Part shown: positions 1-64,000 of the stretch, piece by piece
How positions within the stretch are numbered: position 1 is the first letter of the stretch
Layout: every line of letters starts with the position of its first letter
DNA from: Deltaproteobacteria bacterium
GTDB lineage: Bacteria > Desulfobacterota > Binatia > UTPRO1
Direction: 5' to 3'
Assembly (NCBI GenBank): GCA_020848745.1
Contig: JADLHM010000054.1
Coordinates: forward strand, 1 to 64,000
Length of the DNA: 64,000 bases
Notes under the pieces: model-generated
Told to the model about the DNA's origin: nothing
Databases searched by the model: none
The model's input: the letters and a program-made list of their open reading frames with translations, nothing else
Translations under genes and position numbers: made by a program

Positions 1-370
1 CGTGCTCGGCGCGAATGGCGCTCCGACGCCGCCCTTCGCGACCCGCTTGATCCCGCCGGCGTCGCGCATGGGACCGCTCACCGACGCCGAGCTCGCGCCC
101 CACCTCGCGACGCGCCAGGTGAAGAAGTACGCGCGCGCGGTCGACCGCGAGAGCGCCCGCGAAACACTCGCGGAGCGCGCGAGCGGAGCGACGTCCGCCG
201 CCGCCCCGCCGAGCACCGCTTCCGCGGGCGGTCGGACGGCGCGCGCGAAGGAGGAGCCGAGCGCCTTCGAGAAGATCCTGAAGTCACCGCTCACGCGCTC
301 GGTCGCGACGCAGCTCACGCGCAGCCTCATGGGCGCGCTCCTCGGCCCGCCCCGCCGCCGGCGCTTCTGA
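1..370 (+). CDS. HerA-like ATPase (DUF853/YjgR type), C-terminal end only
   Basis: Only the last 122 or so codons are inside the window; the gene enters from the left edge and ends in TGA. The segment holds the phrase RLIPPASRMGPLTDAEL, which matches the linker near the C-terminus of DUF853 (YjgR/HerA-HAS-barrel) ATPases, where a proline-rich segment precedes a low-complexity region. An Ala/Arg-rich linker (residues about 55-80) leads to a short helical tail ending in basic residues. The P-loop part lies outside the window, so assignment rests on this tail alone. Confidence 0.6.
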   Translation, partial: VLGANGAPTPPFATRLIPPASRMGPLTDAELAPHLATRQVKKYARAVDRESARETLAERASGATSAAAPPSTASAGGRTARAKEEPSAFEKILKSPLTRSVATQLTRSLMGALLGPPRRRRF

Positions 371-489
371 GTCGCTCCGGCCGCGGCGTGGGGGCGCCGG
401 ACGGGCGGCGAGCGCGACCGCCTGCCCGGCGGCGCGCGCTTTTCCGCCGCCGGGCTTCAAAAGCGCGTGTGGTCCTGGCATACGGTGGC

Positions 490-1056
490 ATGCTTGCGGA
501 CGAGTCGAGGGGTGGGTGGAGTGGGCGGTCGGGATTGCTCCTGGTCTCCCTGGTGTCGATGTTGGTCGTGAGCGGATGCGGGCTCTTCGGAGGCCTGCAG
601 GTGCCGCCGCCGGCGCCGATGCCCCGGCCCACCGCCGCGCCGGAGGCCTACCTGCTGCTGCGCCTGAAAGAGCGCCGTCTCTACCTGGTGGAGAACGAGG
701 TCAAGCATCCGGCCGAGGGCTATCGCGTAGCGATCGGACAGCCGAAGTGGCCGACGCCGGCCGGCCGATTCCAGGTCAACGAGCTGGTCGAGAATCCCGA
801 CTTCCTGGCCTTCGATTTCAACGACATCAAGAAGCCCGATCGCGGCCGCATCCCGCCGGGGCCGAACAACCCGCTCGGATTGCGTTGGATCGGCTTCGCC
901 CATGCGCATGGCTGGCAGGTCGGCTTCCATGGCACCGCCAAGACGCAGATGCTCGGGCTGGCCGTGAGCCACGGCTGCGTGCGCATGGCGAATCCGGACA
1001 TCGTCGACCTCTTCCCACGCGTGAAGCTCGGCACGGCGGTCGTCGTCGAGGAATGA
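490..1056 (+). CDS. L,D-transpeptidase (YkuD/ErfK type) lipoprotein
   Basis: A cell-wall cross-linking or lipoprotein-attaching L,D-transpeptidase, predicted to be anchored as a lipoprotein. The ATG at 490 is chosen because it puts a hydrophobic signal segment about 20 residues in, ending in a lipobox (VVSGC); the reading frame is open upstream to 388, but that part is Arg-rich and lacks coding character. The YkuD domain fills the C-terminal half and carries the full motif: HGT followed by SHGCVRM with the catalytic Cys. About 188 aa. It faces a second, similar gene at 1069-1629 with only 12 bp between their stop codons. Confidence 0.88.
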   Translation: MLADESRGGWSGRSGLLLVSLVSMLVVSGCGLFGGLQVPPPAPMPRPTAAPEAYLLLRLKERRLYLVENEVKHPAEGYRVAIGQPKWPTPAGRFQVNELVENPDFLAFDFNDIKKPDRGRIPPGPNNPLGLRWIGFAHAHGWQVGFHGTAKTQMLGLAVSHGCVRMANPDIVDLFPRVKLGTAVVVEE

Positions 1057-1068
1057 CGCCGGTACCGG

Positions 1069-1629
1069 TCAGTGGTGCACGATGACGGGGGTGCCGAGCA
1101 CGACCTCGTCGTAGACACGGATCACGTCGGCGTTCCGCATGCGGACGCAGCCCCCGCTCACCGCCCGACCGAGCAGCTCCGGGTGCGGCGTCCCGTGGAT
1201 ACCGACCGTCCACCCCTCGCCGTGCGCGAAGCCGATCCAGCGCTCGCCGAGCGGGTTCCAGGGTCCGGGCGGCACCCGCTCGAGGACGCGGGTCGGATCC
1301 TTCGGATCGAATCGATGGAAATCCGGATGCTCCACCATCTCCTCGACCCGGAAGCGGCCCGTCGGCGTTTCGTGACCCGGGCGACCGACCGCGATCGGGA
1401 ACGATGCGATCGGTGCGGCGACGCCCTCCTTCATGAGGTCGAGTCGGCGCGCGGTGACGCGGATGACCAGGTAGGTGGTCGGCCGGGCCGGAGGCGCCGG
1501 AACTGTGAGACGAGCCGCGGTCTCGTGATCGGCCTTCGGAGCGGGGCGACCACACCCGCCCGCCCCCGCGGCGACCAACAGCCCGACACCGAGGAGCGCC
1601 ACCACGCCACGGGGTCGTCGAAATGTCAT
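1069..1629 (-). CDS. L,D-transpeptidase paralog, lipoprotein
   Basis: A second YkuD-family L,D-transpeptidase of 186 aa. The N-terminus (MTFRRPRG, then a hydrophobic stretch ending GAGGC) is a lipoprotein signal peptide. The catalytic segment reads HGT and then SGGCVRM: the nucleophilic Cys and Arg are kept, while the His found before the Gly-Cys in the neighbour (SHGC) is Gly here, a variant known in the family. The two paralogs share motif order and blocks such as PPGP-NPLG-RWIGFAHG-GW, so they look like products of a duplication followed by inversion. They are convergent. Confidence 0.87.
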   Translation of the reverse strand: MTFRRPRGVVALLGVGLLVAAGAGGCGRPAPKADHETAARLTVPAPPARPTTYLVIRVTARRLDLMKEGVAAPIASFPIAVGRPGHETPTGRFRVEEMVEHPDFHRFDPKDPTRVLERVPPGPWNPLGERWIGFAHGEGWTVGIHGTPHPELLGRAVSGGCVRMRNADVIRVYDEVVLGTPVIVHH

Positions 1630-1693
1630 ACGGAGGTCGTCCTGAACGCGAGCGGGGAGCGGTCGGCCACGCCAGCGACGTCACCGTAGCCAG

Positions 1694-1748
1694 AACGGAA
1701 ACGGGCGGCGAGGCCCGTCGAGACCTCGCCGCCCGTGGCGTTTCCGTT
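1694..1748 (-). terminator. Intrinsic terminator after the beta-barrel gene
   Basis: On the minus strand a 12-bp perfect GC-rich stem (CGGGCGGCGAGG paired with CCTCGCCGCCCG, 1702-1713 with 1724-1735) with a 10-nt loop is followed by GTTTCCGTT. It lies 25 bp beyond the stop codon of the leftward gene ending at 1773. Confidence 0.7.
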
Positions 1749-1772
1749 CAGATCGATGCGACGGCGTTCGGT

Positions 1773-2459
1773 TCAGCCGCCACGACGCTGGGTGACCGGC
1801 GGCGGCGGCGGAGGAGGCGGAGGCGGCGGCGGTGCCGGCGGCGGCGGCGGCGGCACGTAGGCCGGCTCTTCCTCCGGCTGGAACACGTGCTGCACGGTGA
1901 TGCCCGTCGACGCCCACTGACGCGCGACGTCCGAGCCCGGACGCGCGACCATGTTCGCGTAGTCGTAACGGCCGAACCAGCCGAGGGTCGTGTTGGGCGC
2001 GACCTCGAAGGCGATGCCGCCACCGGCGTTGAAGCCGGCGCCGTCGTCGCTCATGATGCCGCTCATGTCACGGTAGTATCCGCCCTTGGCTTCGACGTAC
2101 GACTCGACGGGACCGGTCAGCAGCGAGAAACGCGGACCACCCGTGATCGAGAAGACGCTGGCCAGGTCGTCGTTCGACGAATGGCCGTCACAGCAGTGAT
2201 TCTCCCCCTCGTAGAGGAAGAACTGCGGGTTACCGATGATCGAGAGCGCGAAGTTGTCGGTGAGATTGAAACGATACCCGCCCTCGATGCCGACGGTGCC
2301 GCCGATGTCCGGATCGATCGTGCGGCGATATTTCGAGAGCGGAAAAGCCATACCGGCGTTCACGCCGACTTCGGGGCCGTCGGCGTAGACTGTACTGCCG
2401 AGGCCGACGACAGCGGCGCACAACGCCGCCGCGAGACCCCTCTTCGTAACATTCCCCAT
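1773..2459 (-). CDS. Outer-membrane beta-barrel protein with polyproline C-terminal tail
   Basis: Predicted small outer-membrane barrel of 228 aa. The ATG at 2459 is chosen because AAGGAGG sits just upstream (about 2468-2474) and a standard signal peptide (MGNVTKRG, hydrophobic core, ending near VYA) follows. The body has the alternating pattern of a porin-like barrel with Gly/aromatic turns (GVNAGMAFPLS, GGYRFNLTDNFALS, GWFGRYDYA). After the last strand (TGITVQHVF) comes an acidic spacer and some 19 prolines, then VTQRRGG and stop. In OmpA-type proteins such a linker normally leads to a peptidoglycan-binding domain, which is absent. Function unknown. Confidence 0.75.
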   Translation of the reverse strand: MGNVTKRGLAAALCAAVVGLGSTVYADGPEVGVNAGMAFPLSKYRRTIDPDIGGTVGIEGGYRFNLTDNFALSIIGNPQFFLYEGENHCCDGHSSNDDLASVFSITGGPRFSLLTGPVESYVEAKGGYYRDMSGIMSDDGAGFNAGGGIAFEVAPNTTLGWFGRYDYANMVARPGSDVARQWASTGITVQHVFQPEEEPAYVPPPPPPAPPPPPPPPPPPPVTQRRGG

Positions 2460-2475
2460 AAGTGTCCTCCTTACT

Positions 2476-2504
2476 CGTTCTACTCGTGTACCCGTTCTAC
2501 TCGT
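2476..2504 (-). repeat. Two 12-bp direct repeats in the 5' leader of the beta-barrel gene
   Basis: The 12-mer CGTTCTACTCGT (plus strand) occurs at 2476-2487 and again at 2493-2504, a 17-bp period, directly upstream of the Shine-Dalgarno sequence of the gene starting at 2459. It could be a regulator or RNA-protein site; nothing else supports a specific role. Confidence 0.5.
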
Positions 2505-3108
2505 TACATCCACGAATCCTATCAAGCGGTTGACGCTTTGCGACACGGCGACATGATGACGAAATGATACGCGGAGAACAAGGGGGCACCAATCCCTTTT
2601 GATTGTGGTTGGTTATCGAAGATCCTCCCCCTCCCGGCCCGAATCACGACCCGGAACGACCGGGTCGGATCCACGCCTGGCGCGCGCTGAGACGGCTCCT
2701 CGACTCGCTCTTCGACCTTCCGTTCTCGCTCACGGCTGTCGTAGCCGGGCGGGTGTTCGGGAGCCTGCCGGTCCTCGGGAGACCACGGAACACGGAAGCC
2801 GCCGCTCGACTCGTCCATCGGGGGAACGCCATGAAGATCGGCCCGAAGCGGAAACGGATCGTCGGGGCAGCGCTCGTCGCCGGAATGATCCCCCTCGCGA
2901 CACGGCGACGTTCTCGGGCAGCCACGCGCGTCCGCGTGCTCCCGGCCGCAAACATGGACATTCCCCAACTCCCCGAGTCTCAATATCCGATAGCCGTAAA
3001 CGGGAAACCCGTATGACTTCGAGATATTGGGTTGCTTCTACGCATTCCTATTGGTATCGATCACACGGCTTTTGCCAATCACCATAATCTTTCGATGGGG
3101 GGTCAGAT
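2505..3108. other. Intergenic stretch of lower coding character
   Basis: About 600 bases without a convincing gene. The ends (2505-2600 and 3000-3108) are clearly more AT-rich than the surrounding chromosome and probably hold the promoters of the flanking divergent genes. A small hairpin (ACGGG-AAA-CCCGT, 3000-3012) and one possible small ORF (2831-3016, listed separately) are the only items seen. No tRNA or repeat was found. Confidence 0.6.
2831..3016 (+). CDS. Possible small protein (doubtful)
   Basis: A 61-aa reading frame starting at an ATG five bases after GGGGA. It begins MKIGPKRKR followed by a short hydrophobic run (IVGAALVAGMIPLA), which resembles a signal or membrane segment, but continues with an Arg-rich stretch and a short PQLPESQYP tail. 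The frame stays open upstream to 2603 without coding character. No family recognised. It may be a remnant or chance ORF. Confidence 0.25.
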   Translation: MKIGPKRKRIVGAALVAGMIPLATRRRSRAATRVRVLPAANMDIPQLPESQYPIAVNGKPV

Positions 3109-3546
3109 ATGACGACGAAAAGGCGAGCCGTACGCTCCCGTGGGAAGTCGGCCGGGACGCTGGCCATCCTGCGGCGACGCGCCGAGGCGATGATGGGTCG
3201 CTTGCGCCGAGCCGGCATGCAACAGGTGCGGGCCCTCGAGCGTCAGATCGATCGGTTGAACAAACAGCGTCAGGCGCTTCTCGCGGAGATCGGCGAGGCC
3301 GTCGGGGCGGGAGCCGCCCGACGGGGATCCGGCCGTCGGACGACGGGTGGCACTCAAAAGCGCATCGATTGGGACGGAATCTTCGCGAAGCTGCCCAAAA
3401 CATCGTTCAAAGCCAGTGACGTACGAGCGCTCGTTCCCGGCGTCGCCGCCGGCACCCTGTCCCAGCGCCTCACCGGTTGGGTGAACGAGAAGAAGCTGAA
3501 GCGCACGGGCACACGGCGCGGCACTCGGTACGTACGGGCCTCCTGA
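3109..3546 (+). CDS. Small basic protein with coiled coil and winged-helix-like C-terminus
   Basis: Unrecognised 145-aa protein with a good ribosome-binding site (GGGGGGTCAG just before ATG). Residues 1-25 are very basic; about 25-65 form a charged amphipathic helix (EAMMGRLRRAG, RALERQIDRLNKQRQALLAEI) likely to coil; residues 84-145 (WDGIFAKLPKTSFKASDV, RLTGWVNEKKLKRTG-RRGTRYV) have the layout of a small winged-helix or HTH unit with a basic wing. This suggests a nucleic-acid-binding protein. It stands alone between AT-richer flanks, with a strong terminator after it. Confidence 0.6.
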   Translation: MTTKRRAVRSRGKSAGTLAILRRRAEAMMGRLRRAGMQQVRALERQIDRLNKQRQALLAEIGEAVGAGAARRGSGRRTTGGTQKRIDWDGIFAKLPKTSFKASDVRALVPGVAAGTLSQRLTGWVNEKKLKRTGTRRGTRYVRAS

Positions 3547-3564
3547 ATCGGCAGCGTACGGCGA

Positions 3565-3610
3565 AGGCGGGACCGGAGGCGCTCCGGTCCCGCCTCCTGC
3601 TCCATTTTCC
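3565..3610 (+). terminator. Intrinsic terminator
   Basis: A perfect 14-bp stem (AGGCGGGACCGGAG paired with CTCCGGTCCCGCCT, 3565-3578 with 3582-3595) closed by a 3-base loop, followed by a pyrimidine stretch with TTTT. It lies 19 bp after the stop at 3546. Confidence 0.75.
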
Positions 3611-3697
3611 AGCACGCCATTTCCGAAGCGGCGCCTCGATCCCACCGCTCCCGAACGGCCGCGTCGGCTATAGCATCACGCGATCGCGCCTCCCGAG

Positions 3698-3726
3698 TTG
3701 ACAGCCAATTTTCTCCCTTCTAAGGT
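3698..3726 (+). promoter_or_regulatory. Sigma-70-type promoter of the HEFGH peptidase gene
   Basis: TTGACA at 3698-3703, 17-bp spacer, TAAGGT at 3721-3726. Predicted transcription start near 3733 gives a leader of about 37 bases before ATG 3770. The -35 box overlaps a TTG that opens the frame, so the TTG is not the start codon. Confidence 0.65.
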
Positions 3727-3769
3727 TTACCGCTCCACGCTTCCGGTTCGACATCTCGAGGCTCCGATC

Positions 3770-4237
3770 ATGCGAATGATTCTTCCGAGCGTGCGCGCGC
3801 GACGCGACGTCGATCGTGCATTGCAAAATTTTTTTGCTACGTATCGCAACGCGGAATTCCGTCGGTTCATGAACACCATTTGTCGCTTTTACGGCGTCAA
3901 GCGGCCGACGATCGAGTGGTACGAATACCTGGACTGGGGCAAGGGCGCTGGCCGGACGTGGGACGACGGCAAGATCGGGCTCGTACACCCCGAGAACTGG
4001 AAGCGCGGGCGAAAATACAACGGCATGCGCCAGTGGATCCACACCGTGCACCACGAGTTCGGCCACTACCTCTTCTGGGCCGACGCCGAGCGTAAGGCCG
4101 ACCTCTTCGCGGACAACATGATGTCGGGCGTGAGCGACGCAACTCAGCGGACGCGCGCGCGACCGAAGCCGATGACACGCATGCGCATGACCGGCCAACA
4201 GCGGAGCGTCGCCCGCCGGCGCTCCGCGGTCTGCTGA
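3770..4237 (+). CDS. Small zinc-metallopeptidase-like protein (HEFGH, ImmA/IrrE-like)
   Basis: A 155-aa protein with the zinc-peptidase motif HHEFGHYLFW and, close behind, DAERKADLFADNMM, which resembles the ExEAxxFA segment after the HExxH helix in ImmA/IrrE (DUF955) peptidases. The spacing is shorter than usual. ATG 3770 is preferred over the upstream TTG 3698, which lies in a promoter -35 box; GAGG sits 8 bases before the ATG. The C-terminus (after about residue 125) is a basic low-complexity tail. No partner repressor gene is adjacent, unlike typical ImmA/ImmR pairs. Role unknown. Confidence 0.6.
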   Translation: MRMILPSVRARRDVDRALQNFFATYRNAEFRRFMNTICRFYGVKRPTIEWYEYLDWGKGAGRTWDDGKIGLVHPENWKRGRKYNGMRQWIHTVHHEFGHYLFWADAERKADLFADNMMSGVSDATQRTRARPKPMTRMRMTGQQRSVARRRSAVC

Positions 4238-4241
4238 GCGC

Positions 4242-5042
4242 TCAGGTCGCGACGTCTTCGCCGCCGTCGACGCCGATCACCGTCCCGGTGATCCACTGCG
4301 CGTCGTCGCCGGCGAGCATGGCGATCACACGCGCGACGTCGCCCGTCTCCGTCATCCGGCCACTCGGATTGCGGGCCCGGACGTGCCCGGCCATGAGCTC
4401 CGAGCCCGGGATTTTCCGGAAGGCCGGCGTGTCGGTGACCCCGGCGCGAATGGCGTTCACCGTGACGCCCATGGGCCCGAGTTCGACGGCGAGCTGGCGC
4501 ACGTGCGCCTCGAGCGCGGCCTTCGCGGCCGAGACGGCACCGTAGCCCGGCCAGACGCGCGTCGATCCGGCGCTCGTCATCGCGACGACGCGGCTGCCCC
4601 GCACCAGCAAATTGCGCGCGGCGGCGTCCTGGACCCAGTACACGAGGCTGTGCGCCATCACATTCATCGTCATCTCGATCTGCGCGGGAGTCGCGAACCG
4701 GGCCGGCTCGGCGCCGACGAAGGGCGTGAGGCTCCCGAAGGCGAGCGAATGCATCAGGACGCGAATCGCTCCACCGCCCTTCTCGGCCATGCGCTGCGCT
4801 AGGGCATCGAGCACGTGCCGCCGCTTCTCGTGATCGGCTGCGTTCATGTTCAAGAAAAGCGCGTCGCGTCCTGCCGCGCGGATCGCCGCGGTGATCTCGT
4901 CGACGTGGGCGAGACCGGCGCGACGATCGAGGTGCACACCGCACACGTCCATGCCGCGCGCCGCCAGCGTCCGCGCGGTCGCCTCGCCGAAGCCGCTGGA
5001 AGCGCCGAGGATGAGCGCCCACCGTCCCGCCGTGTCCGCCAT
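4242..5042 (-). CDS. Enoyl-ACP-reductase-like short-chain dehydrogenase
   Basis: NAD(P)-dependent reductase of 266 aa with the Rossmann glycine motif GASSGFGEA near the N-terminus. It does not have the classical SDR YxxxK; it reads YGAVSAAKAAL, Tyr-x6-Lys, the spacing of FabI/FabL enoyl-ACP reductases, and MHSLAFGSL resembles the FabI HS-AF segment. It could reduce enoyl thioesters in fatty-acid synthesis or act on another carbonyl substrate. Start at ATG 5042 gives the standard N-terminus (MADTAGRWALILGAS). It stands alone, with its stop codon 4 bp from that of the convergent peptidase gene. Confidence 0.8.
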   Translation of the reverse strand: MADTAGRWALILGASSGFGEATARTLAARGMDVCGVHLDRRAGLAHVDEITAAIRAAGRDALFLNMNAADHEKRRHVLDALAQRMAEKGGGAIRVLMHSLAFGSLTPFVGAEPARFATPAQIEMTMNVMAHSLVYWVQDAAARNLLVRGSRVVAMTSAGSTRVWPGYGAVSAAKAALEAHVRQLAVELGPMGVTVNAIRAGVTDTPAFRKIPGSELMAGHVRARNPSGRMTETGDVARVIAMLAGDDAQWITGTVIGVDGGEDVAT

Positions 5043-5132
5043 GGGGGCGGACCATAAAGCAAGCGACCCGCATCGACAACCGACTGGATTTCTTGCGTTT
5101 CCTTCCCTGGGGCTGGTAAGGCATCGGCGAGC

Positions 5133-5684
5133 ATGGCGCGAGCACGAGAGGGCGGGCCGACGATCGCGAATCGGTGGTGGGTCGACGCCGACAAGGGCGA
5201 GGACAAGGGCGCGAAGGGCGCACGGCCCCCGATCGGCAGCCTCTTCTTCACCATCGGTTACGACTTCGATCAGGAGCGCGCCAAGCAGCGCCTCACCGAC
5301 GCCAACTTGAAGCTGCTGGCCGAGGCCCGTCCTCCGGTGAACGAGTGGCGGACGATCCACTTGGTCCCGAACGAGTCCGTTCCGGCGGAAAAGATCGAGC
5401 GCATCAAGCGCCGACTCCCCCTTCCCCCCGGCGCGCGGGGCGTGATAGTGGACTCCGGCCGTTCGGCCCGCTTCGTCCTCACGGGTGATCCCGTTGGCGA
5501 GCGAGTGCTCGAATTCACGCTTGGCGAGGCTTCATCGTTCGACTGTTGGATCCGGGGAGATTGGGTGCGCGAAGAGCTCTTTCGCGACCTCGGCGACGCG
5601 CTTCGCCGCGGAGAGCGGTTGGTCGGCGAGTACCTCGGACCCGAGCCGCATGCCGACAACCAGACGACAAGCATGAGCGCGTAA
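5133..5684 (+). CDS. Hypothetical protein
   Basis: Unrecognised 183-aa soluble protein without signal peptide or membrane segment. A polar basic/acidic start (to about residue 35) is followed by a folded-looking mixed alpha/beta region (GSLFFTIGYDFDQERAKQRL; ARGVIVDSGRSARFVLTGDPVGERVLEFTLGE) and an acidic amphipathic helix near the end (WVREELFRDLGDALRRGERLVGEYLG). It precedes the small membrane-protein gene at 5701 by 16 bp, so the two are probably co-transcribed. Confidence 0.6.
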   Translation: MARAREGGPTIANRWWVDADKGEDKGAKGARPPIGSLFFTIGYDFDQERAKQRLTDANLKLLAEARPPVNEWRTIHLVPNESVPAEKIERIKRRLPLPPGARGVIVDSGRSARFVLTGDPVGERVLEFTLGEASSFDCWIRGDWVREELFRDLGDALRRGERLVGEYLGPEPHADNQTTSMSA

Positions 5685-5700
5685 GGAGGGGGTTCACGAC

Positions 5701-5970
5701 ATGACACAGGTAGGCCACGAAGCGGAAGAAGTGAAAGACGTCGTGTGGACGTATGCAGGTTGGACGGTCATCCTTCTCATCTGCATCGGCGCCGGGGTCT
5801 TCATCGGCTACACGCTCTGGGGAAACGCGAGCTCGCTGCAACGGGATCTCTCGGCGGCGACCGAGCAGGTGAATACGTTGAAGAACGAGCGCGAGACCCT
5901 GAAGAGCCAGCTCGCGCTCTGCACCCGCGACAAGGAACTCTGCCAGAAGCAGGCCGCGGCGGGCCACTAA
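5701..5970 (+). CDS. Small single-pass membrane protein with coiled coil
   Basis: An 89-aa protein with a strong Shine-Dalgarno (AAGGAGGGGG) upstream of ATG 5701. Residues 17-40 form one hydrophobic transmembrane helix (TYAGWTVILLICIGAGVFIGYTLW). About 45-75 are a heptad-like polar helix (LQRDLSAATEQVNTLKNERETLKSQL), followed by two cysteines (ALCTRDKELCQK). Architecture resembles small scaffold or septum-type proteins, but no family was recognised. Confidence 0.65.
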   Translation: MTQVGHEAEEVKDVVWTYAGWTVILLICIGAGVFIGYTLWGNASSLQRDLSAATEQVNTLKNERETLKSQLALCTRDKELCQKQAAAGH

Positions 5971-5982
5971 AGCGCATGGTCG

Positions 5983-6020
5983 GAGCAGGCCGCCGTGGAC
6001 ACGGCGGTCTGCTCGTCTCT
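5983..6020 (+). terminator. Hairpin terminator between convergent genes
   Basis: Stem GAGCAGGCCGCCGT (5983-5996) pairs with ACGGCGGTCTGCTC (6001-6014) with one G-T wobble and a GGAC loop, followed by GTCTCTCC. It separates the rightward membrane-protein gene from the leftward TPR gene. Confidence 0.55.
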
Positions 6021-6039
6021 CCGCCGAGCGTTCCGAGAC

Positions 6040-6390
6040 TTATTTCTTCTCTTGCTCGTTCTGCTCGGCCAGCTGCCGCTTCCAGTCGAGGACGCGCGCT
6101 TTCGCCCCTTCGGCTTCGGCCTCGGCGATCATGCCCTTGCGCTGGTAGAACATCGACAAGCTCGTGTGCGCGAGGGTGTCGTCCGGCGTCAGCTCCACGA
6201 GGCGTTTCCCCTGCTCGATCGCCTCGTCGAACCGCTTCGCGTCGGCATAGGCCATCGCGAGCCCAAGGATGGCGTCGGTGAAGGCGGGATCGACCGCAAG
6301 GGCCTCCTGATAGGCGGCGATCGCCTCCTCGAGGCGGCCCTCGGCCACGTGATCGACGGCCAGATCGTAGAGCTCTTCGGCGCTCGGCAT
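6040..6390 (-). CDS. Small TPR-repeat protein
   Basis: A 116-aa soluble protein made of about three tetratricopeptide repeats: ELYDLAVDHVAEGRLEEAIAAYQEAL-VDP, then AFTDAILGLAMAYADAKRFDEAIEQGKRLVELTP, then DTLAHTSLSMFYQRKGM-AEAEAEGAKA, and a short charged tail. TPR units mediate protein-protein contacts. Start at ATG 6390; the longer open frame upstream is an Arg-rich shadow. It lies 11 bp downstream of the secreted-protein gene 6402-6728, likely in one transcript. Confidence 0.75.
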   Translation of the reverse strand: MPSAEELYDLAVDHVAEGRLEEAIAAYQEALAVDPAFTDAILGLAMAYADAKRFDEAIEQGKRLVELTPDDTLAHTSLSMFYQRKGMIAEAEAEGAKARVLDWKRQLAEQNEQEKK

Positions 6391-6401
6391 GGCTCCGGAA
6401 C

Positions 6402-6728
6402 CTAACGAATCGGCCTCGGAGCGACAAGCGGCGCCGCGTTGACAGGCCGCGGACCGGTCCCTATTGCTGGGCGCTCCGCATCGACGGCTTCGATGGCGGC
6501 CACGAACGTCCGGGGAACTCCGACCGCGCCGCGTTGGCGCGTGAACCACACCTCAGATCCCGCGAACCAATGCTCGCGAACGACGAGCTCACGGCCGTTG
6601 ACGAAACGTACCCGCACGTCGGCGGTCGCCGAAGACGCTGAGCCGAACGTGAACCCAGCGACGATCGAACCCACGCCGACCACCGATCCGACGAACGATG
6701 CGCTGCGTGCGCGCGTCCTCGATTTCAT
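6402..6728 (-). CDS. Small secreted hypothetical protein
   Basis: A 108-aa protein with a signal peptide (MKSRTRARS, hydrophobic core to about residue 36). The mature part is short and beta-rich (RVRFVNGRELVVREHWFAGSEVWFTRQRGAVGVPRTFVAAIEAV). This NGR - W - G - V - F - G-VGVPR - V - I spacing is typical of small domains that follow signal peptides in many deltaproteobacterial proteins, but no named family can be given. The first 80 bases overlap the opposite-strand LuxE-like gene if that starts at 6649, so one of the two starts may be wrong. Confidence 0.5.
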   Translation of the reverse strand: MKSRTRARSASFVGSVVGVGSIVAGFTFGSASSATADVRVRFVNGRELVVREHWFAGSEVWFTRQRGAVGVPRTFVAAIEAVDAERPAIGTGPRPVNAAPLVAPRPIR

Positions 6729-7722
6729 CGCTCGGCCCTCCCACGACGATTTTGACGGTCTCGCGCTCGAGATCCATCACTACCAGTATCGGGTGAATCC
6801 GGTGTACCGGCGCTTCGCGGACCGCCTCGGCGCGGCCGCGCCAGGCGCCTGGCGGGAGATTCCCGCCGTCCCGGCGGAGGCGTTTCGCATGAGCGTGCTC
6901 GCCTGCGGGCCGGCGGAGCGCGTCTATCGCAGCAGCGGCACGACCGCCGGCCCCGGCCGACGCGCCGCACACCACGTGCCGGACGTCGACGTCTACCGCG
7001 CCTCCGCGCTCGCCGGGTTCGCGCGCGCGGTTCTGCCGTCCGGAACGCGCCGCCGCTTCGTCGTCGCGGCTCCCGAGCGCGCGAGCCATCCCGCGTCGTC
7101 CCTCGGCGAGATGGTGACCTGGCTTCGCCAGAGCTCGGACACGGACAGCGTGCCTTCGTGCCTCACCGCCGGCGGCGTCGACGTCGAGCGGCTCGCGCAC
7201 ACGCTCGATCGCGTCGGCACCGGCGGACCGATCGTGTTGATCGCGGTCACGTCGGCGCTGTTGCGGCTCGCCGACTGGGCCGAGGCGCGGCGGCGCCGCT
7301 TCACCCTGCCGGCCGGCAGCCTCGTCGTCGACACCGGCGGGTGCAAGGGGTACGCGCAGGATCTCGCGCGCGCCGACGTGCTCGCGCGCTACCGGCGCAT
7401 CCTCGACGTCGCGACCGAGCAGATCGTGAACGAGTACGGCATGACGGAGCTCGCCTCGCAGCTCTACGCTACGGGGGACGGCCCGCTGCGCGCGCCGCCC
7501 TGGCTGCGGGTCCTCGTCTGCGACCTGGCGAGCGGCCGTGAGGTCGCGCCCGGCGCGGTGGGATGCCTCCGCTTCTTCGACCTCGCGAACCTCGGCTCGG
7601 TCCTGGCAATCCAGACCGAGGACGTCGGACGCGTCCGCGACGGCGGGATCGAGCTGCTCGGCCGGGCGCCTGGAGCCGTCGCGCGCGGGTGCTCGCTCCT
7701 CGCCGACGAGGGAGCCGCGTGA
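6649..7722 (+). CDS. LuxE-like acyl-protein synthetase (ATP-dependent acyl activation)
   Basis: Adenylate-forming enzyme related to LuxE (long-chain-fatty-acid luciferin-component ligase), which activates a fatty acid with ATP and holds it as a thioester. Supported by the N-terminal DFDGLALEIHHYQYRVNPVYRRF, a phosphate-binding SSGTTAGPGR loop, NEYGMTELASQLY, and a C-terminal GRAPGAVARGCSLLADE in which the Cys lies 10 residues from the end, the position expected for the acylated Cys of LuxE. With GTG 6649 as start the length is 357 aa, close to LuxE (about 370). The start is uncertain because it overlaps an opposite gene. Its stop overlaps the next start by GTGA. Confidence 0.8.
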   Translation: MNPATIEPTPTTDPTNDALRARVLDFIARPSHDDFDGLALEIHHYQYRVNPVYRRFADRLGAAAPGAWREIPAVPAEAFRMSVLACGPAERVYRSSGTTAGPGRRAAHHVPDVDVYRASALAGFARAVLPSGTRRRFVVAAPERASHPASSLGEMVTWLRQSSDTDSVPSCLTAGGVDVERLAHTLDRVGTGGPIVLIAVTSALLRLADWAEARRRRFTLPAGSLVVDTGGCKGYAQDLARADVLARYRRILDVATEQIVNEYGMTELASQLYATGDGPLRAPPWLRVLVCDLASGREVAPGAVGCLRFFDLANLGSVLAIQTEDVGRVRDGGIELLGRAPGAVARGCSLLADEGAA

Positions 7723-9014
7723 TCGGCCTCGACGAGCGTTTGACGCCGACACGGACGCCGCTCGTTCCGGCGCGGGTGCGGGCGCTGGCGCGAACGCTGC
7801 GCGCCGGTGCGACGGGACTCCGTGCGCTGCCCCTGGAGGCGCGCATCGCCGCGATCGATCGGCTCGCGGCCGCGTGGCTCCCCGCCGACTCGCCGTGGCG
7901 CGCCCGCGCCCGCGCCGAGCTCGCCATGTCCACCGGACACCCGGCCCCCGTGATCGACGCCGCCCTCGATCATCTCTGGCACGCGCTCCGCGCGCCCGAG
8001 CTCGCGGCCGCCGTGAGGGGCGAGCTCGCCGACGCGGATCTCCGCCGGTTGCCGGACGTCGCCCTGCACGTTCTCGCGGGGAACGTGCCGGGCGTGGGCG
8101 TGTTCGGCATCGCGGCGGCGCTCCTCGCAGGCGTCCCGAGCCTCGTGAAGCCCGCTGCCCGCGAGCCTTTCCTGCCGGCCCTCCTCGTCGAGTCGATCGC
8201 GGCGCTCGCGCCCGAGCTGCGACCCGCCATTGCCGTCGCACCATGGCGCGGTGGAAGCGAAGCGCTCGATGCCGCGGCGTTCGGCGCCGTAGACCTCGTG
8301 CTCGCCTACGGTCGGGACGAGACGCTCTCCCGTATCGCCGCCCGCAAGCCGGCGCGTCTCCTCCGCCATGGCGACCGCACGAGCATCGCCCTCGTGGCCC
8401 GCGCCGCGCTCGGCCCGCGCACTGCGCGCGCGCTCGCGTACCAGACCGCGCTCTACGACCAGCAGGGGTGCCTCTCGCCGCGCGTCGTCTTCGTGGAGGA
8501 CGCCGACCGGCGCGACGTCGACCTCTTCTCGGCCCTGGTCGCGGCCGAGCTCGGCGTGCTCGAGCACGAGCTCCCGCGCATCCCCCCGGAGCTCGGCGCG
8601 CGCGCGAGCGTCTGGCGGTGGCTCGAGCGCGAGCGCTGGCGCGCGCAGGAAGGCGCGGACGTGTCGGTGCACGGAGGCCGCGACGGCGCGGGGAGCGTGG
8701 TCTGCGATCGGACGCCAGACTGGTCGACGGGTCCGAGCTTCCGACACCTCGTGCTGATACCCGTCGCGACGCTCGCCGGAGCCGCCGAGCCGCTGCGCCG
8801 TCTCGCGGGCACGATAGAGGCGGTCGGCTACGCGGGGCCGGTCGAGAGCCTCGCGGAGGCGGCCGCGGTGGCCGCGGCGGCCGGGGCCCATCGCTTCTGT
8901 CCGCTGGAGCGCCTCCAGGCGCCGCCGTTCGCGTGGCGCCAGAGCGGCCATCGCCGCCTCGCGAGCTTCCTCGCCCACGACGACGCGGTCGCGCCGGCGC
9001 TGCCCTTCGCGTGA
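7719..9014 (+). CDS. LuxC-like acyl-CoA/acyl-enzyme reductase
   Basis: A 431-aa aldehyde-dehydrogenase-fold reductase of the LuxC family (PF05893), which reduces an acyl thioester to an aldehyde with NADPH. Seen are LHVLAGNVPGVGVFGIAAALLAGV (cofactor region, about residues 117-138) and YDQQGCLSPRVVFVE with the predicted catalytic Cys251. GTG 7719 overlaps the previous stop as GTGA, and its own end overlaps the aminotransferase start the same way, so the three genes are translationally coupled. No luxA/luxB luciferase genes are nearby, so the aldehyde probably feeds the neighbouring aminotransferase. Confidence 0.85.
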   Translation: MIGLDERLTPTRTPLVPARVRALARTLRAGATGLRALPLEARIAAIDRLAAAWLPADSPWRARARAELAMSTGHPAPVIDAALDHLWHALRAPELAAAVRGELADADLRRLPDVALHVLAGNVPGVGVFGIAAALLAGVPSLVKPAAREPFLPALLVESIAALAPELRPAIAVAPWRGGSEALDAAAFGAVDLVLAYGRDETLSRIAARKPARLLRHGDRTSIALVARAALGPRTARALAYQTALYDQQGCLSPRVVFVEDADRRDVDLFSALVAAELGVLEHELPRIPPELGARASVWRWLERERWRAQEGADVSVHGGRDGAGSVVCDRTPDWSTGPSFRHLVLIPVATLAGAAEPLRRLAGTIEAVGYAGPVESLAEAAAVAAAAGAHRFCPLERLQAPPFAWRQSGHRRLASFLAHDDAVAPALPFA

Positions 9015-10282
9015 CCCGGCGCCCCGACCGACGCCGCAGGCGCCGCGGCGAGGCGCGCGACGCCACCGCCCTCGCTCGCGACTTCCGCCTGCACGTCGCC
9101 CAGACCTCGACCGCACCGCTCGGCATCGTCGTCACCGAGGCGCGCGGCGCGTGGCTCACGGACGGGGGCGGCCGGCGCTATCTCGACCTGCTCTCGGGCA
9201 TGGGGGTCGTGAACCTCGGCCACGGCAACCGCGCCGTGATCCGGGCGTCCCTCGCGCAGCTCCGCCGCCACCTCCACGTCATGGTGTACGGCGAGTACGT
9301 GCTGACAGCGCAAGTCGAGCTCGCGACCCGCCTCGCCGCGCTCGCCGGTCCGCCGTTCGAGAGCTGCTACTTCACGAACAGCGGCACGGAAGCCATCGAG
9401 GGCGCGCTCAAGACCGCCCGCAAGCACACGGGGCGCAGCGGCCTCGTGGGGTTCGCGCTCGGATTCCACGGCGACACCTTCGGCGCGCTCTCGATCGGCG
9501 GGAATCCGCTGTATCGCGACCCCTTCCTGCCGTTGCTTCCGAACGCGACGATCCTGCCGTGGCAGGACGCGCGGGCGCTGCGCGCCATCGATCGCCGCAC
9601 CGCCGCCGTCGTGATCGAGCCGGTCCAGGCCGAAGGCGGCGTGCGGGTCGCCGACCCGGCGTATCTCAGCCTCCTGCGCGCGCGGTGCGACGAGGTCGGC
9701 GCGCTCCTGGTGTTCGACGAGGTCGTGACGGGCATGGGCCGCACGGGCACCCTCTTCGCCTTCCAGGGATGCGGCGTCCGCCCCGATCTGCTCGTGCTCG
9801 CGAAGGCGCTCGGGGGCGGCCTGCCGCTCGGCGCGTTCCTCGGCACGCGGCGCGTCCTCGCAACGCTCACGAAACGGCCCGCCCTCGCTCACGTGACGAC
9901 CTTCGGGGGTCATCCGCTCTCGTGCGCAGCGGCGCTCGCGGCGCTGAACGAGACGGTCGCCCGCGACCTCCCGGGCCGCGCCGCCGCGAGCGGCCGCGTC
10001 TTCCTCCGCGGCCTCCAGGACCTCGCGGCCCGCCACGCCGTCATCCGCGCGGTCCGCGGCGCCGGTCTCCTGCTCGCCGTCGAGCTGGCGACGCCGATCG
10101 CGACCCGCCGCTTCGCCGCGGCCTGCCTCGCGCGCGGCCTCATCGTCAACTGGACGCTGCACCGCGACACCGTGATCCGACTCGCGCCGCCGCTCGTGAT
10201 CGGACGCGCCGAGATCGAGCTCGCGCTCGCCACGATGGAGGCGGCGCTCGGAGACCTGCGACGGACGAGCTTCCGCGCCTAG
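9011..10282 (+). CDS. Class III PLP aminotransferase
   Basis: A 423-aa fold-type I aminotransferase of the ornithine/GABA/putrescine class. It shows FTNSGTEAIEGALKTAR (PLP phosphate site), the VFDEVVTGMGRTG segment with the pyridine-N-binding Asp236, and LVLAKALGGGLPLGAF with the PLP lysine K265. The first 20 residues are Arg-rich and may be an extension; GTG 9011 is chosen from the GTGA overlap with the reductase gene. In this context the plausible reaction is amination of the aldehyde made by the LuxC-like enzyme; an amino-acid substrate is the alternative. Confidence 0.87.
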   Translation: MTRRPDRRRRRRGEARDATALARDFRLHVAQTSTAPLGIVVTEARGAWLTDGGGRRYLDLLSGMGVVNLGHGNRAVIRASLAQLRRHLHVMVYGEYVLTAQVELATRLAALAGPPFESCYFTNSGTEAIEGALKTARKHTGRSGLVGFALGFHGDTFGALSIGGNPLYRDPFLPLLPNATILPWQDARALRAIDRRTAAVVIEPVQAEGGVRVADPAYLSLLRARCDEVGALLVFDEVVTGMGRTGTLFAFQGCGVRPDLLVLAKALGGGLPLGAFLGTRRVLATLTKRPALAHVTTFGGHPLSCAAALAALNETVARDLPGRAAASGRVFLRGLQDLAARHAVIRAVRGAGLLLAVELATPIATRRFAAACLARGLIVNWTLHRDTVIRLAPPLVIGRAEIELALATMEAALGDLRRTSFRA

Positions 10283-10297
10283 GGAAGCGCTGGTTCT

Positions 10298-11422
<1,125 letters not shown>

Positions 11423-11426
<4 letters not shown>

Positions 11427-13024
11427 GTTTCCTCCATCGCGACGTCCGCGCGTCCGCCCCTGCCGACGACCGCGACGAGCACGAGCAGCGCGAGGCACCC
11501 GTACACGAACACGTCACCGAAGCGGGTATAGAACGTATGGATCCCGACCCAGCTGATGGTGTCGACGCGCCACGCCGACTCGAAGAGCCCGGTGCGCCAG
11601 CGGATCGTCCCGTCGCTGTCGACCATAGCAGAGAAGCCGGTGTTCGCCACGCGCACGAGCGGCACCCGGTTCTCGATCGTCCTGAGGGTCGCCATCGCCA
11701 GGTGCTGGTACGGAGCGGACGTGCGGCCGAACCAGGCGTCGTTCGTGATGTTGACGAGAAAGTCGGCGCCGCCGTCCACGAAGCGGCGCGTGAGGTCGGG
11801 GAAGATGCCCTCGTAGCAGATGAGCGTCCCGAAATTGCCCCGCGTCGTCCGGAAGACGACCGGCGTGTCGCCGGCCCGGAAGTCGCCGACGCCCTCCACG
11901 ACCTTGTCGACGAAGAAGAAGAGCGACTTCAGGGGCACGTACTCGCCGAAGGGCACCAGCTCCATCTTGTCGTAGAACTGGTCGGCGGTGCCGTCGGGTC
12001 CGACGAGATACACGCGATTGTGCATCCGGAGAACGGCGTGGTCGTAGCTGAACGCCGGGCTCCCGACGACCAGCCACACGCGCAGCCGGCGCGCGAGGTC
12101 GAGGATACGGTCGCGGAGGTCGCTCTCCTGCTGGAAGAAGAACGGCGCCGCGGTCTCCGGCCAGACGACGAGCTCGGCGCCCCCGGCGACCGCCTCCCGC
12201 GTGAGCGCCTCGTACCGGGCGATGGTGGCTTCCTGATAGGCCGGATCCCACTTCACGTCCTGGGGAACGTTACCCTGGATGAAGCCGACACGAAGCGTCC
12301 CCTTGGCCGGCCGCGCGGCGAGGTCGTGCACGCGCCAGTAGCCCCAGCCGACGAGCATCGCCAGCAGCGACGCGAGCGCCAGCATCGCGCGCGTGCTCGG
12401 CGCCTCGCCCGCGAGCCAACGACGGACCGCCGTGTAGACGACGACGTTGACCAGCACGACCAGCGCCGAGAGTCCATAGACGCCCGTCACCTCCACGAAC
12501 TGTACGAGATAGGTCGCGCGGTATTGCGAGTAGCCGAGGCTCACCCATGGAAAACCCCCGAGCACGTAGGTGCGGATCCATTCGACGACGACCCAGGCCG
12601 GCGGGGCCACGAGCGCGAGCTCGACGCCGGCGCGCCGCGCCCACTCGCAGGCCGCGGCGACGATCCCGAAGCCGAGCGCCAGGAACGCGCAGAGAAGCAG
12701 GAGCGGTCCCACGCTCACGAGCGGCGACAGGTTCGTATAGGTGCCGATCGTGAACACGAGCCAATAGAGCGTCGCGAGGTAGAACACGACGCCCGCAAGC
12801 CATCCCGCGCGGAACGCCGCGCCGGTGCCGCGCCCGAGCGCCGCGAGGAGGAGCGGAACGAGAGCGATCCAGGCGACGGGACCCCAATCGACGATCGGAA
12901 ACGCGAGCGCGAGCGCGGCGCCGCTCATGGCGGCGAGCGCGAGCGCCCGCCGTCCCTCGAAGACCGGAGCCCCGGGTACGATCGCCTCCCGGCCGACGGG
13001 CGCCGGCCCGCCGTTCCCGGTCAC
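11423..13024 (-). CDS. lnt: Apolipoprotein N-acyltransferase
   Basis: Integral inner-membrane enzyme that adds the third acyl chain to lipoproteins. The 533-aa protein has several N-terminal transmembrane helices (residues about 25-230) and a periplasmic nitrilase-type domain: the Glu of VVWPETAAPFF, the Lys-region DKMELVPFGEYVPL and the nucleophile Cys of LICYEGIFPDL. A final helix near the C-terminus (VFVYGCLALLVLVAVV) completes the topology. GTG start overlaps the ybeY stop (GTGA) and its stop overlaps prfB (ATGA), so it is in the middle of a tightly coupled operon. The lipoproteins elsewhere in the window are potential substrates. Confidence 0.95.
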
Positions 13025-13545
13025 GCGCGCCTCGCGCGCGCCGCGCGCGCCCGCGGACGCGGCCCGCGGGACACGGTCGCATGCCCGCCGGCCGCCCGCA
13101 CGGGCGGCGTCATGGGGCCGATCGCTGCTCGCACCCCCCGCGCCTTGCGCGCCATGCGGCGCTCCTCGGCCTGCGAGATCTCGTGGTCGTACCCGAGGAG
13201 ATGCAGGATGCCGTGGATCAGGAGCTCGTCGAGCACCGCCGCGAGCGGACGTCGACGCTCGCGCGCCGCCGACACCGCGGTATCGAACGAGATCACCACG
13301 TCACCGAGGCTCGCCGTGTCCGGCGGCACCGGAGGCTCGTGGAGCGGGAACGCGAGCACGTCGGTCGGCCGGTCCTTGCGGCGATAGTCGCGGTTCAGCG
13401 CGCGCATCTCCGCATCGGTCACGAGCGACACGCTGAGTTCGCTGCGGCGGATGGCGAGCACGCCCAGCACCTGCCGGGCCCGGGTGGCGAGATATCGGCT
13501 CCAGACGGCGCCGGTGGGCGCGCGGCAGGCGAAGGCGACGGGCAT
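13021..13545 (-). CDS. ybeY: rRNA maturation RNase YbeY
   Basis: Single-strand-specific metallo-endoribonuclease in 16S rRNA 3' maturation and ribosome quality control. The zinc site H111-GIL-H115-LLGYD-H121 (HxxxHxxxxxH) is intact, preceded by the family segments NRDYRRKDRPTDVLAFP and LGDVVIS. At 174 aa it is longer than typical (about 155); the extra C-terminal 40 or so residues are an Arg/Ala-rich tail with no clear fold. Located between phoH and lnt, the standard order. Confidence 0.95.
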   Translation of the reverse strand: MPVAFACRAPTGAVWSRYLATRARQVLGVLAIRRSELSVSLVTDAEMRALNRDYRRKDRPTDVLAFPLHEPPVPPDTASLGDVVISFDTAVSAARERRRPLAAVLDELLIHGILHLLGYDHEISQAEERRMARKARGVRAAIGPMTPPVRAAGGHATVSRGPRPRARAARARRA

Positions 13546-13563
13546 GCGGGCGGCGCGGAACGG

Positions 13564-14637
13564 TCAGGATTCGTTCCGGGCCGACGCGTCCTCGGCGCGC
13601 TCGTAGGCGGTGATGATGTCCTGCACCAGCCGATGGCGGACGACGTCGCGCTCGCTGAAGCGCACGAACTTGATGCCGTCGATGTCCTTGAGGACGTGCT
13701 GCGCCTCCTTCAGGCCGGAAATCTTGCCGGCGGGAAGATCGGTCTGGGTGACGTCGCCCGTGACGATCGCCTTCGACCCGTAGCCCAGCCGGGTGAGGAA
13801 CATCTTCATCTGCTCCGGCGTCGTGTTCTGCGCCTCGTCGAGGATGACGAACGAGTCGTTCAGCGTGCGGCCGCGCATGAAGGCCAGTGGCGCGACCTCG
13901 ATCGTGCCGCGCTCCAGCATCTTCCGGGCGCGGTCGAAGTCGACCATGTCGTGGAGCGCGTCGTACAGGGGACGCAGATACGGATTCACCTTCTCCGCGA
14001 GGTCGCCGGGTAGGAACCCGAGCTTCTCGCCGGCCTCGACCGCCGGCCGCGTGAGCACGATGCGGGTGAACTCCTGCTTGAGCACGGCGGCCACGCCCAT
14101 GGCCATCGCGAGGTAGGTCTTGCCCGTACCGGCGGGTCCGATCGCGAACACGATGTCGTGCGTACGGATCGAGTCGATGTAGGACTTCTGCATCACGCTC
14201 TTCGGCGTGATCACGCGCTTCTGCGCCGCGATGTAGACGGTGTCGAGGAAGATGTCCCGGACGTTCGCGGTGTGGTCGCTCGCGAGGATGCGGAGCGCGT
14301 AGTCGACGTCGCTCGCGTACACGGGGAAGCCGCGCTCGAGCACGCCGTAGAGCTGCGTCATCACCCGGCCCGCGAGCTCGCGGTCGACCGGATTGCCGCT
14401 GATCGAGACCGCCTTGCCGGCGACGCCGATCCGGACGCCCAGCGATTTCTCGATCGCCTTCACGTGCTCGTCGTGGCGGCCGAGGAGCTCGTGGAAGAGC
14501 CGGTGATCCTGGAACTCGAGCTGCACGACGTCCGGTCCGGCCGCGAGCGCGCCGCGCCGCTCGGCTCGCACGCCGACGGACGGGCCGTCCGCCGAGGACG
14601 CGGCCCCGGCGCGTCCGGACGGCGGCGGCGGCTTCAT
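13564..14637 (-). CDS. PhoH-like ATPase
   Basis: P-loop ATPase of the PhoH/PhoL family, almost always next to ybeY and thought to act in RNA metabolism. The 357-aa protein has an N-terminal KH-like region, Walker A GPAGTGKT (167-174) and Walker B FVILDEAQNTTPEQMKMFLTR with the family's DEAQN signature, then SKAIVTGDVTQTDLP. The first 35 residues are a Pro/Ala/Arg-rich extension. Its ATG overlaps the alaS stop as ATGA. Confidence 0.93.
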   Translation of the reverse strand: MKPPPPSGRAGAASSADGPSVGVRAERRGALAAGPDVVQLEFQDHRLFHELLGRHDEHVKAIEKSLGVRIGVAGKAVSISGNPVDRELAGRVMTQLYGVLERGFPVYASDVDYALRILASDHTANVRDIFLDTVYIAAQKRVITPKSVMQKSYIDSIRTHDIVFAIGPAGTGKTYLAMAMGVAAVLKQEFTRIVLTRPAVEAGEKLGFLPGDLAEKVNPYLRPLYDALHDMVDFDRARKMLERGTIEVAPLAFMRGRTLNDSFVILDEAQNTTPEQMKMFLTRLGYGSKAIVTGDVTQTDLPAGKISGLKEAQHVLKDIDGIKFVRFSERDVVRHRLVQDIITAYERAEDASARNES

Positions 14638-17252
14638 GCAACCAGCTCGGGGATCATCGCGAGCGCTTCGTCGAGGCGCGCCGCGTCCTTGCCTCCGGCC
14701 TGCGCGAAGTCGGGCCGGCCGCCGCCATTCCCGCCGACGAGCGGCGCGATGCGCTTGATGAGGTCGCCGGCGTGGAACCGCTTGGTGAGATCCTTGCTCA
14801 CGGCCGCGACGAGACTCACCTTGCCGTCGTGGAAGGCGCCGAGCGCGACGACGCCGCTCCCGAGCTTCTCCTTCAGGCGGTCGGCGAGCTCACGGAGCGC
14901 CTTGTCGTCGAGGCCGTCGACGCGGGCGGCGAGCACCCTCACCCCGTTCCGCTCGACCGCGTGCGAGAGCAGGTCCCCGCTCTGCACCTTCGCCTGCTCG
15001 CGCTGCATCGTCTCGATGCGCCGCTCGAGCTCGCGGCCCTGCGCGACGAGACGCTCGAGACGCTCGACCGCCTCCTCCTCCGACGCCTTCAACGCCGCGC
15101 CGATCTGCCGCAAGCGCTGCTCGCGCTCCTGCACCCAGTCGAGCGCGCCGCCGCCGGTCATGGCCTCGAGGCGCCGCACCCCGGCGGCCACGCCGCCCTC
15201 GGTGCGGAACTTGAAGAGCCCGATGTCGCCGGTGCGCTGCACGTGGGTGCCGCCGCAGAGCTCCGTCGAGAAGGCCCCCATCTGCAGCACCCGGACGCGA
15301 TCGCCGTACTTGTCGCCGAAGAAAGCGAGCGCGCCGCGCTTCATCGCATCGTCGTAGGACATCTCCGCGCTCAGGCATTCGACGTTGGCGCGAATGCGGG
15401 CGTTGATCTCGTCCTCCATCGCGCCGAGCTCCTCGCCCGAGATGGGGCCGGTGTGGCTGAAGTCGAACCGCAGCCGCTCGGGCGCGACGAGCGAGCCCGC
15501 CTGGCGGACGTGCGTTCCGAGACGCTCCCGCAGGACGCCGTGCATGAGGTGGGTCGCCGAGTGGTTCAAGCGGATCCGCTCGCGGCGCGCAGCATCGACC
15601 TCGAGCCGCACGTGATCGCCGGGCGCGATGCTGCCCTCGAGCACGCGGACGCGGTGGACGACGAGATCGGGCCCCGGACGGAGCGCGTCGAGCACCTCGA
15701 GCCTGTCGCCGCGCGCGGTCACGATCCGGCCGACGTCTCCGACCTGACCGCCGGACTCGCCGTAAAACGGGGTCTCCTCGGTGACGAGCTCGCCCGTCTC
15801 GCCCGCGCGCAGGCCGCCCGGACGTTCGCCCTCGGCGGTCGCGACCGCGGTCACCGTCGACTCCCACTCGTAGATCCGGTCGCCGACGAAGCGGGAGCGA
15901 CGGTCGCCGCTCGCCGCGCTCTGCGCCACGAATTTCTTGTGCTCGCGGCCGCGGGCACGCTGCTCCTCCATCGCGCGCCGGAATCCGGCGCCGTCCACGG
16001 TGTGGCCGCGACCGCGTACGATGTCCTCGGTCAGATCGAGCGGAAACCCGTAGGTGTCGTAGAGCTTGAAGGCCACGCCGCCGGACAGCACCCCGTCTTT
16101 CGCCGGCAGATGCGCGATCTCGCTCTCGAGGAGCCCGAGCCCCTTGTCGAGCGTCTCGGCGAAGCGGCTTTCCTCGGTCTTGACGACCTCCGCGATGAAG
16201 GCCTGCCGCTCGCGGAGCTCCGGATACGCGTCGCCGAGGATGCCGGCCACGGCGTCGACCAGGCGGGTCAGGAACGGGTCGTCGAGGCCGAGCATCTTGC
16301 CGTGGCGGGCCGCGCGGCGGAGCACGCGGCGGAGCACGTAGCCCCGGCCCTCGTTCGACGGCAGCACGTGGTCGGCGACCATGATGCTGACGGCGCGGGC
16401 ATGGTCGGCGATGACCCGGAACGAGACGTCGGCCTCGGGGTCGGCGCCGTAGCGACGGTGCGCCAGGGTCTCGGTGGCGTCGATAATGCCGCGGAAGAGA
16501 TCGGTGTCGTAGTTGCTGAAGACGTTCTGCAGGACCGCGGTGACGCGCTCGAGGCCCATGCCGGTGTCGACGTGCTTCGACGGCAGCTCGCGCAGGCTCT
16601 GGTCGGCCTCGCGGTTGTACTGGATGAAGACCAGGTTCCAGAGCTCGATGTAGCGCGCGCAATCGCCGTTCACGCGGCAGGCGTGCGGCACGCCCTGATG
16701 GTCACAGGCCGCGGGACCACGATCCAGATGGATCTCCGAGCACGGACCGCACGGGCCGGTCTCGCCCATCTCCCAGAAGTTCTCGCGCTCGAAGCGGAGC
16801 ACGCGATCAGCCGGCAGCGGAGTGATCTTCCTCCAGAGCTTCTCGGCTTCGTCGTCGGTCGTGTAGACCGTCGCCCAGATCTTGTCCTGGGGAAGCTTCC
16901 ACTCCTTCACCAGGAGATCCCAGGCCCACGCGATCGACTCGGCCTTGTAGTAGTCGCCGAACGACCAGTTCCCGAGCATCTCGAAGAGCGTGTGGTGGTA
17001 GGTGTCGCGACCGACCTGCTCGAGGTCGTTGTGCTTGCCCGAGAGCCGCAGGCACTTCTGCGCGTCGGCGACCCGTGGATGCGTGGGAGCCGCCTGTCCG
17101 AGGAAGATCTGCTTGAACTGGACCATCCCGGCGTTGGTGAACAGCAGGGACGGATCCCCCTCGGGAACGATCGGAGCGCTTCGTACCACCCGGTGATCAC
17201 GGGCCGCGAAGAAGTCCAGGAAGCCCGCTCGAATCTCTCTACCAGTCGGCAC
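14634..17252 (-). CDS. alaS: Alanine-tRNA ligase
   Basis: Charges tRNA-Ala. Full length at 872 aa, from GTG 17252 (N-terminus EIRAGFLDFFAARDHRVV, as in the family). Class II motifs appear in the N-terminal third (SLLFTNAGMVQFK; GNWSFGDYYK; NFWEMGETGPCGPCSEIH; DTGMGLERV), followed by the editing domain with zinc-site HSATHLMHGVLR and the later ELCGGTHV, then the C-Ala domain ending in GGNGGGRPDFAQAGG. It starts 6 bp after the recX stop and overlaps phoH at its end. Confidence 0.97.
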   Translation of the reverse strand: MPTGREIRAGFLDFFAARDHRVVRSAPIVPEGDPSLLFTNAGMVQFKQIFLGQAAPTHPRVADAQKCLRLSGKHNDLEQVGRDTYHHTLFEMLGNWSFGDYYKAESIAWAWDLLVKEWKLPQDKIWATVYTTDDEAEKLWRKITPLPADRVLRFERENFWEMGETGPCGPCSEIHLDRGPAACDHQGVPHACRVNGDCARYIELWNLVFIQYNREADQSLRELPSKHVDTGMGLERVTAVLQNVFSNYDTDLFRGIIDATETLAHRRYGADPEADVSFRVIADHARAVSIMVADHVLPSNEGRGYVLRRVLRRAARHGKMLGLDDPFLTRLVDAVAGILGDAYPELRERQAFIAEVVKTEESRFAETLDKGLGLLESEIAHLPAKDGVLSGGVAFKLYDTYGFPLDLTEDIVRGRGHTVDGAGFRRAMEEQRARGREHKKFVAQSAASGDRRSRFVGDRIYEWESTVTAVATAEGERPGGLRAGETGELVTEETPFYGESGGQVGDVGRIVTARGDRLEVLDALRPGPDLVVHRVRVLEGSIAPGDHVRLEVDAARRERIRLNHSATHLMHGVLRERLGTHVRQAGSLVAPERLRFDFSHTGPISGEELGAMEDEINARIRANVECLSAEMSYDDAMKRGALAFFGDKYGDRVRVLQMGAFSTELCGGTHVQRTGDIGLFKFRTEGGVAAGVRRLEAMTGGGALDWVQEREQRLRQIGAALKASEEEAVERLERLVAQGRELERRIETMQREQAKVQSGDLLSHAVERNGVRVLAARVDGLDDKALRELADRLKEKLGSGVVALGAFHDGKVSLVAAVSKDLTKRFHAGDLIKRIAPLVGGNGGGRPDFAQAGGKDAARLDEALAMIPELVA

Positions 17253-17258
17253 TTGGCG

Positions 17259-17729
17259 CTAGTCGTCCTCTCCGAGAATCTCGCTCACGATGTCCGGTGG
17301 ATGTCCGCGACCGAGGAGGAAGCGAAACGCCTTGGATCGCTCGGCCCGCGATGCCGGCGCCGCGGTCCCGAACCGCCGTCCGAGCGCCGCGCGCCCGAGC
17401 GCGACCTCGCTGCGGCCTTCGAGGACCCCGGCAATCGCACGATCGACGACGCTATCGGTGAGCCCCCTGCGAGTCAATTCGTGGGCGACTTTCAAGCGCC
17501 CGGCGCCCCGTCGGAGCAGAAGCTCCTCGGCTCGGCGCTCGGCGAGGGCATCGTCGTCGACGTAGCCGAGCTCGACGAGCCGTTCCAGGGTCGCCGCGAC
17601 GAGATCAGGAGCGATCCGTCGCGCCGCCAGGTGCTTTGCGACCTCGGCCTCCGAATGCGCCGCCCGCGCCAGGAACGCCACCGCGGCCGCGAACGCGGCT
17701 GCGTGGGAGTCGGCCGGCGCCTCGGGCAA
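17259..17729 (-). CDS. recX: Regulatory protein RecX
   Basis: Small helical modulator of RecA. The 156-aa protein shows the tandem three-helix RecX repeats: AVAFLARAAHSEAEVAKHLAARRIAPDLVAATLERLVELGYVDDDALAERRAEEL, then HELTRRGLTDSVVDRAIAGVLEG, then a last repeat with KAFRFLLGRGHPPDIVSEIL. TTG 17729 is taken as start because the longer upstream frame is an Arg/Ser/Pro-rich shadow of pilT; the exact start is uncertain. It follows pilT by 7 bp and precedes alaS. Confidence 0.85.
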   Translation of the reverse strand: MPEAPADSHAAAFAAAVAFLARAAHSEAEVAKHLAARRIAPDLVAATLERLVELGYVDDDALAERRAEELLLRRGAGRLKVAHELTRRGLTDSVVDRAIAGVLEGRSEVALGRAALGRRFGTAAPASRAERSKAFRFLLGRGHPPDIVSEILGEDD

Positions 17730-17736
17730 CCCGGAC

Positions 17737-18894
17737 TCAGAAGCGGTCGATCTTGAACGCCGCGCCCTGGCCGGCGTCGGCGCGCTCGCCCTTGTCGAAC
17801 TGATCCCAGCGGGCGTCGCTCGTGGAGGCGATGCCGCGGACCTTGAGGGCGAAGTCGTCGGGGTTCGTCGCTTGCGCAAGCGCCTCTTCGTACGTGATCA
17901 GGTCTTCGCGGAAAAGCGCCATCAACGATTGGTCGAACGTCTGCATGCCGTAGGTGGCGTGACCGCGCGCGATCGCGTCGGTGAGCTCGTGCGTCCGCTC
18001 CTTCTGCGCGATGCATTCGCGCACGAGGGCCGTCGACAAGAGCACCTCGACCGCCGGCACCATGCCCTTCCCGTCGGCGCGCTTCACGAGGCGCTGGCTG
18101 ATGATGCCCTTGACGACCGACGAGAGGATCAGCCGGATCTGGTCGCGCTGGTGCTCGGGGAACGCCGAGATCGCGCGCGTCACGGTTTCGCGCGCGTCGA
18201 GCGTGTGCAGCGTGCTCATGACCAGGTGCCCCGTCTCGGCGGCGAGGATCGCGGTCTCGATCGTCTCGAGATCGCGCATTTCGCCGACCAGGATCACGTC
18301 CGGGTCCTGACGGAGCGCGCCACGCAGCCCGTCGGCGAACGTCCGGCAGTCGTAGCCGATCTCGCGCTGGTTGATGATGCAGAGCTCGTCGGTGTGGGTG
18401 TACTCGATCGGATCCTCGATGGTGATGATGTGACGATCGCGGGTGATGTTGACGTGATGGATCATCGAGGCGAGCGTCGTGCTCTTGCCACTGCCCGTGG
18501 TCCCGGTGACGAGGATGAGGCCGCGATGCTCGAGCGCGATCTGCTCGACCACCGGCGGCAGCTTGAGGTCGCGGATCGTACGGACCTGCGGCGGGATCAC
18601 GCGGAGCGCGATCGAGATCTCGCCCCGCTGGTGGAAGATGTTGACGCGGAACCGGCCGTTCCCGGGGCTGGCGTACGCCAGATCGGCCTGCAAACGCTCC
18701 CGAAGCTGGACCTCGTGATGCTCGTCGAGCAAGCGAGCGAGGAAGCCCCCCATGTCTTCGCGACTGAGAGCACCGACCCCCTCCATCGGAGCGAGCCGCC
18801 CATGAGCCCGGAACATGGGCGGCCGTTCGACTTTCAGATGGACGTCGGAAGCCTCGATCGCGATGCCGTGCCCGAGAATCGTGTCAAGTTCCAT
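17737..18894 (-). CDS. pilT: Type IV pilus retraction ATPase PilT
   Basis: Hexameric ATPase that depolymerises type IV pili for twitching motility. The 385-aa protein has the N-terminal PAS-like domain ([20 protein letters not shown]), Walker [10 protein letters not shown], the Asp box ([12 protein letters not shown]), Walker B ([12 protein letters not shown]) and the His box ([11 protein letters not shown]). ATG 18894 gives the usual N-terminus. It lies 13 bp after recA and just before recX, so a pilus gene sits inside the DNA-repair operon; no other pilus genes are in the window. The paralog PilU is an alternative name. Confidence 0.93.
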
Positions 18895-18907
18895 GCGGTC
18901 TGTCCGG

Positions 18908-19951
18908 TCAGTCCGCGGCCCCTCCATTTCCGGCGCTGGCCGGAGCTGCGAGGCCGCACTTCTCCCGGATCCTCCGCTCGATGACATCGGCCGTTTCGCG
19001 GTTCTCCTTGAGGAACTCCTTCGTGTTCTCGCGGCCCTGACCGATCCGCTCGCCTTCGAAGGAGTACCAAGCCCCGCTTTTCTCGACGATTCCGAGTTCG
19101 GAGCCGATGTCGACGAGTTCCCCCTCCTTGGAGATGCCGGTGCCGTAGAGGATGTCGAACTCGGCCTCGCGAAAGGGCGGCGCCACCTTGTTCTTGACGA
19201 CCTTCACCTTGGTGCGGCTGCCGACGATCTGGTCGGCCTGCTTGATGGCGGCGATGCGGCGGATGTCGAGCCGGACCGACGAGTAGAACTTGAGCGCGTT
19301 GCCGCCCGTCGTGGTCTCCGGGTTGCCGAACATCACGCCAATCTTCATGCGAATCTGGTTGATGAAGACGACGATGGTGTTGGACTTGGCGATGGTGCCG
19401 GTGAGCTTGCGGAGCGCCTGCGACATGAGCCGCGCCTGGAGACCCATCTGCGGATCGCCCATGTCGCCCTCGATCTCGGCGCGCGGCACGAGCGCGGCGA
19501 CGGAGTCGACGACGAGGACGTCGATGGCGCCGCTCCGTACGAGCGTCTCGGCGATCTCGAGCGCCTGCTCGCCGTGATCGGGCTGCGAGATGAGGAGGTC
19601 TTCGGTCTTCACGCCGAGCTTGCGCCCGTAGACGACGTCGAGCGCGTGCTCGGCGTCGATGAAGGCGCAGATGCCGCCCTTCTTCTGCGCCTGCGCGATC
19701 ACCTGGAGGGCGAGCGTCGTCTTGCCGGAGGACTCGGGTCCGTAGATCTCGATGACGCGGCCGCGCGGCAGTCCGCCGACCCCGAGCGCCAGATCGAGCC
19801 CGAGCGAGCCCGTGGAGATGGTCTCGACGTCGCGGATGAGCGCGTCCTCGCCGAGCTTCATGATGGCGCCCTTGCCGAACTGCTTCTCGATCTGGCTGAC
19901 CGCGAGATCGATGGCGCGATCGCGATTCACTTCTGCTGCCATGGTTGCCAT
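18908..19951 (-). CDS. recA: Recombinase RecA
   Basis: Strand-exchange ATPase and LexA co-protease. The 347-aa protein is full length: Walker A GPESSGKT (71-78), the ADP-binding FIDAEHALD, Walker [11 protein letters not shown], the L1/L2 DNA loops ([24 protein letters not shown]). GGGAGGGGG lies upstream of ATG 19951; a second ATG (three codons in) is also usable. A sigma-70 promoter lies at 20132-20160, leaving a leader of about 175 bases. Confidence 0.98.
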
Positions 19952-20131
19952 ACCCCCTCCCTTTCACCTCGAGTTGCGGTCGAACGCGGGTGTCGTCCTC
20001 CCGATGTGTGCGTGCTCTTAGTCGCTGGTGAGTGCGTCGTACACCGAGAGGCACGGTGACGAGTATCCGTCCGGCAACCGCTGTCGGCGGCGCGCGCTGC
20101 GCCTCGTGCGCGACCCGTTCGCACCGGGCGA

Positions 20132-20160
20132 AGATTAGGCGAATCGGGGGGAATCGTCAA
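20132..20160 (-). promoter_or_regulatory. recA promoter
   Basis: Minus strand TTGACG (20160-20155), 17-bp spacer, TAATCT (20137-20132). The -35 hexamer contains the stop codon of thpR (TGA, 20159-20157), so the promoter begins exactly where the upstream gene ends. No certain LexA operator could be recognised. Confidence 0.65.
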
Positions 20161-20753
20161 GGAAGTCCGCCTCCGCCGGCGAGCGCGAACGTCGCGAGCG
20201 GCGCGTGGCGCGCCCCACCCTTGGCGAGCTCGCTCCGGTAGAGGGTCACGCGGCCGACGGGGGCCGCGCCGAAATCGCGATCGCCGTCGCGCCCGAGCAG
20301 TCCGAGATCCGACCCGGCGCCGCGTGTCCGGGTCCGCACCCGCCCGAGGGTCACGTGCGGCCGGAACGGCCGACGCTCGCGCGGGAAGCCCGCCGCCTCG
20401 CACGTCCGCTGGACCGCGTCCGCGAGCCCGCGGAGCGGCGGAGCGGCGACCCCGACCCAGAGCACCTGCGGTCGGGCGAGGCTCGGAAACGCCCCGACCC
20501 CGACCACCCGTGCCGTGAAGCACGCCGTGCCCGCGAGCGCACGCGCGAGCCGCGCCGCCAGGTCCGGGACCGACGTCGCCGGCACGTCGCCGAGGACCGC
20601 GAGGGTGAGGTGCAGATTCCCCGGCCGCGTCCAGGCGACGCCGGGGATCGTCGCGCGCAGGTCGCCGAGATACGCGCCGACCGCCCTCCGCGCGGGGTCC
20701 TCGAGGTCGATCGCGACGAAACAGCGCCAGCGCTCGTCCGCTCCGGCGGGCAC
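20157..20753 (-). CDS. thpR: RNA 2',3'-cyclic phosphodiesterase
   Basis: 2H-phosphoesterase family (ThpR/LigT). Both HxTx motifs are present: HLTLAVLG (His48) and HVTLGRVRTR (His133), in a 198-aa protein beginning with the family segment RCFVAIDLEDPARR. GTG start 5 bp after the cinA stop; leftward operon with cinA and pgpA. Its stop codon lies inside the recA promoter. Confidence 0.93.
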   Translation of the reverse strand: MPAGADERWRCFVAIDLEDPARRAVGAYLGDLRATIPGVAWTRPGNLHLTLAVLGDVPATSVPDLAARLARALAGTACFTARVVGVGAFPSLARPQVLWVGVAAPPLRGLADAVQRTCEAAGFPRERRPFRPHVTLGRVRTRTRGAGSDLGLLGRDGDRDFGAAPVGRVTLYRSELAKGGARHAPLATFALAGGGGLP

Positions 20754-20757
20754 CGGA

Positions 20758-22065
20758 TCACCCCGGAGCGACGCTCTCGGCCTTGGCGCTCGCCGGCGCG
20801 GCCCCGCGCCGCCCGACCTCGAGGAGCGGCGCGCCGAGCAGGTGCCGGCGCACCCAGTCGAGCGCGATCTGCGACGACAGGAGCTTCACCCACTCGCGGT
20901 TGCCCCAGAGCTGATAGCGGCGGGTGACCGTCGGCGCGCCCGCCGCCGCGAGCCCGAAGCACACGGTCCCGACCGGCTTCTCGGCCGTGCCGCCGTCCGG
21001 GCCCGCAACGCCCGTGACGCCGACGGCGATGTCCGCGCCGAGCACGCGCCTGGCCCCCTCGGCCATCGCGCCCGCGACCTCCTCGCTCACCGCGCCGCGG
21101 GCCGCGAGGACGTTCGCCGGCACCCCGAGCACCCGCTCCTTCACGTCGTTGGCGTAGGCATTGACGGCCCCCCGGTAGTACGTGGAGCAGCCGGGTACGT
21201 TGGTGAGGCGGTGCGCGACGAGGCCGCCGGTGCAGGACTCACCGAAGCCGACGGTGACCTTGCGCGCGGCCAGCAGCTCGCCGACGACGCGCTCCATGCT
21301 CGTGTCGCCCTCCCCGTAGACGTACTGGCCGAGCCGCGCGTAGACCTCGCGCCCGAACGCGTCGAGCCGCCGATCGACGTCGTCGCCGCGCACCACCACC
21401 CGGACGGAGACCTCGGGGAAGTTCGCCCGGAACGACCACCGCCCTTCACCCGGAACCCCGGCGATGATCTCGTCGAGCCCGGACTCGCTGATGCCGAAGG
21501 TCTGGAACGTCCGGTGTCCGACCCGCGCCGCACCCGTGAGCGTGGCGAGCCACGGCAGCACGGTGTCGGTGAGCATCGGCTTCATCTCGCGCGGCACGCC
21601 CGGCAGCACGACGAGGTGCCGGCGGGCGTCGGGCGGTCCGAGCTCGACGCGGTACCCGGGCGCCGTGCCGAGCCCGTTCGGTACGATCACGGCGCCCTCC
21701 GGAAAAGCCGCCTGCTTCAGGTTGTTCTCGGGCATCGGCCGGTTGAAGAGGCGGAAGAGCTCGCGGATGCGCTCGGCGACCGGCTCGTCGTGGACGAGCT
21801 TTCGGCCGATCAGCGCCGCGACGGTCTCGGTCGTGAGGTCGTCGGCCGTCGGACCGAGGCCGCCCGTCGCGATCACGACGGGCGCGAGCCGAAGCGCCTC
21901 GCTCCACGCCCACCGCAGACGCTCGGGATGGTCGCCCACGGTGAGCACCGCGACGACGTCGATGCCGAGCTCGAGCAGGCGATCGGCGATGAAGCCGGCG
22001 TTGGTGTCGGTCGTGCGGCCGGTGGTGAGCTCGTCTCCGGTGCTGATGATGGCGGCCTGGATCAT
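20758..22065 (-). CDS. cinA: CinA: NMN amidohydrolase / competence-damage protein
   Basis: Two-domain protein of 435 aa. The N-terminal MoCF-like domain (MIQAAIISTGDELTTGRTTDTNAGFIAD; TGGLGPTADDLTTE) acts on ADP-ribose-type pyrophosphates in relatives. The C-terminal PncC-type domain (GFGESCTGGLVAHRLTNVPG; AVGVTGVAGPDGGTAEKPVGTV) deamidates nicotinamide mononucleotide for NAD recycling. ATG 22065 overlaps the pgpA stop as ATGA. Commonly found upstream of recA. Confidence 0.94.
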   Translation of the reverse strand: MIQAAIISTGDELTTGRTTDTNAGFIADRLLELGIDVVAVLTVGDHPERLRWAWSEALRLAPVVIATGGLGPTADDLTTETVAALIGRKLVHDEPVAERIRELFRLFNRPMPENNLKQAAFPEGAVIVPNGLGTAPGYRVELGPPDARRHLVVLPGVPREMKPMLTDTVLPWLATLTGAARVGHRTFQTFGISESGLDEIIAGVPGEGRWSFRANFPEVSVRVVVRGDDVDRRLDAFGREVYARLGQYVYGEGDTSMERVVGELLAARKVTVGFGESCTGGLVAHRLTNVPGCSTYYRGAVNAYANDVKERVLGVPANVLAARGAVSEEVAGAMAEGARRVLGADIAVGVTGVAGPDGGTAEKPVGTVCFGLAAAGAPTVTRRYQLWGNREWVKLLSSQIALDWVRRHLLGAPLLEVGRRGAAPASAKAESVAPG

Positions 22066-22532
22066 GCGAGGACCCGTACCACGAGCTGCGCGTAGATGCC
22101 CGCGACGAGGTCGTCCGCGACGACGCCGACGCCGTTCTTGACGTGGCGGTCGAAGTGCCCGGCCGGAAACGGCTTGACCACGTCGAACAGCCGGAAGGCG
22201 GCGAAGGCGATCGCGAGCGCGCGCGCCGTCGGCGGCACCAGGGCGCCGGCGATCAGCATGCCGCACACCTCGTCGAGCACGATCCGCGAGCTGTCGGCCT
22301 GACCGTAGATCCGCCCCGCCCGCCCGCAGATCGGCATCGCGGCGAGGCTCGCGGCAGCGACCAGCGCCACCACCACCCACGCCGGCAGGCCCGCGTGGCC
22401 GAGTCCCACGAGCAGCGGGAGCGCGAGCAGCGATCCGAAGGTCCCGGGAGCGACCGGTACGTAGCCGACGTACGACCCGCTGGCGAGGAAGAGCACGACG
22501 CGATCCACGAGGGACCCGGTCGTGTCACGCAA
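22062..22532 (-). CDS. pgpA: Phosphatidylglycerophosphatase A
   Basis: Membrane phosphatase that makes phosphatidylglycerol. The 156-aa protein has the PgpA signature GYVPVAPGTFGSLLALPL near the N-terminus, the catalytic-site segment SSRIVLDEVCGMLIAG, then FRLFDVVKPFPAGHFDR and KNGVGVVADDLVAGIYAQ, with about four hydrophobic helices. TTG 22532 directly follows the stop of the large upstream gene, so the true start could be slightly different. Confidence 0.9.
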   Translation of the reverse strand: MRDTTGSLVDRVVLFLASGSYVGYVPVAPGTFGSLLALPLLVGLGHAGLPAWVVVALVAAASLAAMPICGRAGRIYGQADSSRIVLDEVCGMLIAGALVPPTARALAIAFAAFRLFDVVKPFPAGHFDRHVKNGVGVVADDLVAGIYAQLVVRVLA

Positions 22533-25500
22533 TCAGGGCGCCGTGCAACCCGCGGTGGTGATCGGCAACGAGGGCGCGAGCGCCGGCAACAAACCGGCCG
22601 CGCGCGGCGCGATCACCCGCAGGAGATCGTCGGCGGCGCAATCGTGGTCCAGCCGCAACGCCGCCTCGTAGCTGGTGAGGGTCGCGAGCGTACCGGCACC
22701 CCGCAGCGTCGCGGCGAGCGCGTCGAGGTTCGCGGCGCGCTGCGGGCGCAGATGCTGGTCGAAGTCGATGCCGGCGCACTTCTTCTCGATCGCCGGACCG
22801 ACCTTGGCCCGCGCCGCCGCGATCTTCGCGCCTTCCTTCGCGCAGCCGGCGTCGGCCTTCGCGAGGCACGCCGCGTCGCCGGGCTTCGTCTGGATGCACG
22901 CGAAGACCTTGTCGACGCACTTGGTGAAACTCGCGAGCTTCTTGGTGAGGAACCCGCGCGCCGTCTTGGTGATCGCCGAGGCGCAGGCATGGAGCGCCTT
23001 GCCCTGCACGGCATCGCCGATGCCCTCGCCGTCGCCGTCGTAATCAGGAAGGCACGCGGCGCCCGCGACGCCGGCGATCCGGTGGAGCTCGCCCGCACGC
23101 GGCGCCTCGGTGCCGTACACGACGCCCGCTCCGCAGGCATACCGCCGCGCGATGCACTCCGCGACGTCGGCGGCGCTCGCCGCCGGATGCCCGAGCTCGT
23201 CCTCACAGTCGTCGTCGACGTTGAGATAGCCGAGACCGCTCGCGCCGCGCAGATCGTTCGCGTCGACGAGCGCGCCGCCGCACTTGCCGCCGACGGTCGC
23301 GAGGAGCTTGGCGCGCGCCGCGGACGCCGCGCCGCCGAGGCTCACGCACTTGGCGCTCGCCTTCCCGACGCAGGCGGCGTCGTCCGGCTTCGTCTGGATG
23401 CACTTGAGGAGGCCGTTCGTACAGGCATCGAGCTGCTTCAGGCGGGCGGAGAGGAAGCCGACGCCCGCCTTGCCGATCGCCTGCTGGCACTTGGTCGCGT
23501 TCTTGGCGGCGGTCGCGTCCGCGAGCCCCCCGAGCTCGACGACGATCGAGGTGGGCAGCGGCGTCGGGACGAGCGTGCCGGTCGGACCGACGAAGGGCGT
23601 GCCGGTGGCCGTTGCGGAGGGCGGATTACCGGGTGTGGCGGACGGTGTCGCGCTCGCCGTGACGACGCCCGTCGGCGTCACGCTCGGCGTGGACGTCCCG
23701 CCCGAGGTGCCCGAGGGCGTCGGCGTCGCGCTCGAGGTTGCCGTCGCAGTGCGGGTCGCGGTCGGCGTGACGGTCACGACCGGCGTCGCGGTCCTGGTGG
23801 CGGTCGGCGTGACGGTCACGACCGGCGTCGCGGTCCTGGTGGCGGTCGGCGTGACGGTCACGACCGGCGTCGCGGTCCTGGTGGCGGTCGGCGTCGCGGC
23901 GACCGGGGTCGTGGTCCGCGTGGGGGTCACCGTCCGGGTCGGCGTCACCGTCGAGGTCGGCGTCGCCGTCCGGGTAGGGGTCGGCGTCGCCGTCCGGGTC
24001 GGCGTCGGCGTGCGGGTCGGCGTCGGCGTCGGGGTCGCCGTGACGGTGGGACACGTGAAGGCCGCGCAGGTCTCGTTGCAGCACGCGCCATCCGCGGCGG
24101 CGCCTTTGTCGCAGATCTCGCCGGCCTGCCGCTTGCCGTCGCCGCACACGGGACAGTTGGGTCCACCCTCGGTGAGGGCGCGCGTCCCCTTCGCAGGATT
24201 GAAGACGACGTTGCCGGGAATGACCGGCGTCACGCCCGGCGGCTGGGTCAGGGTGACGGAACCACCCGGATTCGCCAGATACTGAGAAGAGCTCCCGAGC
24301 GACATCGCGCGGCGCGAGATGAGCTCGATGTCCGAGCCGCCGGCGACGCTCTGCGCGTTCACCCCGGCGTGCCCGTCGATCTTGACCGAGCTGCCGATCG
24401 TGAGCCCGCAGCCCGCGAAGGTGATGGTCTGGCCGGTACCGCTCAGCGCGCCACCGAACGCCAGGACGTTCTTCGTGACGCTGATGTTCCCCGAGGCGCC
24501 CTCGTCGGTCGCGAGCCCTGACTCGAAGTCGACGTAGCCGCCGTCGCCTTCGCCGCTCGCACTGCCGCCCGTCGAGTCGATGATGCCGCTGATCGCGACC
24601 GCGCGTCCCGCGGTGCCGGCGACGTCGCCGCCGGCGCCGAAGCCGTGCGAGTTGATGTCGGCGCCGAGGAGGAGATCGTGGCCGGCGGTGAGGTCGATCG
24701 AGCCACCGTCGCCTCCGGCGTTGCCGCTCGTCATCGAGATCAGTCCGCCGACGAACTGCATGTCGCCATCGAGCGGGTTCACACGGTAGAAGTCGACGTC
24801 GCTCGAATCGAGCGTGAGGAAGCCGCCGTCGCCGTCGAAGTTGGTGGCGGCGTCGAGGCGCATGGTCACGTTGTCGAACAGCATCAGGCCGAACGACGTG
24901 GCGTCGATACTGCCGCCGTAGCCGCCGAAGGTGTCGGTCGCGCTGCCGCGCACCAGGAGGCTGATCGTGCTGTCGCCGTCGAACAACAGCTGGCCGCCGG
25001 CCTTGACGCCGCCGATGCCGTCCTCGCCGGCCGCAAAGGACATCGCGCCGCCGTCGCCGCCGCCGGCGGTGCTGTCCGCCGTGACCGAGCGCCGTACGAA
25101 GACGTCGTCGCCGGCCGTGAGCACGAACTCGCCGCCGCCGCCGCCGCCGCCGCTCACATCGACGGCTTTCTTGACGTCGACGTTCACCGCGCCCTGCAGG
25201 TCGACGATGCCGCCCGTGCCGCCGTTCTGGCCCGTGAGGGACAACGGACCGTCGACGATCACGCTGCCGTTCTGGGCGATGGCGGAAAGCTCGCCGCCGT
25301 CGGTGTAGCGATCGCCGAGGTCGGCGAAGGAGCTGATGCCGTTGGCGCGCACGACCGGATCACCGCCGAGGAAGTGAATGGCGGCGCGCGGCTGGCCCGC
25401 GACCGTGGTGTCGGTGCCGCCCGCCGTGAGGAAGATCGTGCCCCCGCCGTCGCCGCTGACGTCGAGGGAGCCGGTGCCGTCGATCACGATGCGGCGCGAG

Positions 25501-25886
25501 GCGGTCAGCGAGATGAGCCCGCCCTGGATGATGAAACCGTCCGGCTTGTAGAAGTCTCCCCGCGCCTGCAGGCGCCCGGCGCCCGTGACCGAAACGTCGC
25601 GGGCGTTCACGACCTTGATGAAGCCGCTGCCGACCATCTGGAAGAGCTTCTCGACGAAGAGATCGCGGCCGTTCAGATCGAACGTGCAGCCGCCCGCCGT
25701 GACGTCGACCGGGCCGGTCAGGTGTACTTCGCTGGCGGAGCACGTACCGTTGGCGCAGAGCACGTTCTGCGTGTTGACCAACGCGTCGGGGCCGCAGGTC
25801 GCCGTGACGGCTTCCGCGCGGGTCGCGCCGAGCGAGCAGACGAGCGCGGCGACCAGAACGCCAAGGCGGAAGAGACGATCGTGCAT
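22533..25886 (-). CDS. Large modular secreted protein: Gly-rich beta-helix, Cys-rich repeat, Thr-Pro linker, duplicated Cys domains
   Basis: A 1117-aa secreted protein of unknown role. ATG 25886 gives a signal peptide ([20 protein letters not shown], cleavage near AEA). Residues about 30-560 are Gly/Asp-rich repeats of short beta strands ([40 protein letters not shown]), as in right-handed beta-helix surface proteins. Around 575-610 is a Cys-rich unit ([24 protein letters not shown]) of the DUF4215/Myxococcus Cys-repeat type. Residues about 610-780 are a Thr-Pro linker with three exact 14-residue repeats. The tail (about 795-870 and 965-1035) holds two copies of a Cys-bearing helical domain, each with a CIQTKPxDAAC core, around an insert with calcium-site-like [11 protein letters not shown]. 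Confidence 0.8.
23758..23883 (-). repeat. Three exact 42-bp tandem repeats in the Thr-Pro linker
   Basis: A 42-bp unit repeated three times without a mismatch (starts at 23758, 23800 and 23842), followed by a partial fourth. Each unit encodes 14 residues of the form [14 protein letters not shown] within the linker of the large secreted protein. Because the unit is a multiple of 3, copy-number change alters linker length only. Confidence 0.9.
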
Positions 25887-26143
25887 GCGTCTAGGGGGAG
25901 AGCGATTCGAGAGGTTCGAGCGAAGCCTCTGGAGTCGCGTCGACCTTATCGGGGCGTCCAGAATCATGTCAACGTACTTTCGACATCGCATGACGGATCC
26001 ATGCCGGCCCCCACCCTCTTGGTCTCGGTCCGGCAAAGATGCTAACAAAGCGCGGTCGTTACGCGCCGACGCTGCGGAAGCCCCGCAAACCCTATGGCGC
26101 GGAGCGCGGCGCGATCACCCTGTGGCGCGGAGAGAATGACGTC

Positions 26144-26938
26144 ATGCAGATGGAACGGGAGCTCGAGGTCGCCCGCAGCGCCGCCAAGGCCGCTGGGCAG
26201 GTCCTGTTGCGCTACTACGGCAGCGCGTATCGCGTCTCCGAGAAGAGCGCCGACAACCCGGTCACCATCGCCGACCTGGAATCGAACGAGCTCCTGAAAT
26301 CGACCATCCTCGCCGCGTTCCCGGGCGACGGCTGGCTCTCGGAAGAGACCGCCGACTCGGACGAGCGCCTGAAGCAGAAGCGCGTGTGGATCGTCGACCC
26401 GCTCGACGGCACCAAGGAGTTCATCGGCGAGATCCCCGAGTTCTGCGTCTGCATCGCGCTCGTCGAGGACGGCACGCCCCGCGTCGCCGTCGAGTACAAT
26501 CCCGTCCGCGACGAGCTCTTCGCCGCCTGCAAGGGCGGCGGCACCACGCTCAACGGGGCGGCGGTCCACGTGAGCAAGTCGAGCGACCTCCGCCACGCGA
26601 GCGTGCTCGCGAGCCGCAGCGAGGAAGCGCGCGGCGAGTGGGAGCCCTATCAGTCGCGCATGCGGGTCGAGCTCACGGGCAGCGTCGCCTACAAGTTCGC
26701 CCTGGTCGCGGCGGGGCGCCACGACGCAACCTTCACGCTCACGCCCAAGAACGAGTGGGACGTGTGCGCCGGCGCGCTGCTGGTCGCCGAGGCGGGCGGC
26801 ATGGTGACGGACCCCGACGGTCGGGCGATCCGCTTCAACAACGCCGACACGCTGCTGCCGGGCCTGATCGCGTCGAACGGGCTCCTGCACCGCCCGATCC
26901 TGAACACCATCCGCGCCGTTCGCGCTTCGATGGAATAG
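26144..26938 (+). CDS. CysQ-like 3'(2'),5'-bisphosphate nucleotidase / inositol-phosphatase family
   Basis: Mg-dependent phosphatase of 264 aa. It carries the family motifs WLSEETADS (metal-binding Glu), WIVDPLDGTKEFIGEIPEF (DPLDGT) and NEWDVCAGALLVAEAGG (WDxxAG). The TKEF extension after DPLDGT is typical for CysQ, which clears 3'-phosphoadenosine-5'-phosphate in sulfate assimilation; an inositol monophosphatase role cannot be excluded. ATG 26144 is preferred because the upstream open frame (from 26039) has no coding character; a second ATG lies two codons on. Confidence 0.88.
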   Translation: MQMERELEVARSAAKAAGQVLLRYYGSAYRVSEKSADNPVTIADLESNELLKSTILAAFPGDGWLSEETADSDERLKQKRVWIVDPLDGTKEFIGEIPEFCVCIALVEDGTPRVAVEYNPVRDELFAACKGGGTTLNGAAVHVSKSSDLRHASVLASRSEEARGEWEPYQSRMRVELTGSVAYKFALVAAGRHDATFTLTPKNEWDVCAGALLVAEAGGMVTDPDGRAIRFNNADTLLPGLIASNGLLHRPILNTIRAVRASME

Positions 26939-26966
26939 ACGAGACGGCGTCGGCGCCGTCCGCGCC

Positions 26967-27503
26967 TCACTCCGGCGCCGCGAGCCAGCTCGTGAGGCGC
27001 GCGAGCGCCTCCGGGTCGGACACCGTCGCGAGACGCAGGACCGGCATCGCGAGCTTCGTCGCGTCGGTGCCGGGCGCGCCGACGAGCACGACGCCCGCGG
27101 TCGGGACCCGCCCCGCGACGGCCACGACGGCCGACGCGCCCGCCCCCTTCCCCATCAGGAAGATCGGGCGGATCTTGCGACCGAGCAGGTAGCGGCAGGC
27201 CCCCTCGACGTCGCGGTCGGCGGCCGCGAGATCGACCGCCCCGCCGGAGGCGCCGTGGCCGCGCAGATCGAGCCGCAGGACCCGGAAGCCGCGGCCGACG
27301 AGCGCCTCGCTCGCCGCCCGCCAGACCCGTCCGTCCTCGCGCGCGTCGTGGACCACCACGATGCCGGGCCCGCTCGTACCGTCGAGCTCCGCGAGCAGCT
27401 GCACCCCGTCCATCGCCGTCACGTCGACGCGCTCGCCCGCCCGGGCGACGTGCGCCGCCGCGATCAACGCGAGCGTGAGGAAGACCGGGGCGGCGCGCCG
27501 CAC
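26967..27503 (-). CDS. Degenerate secreted alpha/beta-hydrolase-like protein
   Basis: A 178-aa protein with a signal peptide (MRRAAPVFLTLALIAAAHVARA) and the first half of an alpha/beta-hydrolase fold: IVVVHDAREDGRVW and FRVLRLDLRGHGASGG. At the nucleophile elbow, where the family has GxSxG, the sequence is GKGAG, so the catalytic Ser is missing. The protein also ends before the position of the catalytic His. It is therefore probably not a hydrolase. Starts right at the GDPD stop (TGA then GTG), so it is co-transcribed with the GDPD and M23 genes. Confidence 0.7.
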   Translation of the reverse strand: MRRAAPVFLTLALIAAAHVARAGERVDVTAMDGVQLLAELDGTSGPGIVVVHDAREDGRVWRAASEALVGRGFRVLRLDLRGHGASGGAVDLAAADRDVEGACRYLLGRKIRPIFLMGKGAGASAVVAVAGRVPTAGVVLVGAPGTDATKLAMPVLRLATVSDPEALARLTSWLAAPE

Positions 27504-28307
27504 TCAGGCGGACCCCGCGCGGCGCGCGGCGACGGCGGGCGCGATCACATGGGGCACGTCGGTCATGATGCCGTCGCACCCGAGATCGAGCAGACGTCGC
27601 GCCTCGTCGGCGTCGTTGATCGTCCAGACGTGGATCTCTGCCCCGAGCGCATGGGCGGCCGCGACGCTCTCCCGACTCACCAGCGTCACGTCACCGTACG
27701 TCGGCGGAATCTGCAACGCGACGGCGCCGGCGGGCAACGACGGCCGCTCGCCGCCCTGCACCGCCCCGAGGAACGCGGCGACCTCGCCCGTCGCGAGGCT
27801 CGTCGGTAGATCGGGCGCCGCCGCGCGGATCGCCCGCATGATCGTGTCGTGCTCGGCGGCGAGCACGATGCGGCTCGGCGCGGCGCGCACCATCGCGACG
27901 ACCGCCGCGATGGTTTCGGCTCCTTCGGGCTTGATCTCGATGTTGAGGGGCACGTCGGGAAAGGCGCGCAGGAGCTCGGCGAGCCGGGGAACCCGGATGC
28001 CTTGCCCGCGGAACGGATGGGTCCGTCCGCCGTCCGGAGAAAAACGGTGTCCGGCGTCCAGGCGCGCGAGCTCCGCGAACGTCAATGCCGCGACCGGCCC
28101 CGCGCCGTCGGTCGTGCGCTCCAGGGTGGGATCGTGCAGCACGACGATCTCGCCGTCGCGCGTCGCGTGCACGTCGAGCTCGAACACGTCGACCCCTTCC
28201 GCCCGCGCCCGCGCGAACGACGCCAGGGTGTTTTCCGGTGCGACGCCCGCCGCGCCGCGATGCCCGAACAGCCGCGGTGTCCCCCCGGCGAAACCGAATC
28301 GCACCAC
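27504..28307 (-). CDS. Glycerophosphodiester phosphodiesterase
   Basis: Splits glycerophosphodiesters to glycerol-3-phosphate and an alcohol. The 267-aa TIM barrel starts with the catalytic FGHRGAAGVAPENTLASFARA (HRG...ENT), then ELDVHATRDGEIVVLHDPTLERTTDG (metal and second His), PLNIEIKPE and the C-terminal VWTINDADEARRLLDLGCDGIMTDVP. GTG 28307 (or 28304) is the first start that does not run deep into the upstream gene. No signal peptide; cytoplasmic form likely. Confidence 0.92.
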   Translation of the reverse strand: MVRFGFAGGTPRLFGHRGAAGVAPENTLASFARARAEGVDVFELDVHATRDGEIVVLHDPTLERTTDGAGPVAALTFAELARLDAGHRFSPDGGRTHPFRGQGIRVPRLAELLRAFPDVPLNIEIKPEGAETIAAVVAMVRAAPSRIVLAAEHDTIMRAIRAAAPDLPTSLATGEVAAFLGAVQGGERPSLPAGAVALQIPPTYGDVTLVSRESVAAAHALGAEIHVWTINDADEARRLLDLGCDGIMTDVPHVIAPAVAARRAGSA

Positions 28308-28315
28308 CGCCTCGA

Positions 28316-29665
28316 TCAGCGGAGCGAGGAGCTCGCGTGCGGCCGCAGGATGTCGAGCAGCGACACCGGCGAGAACGAGAGCGACTGGAGCGGCATCGCG
28401 GCGCTCCCGAGGCTCGCGAGGCGCGCGACGAGGTCGCTCCGGAGCGCCGCGAAGCGCTTCCAGCGGGCGCCGGAGATCTGCGCGTCGGCCGGGAGCTTCA
28501 CGGTGAGCGGATCGACGTAGACGCCGTTCTCGAAGAGCATGAAATGCAGGTGCGGTCCGGTCGCCATGCCGCTCGCGCCGACGTAGCCGATCACCTGTCC
28601 CTTGCGCACGCTCGTTCCGACGCGGAGCCCCTTCGCGAACTTCTGCAGGTGCGAATACGAGGTCGAGTACGGCTGCTGGTGCTCGATCTCGATGTGGTTG
28701 CCGTACCGCCCGCTGCGGCCGGCGAACGTCACGATGCCGCTCGCCACGGCGCGGATCGGCGTGCCCGCCGGCGCGGAGAAGTCCACGCCGCGATGGGGGC
28801 GGATGCGACGCAGCACGGGATGGAAGCGCGCGCCCGTATAGTTGGAGGTGATCTTGCGATACTCGACCGGGTACTTGAGAAAGCGCCGGCCGAGCGCGCG
28901 GCCGTCGAGGTCGTAGTACTCGGCCTCGCCGCGCTCGTTCTCGAAGCGGATCGCGGTGAGCGTCCGGCCGCCGCTCGTGATCTCGGCCGCGAGGATGTCG
29001 CCGGGGCGGGAGGCATTGCTGTCGTCGTCGGTCAGCTCGGCGTACAGGAGCCGGAACTCGTCGCCCGGCTGCACGTCCTGCTGCAGATCGATCTGCCAGC
29101 CGAAGAGATCGGCGAGCTCGGAGATCATGCGCACCGGGACGCCGGCCGCCGACGCCGACGTCGCGAGGCTGGCGTCGACGCGCCCGGAGACCCCGCGGAC
29201 CGCCGCCAGCTGCGGCATCGCCTTGAGGCGGGCCTGAATCTGTCCGTGGACGAGCCGCATGCTCAGCACCGAGTGCGGGTCGATCTCGTACTCGAGGCCG
29301 AGCAGCCGCCCCTGGTCCTTCACGAACGTGAGCTCGATCGCGTGCGCCGGCCGCATCGCGCCGAGCTCGAACGCCGCCGCCGCCGCTTGCTCCCACGCCT
29401 TCACCTCGGCGGCGGGAAGCCCGTGCCCGCCGAGGATGCTCGCGAACGTCTCGCCCTCGGCGACGAGATGCCGCACCTTCGCGCCGTCCTCGCCCGGAAC
29501 GGTCGCGGCGGCGGTCCCGACACCCCGCGCCTTCCCCTGGGCCTCGGCGCGCAGCTCACCGGAGGCCAGCGTCTCGGGCGCGCCGTACAGCAACCCGATC
29601 GCCAACAACGCTGCCAGCAACCATGAACGTCGGTGTGGCGATGTCGAGGTTCGTTGCTCGTCCAT
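28316..29665 (-). CDS. M23 peptidoglycan endopeptidase (MepM-like)
   Basis: Periplasmic zinc endopeptidase that cuts peptide cross-links. The 449-aa protein (ATG 29665) has an N-terminal hydrophobic anchor/signal (HRRSWLLAALLAIGLLYG), a LysM/opacity-like segment (VRHLVAEGETFASILGGHGLPAAEV), a middle domain and a complete C-terminal M23 domain: HPVLRRIRPHRGVDFSAPAGTP (metal His, Asp), GNHIEIEH, YSHLQKFAKGLRVG and GPHLHFMLFENG (HxH). It is divergent from mltG, which encodes another wall-lytic enzyme, and upstream of GDPD in the same transcript. Confidence 0.92.
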   Translation of the reverse strand: MDEQRTSTSPHRRSWLLAALLAIGLLYGAPETLASGELRAEAQGKARGVGTAAATVPGEDGAKVRHLVAEGETFASILGGHGLPAAEVKAWEQAAAAAFELGAMRPAHAIELTFVKDQGRLLGLEYEIDPHSVLSMRLVHGQIQARLKAMPQLAAVRGVSGRVDASLATSASAAGVPVRMISELADLFGWQIDLQQDVQPGDEFRLLYAELTDDDSNASRPGDILAAEITSGGRTLTAIRFENERGEAEYYDLDGRALGRRFLKYPVEYRKITSNYTGARFHPVLRRIRPHRGVDFSAPAGTPIRAVASGIVTFAGRSGRYGNHIEIEHQQPYSTSYSHLQKFAKGLRVGTSVRKGQVIGYVGASGMATGPHLHFMLFENGVYVDPLTVKLPADAQISGARWKRFAALRSDLVARLASLGSAAMPLQSLSFSPVSLLDILRPHASSSLR

Positions 29666-29781
29666 CCGCTTCGACCCGGAACGCTCCCTGGGGGAACGCG
29701 ACGCGCGGGCGACCCTGCCAACCGGGGTGCGGGTTGTCAAGTCGCCTGCGTTGCGGTGATCGCTGGTGTACGCCCGAAGCG

Positions 29782-29810
29782 TTGCGACCCGTCCCGCGCG
29801 CTGTTAGGGT
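29782..29810 (+). promoter_or_regulatory. Possible mltG promoter
   Basis: TTGCGA (29782-29787), 17-bp spacer, TAGGGT (29805-29810). The predicted transcription start (about 29817) is only some 5 bases before GTG 29822. Confidence 0.4.
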
Positions 29811-29821
29811 CGCGCTCGCTC

Positions 29822-30817
29822 GTGAGCGTCCGAGGCCGTGCGACCGTCGCGCTCGTCGCCGCAGGCGTGCTCGGCGCGCTGCTCCTGGCGGCGCGCGTGC
29901 TCACGACCGCCCCGCGCCTACCCGCGGCAGGCGCCGTCGTGATGATCCGCGAAGGGGACGGCGTCGGCGAGATCGCCCGCCGCCTCGCGACGGCGGGCAT
30001 CGTGCGCAGCGCCCTCCTCTTTCGCGTGTGGGCCCGCTGGTCCGGTCGGGACCGCGCCCTCCGACCCGGGACCTATCGTTTCGCGGCGCCGACGGAGATC
30101 CCCGAGGTGCTGACGCGGCTCGCCGCCGGCGTCGAGCCGATCGAGATCACGGTGCCCGAGGGGCTGACGGTGCGCGAGGTGACCGCACTCGTCGCGGCGC
30201 GCGGGCTCGCGAGCCGCGCGGACGTCGGCTGCCTCGCCGCCGACCCCGAGTTCCTCCTCGCCGCGGGCGTTCCGGGGCCGCAGCTCGAGGGCTATCTCTT
30301 CCCTGACACCTATCGCTTCGCGCCGACGGCGGCCCCAGGGGAGATCCTGGAGACGATGGTCCGCCGCTTCCACGAACGCTTCGACGCCGATCGCCATCGT
30401 CGAGCCGCGGAGCTCGGCTGGACGGTGAACCAGGTGATCACGCTCGCCTCGATCGTCGAGAAGGAAACCGGCAAGCCCGACGAGCGGCCGCTGGTCGCGG
30501 CCGTACTCGCGAACCGCCTCCGCCTCGGCATGCCGCTGCAGAGCGACCCGACGGTGATCTACGGGCTCCCGGACTTCGGCGGCGACCTGACACGCGCCGA
30601 CCTCGCCCGCGCCACGCCCTACAACACGTACGTGGTGCGCGGGCTCCCGCCCGGGCCGATCGCCAATCCCGGCGTCGCGGCCATCGACGCCGTCCTCGCC
30701 CCCGCGCGTTCCGACGCGCTCTACTTCGTGTCGAGGAACGACGGCTCCCACGAGTTCTCCGAGACCCTCCCCAAGCACAACCGGGCCGTCGATCGGTACC
30801 AGCGCCGCTCCCGATAG
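29822..30817 (+). CDS. mltG: Endolytic transglycosylase MltG
   Basis: Inner-membrane lytic transglycosylase that cuts nascent glycan strands. The 331-aa protein has one N-terminal membrane helix (TVALVAAGVLGALLLAARVL), a LysM-like subdomain (REGDGVGEIARRLATAGIVRS) and the YceG catalytic domain: EGYLFPDTYRF, ASIVEKETGKPDERP with the catalytic Glu, LQSDPTVIYGL and YNTYVVRGLPPGPIANPG. GTG 29822 is the best start; the open frame upstream lacks coding features. It precedes lexA. Confidence 0.93.
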   Translation: MSVRGRATVALVAAGVLGALLLAARVLTTAPRLPAAGAVVMIREGDGVGEIARRLATAGIVRSALLFRVWARWSGRDRALRPGTYRFAAPTEIPEVLTRLAAGVEPIEITVPEGLTVREVTALVAARGLASRADVGCLAADPEFLLAAGVPGPQLEGYLFPDTYRFAPTAAPGEILETMVRRFHERFDADRHRRAAELGWTVNQVITLASIVEKETGKPDERPLVAAVLANRLRLGMPLQSDPTVIYGLPDFGGDLTRADLARATPYNTYVVRGLPPGPIANPGVAAIDAVLAPARSDALYFVSRNDGSHEFSETLPKHNRAVDRYQRRSR

Positions 30818-30893
30818 ATCGGGAGTCTGCACGGGTGGTCCCCGGGGCCGCAGGTGCGCCGAGCATGTCGGTTGTCGGCTCCCCTTGTTTCGG

Positions 30894-30921
30894 TTGACTT
30901 CGCCTTCCTTTCGCTTACAAT
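30894..30921 (+). promoter_or_regulatory. lexA promoter
   Basis: TTGACT (30894-30899), 16-bp spacer, TACAAT (30916-30921). Predicted start near 30928 leaves a 22-base leader with GGGAGG (30935-30940) before ATG 30950. LexA would be expected to bind here, but no operator palindrome was evident. Confidence 0.7.
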
Positions 30922-30949
30922 CCGCGACCGCGATGGGAGGCGCACGCAC

Positions 30950-31588
30950 ATGACGGGGCCGATGTTGACCAAGCGGCAGAAGGAGCTGGTGGACTATCTC
31001 GACGCGTACATCGTGCGTTCCGGCTACGCGCCGACGCTCGAAGAGATCGGACAGCATTTCGGGCTGAGTTCGCTCGCGACCATCCACAAACACCTCACCA
31101 ACCTCGAGCGGAAGGGCATGATCCGCCGCAAGTGGAACCGCAGCCGGGCGCTCGAGGTCGTTCCCCAGCAACGCAAGACGGCCGCGGTCGAGCTGCCGCT
31201 GGTCGGCCGGGTGGCGGCCGGCGTGCCGATCGAGCCGCTCGAGCAGAACGACGTGATCTCCGTCCCCGAGGAGCTCGTCGGGCGCGGCGAGACCTTCGTG
31301 CTCCGCGTGAAAGGCACGTCGATGGTGCTCGAAGGCATCCTCGACGGCGACTTCATCGTCGTCCAGTCGCGCACGACCGCCGACAACGGGGACATGGTGG
31401 TGGCGCTGCTCCGCGGCGAGGCCACCGTCAAACGGTTCTATCGGGAGAAGGGCGGGATGGTCCGCCTGCAGCCGGCCAACGAGAGCCTGTCGCCGATCAT
31501 CGCACGCGCGAGCGACGTCGAGATCCGCGGCGTCGTGACGGCGGTGATGCGCAAGTACCAACCGCAACGGCGGCGCTCGGCGGCCTGA
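30950..31588 (+). CDS. lexA: SOS repressor LexA
   Basis: Transcriptional repressor with autoproteolysis stimulated by RecA. The 212-aa protein has an N-terminal winged helix (TKRQKELVDYLDAYIVRSGYAPTLEEIGQHFGLSS) and the S24 domain: cleavage site Ala90-Gly91 (RVAAGVP), nucleophile Ser124 (KGTSM) and general base Lys161 (ATVKRF). ATG 30950 is chosen by the Shine-Dalgarno and promoter just upstream. recA, its co-protease, is at 18908-19951 in this window. Confidence 0.96.
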   Translation: MTGPMLTKRQKELVDYLDAYIVRSGYAPTLEEIGQHFGLSSLATIHKHLTNLERKGMIRRKWNRSRALEVVPQQRKTAAVELPLVGRVAAGVPIEPLEQNDVISVPEELVGRGETFVLRVKGTSMVLEGILDGDFIVVQSRTTADNGDMVVALLRGEATVKRFYREKGGMVRLQPANESLSPIIARASDVEIRGVVTAVMRKYQPQRRRSAA

Positions 31589-31593
31589 GGGCG

Positions 31594-32232
31594 GTGCCCT
31601 TCACGCAGCTCATCTTCGACCTCGACAACACGCTCTACCCATCGAGCCGCGGCGTCGTGGACCGCGTCGACGTTCGCATCAACCGCTACATGGTGGAGCG
31701 GCTCGGCATCGCACCCGGCGTCGCGGGTCCGCTGCGCGCGCGCTATCGCGACGCCTACGGCACCACGCTGAGCGGGCTGATGCGCCACCACGCCATCGAT
31801 CCCGACGACTATCTGACCACGATCCACGAGATCGCCGTCGAGGAGCTGCTCACCGCCGACGCCGCGCTCGCGGCGATGCTGACGACGCTCGCGCAGCCGA
31901 AGGCGGTGTTCACGAACGGCTCCGCGGAACATGCCGAGCGCGTCCTCACGTGTCTCGACGTCCGTGCGCACTTCGCTCAGATCTTCAGTCTCGAAAGCGT
32001 CGCCTACGTCCCGAAGCCGGAACGGGTCGCGTTCGAGACCGTGCTCGCGCGCCTCGGAGTCGACGGTCCGGACTGCGTCTTCGTCGACGATCGCCCCGAC
32101 AACCTCGCCACCGCACGCGCGCTCGGCATGCGCACGGTGCTGGTCGGCGAGCGAACCGCCGCCGCCGATCTTGCCGCCGACGGCGCGATCGCCTCGATCC
32201 ACGACCTCGCCTCGCTGCTCGCGAGCTTCTGA
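31594..32232 (+). CDS. HAD-superfamily pyrimidine 5'-nucleotidase-like phosphatase
   Basis: A 212-aa HAD subfamily IA hydrolase. Motif I LIFDLDNTLYPSSRGVV has the DLDNTLYP form typical of pyrimidine 5'-nucleotidases (SDT1/PyrE-associated type). Motif II is VFTNGSAEHAERVL, motif III the Lys of VPKPERVAFE and motif IV VFVDDRPDNLATARALGM. GTG start five bases after the lexA stop. Substrate not provable from sequence. Confidence 0.85.
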   Translation: MPFTQLIFDLDNTLYPSSRGVVDRVDVRINRYMVERLGIAPGVAGPLRARYRDAYGTTLSGLMRHHAIDPDDYLTTIHEIAVEELLTADAALAAMLTTLAQPKAVFTNGSAEHAERVLTCLDVRAHFAQIFSLESVAYVPKPERVAFETVLARLGVDGPDCVFVDDRPDNLATARALGMRTVLVGERTAAADLAADGAIASIHDLASLLASF

Positions 32233-32278
32233 GGGCGAGTGTCGCGCCCGTCCCGAATCCGGTAGGGACGGCGGCACG

Positions 32279-33427
32279 ATGTCCGGCCGCTTCTCGCTCT
32301 ACGTCCACGTTCCCTACTGCCAGGCGAAGTGTCCGTATTGCGACTTCAACTCGTACGCGGCGACGCGCTGGCCGGAAGACGCGTACGCCGACGCGCTCCT
32401 CGCGGAGCTGCGACGCCGCGCCGCCGAGCCCCCCTTCGCCGGCGCCGCCGTCGCGACGATCTTCTTCGGGGGCGGAACGCCGTCGCTCTTCCGGCCCCGC
32501 ACGATCGAGCGCCTGCTGACCGGCATCGCCACGACGTGCCCGGTCGCCGCCGACGCCGAGATCACGCTCGAAGCCAATCCCGGGACCGTCGAACGCGGAC
32601 GTCTCGCCGATTTCCGCGGCGCCGGCGTGCGGCGCCTCTCGTTCGGGATCCAGTCGTTCCAACCCGACCTGCTGACCACGCTCGGCCGCATCCACGATCC
32701 CGACGAAGCGCGCGCGGCGATCGACGCGGCACGCGCCGCCGGCTTCGACGAGCTGAATCTCGACCTCATCTTCGCGGTTCCCGGCGAGACCCGGGCGCAG
32801 TGGGAAGCCGACGTCGCCGAGATCGTCCGTTTCGCGCCCGAGCACGTGTCGGCCTACAACCTCACGTACGAGCCGGGCACGCCCTTCCACACGCTGCGCG
32901 CGCGCGGCGCGCTCACCCCGCTCGACGACGAGGACGAGCTCTGGATGTATCAGCACGCGCGCCGCGCCTTCGCGGCGGCCGGCTACGCGCAATACGAGAT
33001 CTCGAGCTTCGCCCGGCCGGGGCACGAGGCGCGTCACAACCAGAGCTATTGGCGCGGGGTCGACTACCTCGGTCTCGGGGCCGGGGCGCACTCGTACGCG
33101 CGCCATCCCGCGTGGGGCCGGCGCTGGTCGAACGAGCGGATCCCGGAGCGTTACATCGCCGCGGTCGACCGCGGTGACCCGACCGCGAGCGCCGAGACCC
33201 TGACGTTCGACACCGCCGCCGCGGAGTTCGTGTTCCTCGGGCTGCGCGAGATGCGCGGCATCGAGCCGGCCGCATTCGCGGCGCGGTTCGGGACGCCCCT
33301 GGAGGAGATCCACCCGGAGATCGCCGGGCTGCGCGCCGACGGGCTGCTCGTCGACCACGGCGGACGGGTCGTCCTCAGCGAGCGCGGCCTGCTCCTCGCC
33401 GACTCGATCTTCGCCCGCCTCATGTGA
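32279..33427 (+). CDS. hemW: Radical SAM heme chaperone HemW
   Basis: HemN-like radical SAM protein of 382 aa. It has the SAM [4Fe-4S] motif C14-xxx-C18-xx-C21 (YCQAKCPYCDFNSY), the glycine motif FFGGGTPSL, SFGIQSFQPDLL and NLDLIFAVPGET, and a C-terminal HemN domain (ARHNQSYWRGVDYLGLGAGAHSY). The CDFNSY after the cluster distinguishes HemW from true coproporphyrinogen oxidase HemN, so heme trafficking is more likely than oxygen-independent heme synthesis. Rightward, after the HAD gene; convergent with egtD. Confidence 0.93.
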   Translation: MSGRFSLYVHVPYCQAKCPYCDFNSYAATRWPEDAYADALLAELRRRAAEPPFAGAAVATIFFGGGTPSLFRPRTIERLLTGIATTCPVAADAEITLEANPGTVERGRLADFRGAGVRRLSFGIQSFQPDLLTTLGRIHDPDEARAAIDAARAAGFDELNLDLIFAVPGETRAQWEADVAEIVRFAPEHVSAYNLTYEPGTPFHTLRARGALTPLDDEDELWMYQHARRAFAAAGYAQYEISSFARPGHEARHNQSYWRGVDYLGLGAGAHSYARHPAWGRRWSNERIPERYIAAVDRGDPTASAETLTFDTAAAEFVFLGLREMRGIEPAAFAARFGTPLEEIHPEIAGLRADGLLVDHGGRVVLSERGLLLADSIFARLM

Positions 33428-33445
33428 CGCGCCGCTCCCTTCGCG

Positions 33446-34438
33446 TCATACGCCGAAGAGGCTGAGCGCGAAGCGCGCGGAAGGCTCGATCCACTGGCCG
33501 CGACAGACGAGCCCCGCCGCGCGCGCCATCGCGACCAGACCGCCGGGCTCGTACTTGTAGGAGCTCTCGGTCCAGATCGATTCGCCGGCGCGCAGCGCGA
33601 CGACGAGATCCGCGAGCGCCACTCGCACGATCTGATCGCGACGGCTCACCAGATGCGACTCCATGCGGAAGAGCTCCGCGTTCCACCGCGGCACGTGATC
33701 GAACGCGGCGAGATCGAAGTCGCCGCCGAGCTCGCGATTGATGCGGTCGAGCAGGTTCTTGTTGAAGGCGGCGGTCACGCCGATGGGATCGCCGTACGCG
33801 AGGAGGAGGTCCTGCTCCGGTTTCACGAGGTCGGCGCCGAGCAGGAAGCCGTCGCCGGGACGCAGACAGTCGCGCACCTCGCGCAAGAACGCGATCGCGC
33901 TCGTCGGATGGAAGTTCCCGATGTTGGAGCCGAGGAAGAGCACGAGCATCGAGCCCTGCGCGGGTCGACGCGCCACCGCGTCGCGCAACCCCGGACCGAA
34001 CGGCGCGCGATGGCCGACGACCGAGACCTCGGAGAGGCGGCCGAGCGTGCGCGCCGAGAGCTCGAGCGCGGTCGCCGAGACGTCGACGAGACGTACGAGC
34101 ATGGGACGCGCGCGTCGCATGCGCTCGACGAGGAGCGCGAGCTTTGCCCCGCTCCCGCATCCGAGCTCGACGATCGTGGTGAGATCCGGCAGCAGGCCGC
34201 CGATGGTCTCGGCGTGGCCCGCGAGCAGGGCGCGCTCGGCGCTCGGGATGCGATACCAGGGCAGCTGGCAGATCGCCTCGAAGAGCTGCGACCCGAGCGC
34301 GTCGTAGAAGTACTTCGCCTGCAACTGGCGCGGACGCAGTTGCAGGTCGCGGCGCACGTCGGCGGCGAACTCGCGGCGCGCGTCGTCGGCGGCCGCGCCC
34401 CGCGGCGCGAGACTGCGAAGCTCCGCCGGCGCGATCAC
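33446..34438 (-). CDS. egtD: L-histidine N-alpha-methyltransferase EgtD
   Basis: Trimethylates histidine to hercynine, the first step of ergothioneine synthesis. The 330-aa protein carries QLQAKYFYDALGSQLFEAICQLPWYRIPSAERALL (N-terminal family signature), the SAM loop TIVELGCGSGAKLALL, and LVLFLGSNIGNFHPTSAIAFL, all diagnostic. GTG 34438 overlaps the egtB stop as GTGA. egtA, egtC and egtE are not in the window. Confidence 0.95.
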   Translation of the reverse strand: MIAPAELRSLAPRGAAADDARREFAADVRRDLQLRPRQLQAKYFYDALGSQLFEAICQLPWYRIPSAERALLAGHAETIGGLLPDLTTIVELGCGSGAKLALLVERMRRARPMLVRLVDVSATALELSARTLGRLSEVSVVGHRAPFGPGLRDAVARRPAQGSMLVLFLGSNIGNFHPTSAIAFLREVRDCLRPGDGFLLGADLVKPEQDLLLAYGDPIGVTAAFNKNLLDRINRELGGDFDLAAFDHVPRWNAELFRMESHLVSRRDQIVRVALADLVVALRAGESIWTESSYKYEPGGLVAMARAAGLVCRGQWIEPSARFALSLFGV

Positions 34439-35763
34439 GAGCGCACGCACCGGAACGTCGCGTAGGGATACGGGTAGCGCGGCCGGAACCAATTGCGCCA
34501 GCTGCGCCGGAGGAGCTCGGATGCCGTCGCCGGAGATGCGCCCTTCATGACGTAGTGCCCTCCATCGAAGAAATCGGCCGAGTATCGCGGGTACGACGGC
34601 GTCGGCGTGAAGCCGGGAAACGGCGCGAACACGGTCGCGGTCCACTCCCACCCGTTGCCGACGAGATCGTGGACGCCCCATGCGCTCGCGCCCTCCGGGT
34701 GCGAGCCGACGGGCAGCGGATCCCAATGACGCAGACCGAAGTTGCCGTGACGCGCGCCCGGCGGCCCGGAGCCCCAGGGAAACGCCCGCTCGCCTCCCGT
34801 CGGCGCGCCGAACGCCGCGCGATGGTACTCGGCCTCCGTGCACAGACGCGCGCCGCGCCAGCGCGCGTACGCCTCGGCCTCCGCGTGGCTCACGTAGACC
34901 GGCCAGGCCGGCGGCAGCGGCACGTCGGCGAAGAGCCCACGCCAATGCCACCGCCCCTCGCGATGCGACCAGAAGCTCGGGTGCCGGAGGCCCTCGCGCT
35001 CCCGCCACGCCCAGTTCTCCGCCGTCCAGAGCGCGGGATCCTCGTAGCCACCGCCCTCCACGAACGCGAGGAACTCGCGGTTGGTGACGTCGTGGACGTC
35101 GATCGCGAACGCGGGAACGTCGACGTCGTGCGCGGAGAACTCGTTGTCCCACCCGAAGACGACGTCGTCGGGAGACACGCCGAGCGTCGCCCGGCCCGCG
35201 GGGATCTCGACGGTACGCGGCGCCGGTGGCTCGCCGCCGGCGATCGGCCGGTAGCCGCGAGGGGCCACCTTCAGCGACGTCGGGAGACGATGGAACATGT
35301 AGAGCAGCGTCTCGTGGTGCATCGCCTCGTGCTCGAGGATCGTGAAGAGCGCGAGGCCGCGATGCAGCATCGGGTCGTCCGCGCGGCAGAGCCCTTCGGC
35401 CTCGAAGGCCGCTTCGACCAGCCGATCGCAGGCGGCCGCGAAGGCGCCGACCTCGGAACGCGTCGGCCAGGAGGCCACGTCGGGGCCGGCCTCGCCGTCG
35501 CCGGGGTCGATCCCGCGCTCGAAGAGCGTCTCGAGGTCGGGAGCGACTCCCGGGAGCCCGAGCCCGCGCTTCACGAGCGTGTTGACGTTGAACGCCGGGA
35601 GATGACCCTCGTAGAAGACCAGGGGGTGCCGGAGGCTGATCGGGCGCGCGAAGTACGCGTCGTCACGCAGGAGACCGAACCACGCCCGCGAGCGTTCGCG
35701 ATTGCGACGAAACCAGTCGCGACACCAGGCGAGGTCGACCGCGGCCGTCGGCATCCGGGACAT
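34435..35763 (-). CDS. egtB: Ergothioneine synthase EgtB (hercynine sulfoxide-forming)
   Basis: Non-heme iron enzyme that attaches a thiol (gamma-Glu-Cys or Cys) to hercynine with O2. The roughly 440-aa protein joins a DinB-like domain with the iron ligands (ILEHEAMHHETLLYM, HxxxHxE) to a formylglycine-generating-enzyme-like domain (FAIDVHDVTNREFLAFVEGGGY; GARLCTEAEYHRAAFG; HDLVGNGWEWTATVF). ATG 35763 is chosen; starts at 35784 and 35754 are possible. Directly coupled to egtD. Absence of egtA nearby leaves open whether Cys or gamma-Glu-Cys is used. Confidence 0.94.
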   Translation of the reverse strand: MSRMPTAAVDLAWCRDWFRRNRERSRAWFGLLRDDAYFARPISLRHPLVFYEGHLPAFNVNTLVKRGLGLPGVAPDLETLFERGIDPGDGEAGPDVASWPTRSEVGAFAAACDRLVEAAFEAEGLCRADDPMLHRGLALFTILEHEAMHHETLLYMFHRLPTSLKVAPRGYRPIAGGEPPAPRTVEIPAGRATLGVSPDDVVFGWDNEFSAHDVDVPAFAIDVHDVTNREFLAFVEGGGYEDPALWTAENWAWREREGLRHPSFWSHREGRWHWRGLFADVPLPPAWPVYVSHAEAEAYARWRGARLCTEAEYHRAAFGAPTGGERAFPWGSGPPGARHGNFGLRHWDPLPVGSHPEGASAWGVHDLVGNGWEWTATVFAPFPGFTPTPSYPRYSADFFDGGHYVMKGASPATASELLRRSWRNWFRPRYPYPYATFRCVRS

Positions 35764-35826
35764 GCTGCGCCCCGTGCCGGGCATAGGCAACCACGGCGGA
35801 TCCGCGCGGCGCGGATCCGCCGGACG

Positions 35827-36378
35827 TCACGCCATCCCGAGCCGGGCCTTGCCCTCGGGCGAGATCATGTTGGGATTCCACGGCGGATCCCACACGACCT
35901 GCACGTGCGCCTCGACGACGCCCGACAGCGCCTCGATTCGCCGCTGCGCGTCCATCGCGATCGACGGCCCCATGCCGCAGCCTTGCGCGGTGAGGGTCAT
36001 CTGGACGTCGACGGTGCTGCCGCCCGCCGCAGCATCGGCGATCGTGAGGTCGTAGACCAGCCCGAGGTCGACGATGTTCACGGGGATCTCGGGATCGTAG
36101 ACGTCCTTGAGCGCCTCCCACACGGCCGCCTCGCTGGCCCGGCCGTCGGCGCTCGCCTCGGCGGCGGCCTCCACGCGCCGCGGCTCCTTGCCGAGCGCGT
36201 CGGCGTCGCGGTCGTGCACGCGGAAGAGCCCGCCCATCGCCGGCACCTGCAGCGTGTACGTGTCGCCGAGCGCCTGCGTGATGATCGCGAGCGTACCCTC
36301 TTCGATGGTGACGGTGTTGCCGTGCGGAATCTGGATGGCCTCGCACGTGCGCCGGATCGTGATCTGTTCGTAGCTCAT
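35827..36378 (-). CDS. sufT: Fe-S cluster assembly factor SufT (DUF59/MIP18)
   Basis: A 183-aa protein. The N-terminal part (EQITIRRTCEAIQIPHG; GTLAIITQALGDTYTLQVP) and the C-terminal DUF59 domain (WEALKDVYDPEIPVNIVDLGLVYDL; MTLTAQGCGMGPSIAMDAQ with the conserved Cys; VWDPPWNPNMISPEGKARLGM) together match the SufT family, which helps mature Fe-S proteins. It lies 63 bp upstream of egtB on the same strand, so co-expression with the iron enzyme EgtB is plausible. Confidence 0.88.
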   Translation of the reverse strand: MSYEQITIRRTCEAIQIPHGNTVTIEEGTLAIITQALGDTYTLQVPAMGGLFRVHDRDADALGKEPRRVEAAAEASADGRASEAAVWEALKDVYDPEIPVNIVDLGLVYDLTIADAAAGGSTVDVQMTLTAQGCGMGPSIAMDAQRRIEALSGVVEAHVQVVWDPPWNPNMISPEGKARLGMA

Positions 36379-36441
36379 GCCTCCTACTTACCTTCGCCAC
36401 CGGAGCGCCACAACGCCGCACCCGCTCTTTTCGGCCCCGAT

Positions 36442-36473
36442 CCTTTCGTGACATAACGCGCCGATACGAAAGG
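36442..36473. promoter_or_regulatory. Inverted repeat between sufT and the lipoprotein gene
   Basis: CCTTTCGT (36442-36449) and ACGAAAGG (36466-36473), perfect 8-bp arms 16 bases apart, in the divergent intergenic region just before the Shine-Dalgarno of the gene at 36482. Could be a regulator site or a hairpin masking the ribosome-binding site. Confidence 0.35.
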
Positions 36474-36481
36474 GGGTCGTC

Positions 36482-36925
36482 ATGATCGCATCGCTTCGCA
36501 GGAGTGCCGCCGTGTGGACGATCGGGATGGTGATGGGGATGGGGATGGGGATGGCCGCCTGCTCCAAGCCGGCCGAGCCGCTCAAGATCGCGCAAGTCGA
36601 CCTGACCCACGAGGTCGACGAGCACAACGAGGCGCGCTCCGCCCGCGAGACGTTCGCGCCGACGAGCACGATCTACGCGTCGATCGCGATCGAGGGGACC
36701 GGTCAGGGGACGCTCACCGCCAAATGGACCGACCCGAGCGGTCAGGTGCTCGCCGATCAGAAGCAGGACATCAACAACACCAAGCCGACGCGCTACGAGT
36801 TCCACATCCCGCCCGCCAAGGGCGAGCACCCGCTCGGTCGCTACCACGTAGTCATCGCGCTGAACGGCGGCAAGGAGGCGGGCGCCACCAAGAATCGCGA
36901 GTTCGAGATCCGCGTCACGCAGTAG
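36482..36925 (+). CDS. Small lipoprotein of unknown function
   Basis: A 147-aa protein with AAAGGGGG upstream of ATG 36482. The signal peptide contains a Gly-Met repeat (MVMGMGMGM) and ends in lipobox MAAC. The mature part looks like one Ig/fibronectin-like beta domain (STIYASIAIEGTGQGTLTAKWTDPSGQVLADQKQ; YEFHIPPAKGEHPLGRYHVVIALNGGKEAGATKNREFEI). Function not recognised. Eight bases before the HugZ-like gene, probably one operon. Confidence 0.72.
   Translation: MIASLRRSAAVWTIGMVMGMGMGMAACSKPAEPLKIAQVDLTHEVDEHNEARSARETFAPTSTIYASIAIEGTGQGTLTAKWTDPSGQVLADQKQDINNTKPTRYEFHIPPAKGEHPLGRYHVVIALNGGKEAGATKNREFEIRVTQ
36527..36553 (+). repeat. Hexanucleotide microsatellite in a signal peptide
   Basis: ATGGGG three times in a row plus near-copies encode alternating Met-Gly in the hydrophobic core of the lipoprotein signal peptide. 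Slippage would lengthen or shorten the core by two residues per unit. Confidence 0.7.
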
Positions 36926-36932
36926 CCCGGCG

Positions 36933-37715
36933 ATGGAGCCCCGCCCGCAACACGCCGAGCCGTCGGCGGCGCCGGCGCTGCCCGAGCCGCCGTTCGCGGA
37001 GCGTGTGCGGACGCTGCTCCACGTCGGCCGCACCGGCGCGCTCGCGACGCATTCCCGCAAGCGCGGCGGGTTCCCCTTCGCCTCGGTCATGCCCTACGGC
37101 CTCGACGCGGACGGTCGGCCGACCTTCCTGATCAGCACGATGGCGATGCACACCCAGAATCTCGGCGCCGACCCGCGCGCGAGCCTGCTCGTGACGCAAC
37201 CCGGCTGGACCGAAGATCCCCTCGCGGGCGCGCGCGCCACGCTCGTCGGCGAGGCGCGCCGCCTCGAGAACGTCGAGGCCGTCCGCGGCGCGTACCTCGC
37301 CCGCCATCCGAACGCGGAGCACTGGGTCGATTTCGACGACTTCGCGTTCTTCGCGATGGACGTGGTCGACGTCTACTACGTGGCCGGCTTCGGGACGATG
37401 GGATGGGTCGACGCCGCCGAGTACGGGGCGGCCTCCCCCGATCCGCTGGTCGACGTCGAAACCGCGATCGTCGAGCACATGAACACCGACCACACCGACG
37501 CGCTCGTCGCCTTGTGCCGGCATTTCGCGGGCGTCGAGGCGGAGTGCGCCACCATGACGAGCGTCGACCGCCTGGGCTTCCGTGTCCGGAGCCGCAGCGG
37601 CGACCGCTTGCGGGGTCTGCGCATCAACTTTCCGACCGAAGTGCGGTCGGGCGAGCAGGCCCGCACGGTCCTCGTCGCGATGCTCCGCGAGGCGCGCGCC
37701 GCCGGCGCGCGCTGA
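36933..37715 (+). CDS. HugZ-like / pyridoxamine-5'-phosphate-oxidase-fold protein with DUF2470
   Basis: A 260-aa split-barrel flavin- or heme-binding protein. Residues about 20-160 are the PNPOx-like barrel (LLHVGRTGALATHSRKRGGFPFASVMPYGLD; NLGADPRASLLVTQPG; DPLAGARATLVGEARRL). Residues about 170-255 are the DUF2470 unit (IVEHMNTDHTDALVALCRHFAGVE; VDRLGFRVRSRSGDRLRGLRINFP). This pairing is that of HugZ heme oxygenases and related proteins, but heme degradation is not proven here. Confidence 0.82.
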   Translation: MEPRPQHAEPSAAPALPEPPFAERVRTLLHVGRTGALATHSRKRGGFPFASVMPYGLDADGRPTFLISTMAMHTQNLGADPRASLLVTQPGWTEDPLAGARATLVGEARRLENVEAVRGAYLARHPNAEHWVDFDDFAFFAMDVVDVYYVAGFGTMGWVDAAEYGAASPDPLVDVETAIVEHMNTDHTDALVALCRHFAGVEAECATMTSVDRLGFRVRSRSGDRLRGLRINFPTEVRSGEQARTVLVAMLREARAAGAR

Positions 37716-37785
37716 CCCCCCACGACCGTCGCGTCACCCCTTGCTCGTCGGGGAGCGGGCGCGTAGCCCGCGAGAACATCGTGGC

Positions 37786-37814
37786 TTGACGCCCGGCCGC
37801 GCCGAATATATCCA
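37786..37814 (+). promoter_or_regulatory. Promoter of the SahR-like regulator / ahcY operon
   Basis: TTGACG (37786-37791), 17-bp spacer, TATCCA (37809-37814); TATATC at 37807-37812 is an alternative -10. Predicted start near 37821 lies inside the palindrome at 37817-37834. Confidence 0.5.
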
Positions 37815-37816
37815 TC

Positions 37817-37834
37817 CATCCGGCTCGACGGATG
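37817..37834. promoter_or_regulatory. Palindrome at the start of the SahR-like gene (candidate operator)
   Basis: CATCCG-GCTCGA-CGGATG, perfect 6-bp arms, spanning the predicted transcription start and the ATG at 37832. Position suits autorepression by the ArsR-type protein encoded just downstream. A lone CGGATG half-site lies upstream of the metK promoter (41821-41826). Confidence 0.4.
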
Positions 37835-38866
37835 TTGCCCATGCACGCCAGCGCGACTCCCGCGGTTTTCGCGCACCTGCCGGTGCTCGCCGACCTCACC
37901 CGCAGCCGCATCCTGCTCCTGCTCGAAGGCCAGGAGCTGACGGTCGCCGAGCTCTGCGCGGTCATGCAGATTCCCCAGTCGACGGTGAGCCGGCACCTGA
38001 AATCACTCGCCGACGGCGGCTGGGTGACGGCGCGCGCGGAGGGCACGAGCCGGATCTACCGGGGCCGCCGCGACGCGATCGACCCCGCCGGGCAGCGCCT
38101 CTGGCAGCTCGTGCGCGAGCAGGTCGCCGACACGCCGAGCGCGCTCCAGGACGGCCGCCGGCTCGAACGCGTCCTCCGCCAACGGCGCTCCAAGTCACAG
38201 CAGTTCTTCACGACCTCGGCGGGCCAATGGGACAAGCTCCGTGAGGAACTCTTCGGCGGCTCGTTCCATCTGGCGGCGCTGCTGGGCCTGCTCGATCCGA
38301 ACTGGACGATCGGCGATCTCGGGTGCGGCACCGGCCAGGTCGTCGAAGCGCTCGCTCCGTGGGCGAAGCGGGTCATCGCCGTCGACGAGTCCGCGGCGAT
38401 GCTCCAGGCCGCCAAGCGACGCGTCCGCGCCCTCGCGAACGTCGAGGTCCGGCGTGGCTCCCTCGAAGCGCTTCCGATCGACGACGCCTCGCTCGACGCC
38501 GCCACGTGCGTGCTGGTGCTGCACCACGTTCCGGCGCCCGAGCGCGCGCTCGCCGAGGCGGCGCGCGTGCTGCGCCCGGGAGGCCGGCTGCTCCTCACCG
38601 ACATGATGCCGCACGATCGCGAGACCTATCGCCACCAGATGGGCCACGTGTGGCTCGGCTTCTCGGACGCCGAGATCCGGCGCTATCTGACCGAGGCCGG
38701 GTTCACGGCGCCGCGGATCCACGCGCTGCCACCCGAGCCGAGCGCGCAAGGTCCCACCCTCTTCGCCGTCGCCGCCACGCGGCGTTCCACCCTCACGCGC
38801 CCCGGTGAGCGCAGCGCGGCGCGCGTGTCCCCACCAACGACAGCTGACGAAGGAGAATCACGATGA
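37832..38866 (+). CDS. ArsR-type regulator fused to a SAM-methyltransferase-like domain (SahR-like)
   Basis: A 344-aa fusion. The N-terminal winged helix ([47 protein letters not shown]) is ArsR-like; from about residue 125 a class I methyltransferase fold follows ([62 protein letters not shown]). This architecture is that of SahR, reported to control the methionine/SAH cycle in proteobacteria by sensing S-adenosylhomocysteine. Direct ATGA coupling to ahcY, the SAH-removing enzyme, fits that role well. A plain methyltransferase is the alternative. Confidence 0.82.
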
Positions 38867-40365
38867 GCATGCCTGCCGCCAAACCCTCGACCGCGTTCGC
38901 CGACGCCGTCCGCAACGGTCGGGTACCGTTCAAGATCGCCGATCTCTCCCAGGCGGATTTCGGCCGCCGGGAGATCCGCCTCGCCGAGCAGGAAATGCCC
39001 GGCCTGATGACGCTCCGCGCCCGCTACAAAGGCAAGAATCCGCTCGCCGGCGCGAAGATCATGGGCAGCCTCCACATGACGATCCAGACCGCCGTGTTGA
39101 TCGAGACCCTCGTCGACCTCGGCGCCGACGTGCGCTGGGTGTCGTGCAACATCTTCTCGACCCAGGATCATGCCGCGGCGGCAGTGGTCGTCGGGCGGCC
39201 GGAGACCGGCGGCACCGTCGAGGACCCGCGCGGCACGCCGGTCTTCGCCTGGAAGGGCGAGTCGCTCGAGGAGTACTGGTGGTGTACCAACGAGGCGCTC
39301 CTCTGGCCGGACGGCAGCGGTCCGAGCCTGATCGTCGACGACGGAGGCGACGCGACGCTCGTCGTCCACAAGGGCCTCGAGTTCGAGAAGGCCGGGGCCA
39401 TCCCGGCGTTCGACCCCGACAAGGATCCCGAGGAATGGGGCGTCATCCTCGACCTGCTCCGCAAGGTGCAGAAGCAGGACAAGAAGCAGTGGCATCGCAT
39501 CGCGAGCGGACTCCGCGGCGTCAGCGAAGAGACGACGACGGGCGTCCACCGGCTCTATCAGATGCAGGAGGCCGGGACGCTCCTCTTCCCGGCGATCAAC
39601 GTCAACGACTCCGTCACCAAGAGCAAGTTCGACAACATCTACGGCTGCCGCCATTCGCTCACCGACGGCATCTGCCGCGCGACCGACGTCATGCTCGGCG
39701 GCAAGGTGGCGTTCGTCGCCGGCTACGGCGAGGTCGGCAAGGGCTGCGCGCAGGCGCTCCGCGGCCAGGGCTGCCGCGTCGTCGTCGGCGAGATCGATCC
39801 GATCTGCGCGCTCCAGGCGGCGATGGAAGGCTACGAGGTGAAGCCGCTCGAGGACGTCGTCGCGACGGCCGACCTCTTCATCACGACGACGGGCAACGTC
39901 GACATCGTCACCGTCGAACACATGAAGAAAATGAAAGACAAGGCGATCGTCGGGAACATCGGCCACTTCGACAACGAGATCGACATGGCCGGCCTGAAGA
40001 AGATCGCGGGCATCGAGCGCATCAACATCAAGCCGCAGTACGACGAATGGCGCTTCCCCGACGGCCACAGCGTGATGATCCTCGCCGAGGGGCGCCTCCT
40101 GAACCTCGGCTGCGCCACCGGCCATCCGAGCTTCGTGATGTCGGCGTCGTTCTCGAACCAGGTGATCGCGCAGCTCGAGCTGCACCTCCACAACGACAAG
40201 TACGAGAAGAAGGTCTACATGCTGCCCAAGCACCTCGACGAAGAGGTCGCCCGGCTGCACCTCGCGCACCTCGGCGTGAAGCTCACCAAGCTCACGCCCG
40301 AGCAGGCGGCGTACATCGGCGTGCCGGTCGAGGGCCCCTACAAGTCCGACCACTACAGATACTGA
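38863..40365 (+). CDS. ahcY: Adenosylhomocysteinase
   Basis: NAD-dependent hydrolase that splits S-adenosylhomocysteine to adenosine and homocysteine. The 500-aa length includes the internal insertion (about residues 150-190) of the long bacterial form. Key segments: [31 protein letters not shown], the NAD-binding [22 protein letters not shown] and the C-terminal [18 protein letters not shown] precedes ATG 38863, which overlaps the stop of the regulator gene. metK faces it from the other side, so the SAM cycle genes are clustered. Confidence 0.97.
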
Positions 40366-40478
40366 TTACATAGGGGGATCTCTCCGCCTTTGACCCCCGG
40401 CTCGCTTGTACTCGGAGAGTGCTGGCGCTCGGCCGCACGCTTCGCTTGCGGAGAACCTTGGCTACGGGGCCCCAAAAA

Positions 40479-40519
40479 TCGAAAAGCCGGCGCGCCCTGC
40501 ACGGGCCGCCGGCTTTCGA
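40479..40519. terminator. Bidirectional terminator between ahcY and metK
   Basis: GC-rich hairpin with AAAAGCCGGCG on the left and CGCCGGCTTTC on the right; A-rich on one flank and T-rich on the other, so it can stop transcription from both convergent genes. Confidence 0.7.
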
Positions 40520-40544
40520 CACGGTTCGAAGTCGTTTACCCTGT

Positions 40545-41750
40545 CTACCGGCCGCCCGCCGCTGCTTTGGCGGCGCCGAGCCCTGCGGCCTTGCGCAGCT
40601 CCTCGGCGCGGTCGGTGCGCTCCCACGGGAAGAGGCCCTTGTCGGCCTTGCGGCCGAAGTGGCCGTACGAGGCGGTCGACCGGTAGATGGGTCGCTTGAG
40701 ATCGAGCGTCTTCACCAGCGAGGCGGGGCGGAAGTCGAAGGCCTCGCGCACCAGCGCCGCGACCTTGTCGTCGGGCAGCACGCCGGTGCCGAAGGTATCG
40801 ACCAGGACCGAGAGCGGCTCCGCGAGACCGATCGCGTACGAGAGCTGCAGCTCGCAGTGGGTCGCGATGCCGGCCGCCACCACGTTCTTCGCGACGTAGC
40901 GCGCCATGTAGGCGGCGCTGCGATCGACCTTGGAGGGATCCTTGCCCGAGAAGGCGCCGCCGCCGTGCCGACCGTACCCGCCGTAGGAGTCGACGATGAT
41001 CTTGCGGCCGGTGAGGCCGCAGTCGCCCATCGGTCCGCCGACCACGAACCGTCCGGTCGGGTTCACGTGGTAGCGCGTCTTGGCGTCGAGGTACTGCGCG
41101 GGGATCGTCTTCTTGATGACTTCTTCGAGAACGAACGCGGAGAGCTTCTCGTGGGCGACGTCGGGCGAGTGCTGCGACGAGATGACGACCGAGTCGATGC
41201 GCACCGGCCGGCCGTTCTTGTACTCGACCGATACCTGCGACTTGGCGTCGGGCCGCAGATAGTCCACCTTCCCGGACTTGCGGACCGCCGTGAGGTTCTC
41301 GACCAGACGGTGCGCCATCTGGATCGGGAACGGCATGAGCTCGTCGGTCTCGTTGCAGGCGTAGCCGAACATCAGGCCCTGGTCGCCCGCGCCCTGCTCC
41401 TTGTGCAGGCCCTCGCCCTCGGTGACGCCCTGGGAGATGTCGGGGGACTGACGGTCGACCGCGATCAGGACGGCGCAGGTCTCCGCGTCGAAGCCCATGT
41501 CCGAGGAGGTGTAGCCGATGTCCTTGATCGTGCCGCGCACGATGTCGGAATACGGCACGACCGCCTTCGAGGTGATCTCGCCCGCCACCACGGCCATCCC
41601 CGTCTTGACCAGCGTTTCGCACGCGACCCGGCTCTGCGGATCTTCGGTCAGCAGCGCGTCGAGAATCGCATCCGAGATCTGGTCGCACATCTTGTCGGGG
41701 TGCCCCTCGGACACCGACTCCGAGGTGAACATGAAATCCTTGAGTGGCAT
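40545..41750 (-). CDS. metK: S-adenosylmethionine synthase
   Basis: Makes SAM from methionine and ATP. The 401-aa protein is complete: [27 protein letters not shown], the ATP-site [33 protein letters not shown] and [23 protein letters not shown] near-ideal AGGAGG lies before ATG 41750, and a sigma-70 promoter at 41779-41808. The C-terminus has a short Ala/Gly-rich tail ([12 protein letters not shown]). Confidence 0.98.
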
Positions 41751-41778
41751 GCGAAAATCCTCCTGAGGTGGGTGGGAT

Positions 41779-41808
41779 CTTATACCGAGGCGTTTCGCGG
41801 AGCGTCAA
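41779..41808 (-). promoter_or_regulatory. metK promoter
   Basis: Minus strand TTGACG (41808-41803), 18-bp spacer, TATAAG (41784-41779); predicted start near 41772 gives a short leader with the AGGAGG site. No SAM or SAH riboswitch fits in so short a leader. Confidence 0.7.
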
Positions 41809-41868
41809 GGCGGGAAGCGGCGGATGCGGCGGAAGCCGGGCGCGGGACGCCTGCGCGCCCCGCACGGG

Positions 41869-42174
41869 TCACGCGCTCTCGTGAAATCGCTGCGCGATCA
41901 AGTCCGCCAGGGCATCGATCGCCTCCTCGGCGTCGGGCCCGGTGGCGACGAGCGCCAGCTGCGTCCCCTGGCCGGCGGCGAGCATCATCAAGCCGAGGAT
42001 GCTCTTGCCCGAAACCGACTCGTCGCCGTTCGCCACGGTCACCTCGGCGGTGAACGCGCTCGCGGTCTCGACGAAGCGGGCCGCGGCGCGCGCGTGCAAC
42101 CCCAGTTGGTTGATGATCTCGACGTCGGCGCGCACCGTGTCCGCGTCGAGGCGCTCTTTGCGGAGCAGGGTCAT
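41869..42174 (-). CDS. ptsH: Phosphocarrier protein HPr
   Basis: Phosphocarrier of the PTS. The 101-aa protein has the active His27 in NQLGLHARAAARFVE and the HprK-target Ser58 in VSGKSILGLMML, so it can be controlled by the HPr kinase encoded upstream. N-terminal extension of about 12 residues relative to typical HPr. ATGA overlap with the EIIA gene. ptsI (enzyme I), the usual next gene, is missing; metK follows instead. Confidence 0.94.
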   Translation of the reverse strand: MTLLRKERLDADTVRADVEIINQLGLHARAAARFVETASAFTAEVTVANGDESVSGKSILGLMMLAAGQGTQLALVATGPDAEEAIDALADLIAQRFHESA

Positions 42175-42596
42175 CGTCGGGTCGGCGCGGCGCGCCCCTC
42201 GCCGTCCAGGGGATTCACGCGCAGGATGTGATCGCGCCCGTAGTCGACGATGAACGTCGCGAGCTGCTCGATCGGCATCTCGTGACGCGCCGAGATCACC
42301 TTCACGATCAGCGGCAGGTTCGAGCCCGTCACCACCTGGATCCGCGCTTCGCGGGCAAGCGCCATGCTGACGTTGGTCGCCGTGTCGCCGAACATGTCGG
42401 TGAGGATGATCGTACCGTCCCCCCGCTCGACCGACGCGGCCGCCGCCGCGATCTTCGCCTTCAACGTCTCGAGCGTGTCGTCGAGGGTGGCGCCGACCGC
42501 CACCATGTTCGGGACGGGGTAGCCGAGCACGCTTTCGATGTTGCGCAGGACCTCGGGAGCGAGAGTCCCGTGTCCGACGAGTACGATGCCGATCAT
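42171..42596 (-). CDS. PTS EIIA component, mannose (ManX) family
   Basis: A 141-aa EIIA domain with the phosphorylatable His9 in IGIVLVGHGTLAPEVL and the family segments GDGTIILTDMFGDTATNVSMAL and VVTGSNLPLIVKVI. No EIIB, EIIC or EIID genes are in the window, so it probably serves regulation rather than sugar uptake, as is common in deltaproteobacterial rpoN-hprK loci. ATGA-coupled to both rapZ and ptsH. Confidence 0.92.
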   Translation of the reverse strand: MIGIVLVGHGTLAPEVLRNIESVLGYPVPNMVAVGATLDDTLETLKAKIAAAAASVERGDGTIILTDMFGDTATNVSMALAREARIQVVTGSNLPLIVKVISARHEMPIEQLATFIVDYGRDHILRVNPLDGEGRAAPTRR

Positions 42597-43443
42597 GACG
42601 AGCGATTCGCGTCCCGGTGTTGCACCCGCACCGGACATCCGTGCCCCGCCAATCGCCGCTCCAGTTCCAACGCGAGCGCGACCGAACGATGTCTGCCTCC
42701 GGTGCAGCCGAGACCCACCGTCAGATACCGCTTGCCCTCGCGAACGTACAGCGGCAGCGAGAAGTCCAGCAGCGCCGTCGTGAGGGCCAGGAACTCCTGG
42801 GTCTCCGTGCGTTCGAGCACGTAGCGCGCGACCGCCGGATCGGTCCCGTCGAGCGCGCGCAGCTCCTCGACGAAGAACGGATTGGGCAGAAACCGTACGT
42901 CGAGCACGATGTCGACGTCGGTCGGGAGGCCGTACTTGTAGCCGAACGAGAGGAGGAGGACGCGCATCACGGCCTCGCCGCCGGAGAGGTCCCCGAGCAA
43001 TCGTCGCAGCTCGTCGCGCAGCTGGTGCACGGTGAAGGCCGACGTGTCGATGATCCGGTCGGCGAGGGCCTTCAGGCCGGCCAGGCCCTCGCGTTCGCGG
43101 ACGATGCCCGCCGCCACGTTGGAGCCGTCGGCGAGCGGATGCGGCCGGCGGGTCTCGCTGAACCGTCGCACCAGGACGTCGTCGGCCGCGTCGAGGTACA
43201 GGATCTCGACGCGATGGCCGGCGCGCCGGATCTCGTCGAGAACCGTCGCGTAGTCGCCGAGGAAGGCGCGCTCGCGGAGGTCGATCCCGAGCGCGACTCG
43301 CGGAATGTCCTCCTCCGAATTCTGACAGAGCTCGATGAACTTCGGCGTCAGCACGACCGGCAGGTTGTCGATGCAGTAGAACCCGAGATCTTCGAGCACG
43401 CGGATGGCCGTGCTCTTGCCGGATCCCGACAGGCCCGTGACGA

Positions 43444-43456
<13 letters not shown>
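42593..43456 (-). CDS. rapZ: RNase adapter RapZ / nucleotide-binding protein
   Basis: P-loop protein of 287 aa with Walker A GLSGSGKST at the N-terminus and family segments GFYCIDNLPVVLTPKFIEL, LLSFGYKYGLPTDVDIVLDVRFLPNPFF and the C-terminal VGLGCTGGRHRSVALALELER. In enterobacteria it steers RNase E to the GlmZ sRNA; here its target is unknown. GTG 43456 is preferred; GTG 43447 (GTGA overlap with hprK stop) is equally possible. Confidence 0.93.
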
Positions 43457-44460
<1,004 letters not shown>

Positions 44461-44515
44461 TGGCCGGAGCCTCGTACCCTCGGCGTTCCGTCGAGCCGAC
44501 GCGTCGTCGCCGCGC

Positions 44516-44977
44516 TCAGTACTTCTCGTCTTCTTCCTTGATGATCGCGAAGAGCTGCTCCTGCGACCCGCCGCTCGCGAGACGGTCCCGGAAGCTCTTG
44601 TCCTTGAGGAGACGCGACACGCGCGCCAACGCCTTCAAATGGATGCCGGCCGAGTCCTCGGGCGCGACCAGCAGGAAGAAGAGACGCGTCGGACTCCCGT
44701 CGAGCGAGTCGAAGGGCAGGCCGGCGGCGCTGCGCCCGAAGGCCGCTACCACGTTGGTCACGCCCGGCATCTTGCCGTGCGGGATCGCGATGCCCTCCCC
44801 GATGGCGGTGCTGCCGAGGGCTTCGCGGTCGAGGAGCACCTGCATCAAGCGCGCCCCGTCGATCTCCGGGTGGAGCGTCGCGAGCAGGGAGGCGAGCTCC
44901 CGCAACGCTTCGCTTTTCGTCGTCGCCTTCATCACGGGAAGGATCGCGTCCGGCGCGAGGATGTCGAGGATCTTCAT
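44516..44977 (-). CDS. ptsN: PTS EIIA-Ntr (nitrogen-regulatory) protein
   Basis: EIIA of the fructose/nitrogen family, 153 aa, with the phosphoryl-accepting His67 in IGEGIAIPHGKMPGV and the N-terminal ILDILAPDAILPVMKATTKSEALRELA. Acts in the PtsP-NPr-PtsN type phosphorelay; its position after rpoN and hpf is the standard one in Proteobacteria. Confidence 0.95.
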   Translation of the reverse strand: MKILDILAPDAILPVMKATTKSEALRELASLLATLHPEIDGARLMQVLLDREALGSTAIGEGIAIPHGKMPGVTNVVAAFGRSAAGLPFDSLDGSPTRLFFLLVAPEDSAGIHLKALARVSRLLKDKSFRDRLASGGSQEQLFAIIKEEDEKY

Positions 44978-45024
44978 GGGCGACTCGGGTGCGTATACCG
45001 CAGCCCGACCTCACGGGCAAAAAG

Positions 45025-45621
45025 TCAATCGGCTTCTGGCTCGATGAGGCCGTAGTCCCCGTCCTTGCGCCTGTACACGACCGAGAGCCGCTCGGTCGCG
45101 GCGTTCCGGAACACCAGGAACTCGTTGCTCATGAGGTCCATCTGCATGACGGCCTCTTCGACCGACATCGGCTTCACGGGCAGCCGCCTGGTGTGTGCGA
45201 CTTCCGGACCCTTGCGGCGTCCGAAGCTGTCGGCGCGCAGCACGTGCATGCGCAGGCCCGGGACATCGCGGACCGGGGACGCCGGCGGCACGTCGCGCAC
45301 GGCGATCTGCGCGCGGCGCGAGCGCGGCGGGCGCTTGTGATCCGAGATCTTCTCGGTGTGCTTGCGGGCGCGGTGCTCGAGCTTGTCGCCGGCGAGGTCG
45401 ATGGCCGAGTAGAGATCGCCGGTCTCCTCCTTCGCCGTCATGGTGGTCCGATCGGCCTTCAGGATGACCTCGGCGATGTGCCGCCGCTTCACCACGGAGA
45501 GAATCACGTGGGCGTCGATCGGCCGATGCACGTACTTCGCGACCCGCCGCACGCGCTTCTCGGCATGCTCGCGGAGCGCGTCGGTCGCCTCCATGTGCCT
45601 GAAGGTGACGTTGATTCGCAT
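45025..45621 (-). CDS. hpf: Ribosome hibernation-promoting factor, long form
   Basis: Ribosome-binding stress protein. The 198-aa length identifies the long HPF, which dimerises ribosomes itself: N-terminal S30AE domain (MRINVTFRHMEATDALREHAEKR; AEVILKADRTTMTAKEETGDLYSAIDLAGDKLEHR), variable linker, and C-terminal dimerisation domain (VKPMSVEEAVMQMDLMSNEFLVFRNAATERLSVVYRRKDGDYGLIEPE). Start at ATG 45621, with GGGAGG a few bases upstream. Confidence 0.95.
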   Translation of the reverse strand: MRINVTFRHMEATDALREHAEKRVRRVAKYVHRPIDAHVILSVVKRRHIAEVILKADRTTMTAKEETGDLYSAIDLAGDKLEHRARKHTEKISDHKRPPRSRRAQIAVRDVPPASPVRDVPGLRMHVLRADSFGRRKGPEVAHTRRLPVKPMSVEEAVMQMDLMSNEFLVFRNAATERLSVVYRRKDGDYGLIEPEAD

Positions 45622-45669
45622 GCTCCCTCCCGAAGCCTCCACCGACGGAGGCGCGGCCCCGCCCCGCCG

Positions 45670-47166
45670 TCAGACGAACTGACGGCGCTTGGACGACGGC
45701 AGGATTCCCATCAGCTCCCGATACTTCGCCACCGTCCGCCGCGCAATGTCGATGTTGTCCTTCGCGAGCTTCTCGGCGATCGATTGGTCGCTGAAGGGGC
45801 TCGACGGGTCCTCGCCGCCGATGATCTCCTTGATCTTCTTGCGCACGCTCTCGGCCGACACGTCCTCGCCGTCGGCCCCGCGCAGACTCGAGGTGAAGAA
45901 GTACTTGAGCTCGTGGATGCCTTGCGGCGTGTGGGCGTACTTGTTGGCCGTCGCGCGGCTCACGGTCGACTCGTGCATGCCGATGTCGTTCGCGACGTCC
46001 TTCAATACGAGCGGCCTCAGATGCGACACCCCGTGCTCGAAGAACTCGCGCTGAAACTTGATGATCGACTGCGTCACCATGTACAGCGTGCGCTGGCGTT
46101 GGTGGATGCTCTTGATGAGCCAGGCGGCCGCCCGCATCTTGTCCTGGATGTAACCCTTGGCCTCGGTCGAGTCCCCCTGGCCGAGCACGCGCCGATAGAA
46201 CTGGCTCACGCGCAGACGCGGCAAGCCCTCGTCGTTCAGCGTGACCACGAGCTCGTCGCCCACCTTCTGGATGTAGACGTCGGGCGTCACGTAGCGCACG
46301 TCGCCGTCGCCGTAGTCGCGTCCCGGCTTGGGCTCGAGCGTCGCGATCACCTTCTGCGCCTCGGCGATGTCGTTCGTGGTGACCTTGAGCTCGCGCGCGA
46401 GCTTGTCGAAGCGCTTGCCCTCGAGCGCGGGCAGGTGGTCGCGCACCAGCGCCGCCGCGAGCGAATTGCCCTGTCCGAGCTGCGCGAGCTGCAAGAGGAG
46501 ACATTCCGAAAGGCTGCGGGCCGCGACCCCGGGGGGATCGAATCCCTGCAGGATCTTGAGGAGCCGCTCGGTCTCCTCGAGGTCCGCGCCGGCCATGAAC
46601 GCCACTTCCTCGATCGGCAACCGGAGGTACCCGTCGCCGTCGAGATTGGTGACGATGACGCCGATGATGGTCTGCTCCTGCTCGCTCAGGTCGGAGAGCC
46701 GGAGCTGCCACATCAGATGGTCGACGAGGGAGCTCGTCCGCACCAACGTGTTCTCGAGCGCCGGACGCTTGTCCTCGTCGTGGTCGTTGGACGACCCGGA
46801 CGGCGCGTTGTGGAAGTCGTTGCCGTAGTTGTCGAGGTAGTCCTTCCAGTCGATCTCGCCGAGCGCGTTCGCGGCCGTCACCTCGGGCGCCGCGTCCTCC
46901 GTCGGCTTCCACTCTTCCGCGCCCGTGGTGGCGACGGTTCCGTCGACCGTCGGCACCTCGGCCGTCTCGAACGCCGTCTCGACCTTCTGCGGCTCTTCGG
47001 TCGTCTCCGCGATCTCCTCGAGGACGGGGTTCTGCGACATCTCGTCGACGATGAGCGCCTCGAGCTCCATGCGTCCGACCTGGAGGATCTTGATCGCCAT
47101 CCGCAGCTGGGGCGTCATCACCAGCTGCTGCGTCAGCTTCTGATAGAGCTTGGTTTCGAGGGCCAT
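45670..47166 (-). CDS. rpoN: RNA polymerase sigma-54 factor RpoN
   Basis: Alternative sigma factor for -24/-12 promoters with AAA+ activators. The 498-aa protein has the Gln/Leu-rich activator-binding region I (LYQKLTQQLVMTPQLRMAIKILQ), an acidic region II, the core-binding part, the HTH (VLKDVANDIGMHESTVSRATANKYAHTPQGIHELKYFF) and the RpoN box ARRTVAKYRELMGI. Starts 3 bp after the lptB stop. No sigma-54 activator gene is in this window. Confidence 0.97.
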   Translation of the reverse strand: MALETKLYQKLTQQLVMTPQLRMAIKILQVGRMELEALIVDEMSQNPVLEEIAETTEEPQKVETAFETAEVPTVDGTVATTGAEEWKPTEDAAPEVTAANALGEIDWKDYLDNYGNDFHNAPSGSSNDHDEDKRPALENTLVRTSSLVDHLMWQLRLSDLSEQEQTIIGVIVTNLDGDGYLRLPIEEVAFMAGADLEETERLLKILQGFDPPGVAARSLSECLLLQLAQLGQGNSLAAALVRDHLPALEGKRFDKLARELKVTTNDIAEAQKVIATLEPKPGRDYGDGDVRYVTPDVYIQKVGDELVVTLNDEGLPRLRVSQFYRRVLGQGDSTEAKGYIQDKMRAAAWLIKSIHQRQRTLYMVTQSIIKFQREFFEHGVSHLRPLVLKDVANDIGMHESTVSRATANKYAHTPQGIHELKYFFTSSLRGADGEDVSAESVRKKIKEIIGGEDPSSPFSDQSIAEKLAKDNIDIARRTVAKYRELMGILPSSKRRQFV

Positions 47167-47169
47167 GGC

Positions 47170-47898
47170 TCAGAGACTGAAGCGCTCGCCCAGATAGATT
47201 TCCCGCGCTTGGCGGCTCTGGGCGATGTGCGACGGGATCCCTTCCTCGAGGATCGAGCCTTCGTTCAGGATGTAGGCGCGATCGCAGATGCCGAGCGTCT
47301 CGCGCACGTTGTGGTCAGTGATCAGCACGCCTATGCCCCGCTCCTTGAGCTGTCGGATGATGTTCTGGATGTCGATCACGGCGATCGGATCGATGCCCGC
47401 GAACGGCTCGTCGAGCAGCATGAACGCGGGCGAGATGACGAGCGCCCGCGTGATCTCGAGGCGCCGACGTTCGCCACCAGACAAAGCGTGTGCCTTCGTC
47501 TTTGCGAGATGCGCGATGCTGAGCTCCTCCAGAAGGCGCCATAGCCGTCCCTGGCGTTCCTCGGCAGAAATCGGCAACGTCTCCAGTATCGCGAGCACGT
47601 TTTCCTCGACCGTGAGCTTGCGGAACACCGACGCTTCCTGCGGCAGGTAGCTGATCCCGGCGCGGGCACGCTGGAACATCGGGAGATCGGTCACGTCCAC
47701 GCCGTTCAGCACGACGCGTCCGGCGTCGGGGCGGACGAGGCCGACGATCACGTAGAAGGTCGTCGTCTTACCGGCGCCGTTCGGACCGAGGAGCCCGACG
47801 ACCTCGCCGGCGGAGATGCGGACCGACACGTCGCGCAGGACGCGGCGCCCCCCGAAGGACTTGTCGAGACGCTCGGCGGTGAGGAGGGACTCGGTCAT
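47170..47898 (-). CDS. lptB: LPS export ABC ATPase LptB
   Basis: Cytoplasmic ATPase of the LptB2FG transporter that lifts LPS out of the inner membrane. The 242-aa protein has Walker [10 protein letters not shown], the Q-loop in [10 protein letters not shown], signature [16 protein letters not shown], Walker [16 protein letters not shown] and the LptB-type end ([29 protein letters not shown]). ATG overlaps the lptA stop. lptF and lptG are not in the window. Confidence 0.97.
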
Positions 47899-48623
47899 GG
47901 CCGGGCCGGCGCGGGGGTGGCGGCGGCGCGCGGGGGCGTCCCCGCCACTCGGGGAGGCGTCGCGACCGCTTGAATCGGCAGCGCCGTCGCCTTGTCCCCG
48001 GCGGCGTCTTCCTTCCCGGGGTAGAGGATGGCCTTCACGCGGGTATTCGTGCCGCTCTCCACGACGCTGCGCTCCTCCTCGAGGTAGACGATGACCCGCT
48101 CGCCGGCGACCTGGTTCGGACCATCGTGCAGGACGGCGCCGTCGCTCAACGTGAAGGTCTGCTTGGCCTGGTCGAAGACCGCGCGCCGGCCTTCGGCGAG
48201 CTTCGTCCCCTGCCGGATCCGCACGTTGCCCTCGGCGATGATCTCCTTGATCCGATCGGCGTCGGTTCCGGCCCCGGATCCGGATCCGGCGGCCTTGGGG
48301 GTCTTCGGCTCCTGCTCGGTCGTCCGTTTGACCGCCCGCGGATCGTAGCTGATCGAGAGCGTGTCGCTGTTGAGCGTGACGTCGCCCTGCGTCACCTGCA
48401 CGTGGCCGCGATACATGATGCTGCTGCCCTTGTAGTCGAGCTCGAGGACGTCGGAGTCGATGCGCACGGGCCCCTTGCCGGAGCCGAGCGAGAGGCTCTG
48501 GAACAGGCCTCCGGTCGGGTTGGCGACCGCGGCCGCCGGCTTCGCGTCCTCGGCCGCCGCAGGTCCGGCAATCGCCACGAGGAAGGCGACGGCGCCCGCC
48601 GTCACGTCACGACCGATTCGCAT
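47895..48623 (-). CDS. lptA: Periplasmic LPS bridge protein LptA
   Basis: OstA-fold beta-jellyroll protein that carries LPS across the periplasm. The 242-aa protein has a signal peptide ([16 protein letters not shown]), the core [40 protein letters not shown] and [67 protein letters not shown], and a Pro/Ala-rich tail. A Gly/Ser spacer (about residues 110-120) interrupts the fold. It overlaps lptC by 17 bp. Confidence 0.93.
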
Positions 48624-49233
48624 CCGTCTCCTCGGGCGTCCGCTCGAGAACGGTGCGCACGTTGCCTTCGAACCGCGCGCGCTGCGTTCCCATCTCGAGC
48701 GTCATGCGGTCGCCGCTGAGCGAGAGACCGTCGCCGGTCACCCGAACCGTCCCGGGGGACACCACGGAATCGTCGGCGCGCTGATAGACGGCCCGATCCG
48801 TCTGGACCAGGTAGTCGCGAAAGCGCAGCTCGATCCCCCCCTCGAGGTCGACCCGATCCATCTCGCGCCCGTCGAGCAGGATCTTCCCCTGCTTCCCCTT
48901 TACCGACACCACCCCCTGATCGTCCTTCACGAAGAAGCTCACCTCCGGGTCGTCGACGACGATCTGCTTGTCCTCCTCGAAGTACTGGGCCTCGCGGGCC
49001 GCGATCTCCCAGACCTTCCGTTCCCCTTCCATCTTGACCCGGCGGAAGTTCTGGATGCGCTGCGAGACCTGGGGGAGGAAATCCAGCTCACGCGTCCGGA
49101 GGCTGCGCAGGTGCTGCGCCCACTGGCTCCGGGCGAGCTGCACGACCACGGCTCCGACGGCGACGACCATGAGGACCGCGAGCAGGCTGCGTACCCGCCG
49201 CCGGCTGAAAGTCGAGGCCGACCCTTGATGCAT
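48607..49233 (-). CDS. lptC: LPS export inner-membrane protein LptC
   Basis: Single-pass protein that joins LptBFG to LptA. The 208-aa sequence has one N-terminal helix (VRSLLAVLMVVAVGAVVVQLA) and an OstA-like periplasmic jellyroll (VWEIAAREAQYFEEDKQIVVDDPEVSFFVKDDQGVVSVKGKQGKILLDGREMDRVDLEGGIELR; LSLSGDRMTLEMGTQRARFEGNVRTVLE). ATG 49233 lies at the predicted transcription start of a promoter at 49240-49267, so the message may be leaderless; no Shine-Dalgarno is seen. Confidence 0.88.
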   Translation of the reverse strand: MHQGSASTFSRRRVRSLLAVLMVVAVGAVVVQLARSQWAQHLRSLRTRELDFLPQVSQRIQNFRRVKMEGERKVWEIAAREAQYFEEDKQIVVDDPEVSFFVKDDQGVVSVKGKQGKILLDGREMDRVDLEGGIELRFRDYLVQTDRAVYQRADDSVVSPGTVRVTGDGLSLSGDRMTLEMGTQRARFEGNVRTVLERTPEETDANRS

Positions 49234-49239
49234 GCAAGA

Positions 49240-49267
49240 AAAATACCATGCGCGGCGGGATAGTAAA
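49240..49267 (-). promoter_or_regulatory. Candidate lptC promoter
   Basis: Minus strand TTTACT (49267-49262), 16-bp spacer, TATTTT (49245-49240) in an AT-rich island. Seven bases further is the A of the lptC ATG. Confidence 0.45.
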
Positions 49268-49322
49268 GACTTGATTTGGTTGTAGGCTCGCGGCGCGCGG
49301 CCTCGACGCCCGACCCGACGGG

Positions 49323-50339
49323 TCAGACCACGCCGGCGCGCAGCAGATCGTGGAGGTGGATCACGCCCGTCAAGCGATCGTGGGCGTCGACGATGAAGAG
49401 CACCGTGATCGCGTGTCGCTCCATGGTGGCGACGGCGAGCGCGGCCAGCGCGTCGGCGGCGACGGTCTTCGGACGGCGGCCCATGACGTCGCCTACGGAC
49501 CGCGTCATCAACGCCTCGCCCGCCCCGAGCGCCCGCCGCAGGTCGCCGTCGGTCACGACGCCCACCAGCCGGCCGTCGTCCTCGACCACGGCCGCCACCC
49601 CGAGACGCTTGGCCGTCATCTCGACGAGCGCCTCCGCCATGCGACTGTCGACGGTCACGCGCGGCACCGCGTCGCCGACGTGCATCAGGTCCGACACGCG
49701 CAGGAGCCGGCGGCCGAGCGTGCCGGCCGGATGCAGGGCCGCGAAATCCTCCGGCCGGAAGCCGCGGTGCTCGAGGAGCGCCACCGCGAGCGCATCCCCC
49801 ATGGCGAGCGCGGCGGTGGTGCTCGCCGTCGGCGCGAGACCGAGCGGGCACGCCTCCTCGCCGACGCTCGCGTCGAGGACGATGTCCGCCGTCCGCCCGA
49901 GGGTCGACTCGACGCGGCCGACCAGCGCGATCAGCGGCACCCCGAGGCGCTTCATGTGCGGCACGAGCTTCAGGATCTCGGACGTCTCGCCGCTGTTCGA
50001 CACGGCCAGCACGAGATCCTGTCGTCCCAGCATCCCGAGATCGCCGTGCAGCGCCTCCGCGGCGTGGAGGAAGAAGGCCGGGGTTCCGGTGCTCGCGAGC
50101 GTGGACGCGACCTTCCGGCCGACGTGCCCCGACTTGCCCATCCCGGTCACGACGACCTTGCCGCCGCGCTCGGCGATCAACCGGACGGCGGCGTCGAACC
50201 GCGCGTCGAGGCGCGCCGCGAGCGCCGACAGCGCCTCGGCCTCGACGGCGAGCACGCGCCGGCCGTGCTCGATGCTCGCCGGCGCCGGCGCGCTCCGCGC
50301 CGCACGCCCGGCCGAACGCGTCCGGGCGGCCCGCTTCAT
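49323..50339 (-). CDS. kdsD: Arabinose-5-phosphate isomerase KdsD/KpsF
   Basis: Makes arabinose-5-phosphate, the precursor of Kdo. The 338-aa protein has a SIS domain ([65 protein letters not shown]) and two C-terminal CBS repeats ([52 protein letters not shown]). About 20 basic/Ala-rich residues precede the fold. ATGA overlap with kdsA: enzymes of consecutive steps are translationally coupled. Confidence 0.95.
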
Positions 50340-51184
50340 CGCGGCGCTCCAGCGCCGGGCGTCCCCTTCACGATCCGGTCGATCGCGACGAGGGTCGTGA
50401 GCACGGGCCGCAGGTCGTCCAGACGCAGCGAGTTCGGTCCGTCGCTCCTGGCGCGATCGGGATCTTCGTGCACCTCCATGAACACGCCCGCGACCCCGAC
50501 CGCGACCGCCGCGCGCGCCAGTGTCGGCACGAACTCGCGCTGCCCGCCCGAGGCGGCGCCGGCGCCGCCGGGAAGCTGCACGCTGTGGGTGGCGTCGAAG
50601 ATCACGGGGTAGCCGAAGCGCGCCATGATCGCGAGCGAGCGCATGTCGGCCACGAGGTTGTTGTAGCCGAAGCTCGCGCCACGCTCGGTGACGAGGATCC
50701 GCTGATTGCCGCCGGCGCCCGTCTTCGCGATGACGTGCTCCATCTCCGGCGGCGAGAGGAACTGCCCCTTCTTGACGTTGACCGGCTTCCCGGCCGCCGC
50801 GACCGCCACGAGGAAATCCGTCTGCCGGCAGAGAAACGCGGGCGTCTGCATGACGTCGACCACCGCGGCGACCGCCGGCACCTGCGACGCTTCGTGCACG
50901 TCGGTCAGGACCGGCACGCCGATATCGCGACGCACCTCCGCGAGAATGGCGAGGCCCTCGTCCATGCCCGGCCCGCGGAACCCCGCGCCCGACGTCCGAT
51001 TCGCCTTGTCGAAGGACGCCTTGAAGACGTACGGCACGCCGGCCGCGCGCGCGACGTCGCGGATGCGCTCCGCGTGCCACAGCGCGGAGTCGCGGCTCTC
51101 GATGACGCAGGGGCCCGCGATCAGCGCGAACGGCCGCGCGTTGCCGAAGACGACGGACCCGACCGCGACCGTGCGTTCGCTCAC
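50336..51184 (-). CDS. kdsA: 3-deoxy-8-phosphooctulonate synthase
   Basis: Condenses phosphoenolpyruvate with arabinose-5-phosphate to Kdo-8-phosphate. The 282-aa TIM barrel shows [95 protein letters not shown] and [14 protein letters not shown]. The start GTG 51184 follows GGAGGAGG. It lies between pyrG and kdsD. Confidence 0.97.
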
Positions 51185-51212
51185 GACGCCGTTCCTCCTC
51201 CGCGACGACGGG

Positions 51213-53620
<2,408 letters not shown>

Positions 53621-53628
53621 GGACCGAG

Positions 53629-53658
53629 CTTATATGAATCGTCCGCCCGCCGTGTCAA
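53629..53658 (-). promoter_or_regulatory. kdsB promoter
   Basis: Minus strand TTGACA (53658-53653), 18-bp spacer, TATAAG (53634-53629): the strongest promoter match in the window. Predicted start near 53622. Confidence 0.7.
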
Positions 53659-53684
53659 AACGATCGCCAACGGGAGCACACGAC

Positions 53685-55070
53685 ATGGGCGACGACGCGA
53701 CGCGGATCGAACGCGACTCGATGGGCGAGGTGCAGGTGCCGCGCGACGCGCTCTGGGGCGCGTCGACGCAGCGGGCGATCGAGAACTTCCCGATCAGCGG
53801 CTGGCGCTTCCCGCGCGGCTTCGTCCGCGCGCTCGGCCTCGTGAAGTCGGCCGCGGCGGAGGTCAACGGGTCGCTCGGCCTCCTGGCTCCCGAGGTCGCC
53901 GACGCGATCCGAGCCGCCGCGGACGAGGTGGCGGCCGGCGCGCACGACGCGCACTTCGTCGTCGACGTGTTCCAAACCGGCTCGGGCACCTCCACCAACA
54001 TGAACGTCAACGAGGTGATTGCGAACCGCGCCAAGGCGAACGGCGTGGCCGTGCATCCCAACGACCACGTCAACATGGGCCAGTCGTCGAACGACGTGAT
54101 CCCGACCGCGATGCACGTCGCCGCCGCCGAGGCGCTCGCGTCCGACCTGCTGCCGGCGCTCCGCGCCCTCGCCGCGGCGTTCGCCGCGAAGGCGCGCGAG
54201 CTCGACGGGGTGGTGAAGATCGGGCGCACGCATCTGCAGGACGCGACCCCCGTTCGCCTCGGCCAGGAGCTCGGCGGCCACGCGCGGCAGGTCGAGCTCG
54301 CGATCGCGCGGCTCGACGCCGCCGGCCGCGGGCTCGAGGAGCTCGCCCTCGGCGGCACGGCCGTCGGCACCGGTCTGAACGCGCACCCCGAGTTCGCCGG
54401 CCGCGTGATCGCGCGCCTCGCGGAGCGCACCGGCCTGCCCTTCCGCGAAGCGGCGAACCACTTCGAGGCGCAGAGCGCGAAGGACGCGGTCGTGCAGCTC
54501 TCCGGCACGCTCAAGACGGCGGCCGTCGCGCTCACCAAGATCGCCAACGACGTGCGCTGGCTCGCGTCGGGCCCGCGCTGCGGCATCGGCGAGATCACCC
54601 TCCCGGCGACGCAGCCGGGCTCCTCGATCATGCCCGGCAAGGTGAACCCGGTGATGGCGGAGGCGCTCCTCCAGGCGGCCGCGTTCGTGATCGGCGCCGA
54701 CCTCACCGTCACGCTCGGCGGACAGGCCGGCAACTTCGAGCTCAACGTGATGATGCCGGTCATGGCGCACCAGCAGCTCGAGAGCCTGCGCATCTTCGCG
54801 GCCGCCGCGCGCGCGTTCACCGAGCGCTGCGTGGTCGGCATTCGCGCCGAGCGCGAGCGCGCCACGGCCGCGATCGAGCGGAGCCTCGCGATGTGCACCG
54901 CGCTCGCGCCCGTGATCGGATACGACGCGGCCGCGGCGATCGCGAAGGAGTCCTACGCCACCGGCCGCACCGTCCGGGAGGTCGCGCGGGCGCGGCGGGT
55001 GCTGCCGGAGGATCAGCTCGCGCGCCTCCTCGACCCGCTCCGCATGACGAAGCCGGGCATCCCCGAGTAG
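53685..55070 (+). CDS. fumC: Class II fumarate hydratase
   Basis: TCA-cycle enzyme converting fumarate and malate. The 461-aa protein has DSMGEVQVPRDALWGASTQRAIENFPISG, the active-site QTGSGTSTNMNVNEVIANRA and VNMGQSSNDVIPTAMH, and signature GSSIMPGKVNPVMAEAL. Fumarase is preferred over aspartate ammonia-lyase by the GxTAVGTGLNAHPEF segment and overall fit. ATG 53685; upstream open frame overlaps kdsB and is not coding. Confidence 0.93.
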   Translation: MGDDATRIERDSMGEVQVPRDALWGASTQRAIENFPISGWRFPRGFVRALGLVKSAAAEVNGSLGLLAPEVADAIRAAADEVAAGAHDAHFVVDVFQTGSGTSTNMNVNEVIANRAKANGVAVHPNDHVNMGQSSNDVIPTAMHVAAAEALASDLLPALRALAAAFAAKARELDGVVKIGRTHLQDATPVRLGQELGGHARQVELAIARLDAAGRGLEELALGGTAVGTGLNAHPEFAGRVIARLAERTGLPFREAANHFEAQSAKDAVVQLSGTLKTAAVALTKIANDVRWLASGPRCGIGEITLPATQPGSSIMPGKVNPVMAEALLQAAAFVIGADLTVTLGGQAGNFELNVMMPVMAHQQLESLRIFAAAARAFTERCVVGIRAERERATAAIERSLAMCTALAPVIGYDAAAAIAKESYATGRTVREVARARRVLPEDQLARLLDPLRMTKPGIPE

Positions 55071-55101
55071 TCGCGCGAAACGTCCCGCGCCGCGGTGCCC
55101 G

Positions 55102-56265
55102 CTACTCGGTCGCGGGCGCCGGCGTCGCGGCGCCGCCCGTGCGGCCGCGGCCCCCGCGGCGCCGCCCGCCGCGCCGCCGCGGCCGGCGCCGCGCCGGTCC
55201 CTCGGCGGTCCCGTTCTCGCCGTTCGTCGGCGCCGAAGCGTCCTCGTCGAGCGCGGATTCCTCCGCTTCATCGGCCACGGCCTCGAGCTCGTCCACCGCG
55301 GCCTCCGGCTCCGCCTTCGACCCGGGCGGCGCCACGCTCGCGGACGCCGCGCCGCCGACCATTTGCACCCGGCCGTTCGGGAGCACCGCGATGTCCTTCA
55401 TGCGACGCAAGCGCGTGACGAGTCGCGGCGAGCCCGGCGGCCGTTGGAACCCGGCCGCCTTCAACGCGACCGTGAGCGCGTCGAGGGTCACCGTGTGCGC
55501 TGGATCGGCGGCCGCGAGACGCGCGATCACGTGCTGCAACTGCTCCTGCGAAGCGGCGTGCGGCTCGTCCCCCGCGGGCGCGGCCGCCCGGGGCGGCGCG
55601 CTCGCCGGCCGCGCCGTGGACGGCGCCGACGCCGACGCCGGGCCTGTTCCGCGCCCGCTGCCCCCACGCCGCCGGCGGCGACGACGGCGCTCGCCGGTTC
55701 CCTCGCCGGCCCGCTCGGCCGCGGCGGCGCTCGGCGTCGCGCTGCGGTACGTGATGCGGTTGAACGCCACCCCGAGCCGCGCGGCGGCGTCGCCGACCGC
55801 GTCGAACGCGCGATCGTGCGACACGATGTCGATCGCGTCGCCGGGGCGCGAGCGCCCGAGCCAGATGCCCGCCTGGACGGCGATCCAGAGATCGCTCCAG
55901 TCCGAGACCCGGGTCGCCGGCGCGCTGTGCACGAGATGCGCCCCGCGCTGCGCGAGCGAGCGCCCGAGCTGCTGGCCGACCACCCGCCAGTTGCCGATCG
56001 CGGTGACTTCCGTGTTGCCCGCCGCGAGATCGATCTCGAGCTCGTCGAGCACGCGCGCGAGCTCGTGCTCGCTGCTCGTGTTCTCGACGTCGATGAAGAC
56101 GGCGCGCCGCGGTCCGCGCACGGCATCGCCGGCGGTCGGTGCGGGTTTCGTCGCCTTCGCGGTCTTTGCGGCGGGAGCCCTGCGGGCGCGCGGCGCCGCG
56201 GTCTTTCGCGCCACGGTCTTCTTCCCGCGCGCGGTCGCCTTCTTGGCGGGTGTCTTGGTCGCCAT
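55102..56265 (-). CDS. NYN-domain (PIN-like) protein with histone-H1-like N-terminus and LOTUS-like C-terminal region
   Basis: A 387-aa protein. Residues 1-45 are a Lys/Ala/Pro tail (ATKTPAKKATARGKKTVARK) like histone H1 or HC1. Residues about 50-175 form an NYN domain with the acidic sites of PIN-type nucleases: AVFIDVENTSS, SDWSDLWIAVQAGIWLG and GDAIDIVSHDRAFDAVGDAA. After an Arg/Gly stretch, residues about 245-310 (LQHVIARLAAADPAHTVTLDALTVALKAAGF; LVTRLRRMKDIAVLPNGRVQMVG) resemble an OST-HTH/LOTUS RNA-binding unit. The C-terminus is acidic, then Arg/Gly-rich. Likely an RNA-binding nuclease-like protein; convergent with fumC. Confidence 0.78.
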   Translation of the reverse strand: MATKTPAKKATARGKKTVARKTAAPRARRAPAAKTAKATKPAPTAGDAVRGPRRAVFIDVENTSSEHELARVLDELEIDLAAGNTEVTAIGNWRVVGQQLGRSLAQRGAHLVHSAPATRVSDWSDLWIAVQAGIWLGRSRPGDAIDIVSHDRAFDAVGDAAARLGVAFNRITYRSATPSAAAAERAGEGTGERRRRRRRRGGSGRGTGPASASAPSTARPASAPPRAAAPAGDEPHAASQEQLQHVIARLAAADPAHTVTLDALTVALKAAGFQRPPGSPRLVTRLRRMKDIAVLPNGRVQMVGGAASASVAPPGSKAEPEAAVDELEAVADEAEESALDEDASAPTNGENGTAEGPARRRPRRRGGRRRGGRGRTGGAATPAPATE

Positions 56266-56315
56266 CGTCCGGGCCTTATGACCGGTATCGGGTCGGGTGT
56301 CGAGCGTCCGGCGCA

Positions 56316-59300
56316 TCAGTAGCGGCGTTTCCACAGCAGATCGACGCCGCTTCGTCCGACCGTGTCCGTCGATGTCTCGAGGCTCCACCCGGGACGGATG
56401 ACGTACTCGATCCGCAGCTCCTCGACGCTCTGCCCGAACCGATGCGCGAGGCTCACGAAGATGTCGTCGGCCACGTACTTCCCGACCGATACCCGCGCGT
56501 CCTGCAGCCCGCTCGTGCCCGCATCGAACTGCAGATCGTCGACGCCGAGCGCGTTCGCGACCGACTCCCGGAGCTCCGACGCCACGTAGCCGCCCGCGAT
56601 GCCGAGCGCCTGCTCGCGGAGCCCCACGGACTGCGAGCGGCTCAGCCGATCCGCGGGCGCGCCGAAGAGGAGCACCGCGAGCACATCGGCCTGATCGAGC
56701 TCGGGCTCGCTCGCGAGCGCGAGGGTCGGCCGGGTGACCGTGCCGCCGACCTCGAGACGCACCAGATACTCGCCGGTCCGGTGCGTCGCCGTGATGTCCA
56801 GCGCGGGATCGAACCCCTGGCCGCTGAAACGCACGCTCCCCTCCTCGAGCGTGAACTTCTTCCCCTGGAACGCATACCAGCCCCGCACGCCGCGCACGTC
56901 TCCGGCGAGGTGCAGCTCCTCGCCGGGCTTCTTCCACGCGGTGATCCATCCCTGGAGCTCGACGTTGGCGTCGGAGCGGCGCACCCAGGCATCGCGCGGC
57001 ACCGCGAGCTGCACGGTCACCGCGGCGCGCTCGAAGATCGTCGGCACCGACGGGGGAGGCGGCGCGCTCGGCACGGCGGGCGGCGGCGGCGGCGCGCCCG
57101 GACCGACGATCACGATCGTCGGATCGAGCGGACGCGCCGATCCCGCCAGCGCCTCGGGAATCTGGAGGACGAGGCCGTCGGTCTCGAGCGATCCCTCGAC
57201 GACCGGCGCCGCCGTCGTGCCCGACAGCCAGAGCCAGCCGCTCGCGGCGCCGCGGCCGTATTCGTTGGTGAACAACGGGAACCGCTTCGCTTCGAAGCGC
57301 GCATCCATGGTGGCGCCGCCGGCGCCGAGACGCGCGGTGCCGCCGCCGGCGACGCGGCCCTTCCCGCTCGCGATCGTCAGCCGATCGATCGACGCGACCC
57401 GCCCGTCGAGGCGCACGGCCGCGTCGATCGCGTCGTAGGTCACCCCGAGCGGCACGACGTGCGCGCGGCCGCCCGTGAGCCCGATCGTCCCGTGCGCCTC
57501 CGGGGCCGCGACCGGGCCGGCGACGCGCACGTCGCCGTCGAGCGTGCCGCCGACCTTGCTCACGAGATCCGGCCAGAGCGCCCCGACGAACGCGAGGTCG
57601 ATCCCGTCGGCGCGCACGCGGGCCTCGGGATCGCCGAGCGCGAACCGGAACGGCGCCAGCGCGAGCACGAGCGGAGCGCCGGCGTCGACGACCAGCGTCT
57701 GCGCCGCGCGCGCGAGCCGACCGTGCAGCTCGCCGCGCCCCGCGGCGACCGCGACCCGCGCACGCAGCTCGTCGTAGCGCGTGCCACCGAGCGTCGGCGC
57801 GGCGATGTCGACGTCGGCGTCGATCCGGGGCGCGGCGAAGCCGCCGCCGAGGCGGACGCGGCCGGCCAGACGCCCGCGCGCCTCGGCGGGCACGAGCCCG
57901 GCGAGCGCCTCCAGATCGAGGCCGTCGACGACGACCTCGAGGTCGCTGCCCCCGGCGGCGAGCACCCCGGTGACGCGGACGCTGCCGTCGCCCGCGCGCA
58001 GCGCGAGGTCGCCGATCGAGAGCCGCGCGCCGCGGAGCTCGAGGACGGGCGTACCGAGCGCCGTCCACACGGTCCCGCGATGCGTGAAGCGCACGGTTCC
58101 GACGGTCGCGCGCGTGGTGTCTCCGCGGCGTGCCACGTCGGCGCGCAGCTCGTGGAACGCGCCGTCGGGCTCGCGGGCGCGCACCGCCACGTCGCCCCGG
58201 AGCGCGGTGAGCGCGCCGCGCGCGCCGGCGTCGACGCCGATCTCCGTGAGCCGCCGCTCGCCGAGGGCGGCCTCGCGGGCGGTCCCGTGCAGGGCCACGT
58301 CCGCGGCGGCGCCCCCGAGTCCGCGCCCGACGAGGCTCGCGTCGAGGGTGGCGGTCCGCCAGCCTGCGCCGGCGAGCTGCCGGGCGGCGACCACGACCTC
58401 CGCGTCGAAGGCCGCGGGGCTCCCGCGCAGCGTCGCCCGCACGCTCCCCGCGCCGCTGAAGCCGAAACGACCGAGGAGCGCCGCGAGCGGCGCCAGATCG
58501 GTCACGCGCGCCTCGGCGCGGACCCCGCCCGTCGCGCCGCCGGGTGCGCCGCCGAGCCTCGCATCGCCCGCGGCCGCGACCGTCCCGACGTTGGTCGCGA
58601 CGTCCAGGCGATCGACCGTGAGGCGCCCGGCATCGGCTCGCACGGCGGCGTCGCCGCGCGCGATCGTGACCCCGCCGACGCGGCTCGGCGCGATCGCCAC
58701 GCTCGCGTCGAAGCGCGTCGTCGCGGGCTCGAAGCCGACGCCGGCGACGCGCGCCGTGGCGTTCAGCCGCCCGGCGAGCGCGGGGCGCGCGAGCAGCGCG
58801 CCGAGGTCGAGCTCGGTCGCGACGACGTCGACCGCGTACCGTTCGGCACCGGCGCCGAGCGCGACGTCGCCGGACGCGCGGACGCTTCCCGCGTCGTTCG
58901 TCGCCGCGACATCGAAGCGCAGGCCGTCGTCGGCCACCCGCAGCGTCCCGCGCGTGGACGCGAGCGCGGTCGTCCCCACGCGCGACGCGCCGAGGTCGAG
59001 ACCGACATCGTAGACGCGCCGAGCCTCCGCCCGCACCGCGAGGGTGACGCTGCCGGCGAGATCGGTGGGCGGGAACCTCGCGCCCGCGATCGCGGCGAGG
59101 TCGACGTGCTCGAGCGCCGCCCGCAGGGAGCCGGTCGGCGCCGCGGCCGCGAGATCGAGCGTCCCCTCGATGCCGAGCCGGCCGACCGCGCGCGGTCCCG
59201 CGTCCCCCGCGGCCTCGGCCGCGAGCGCGCCCGTAACGGCGACGGCGGCGCGCGGCCCGTGCGCCCGTAGCTCGCCGCGCCAGTCGCTCGGCGGCAGCCA

Positions 59301-60092
59301 GTCGCTGCGCGGCAGCCCGGCGCGAAGGAGCGCGCGCGCGTCCGCCGCCGCGAGGCGCTCGACGCGGAGCACGCCGTCCACGGCGGCGCCGAAGCGGCCC
59401 GTGAGCGCGACCGACGAGGCGGCGGTTCGCGCCCGGGCGTCCTCGATCCTCCATTCGCCGTGCTCGGCCGCGACCCGGCCCACGACCTCCTCGAAACGCA
59501 CCCCGCTCCCTTGCTCGCGAAACGCGAGCGCGTCGATCGCCACCCGCGCCGCCCCGGGCGCGAAGCGGGCGGCGCCCTCCACCGTGACGCCGCGCAGGCG
59601 CCACCCGCGGCCGGAATGCACGATCCGCACGGCGCCGTTCGTCACGCGCAGCGAACGCAGATCGACGACGAGCGTCGGCCGCGGCTCCTCGCCAGCCGCC
59701 TTCGCGAGGCGCTCGACGTTCCAGCCGCGCTCGTCGGCGGCCAGCCGGAGCGCGACGCCGTCCGCGACGAGCGACGTGACGCGCACACCGCCGCCGCGCG
59801 CCAGGAGCGGGAGATCGTAGGTCGCGACGAGCCGCCGCACCGCGAGCACGCGCTCGCCGTCCTGCACCAGCCGGACGTCGCGAGCGACGAGCGTCCCGAA
59901 GAGATTGCCGTCGAGCGCCCCGATCACGAGGCGCCCGTTCAGCTCGGCGTTCACCCGCGCGACCACCTCGCGGCGGAGCCAATCGCGAAAGGCGGCGGTC
60001 TGCGACACGACGGCGAGCCCGGCGACCGCGGCGGCGGCGAGGCCGCCCAGGACCAGACCGCGACGCGCCCACCGGCGCACGCGCGGCGTCAT
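56316..60092 (-). CDS. tamB: Translocation and assembly module protein TamB (DUF490/AsmA-like)
   Basis: Very long periplasm-spanning protein, 1258 aa. An N-terminal signal-anchor (WARRGLVLGGLAAAAVAGLAVVS) is followed by repeated amphipathic beta-strand units throughout (for example GVLRVERLAAADARALL, GSVRVTGVLAAGGSDLEVVVDGLDLEAL), which form the groove thought to carry lipids. The C-terminus is the conserved DUF490 part (WYAFQGKKFTLEEGSVRFSGQGFDPALDITATHRT; FVSLAHRFGQSVEELRIEYVIRPGWSLETSTDTVGRSGVDLLWKRRY). It starts at ATG 60092, sharing one base with the tamA stop. Confidence 0.93.
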   Translation of the reverse strand: MTPRVRRWARRGLVLGGLAAAAVAGLAVVSQTAAFRDWLRREVVARVNAELNGRLVIGALDGNLFGTLVARDVRLVQDGERVLAVRRLVATYDLPLLARGGGVRVTSLVADGVALRLAADERGWNVERLAKAAGEEPRPTLVVDLRSLRVTNGAVRIVHSGRGWRLRGVTVEGAARFAPGAARVAIDALAFREQGSGVRFEEVVGRVAAEHGEWRIEDARARTAASSVALTGRFGAAVDGVLRVERLAAADARALLRAGLPRSDWLPPSDWRGELRAHGPRAAVAVTGALAAEAAGDAGPRAVGRLGIEGTLDLAAAAPTGSLRAALEHVDLAAIAGARFPPTDLAGSVTLAVRAEARRVYDVGLDLGASRVGTTALASTRGTLRVADDGLRFDVAATNDAGSVRASGDVALGAGAERYAVDVVATELDLGALLARPALAGRLNATARVAGVGFEPATTRFDASVAIAPSRVGGVTIARGDAAVRADAGRLTVDRLDVATNVGTVAAAGDARLGGAPGGATGGVRAEARVTDLAPLAALLGRFGFSGAGSVRATLRGSPAAFDAEVVVAARQLAGAGWRTATLDASLVGRGLGGAAADVALHGTAREAALGERRLTEIGVDAGARGALTALRGDVAVRAREPDGAFHELRADVARRGDTTRATVGTVRFTHRGTVWTALGTPVLELRGARLSIGDLALRAGDGSVRVTGVLAAGGSDLEVVVDGLDLEALAGLVPAEARGRLAGRVRLGGGFAAPRIDADVDIAAPTLGGTRYDELRARVAVAAGRGELHGRLARAAQTLVVDAGAPLVLALAPFRFALGDPEARVRADGIDLAFVGALWPDLVSKVGGTLDGDVRVAGPVAAPEAHGTIGLTGGRAHVVPLGVTYDAIDAAVRLDGRVASIDRLTIASGKGRVAGGGTARLGAGGATMDARFEAKRFPLFTNEYGRGAASGWLWLSGTTAAPVVEGSLETDGLVLQIPEALAGSARPLDPTIVIVGPGAPPPPPAVPSAPPPPSVPTIFERAAVTVQLAVPRDAWVRRSDANVELQGWITAWKKPGEELHLAGDVRGVRGWYAFQGKKFTLEEGSVRFSGQGFDPALDITATHRTGEYLVRLEVGGTVTRPTLALASEPELDQADVLAVLLFGAPADRLSRSQSVGLREQALGIAGGYVASELRESVANALGVDDLQFDAGTSGLQDARVSVGKYVADDIFVSLAHRFGQSVEELRIEYVIRPGWSLETSTDTVGRSGVDLLWKRRY

Positions 60093-61942
60093 CAGAACGC
60101 CTGTCCGATGCTGAAGTGGATCTGCCAATGCGGCTCGCCTTTCGGAGGATCGAGCGGCACGCCGACGTCGACGCGCAGCGGACCGACGAGGGTGTGGTAG
60201 CGCACGCCGACGCCGGCCCCGAACTCGAGGTCGCCGAGCGTCCAGCTCGCGGGTCGGCGTCGGACCTCCCCCGCGTCGAAGAAGATCGCGCCGCCGAGCG
60301 GCCCGTAGATCGGCGTGCGCAGCTCGAGGCTCGCCTCGAGCAGGCTCCGCCCGCCGACCGGGTCCTCGTCGTCGTTCAAGGGTCCCAGCATGTGCCGATC
60401 GTAGCCGCGCGTGCTGTTGATGCCGCCGGCGTAGAAGCGGCGGAACATCGGGAGGTCGCGGCTCTGGCCGAACCCGTCGCCGGTCCCGATGCGCACCCGG
60501 CCGGCGAGCGTGCGCTTGCCCGGCAGCGGCACGTACTTCTTGGCGTCGGCGACGGCCGTGAAGAAGCTGTACGCGCCCTGCCATGGCCCGCCCGCCTGTT
60601 CGACGGCGAGGTTCACGACGCTGCCCTCGCGCGGATCGAGGAGGTCGACGGTCGTGTTGCGCTCGACCACGCCGGTCAGGCTCGAGACGATGCCGCGCCC
60701 GACGTAGTCGTCGCGGCCGCCGTCGAGGCGCGCCACGGTGGCGCCCGGCACGTTGCTGAGATCGTCGTACTCGACGTTGTACCCCGCGGAAACGGTCAGG
60801 CGCGGAGTGAGCTTGCGCTCCACCCGCGGCGCGAAACGGACGCGCGCCACCGTGAAGCCCGGCTCGTCGTCGCGGAGCTGCGTGAGCGGCGCGATGAAGG
60901 TCTGCCGCGGATGGAGGAAGTACGGTTGGCGGAACTCGCCTTCGATCGCCTGCTCGATCCGGGAACCCTTGAGGCGGAACCCGAGCTGTCGGCCGCCGCC
61001 GAAGAAGTCGTGGTGCTGCCAGCGCAACTGGCCGCGGACGCCGTCCTCGATCCCGTAACCGATGCCGGCGACGATCTCGCGCGGCGGTCCCTCGACCACG
61101 CGGACCGCGACGTCGACGGTCCCGCTCCGCTCGTCGAGGTTGCGGGGACCGACGACCACCGAACGGAACAGGCGCAGACCGAAGATCCTGGCCTGCGTCT
61201 CGTCGAGCTTGCCGGGATCGTACGGCTCGCCCTGCCGGTACGCGATCTCGCGCCGTACCAGACGCATCGCGACCTGATTCGTCCCCTCGACGTAGGTGAT
61301 GCCGAAGACGGCGGCGTTCTCGCGTGTCACGCGATAGCGGACCTCCGCGTCGTGGGTTGCGGTGTCGACGCGCGCCGATTTCTCGACCCGCGCGTACGCG
61401 AAGCCGCGCCGCTCGAGCCGGAGTTCGATCCGATCGCGCCCGGCGTCGTAGCCCGCCTGGGTGAAGGGCGCGCCGACCGCGAGCGGAACCTCGGCACGGA
61501 GGGCGTCGTTCTCCGTCTCGCTCGGCGCGAAATCGACGGCCTCGACGGCAACGCTCTTCACCGCGACCACCGGCCCTTCGTGCACGACGACGACGACCGT
61601 CACGCGCTCGCCGCTCACCACCAGATCATGGTCCACCACGGCCTCGTAGCGGCCCGACTCGCGCAGCCACGTCCCGATCCGCTCGAGATCGCTCCGCAGG
61701 AGGCGCGCGTCGAAGATCGTCGGCTCCAGCCAGCGCTTCCAGGGCTGGTACCACGGCGGCAGGCGCGTCCGCATCACCGAGCGGATCGTGCGCGCCGAGA
61801 TCGTCTCGGTTCCCTCGATGCGAACGCCGGCGAGCACGTACACCGCATCGGGGGCGAGGGCGTCCAGCGGCGCGGCGGCCACGTCCGTCCGGAGCAGGAG
61901 CCCGAGAGCGAGCGCCGTCCACCGCATCCCCAGCCGACACAT
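60092..61942 (-). CDS. tamA: Outer-membrane assembly protein TamA (BamA/Omp85 superfamily)
   Basis: Omp85 protein of 616 aa that pairs with TamB. Signal peptide (MRWTALALGLLLRTDVAAA), about three POTRA domains (residues 35-300, with LERIGTWLRESGRYEAVVDHDLV; LRLERRGFAYARVEKSARVD; TQARIFGLRLFRSVVVGP) and a C-terminal 16-strand barrel ending in FSIGQAF, with the lid-lock motif region RRFYAGGINSTRGYDRHMLGP (Omp85 V/IRG-Y-like). ATG 61942 is chosen; 61927 and 61987 are alternatives. Directly upstream of tamB, as expected. Confidence 0.92.
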   Translation of the reverse strand: MCRLGMRWTALALGLLLRTDVAAAPLDALAPDAVYVLAGVRIEGTETISARTIRSVMRTRLPPWYQPWKRWLEPTIFDARLLRSDLERIGTWLRESGRYEAVVDHDLVVSGERVTVVVVVHEGPVVAVKSVAVEAVDFAPSETENDALRAEVPLAVGAPFTQAGYDAGRDRIELRLERRGFAYARVEKSARVDTATHDAEVRYRVTRENAAVFGITYVEGTNQVAMRLVRREIAYRQGEPYDPGKLDETQARIFGLRLFRSVVVGPRNLDERSGTVDVAVRVVEGPPREIVAGIGYGIEDGVRGQLRWQHHDFFGGGRQLGFRLKGSRIEQAIEGEFRQPYFLHPRQTFIAPLTQLRDDEPGFTVARVRFAPRVERKLTPRLTVSAGYNVEYDDLSNVPGATVARLDGGRDDYVGRGIVSSLTGVVERNTTVDLLDPREGSVVNLAVEQAGGPWQGAYSFFTAVADAKKYVPLPGKRTLAGRVRIGTGDGFGQSRDLPMFRRFYAGGINSTRGYDRHMLGPLNDDEDPVGGRSLLEASLELRTPIYGPLGGAIFFDAGEVRRRPASWTLGDLEFGAGVGVRYHTLVGPLRVDVGVPLDPPKGEPHWQIHFSIGQAF

Positions 61943-62312
61943 CGGAGCGCCGATGCTATCGAGGCGGTCTCGGCGCGAGCAAACCATGTCCTGTGACGTG
62001 CGGAGCGCCGAAAAGCTGCCACTCCGGACTACAAATAGACGGCACGCTGACACTCGCAAGCGCCGGACGGCAGCCGGCATACGGCAACCTACTGAAAATC
62101 CGTATGCTTCACCTGAAGCGCCGCGGCCCGCAACTTGCTGTTCGGGCCGGAGGAATGATGCGTCGAACCGACCGCGGGCGGCCACGGCGCCGTCGTACGG
62201 GTGCACGACCCGCCACGGACGCCGCCACGCATCCCGCATGCGAGACTGCCATGATCTCGCACAAGTGCATGAAAATCCAGAAGTTCATCGACGTTCGGGA
62301 CGAATATTCTTC
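61943..62312. other. Intergenic region, no gene seen
   Basis: About 370 bases between the divergent tamA and the secreted-protein gene. Only short overlapping frames without coding character. The part from about 62240 becomes AT-richer toward the promoter at 62313. Confidence 0.6.
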
Positions 62313-62342
62313 TTGACAAGGCCGAGACGGGGCTCCTATATG
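62313..62342 (+). promoter_or_regulatory. Promoter of the secreted-protein gene at 62554
   Basis: TTGACA (62313-62318), 18-bp spacer, TATATG (62337-62342). Predicted start near 62349 gives a 5' leader of about 205 bases before ATG 62554. Confidence 0.65.
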
Positions 62343-62553
62343 TCGATACCGCGACCTGGAATGAAGTACTCGAGTGCCGTTCGCTTGCCGAACAGGATCA
62401 CCACCTTCAGTGAGAAAAAACAACGTTAGGTAGCAGCTAGGAATCACCATGATGGCCAAGGGCATTCGCGAGTTTCCTGGTGTGTCGTGGACCTCACCGA
62501 CTCGCGGAACGCTCCGCCATCCCCAACCAACCCGACGAAGGAGGGTAACCACC

Positions 62554-63237
62554 ATGAAGAAGCACTTTCTCGCAGCAGGCGCCGCCGCACTGGGGCTCGG
62601 TCTGGCGAGCATCGCCAGCGCCGCCAGCACGCCGTGTGCGGTCTCCTACCCGCACCCGGCGAGCGCCAAGCAGATCAAGGCGAGCCTGGTGCAGGCATTC
62701 GTGTCCTGCAACAACCCGGGCGGCAACGTCCCGAACGCCACCACCGAGACCGGCACGGTCCCGACCTGCTATCCGGCCGAGACCTACCACCAGAACGCCG
62801 GCTCCCCCGCGCTCGGCTGGGTCTTCGGACCGAAGGGCAAGGGCGACATCACCTTCAAGGCTGGTAAGAACAAGGTCGTGGGCCCGCTCAACACCGATCC
62901 GACCGCCAGCGATCTCAACATCCAGCTGAAGATGTCGAACATCACGGACAACACCGGCGACGCCACGGGGAACGGCACCGTCGCGACGGTGGCTCGCGCG
63001 ACCCTCATCGACCGCGCCGAGAGCGCGCTCGGCCCGATGACGGTCATCGACTTCCCGACCTCCTTCGGCGTCTCGGCGGCCGGGGGCAAGATCTCGAAGA
63101 AGACCTCCGCCACGGTGATCCTGAACGCCTTGAGCCAGCCGGCGCTTCCGGCCTGCACCACGATCGAAGTCGTCGCGGTCCTGGTCAAGGATCCGAACGG
63201 CAACCCGTTCGCGAACCTCGGTACGTACCTCCCGTAA
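62554..63237 (+). CDS. Secreted protein of unknown function, probably well expressed
   Basis: A 227-aa protein with an ideal ribosome-binding site (GAAGGAGGGTAACCACC before ATG) and a classical signal peptide (MKKHFLAAGAAALGLGLASIASA). The mature part has four Cys (CAVSYP, VSCNN, PTCYP, PACTT), suggesting two disulfides, and a beta-rich pattern (GKGDITFKAGKNKVVGPLNTDPTASDLNIQLKMSNITDNTG; IEVVAVLVKDPNGNPFANLGTYLP). No family recognised. An in-frame ATG at 62449 exists but would put the signal peptide 35 residues inside, so 62554 is the start. Own promoter and own terminator. Confidence 0.8.
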   Translation: MKKHFLAAGAAALGLGLASIASAASTPCAVSYPHPASAKQIKASLVQAFVSCNNPGGNVPNATTETGTVPTCYPAETYHQNAGSPALGWVFGPKGKGDITFKAGKNKVVGPLNTDPTASDLNIQLKMSNITDNTGDATGNGTVATVARATLIDRAESALGPMTVIDFPTSFGVSAAGGKISKKTSATVILNALSQPALPACTTIEVVAVLVKDPNGNPFANLGTYLP

Positions 63238-63247
63238 TTCGCTGCGT

Positions 63248-63925
63248 TTGATCGCTTCTTTTCGGTTGCCCCATACGAGCCACCCGCCCCGTCCACGGGC
63301 GGGTGGCTTCGTTTCGTGGGCCCTTCTCTGTTGTCTTTCTCTCGTCGCGCTGGCTTGCTCGCCGAGCGAGACTCCCCGGCCGGTCGCGATCGCGACCGCC
63401 GTCCCCGCCGCCGTCGCTGCGGCCACGGCCGGCGCCCCGGCGCCCTCCGCCACCGCAGCGGGAGCGGAGGCCGCGGCGGATTCCGCCGCCGCGACCGACC
63501 TGAACGACTTCTCCGACACCGCCGACTTCGAGTGGAACTTCGACGAAGAGGCGAGCGACACGGAGTTCGAGATCGACGCGGCCGCAACGGCTTTCTACAT
63601 GCCGCGCGGGAACATCGTCACGTTCAAGGCCAAAGCCCTCAACGGAACGCCGCCTTTCAGCTTCACCTGGGACTTCGGCGACGGCTCCCCGCCGGGCAGC
63701 GGCGAGATGATCAAGCACCGCTTCGAGAAGCTCGGCAACATCGAGGTCACCGTTCGGGCCAAGGACGCCAGCGGCGCGACGGCGTTCATGCAGCTCGGGC
63801 TGCTCGTACACCACCCGGTCGACTACGCGTACCGGATGCAGCAGGACGAGAAGACGATCGAGGAGCTGAAGAAGCGCTACCCCGACTGGGTTCCGGCATC
63901 GCCCGCCCCGGCCGTCACACCGTAG
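63248..63925 (+). CDS. PKD-domain lipoprotein (start uncertain)
   Basis: Up to 225 aa. A hydrophobic run ending LSLVALACS is a lipoprotein signal with the lipid-anchored Cys. After an Ala/Pro-rich linker and an acidic segment (DLNDFSDTADFEWNFDEEASDTEFEID), residues about 120-195 are a PKD domain (LNGTPPFSFTWDFGDGSPPGSGEMIKHRFEKLGNIEVTVRAKD). The only in-frame starts are TTG 63248 and TTG 63266; both lie before the hairpin at 63279-63307, so the terminator of the previous gene is inside this reading frame. Confidence 0.7.
   Translation: MIASFRLPHTSHPPRPRAGGFVSWALLCCLSLVALACSPSETPRPVAIATAVPAAVAAATAGAPAPSATAAGAEAAADSAAATDLNDFSDTADFEWNFDEEASDTEFEIDAAATAFYMPRGNIVTFKAKALNGTPPFSFTWDFGDGSPPGSGEMIKHRFEKLGNIEVTVRAKDASGATAFMQLGLLVHHPVDYAYRMQQDEKTIEELKKRYPDWVPASPAPAVTP
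63279..63320 (+). terminator. Intrinsic terminator after the secreted-protein gene
   Basis: 11-bp perfect stem (GCCACCCGCCC, 63279-63289, with GGGCGGGTGGC, 63297-63307), 7-base loop, followed by TTCGTTTCG. It overlaps the 5' part of the PKD lipoprotein frame. Confidence 0.65.
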
Positions 63926-64000
63926 ATTCCGAGCGGCACGAGCTTCCGGATCACCGCGGTCGGCGGCGTGTCCGCCGGTGAATCGGGCAGGTAGATCGCG
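63877..64000 (-). CDS. C-terminal end of a leftward gene entering from the right edge
   Basis: An open minus-strand frame runs from the window edge to TAG at 63879-63877 and encodes about 40 residues with coding character (IYLPDSPADTPPTAVIRKLVPLGIYG). It overlaps the end of the PKD lipoprotein gene by 49 bp. Too short to identify. Confidence 0.35.
   Translation of the reverse strand, partial: AIYLPDSPADTPPTAVIRKLVPLGIYGVTAGAGDAGTQSG

Follow-up and report, generated by a model that had tools for sequence, protein, structure and literature searches.

A conserved trio of LuxE-type, LuxC-type and class III aminotransferase genes in Binatota, with a predicted role in the conversion of carboxylic acids into amines

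What might genes related to the fatty acid reductase of luminous bacteria do beside an aminotransferase gene in an uncultured soil-type bacterium of the Binatota? The question is raised by three consecutive genes, predicted to encode a LuxE-type acyl-protein synthetase, a LuxC-type reductase and a PLP-dependent class III aminotransferase, which are located in a 64,000-nucleotide stretch of contig JADLHM010000054.1 (hereafter the window). The host lineage, UTPRO1, bears the name of an order within Binatota (PMC8262859), and two of the compared genomes (G001 and G002) are its relatives in the same genus. A preliminary description of this DNA had proposed that the three genes form an operon for a possible fatty-aldehyde-to-amine pathway operating without luciferase, with a long-chain amine or amino-lipid head as its product.

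Organization of the three-gene locus

As shown in Table 1, the trio stands alone in the window, flanked by a divergent gene for a TPR protein and by a convergent prfB. The three genes had previously been described as coupled by two GTGA overlaps; the positions of the open reading frames and of both overlaps match this exactly. Gene 1 has an uncertain start (GTG), as its open frame extends up to position 6439. Purifying selection was detected on all three genes (dN/dS of 0.17-0.34 in nine comparisons).

The window also contains, upstream of the trio, a gene for a FabL-like SDR (155.9 bits, below the cut-off of 328), which is found at the same place in many families, and two genes for small proteins with no Pfam match, whose order is kept across several families of the class.

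Table 1. Features of the three-gene locus and its surroundings (positions in the window).
Feature	Position	Strand	Length	Basis
Small protein gene	3767-4237	+		
FabL-like SDR gene	4242-5057	-		
Small protein gene	5133-5684	+		
TPR-protein gene, divergent, upstream of the trio	about 6040-6432	-		
Gene 1, LuxE-type acyl-protein synthetase	6649-7722	+	357 aa	PF04443 and class profile A1
LuxE Cys348 codon, predicted acyl-carrying cysteine (RGCSL)	7690-7692	+		Invariance and alignment with 7xc6_E
GTGA start/stop overlap, genes 1/2	7719-7722	+		Read directly from the sequence
Gene 2, LuxC-type acyl (thioester) reductase, ALDH fold	7719-9014	+	431 aa	PF05893 and predicted structure
LuxC catalytic Cys251 codon (QQGCLSP)	8469-8471	+		Invariant; aligned with 7xc6_A
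GTGA start/stop overlap, genes 2/3	9011-9014	+		Read directly from the sequence
Gene 3, PLP-dependent class III aminotransferase	9011-10282	+	423 aa	PF00202
Aminotransferase Asp155 codon (FHGDT)	9473-9475	+		HGDT invariant in 36 homologues
Lys265 codon, PLP Schiff-base lysine (LAKALGGG)	9803-9805	+		Invariant in alignment A3
prfB, convergent, downstream of the trio	10298-11290	-		

Identity of the encoded proteins

The single-sequence score of gene 1 against the Pfam LuxE family (PF04443) was marginal (26.4 bits, with a cut-off of 24.9), and its identity was therefore checked with a family profile. This profile (A1), an alignment of 24 LuxE members of the class, was run against solved structures and matched only one, the Photobacterium LuxE of the fatty acid reductase complex (PDB 7xc6, chain E; 116.6 bits, E = 9.4e-33, positions 26-358). 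The conserved RGC motif of the class aligned with the GCSL motif carrying the acylated cysteine of the Photobacterium protein. Cys348 itself, placed 9 residues from the C-terminal end within RGCSLLADEGAA, is invariant in 38 homologues and in alignment A1, and the residues R346-G347-C348 are 100% conserved in the class-wide alignment. The score against the luminous LuxE equivalog (NF052244) was 24.5 bits, below the cut-off of 550; judged by its sequence, the gene 1 product is a member of the LuxE superfamily and not a luminous LuxE. The LuxE structure predicted from a four-row alignment (pLDDT of 51.6) was too poor for use.

A scan of the whole genome with PF04443 gave a weak match elsewhere (G000:C49:10613-10936, locus L001, in a 555-codon frame) and missed the gene in the window, so that scans based on the family model alone would overlook the trio.

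Gene 2 is the only PF05893 (LuxC) gene found in its genome (131.7 bits). Its catalytic Cys251 is 100% conserved class-wide and invariant in 43 homologues, and was aligned with the DQQACFS motif of the LuxC chain of 7xc6. In a comparison with the PDB, the predicted structure, of moderate quality (pLDDT of 67.6), likewise matched the LuxC of 7xc6 best (E = 6.7e-16). As with gene 1, the score against the luminous equivalog (NF052251; 46.5 bits) was below the cut-off, in this case 750.

Gene 3 matched the class III aminotransferase family PF00202 with 312.3 bits. The lysine expected to bind PLP, Lys265, is present in 97% of the class-wide alignment, the exception being one truncated copy. The domains and residues that the preliminary description had read from the three genes (a LuxE-type domain with a C-terminal GCSL cysteine, a LuxC-type reductase with Cys251, and a complete PLP aminotransferase with K265) are thus borne out by the family matches, the intact residues and, for the first two, the correspondence with 7xc6.

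Among the matches listed, gene 3 exceeded no NCBIfam equivalog cut-off. It scored 316 against the ArgD model TIGR00707 (cut-off 410), 335 against PRK03244 (cut-off 457) and, over the aminotransferase part only, 296 bits against the PigE equivalog NF053554 (cut-off 850); acetylornithine, LysJ and putrescine enzymes were about as close as PigE. The possibility that gene 3 is the ArgD of this genome was rejected, because it falls below the ArgD cut-offs and the true ArgD is another gene, located elsewhere in the genome and exceeding the ArgD subfamily cut-off (465 bits); HemL is also separate. The enzyme is distinct from this ArgD, and the earlier proposal, against which a tight grouping with amino-acid-specific enzymes would have spoken, was not refuted on this point.

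The position of the invariant Asp155 is occupied by Arg in LysJ (FSGRT) and by Lys in the putrescine aminotransferase PatA (FHGKS), as revealed by comparison with PDB entries, and by Arg in a distant homologue (L169; FHGRT). This Arg presumably binds the carboxylate of ornithine-type substrates, and its replacement by Asp would argue against an amino-acid semialdehyde as the substrate.

The genome encodes 22 luciferase-family proteins (PF00296), 10 of which were tested against NCBIfam. No LuxA or LuxB was found among these 10, all of which were best matched by models of F420-dependent LLM proteins; the best score against the luciferase alpha model was 46.9, compared with a cut-off of 600.

Distribution of the trio in the class

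The sample comprised 98 genomes, i.e. the host genome and relatives of the Binatota lineage, nearly all of which are known to share the class only; genes in the relatives were called by a simple script. LuxC was detected in 78 and LuxE in 79 of these genomes, and a single-copy orthologue of the aminotransferase (539-719 bits) in 75. Three further aminotransferase genes (G044, G069, G075) are cut at contig ends and represent apparent absences only. Of the 98 genomes, 95 have either the whole trio or none of it, and a partial set was observed solely in three fragmented ones (G051, G073, G074).

The 18 genomes lacking all three genes are (i) all ten of family f2, (ii) all four of family f12, including a single-contig assembly, (iii) the single f16 genome, and (iv) G004, G040 and G093. 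The absences in f2 and f12 count as independent losses of the trio. In the genomes of the last group a missing contig would drop the whole cluster, and they are not treated as independent losses.

All three genes were located within the examined locus stretch in 61 of the 78 LuxC-bearing genomes. Linkage is loosened or lost in several others (G045, G063, G070, G009, G011, G096), yet the trio is complete in each. Conversely, 12 genomes of family f6 encode LuxC and the aminotransferase in a single open frame with the reductase first; in one example (L041; 940 residues in total) the LuxC part spans residues 97-519 and the aminotransferase part residues 545-940. When 30 loci were compared pair by pair, the distances of the three proteins were correlated (Mantel r of 0.84-0.91), as expected for shared descent.

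The conservation of the trio beyond its own genome was thus confirmed by the co-occurrence search. Its treatment as one unit without luciferase is supported by (i) the all-or-none distribution, (ii) the fusion in f6, (iii) the presence of a true LuxE cysteine, and (iv) the lack of LuxA and LuxB among the 10 proteins tested.

The place of the locus, between the TPR gene and prfB-lnt-ybeY-phoH-alaS, is kept in many families. Clustering of the neighbourhoods of the class loci identified prfB, lnt, ybeY, phoH, alaS, the TPR protein, the FabL-like SDR and the small proteins as recurrent neighbours, and no recurrent amine-using partner, conserved downstream amine-using gene or recurrent transporter. 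The recurrent neighbours reflect conserved synteny and are not pathway genes. LuxD was not seen adjoining the trio. A gene for a Zn-alcohol dehydrogenase is placed directly downstream of the aminotransferase gene in families f11 and f15 (L049:6695-7918, minus strand, and L053:12015-13262, plus strand), and lipid A-type acyltransferases are encoded near the f11 loci.

LuxE-LuxC pairs outside the class

Within 395 genomes of the phylum, aminotransferase orthologues scoring above 600 bits were confined to the class. A related aminotransferase from outside it (G366, 430 bits) carries FHGRT and is encoded among transporter and amidohydrolase-like genes with no LuxE or LuxC; it was rejected as not belonging to the same system. 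LuxE-LuxC pairs do occur outside the class, and this aminotransferase was absent from the loci examined, which came from other families of the phylum and from plasmids, through which alone other phyla were sampled.

In other families of the phylum the pair follows a gene for an FAD oxidoreductase (L078, L080, L083, L085), with U32-family proteins encoded downstream where tested; this is another conserved context without the aminotransferase. Elsewhere, LuxE-LuxC is accompanied by an SDR-like gene (L087) or placed in an ACP-containing locus (L091). In a further locus (L092:10670-13342) LuxC is fused to an AMP-binding (PaaK-like) domain, making a one-chain activator-reductase, downstream of LuxE and two further ligase-like genes.

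The LuxE proteins of plasmid pairs from Pantoea, Azospirillum, Priestia and Lactiplantibacillus are 30-38% identical to that of the window. These closest non-luminous pairs adjoin SDRs and small-molecule importers, which suggests that other acids, too, can be substrates of this branch. In all four loci (L133-L136) LuxE-LuxC is combined with an SDR or a 3-oxoacyl-ACP reductase, and in three of them with an ABC or solute-carrier-23 importer; shared by plasmids of very distant bacteria, the set looks like a mobile acid-reduction cassette. On a Deinococcus plasmid the pair lies in a sugar/ACP locus resembling the flagellar glycosylation islands of Aeromonas, which contain adjacent LuxE-LuxC genes (PMC7874193). 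Taken together, these contexts give LuxE-LuxC the look of a general module for making aldehydes from acids. What then becomes of the aldehyde appears to depend on the partner, which in the Binatota class is the aminotransferase.

Proposed pathway and alternative explanations

The co-occurrence of the three genes, the fusion and the intact catalytic residues support well a three-step logic, in which the trio very probably converts a carboxylic acid, of whatever kind, through an aldehyde into an amine. LuxE would adenylate the acid with ATP, and the acyl group of the resulting acyl-AMP would be placed on its own Cys348. From there the acyl group would move to Cys251 of LuxC, where reduction by NAD(P)H would release it as the aldehyde; the class III aminotransferase would convert this into R-CH2-NH2, with glutamate, for example, as amino donor. 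In f6, the joining of LuxC and the aminotransferase into one polypeptide would favour hand-over without a free aldehyde. We infer each catalytic step, as well as the acyl-chain length, the amino donor and the final product.

As substrate, a fatty acid made by the cell itself is the most likely; the trio would then yield a fatty amine or supply a lipid with its amine end. A long chain is suggested by the homology to luminous LuxC-LuxE and by analogy with TamA/TamH (see below). This part is clearly less certain than the three-step logic, for which reason the full statement, that the trio makes a primary amine from an acid, most likely an endogenous fatty acid, is given a probability of about 0.6. 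In a more far-reaching version, the product is a class-specific fatty amine or amino-lipid forming a core part of the membrane or cell surface of Binatota, so that the trio would stand for a lipid class not described so far and for evolution's second answer to the making of amines from fatty acids; this is a tentative extension that may be correct but is not the outcome we expect.

The same uncertainty about chain length leaves some room for a non-fatty acid (short, aromatic, dicarboxylic or amino-acid-like) processed along the same three-step line, as by ArgB-ArgC-ArgD or LysZ-LysY-LysJ of lysine synthesis. The scores of the aminotransferase, nearest to acetylornithine, LysJ and putrescine enzymes, are consistent with such a substrate, as are the SDRs and importers beside the related plasmid pairs. 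We nevertheless consider it unlikely, given that the genome has its own ArgD, that the Arg of FHGRT is an invariant Asp in the trio enzyme, and that no transporter recurs beside the trio.

Class III aminotransferases are reversible, and the line might run backwards, with the aminotransferase deaminating an amine and LuxC oxidizing the resulting aldehyde to an acyl thioester, in a catabolic degradation of amines. Binatota are indeed predicted to use methylamine (PMC8262859). Such a direction would leave LuxE, an ATP-spending activator of acids, idle, although its cysteine is invariant and the gene is gained and lost together with the other two, which makes this explanation very improbable. As little credit can be given to the view that LuxE and LuxC supply an aldehyde or alcohol for some other use, with the aminotransferase an unrelated passenger of the operon: the LuxE-LuxC pairs examined outside the class lack this aminotransferase, and an alcohol dehydrogenase gene follows it in f11 and f15, but a passenger would hardly show all-or-none presence, fusion to LuxC in one family and co-retention when unlinked. 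That the trio is a remnant of a bioluminescence system (luxCE without luxAB), as its homology to the luminous enzymes might suggest, is hardly tenable in view of the weak likeness to luminous LuxE and LuxC (24.5 and 46.5 bits), the lack of LuxA/B among the 10 of 22 luciferase-family proteins tested, and class-wide vertical retention under purifying selection.

Should the acid-to-amine reading be correct, it would give LuxE and LuxC homologues a job outside bioluminescence and predict an amine-containing lipid or metabolite in most of an uncultured bacterial class. The natural LuxC-aminotransferase fusions would then be possible biocatalysts for the conversion of acids into amines.

Comparison with known systems

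The preliminary description had also stated that no system with this three-gene logic is known. In this general form the statement does not hold, since TamA/TamH and PigE have been described; it does stand for the combination of LuxE and LuxC with an aminotransferase, of which a literature search (Lux, aminotransferase and fatty-amine) yielded no report. The main text of the Binatota paper (PMC8262859) likewise contains no mention of LuxC, LuxE or an aminotransferase. In the papers searched we found neither this combination of modules nor a LuxC fusion with the reductase in front, nor the conservation across the class.

The luminous LuxC-LuxE(-LuxD) system (PDB 7xc6) shares with the trio a LuxE with a near-C-terminal acyl-cysteine, a LuxC with a catalytic cysteine, and the conversion of acid into aldehyde; in contrast, the sequences of the trio are very distant, no luciferase was found, and the aldehyde is presumably aminated. 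The LuxE-LuxC genes of glycan islands and plasmids (Aeromonas, Deinococcus, Pantoea, Azospirillum, Priestia) are also adjacent and non-luminous, but their partners are ACP, SDR, AMP ligase, glycosyltransferase or transporters, and none of the examined loci has a class III aminotransferase. ArgB-ArgC-ArgD offers the same sequence of carboxylate activation, reduction to an aldehyde and class III transamination, although it activates by phosphorylation and uses another reductase, and the genome's own ArgD is separate from the trio.

PigE of prodigiosin synthesis (PMC8341465) likewise has a thioester reductase placed first and joined to a class III aminotransferase; unlike the trio, its reductase is acyl-ACP-reductase-like, it has no LuxE-type activator and it is part of a pigment cluster. 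A close parallel in logic is provided by TamA and TamH of tambjamine synthesis in Pseudoalteromonas tunicata, which combine ATP activation of a fatty acid, thioester reduction and class III PLP transamination and convert a C12 acid into the amine in one pot in vitro (PMC9594044). The two systems differ in that (i) in TamA, a class I adenylation-ACP didomain, the thioester is on the ACP, whereas LuxE of the trio would carry the acyl group on its own cysteine, (ii) the TamH reductase is acyl-ACP-reductase-like, whereas that of the trio is a LuxC with an ALDH fold, and (iii) reductase and aminotransferase are fused in TamH in the order aminotransferase-reductase, whereas in Binatota they are adjacent in the window and form one frame, in the order reductase-aminotransferase, in f6. 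The trio is thus predicted to work like TamA/TamH and, with its LuxE-type activator and LuxC-type reductase, is not a member of that system; if the proposed pathway is correct, LuxE, LuxC and the class III aminotransferase would represent a third architecture beside the two known reductase-aminotransferase systems.
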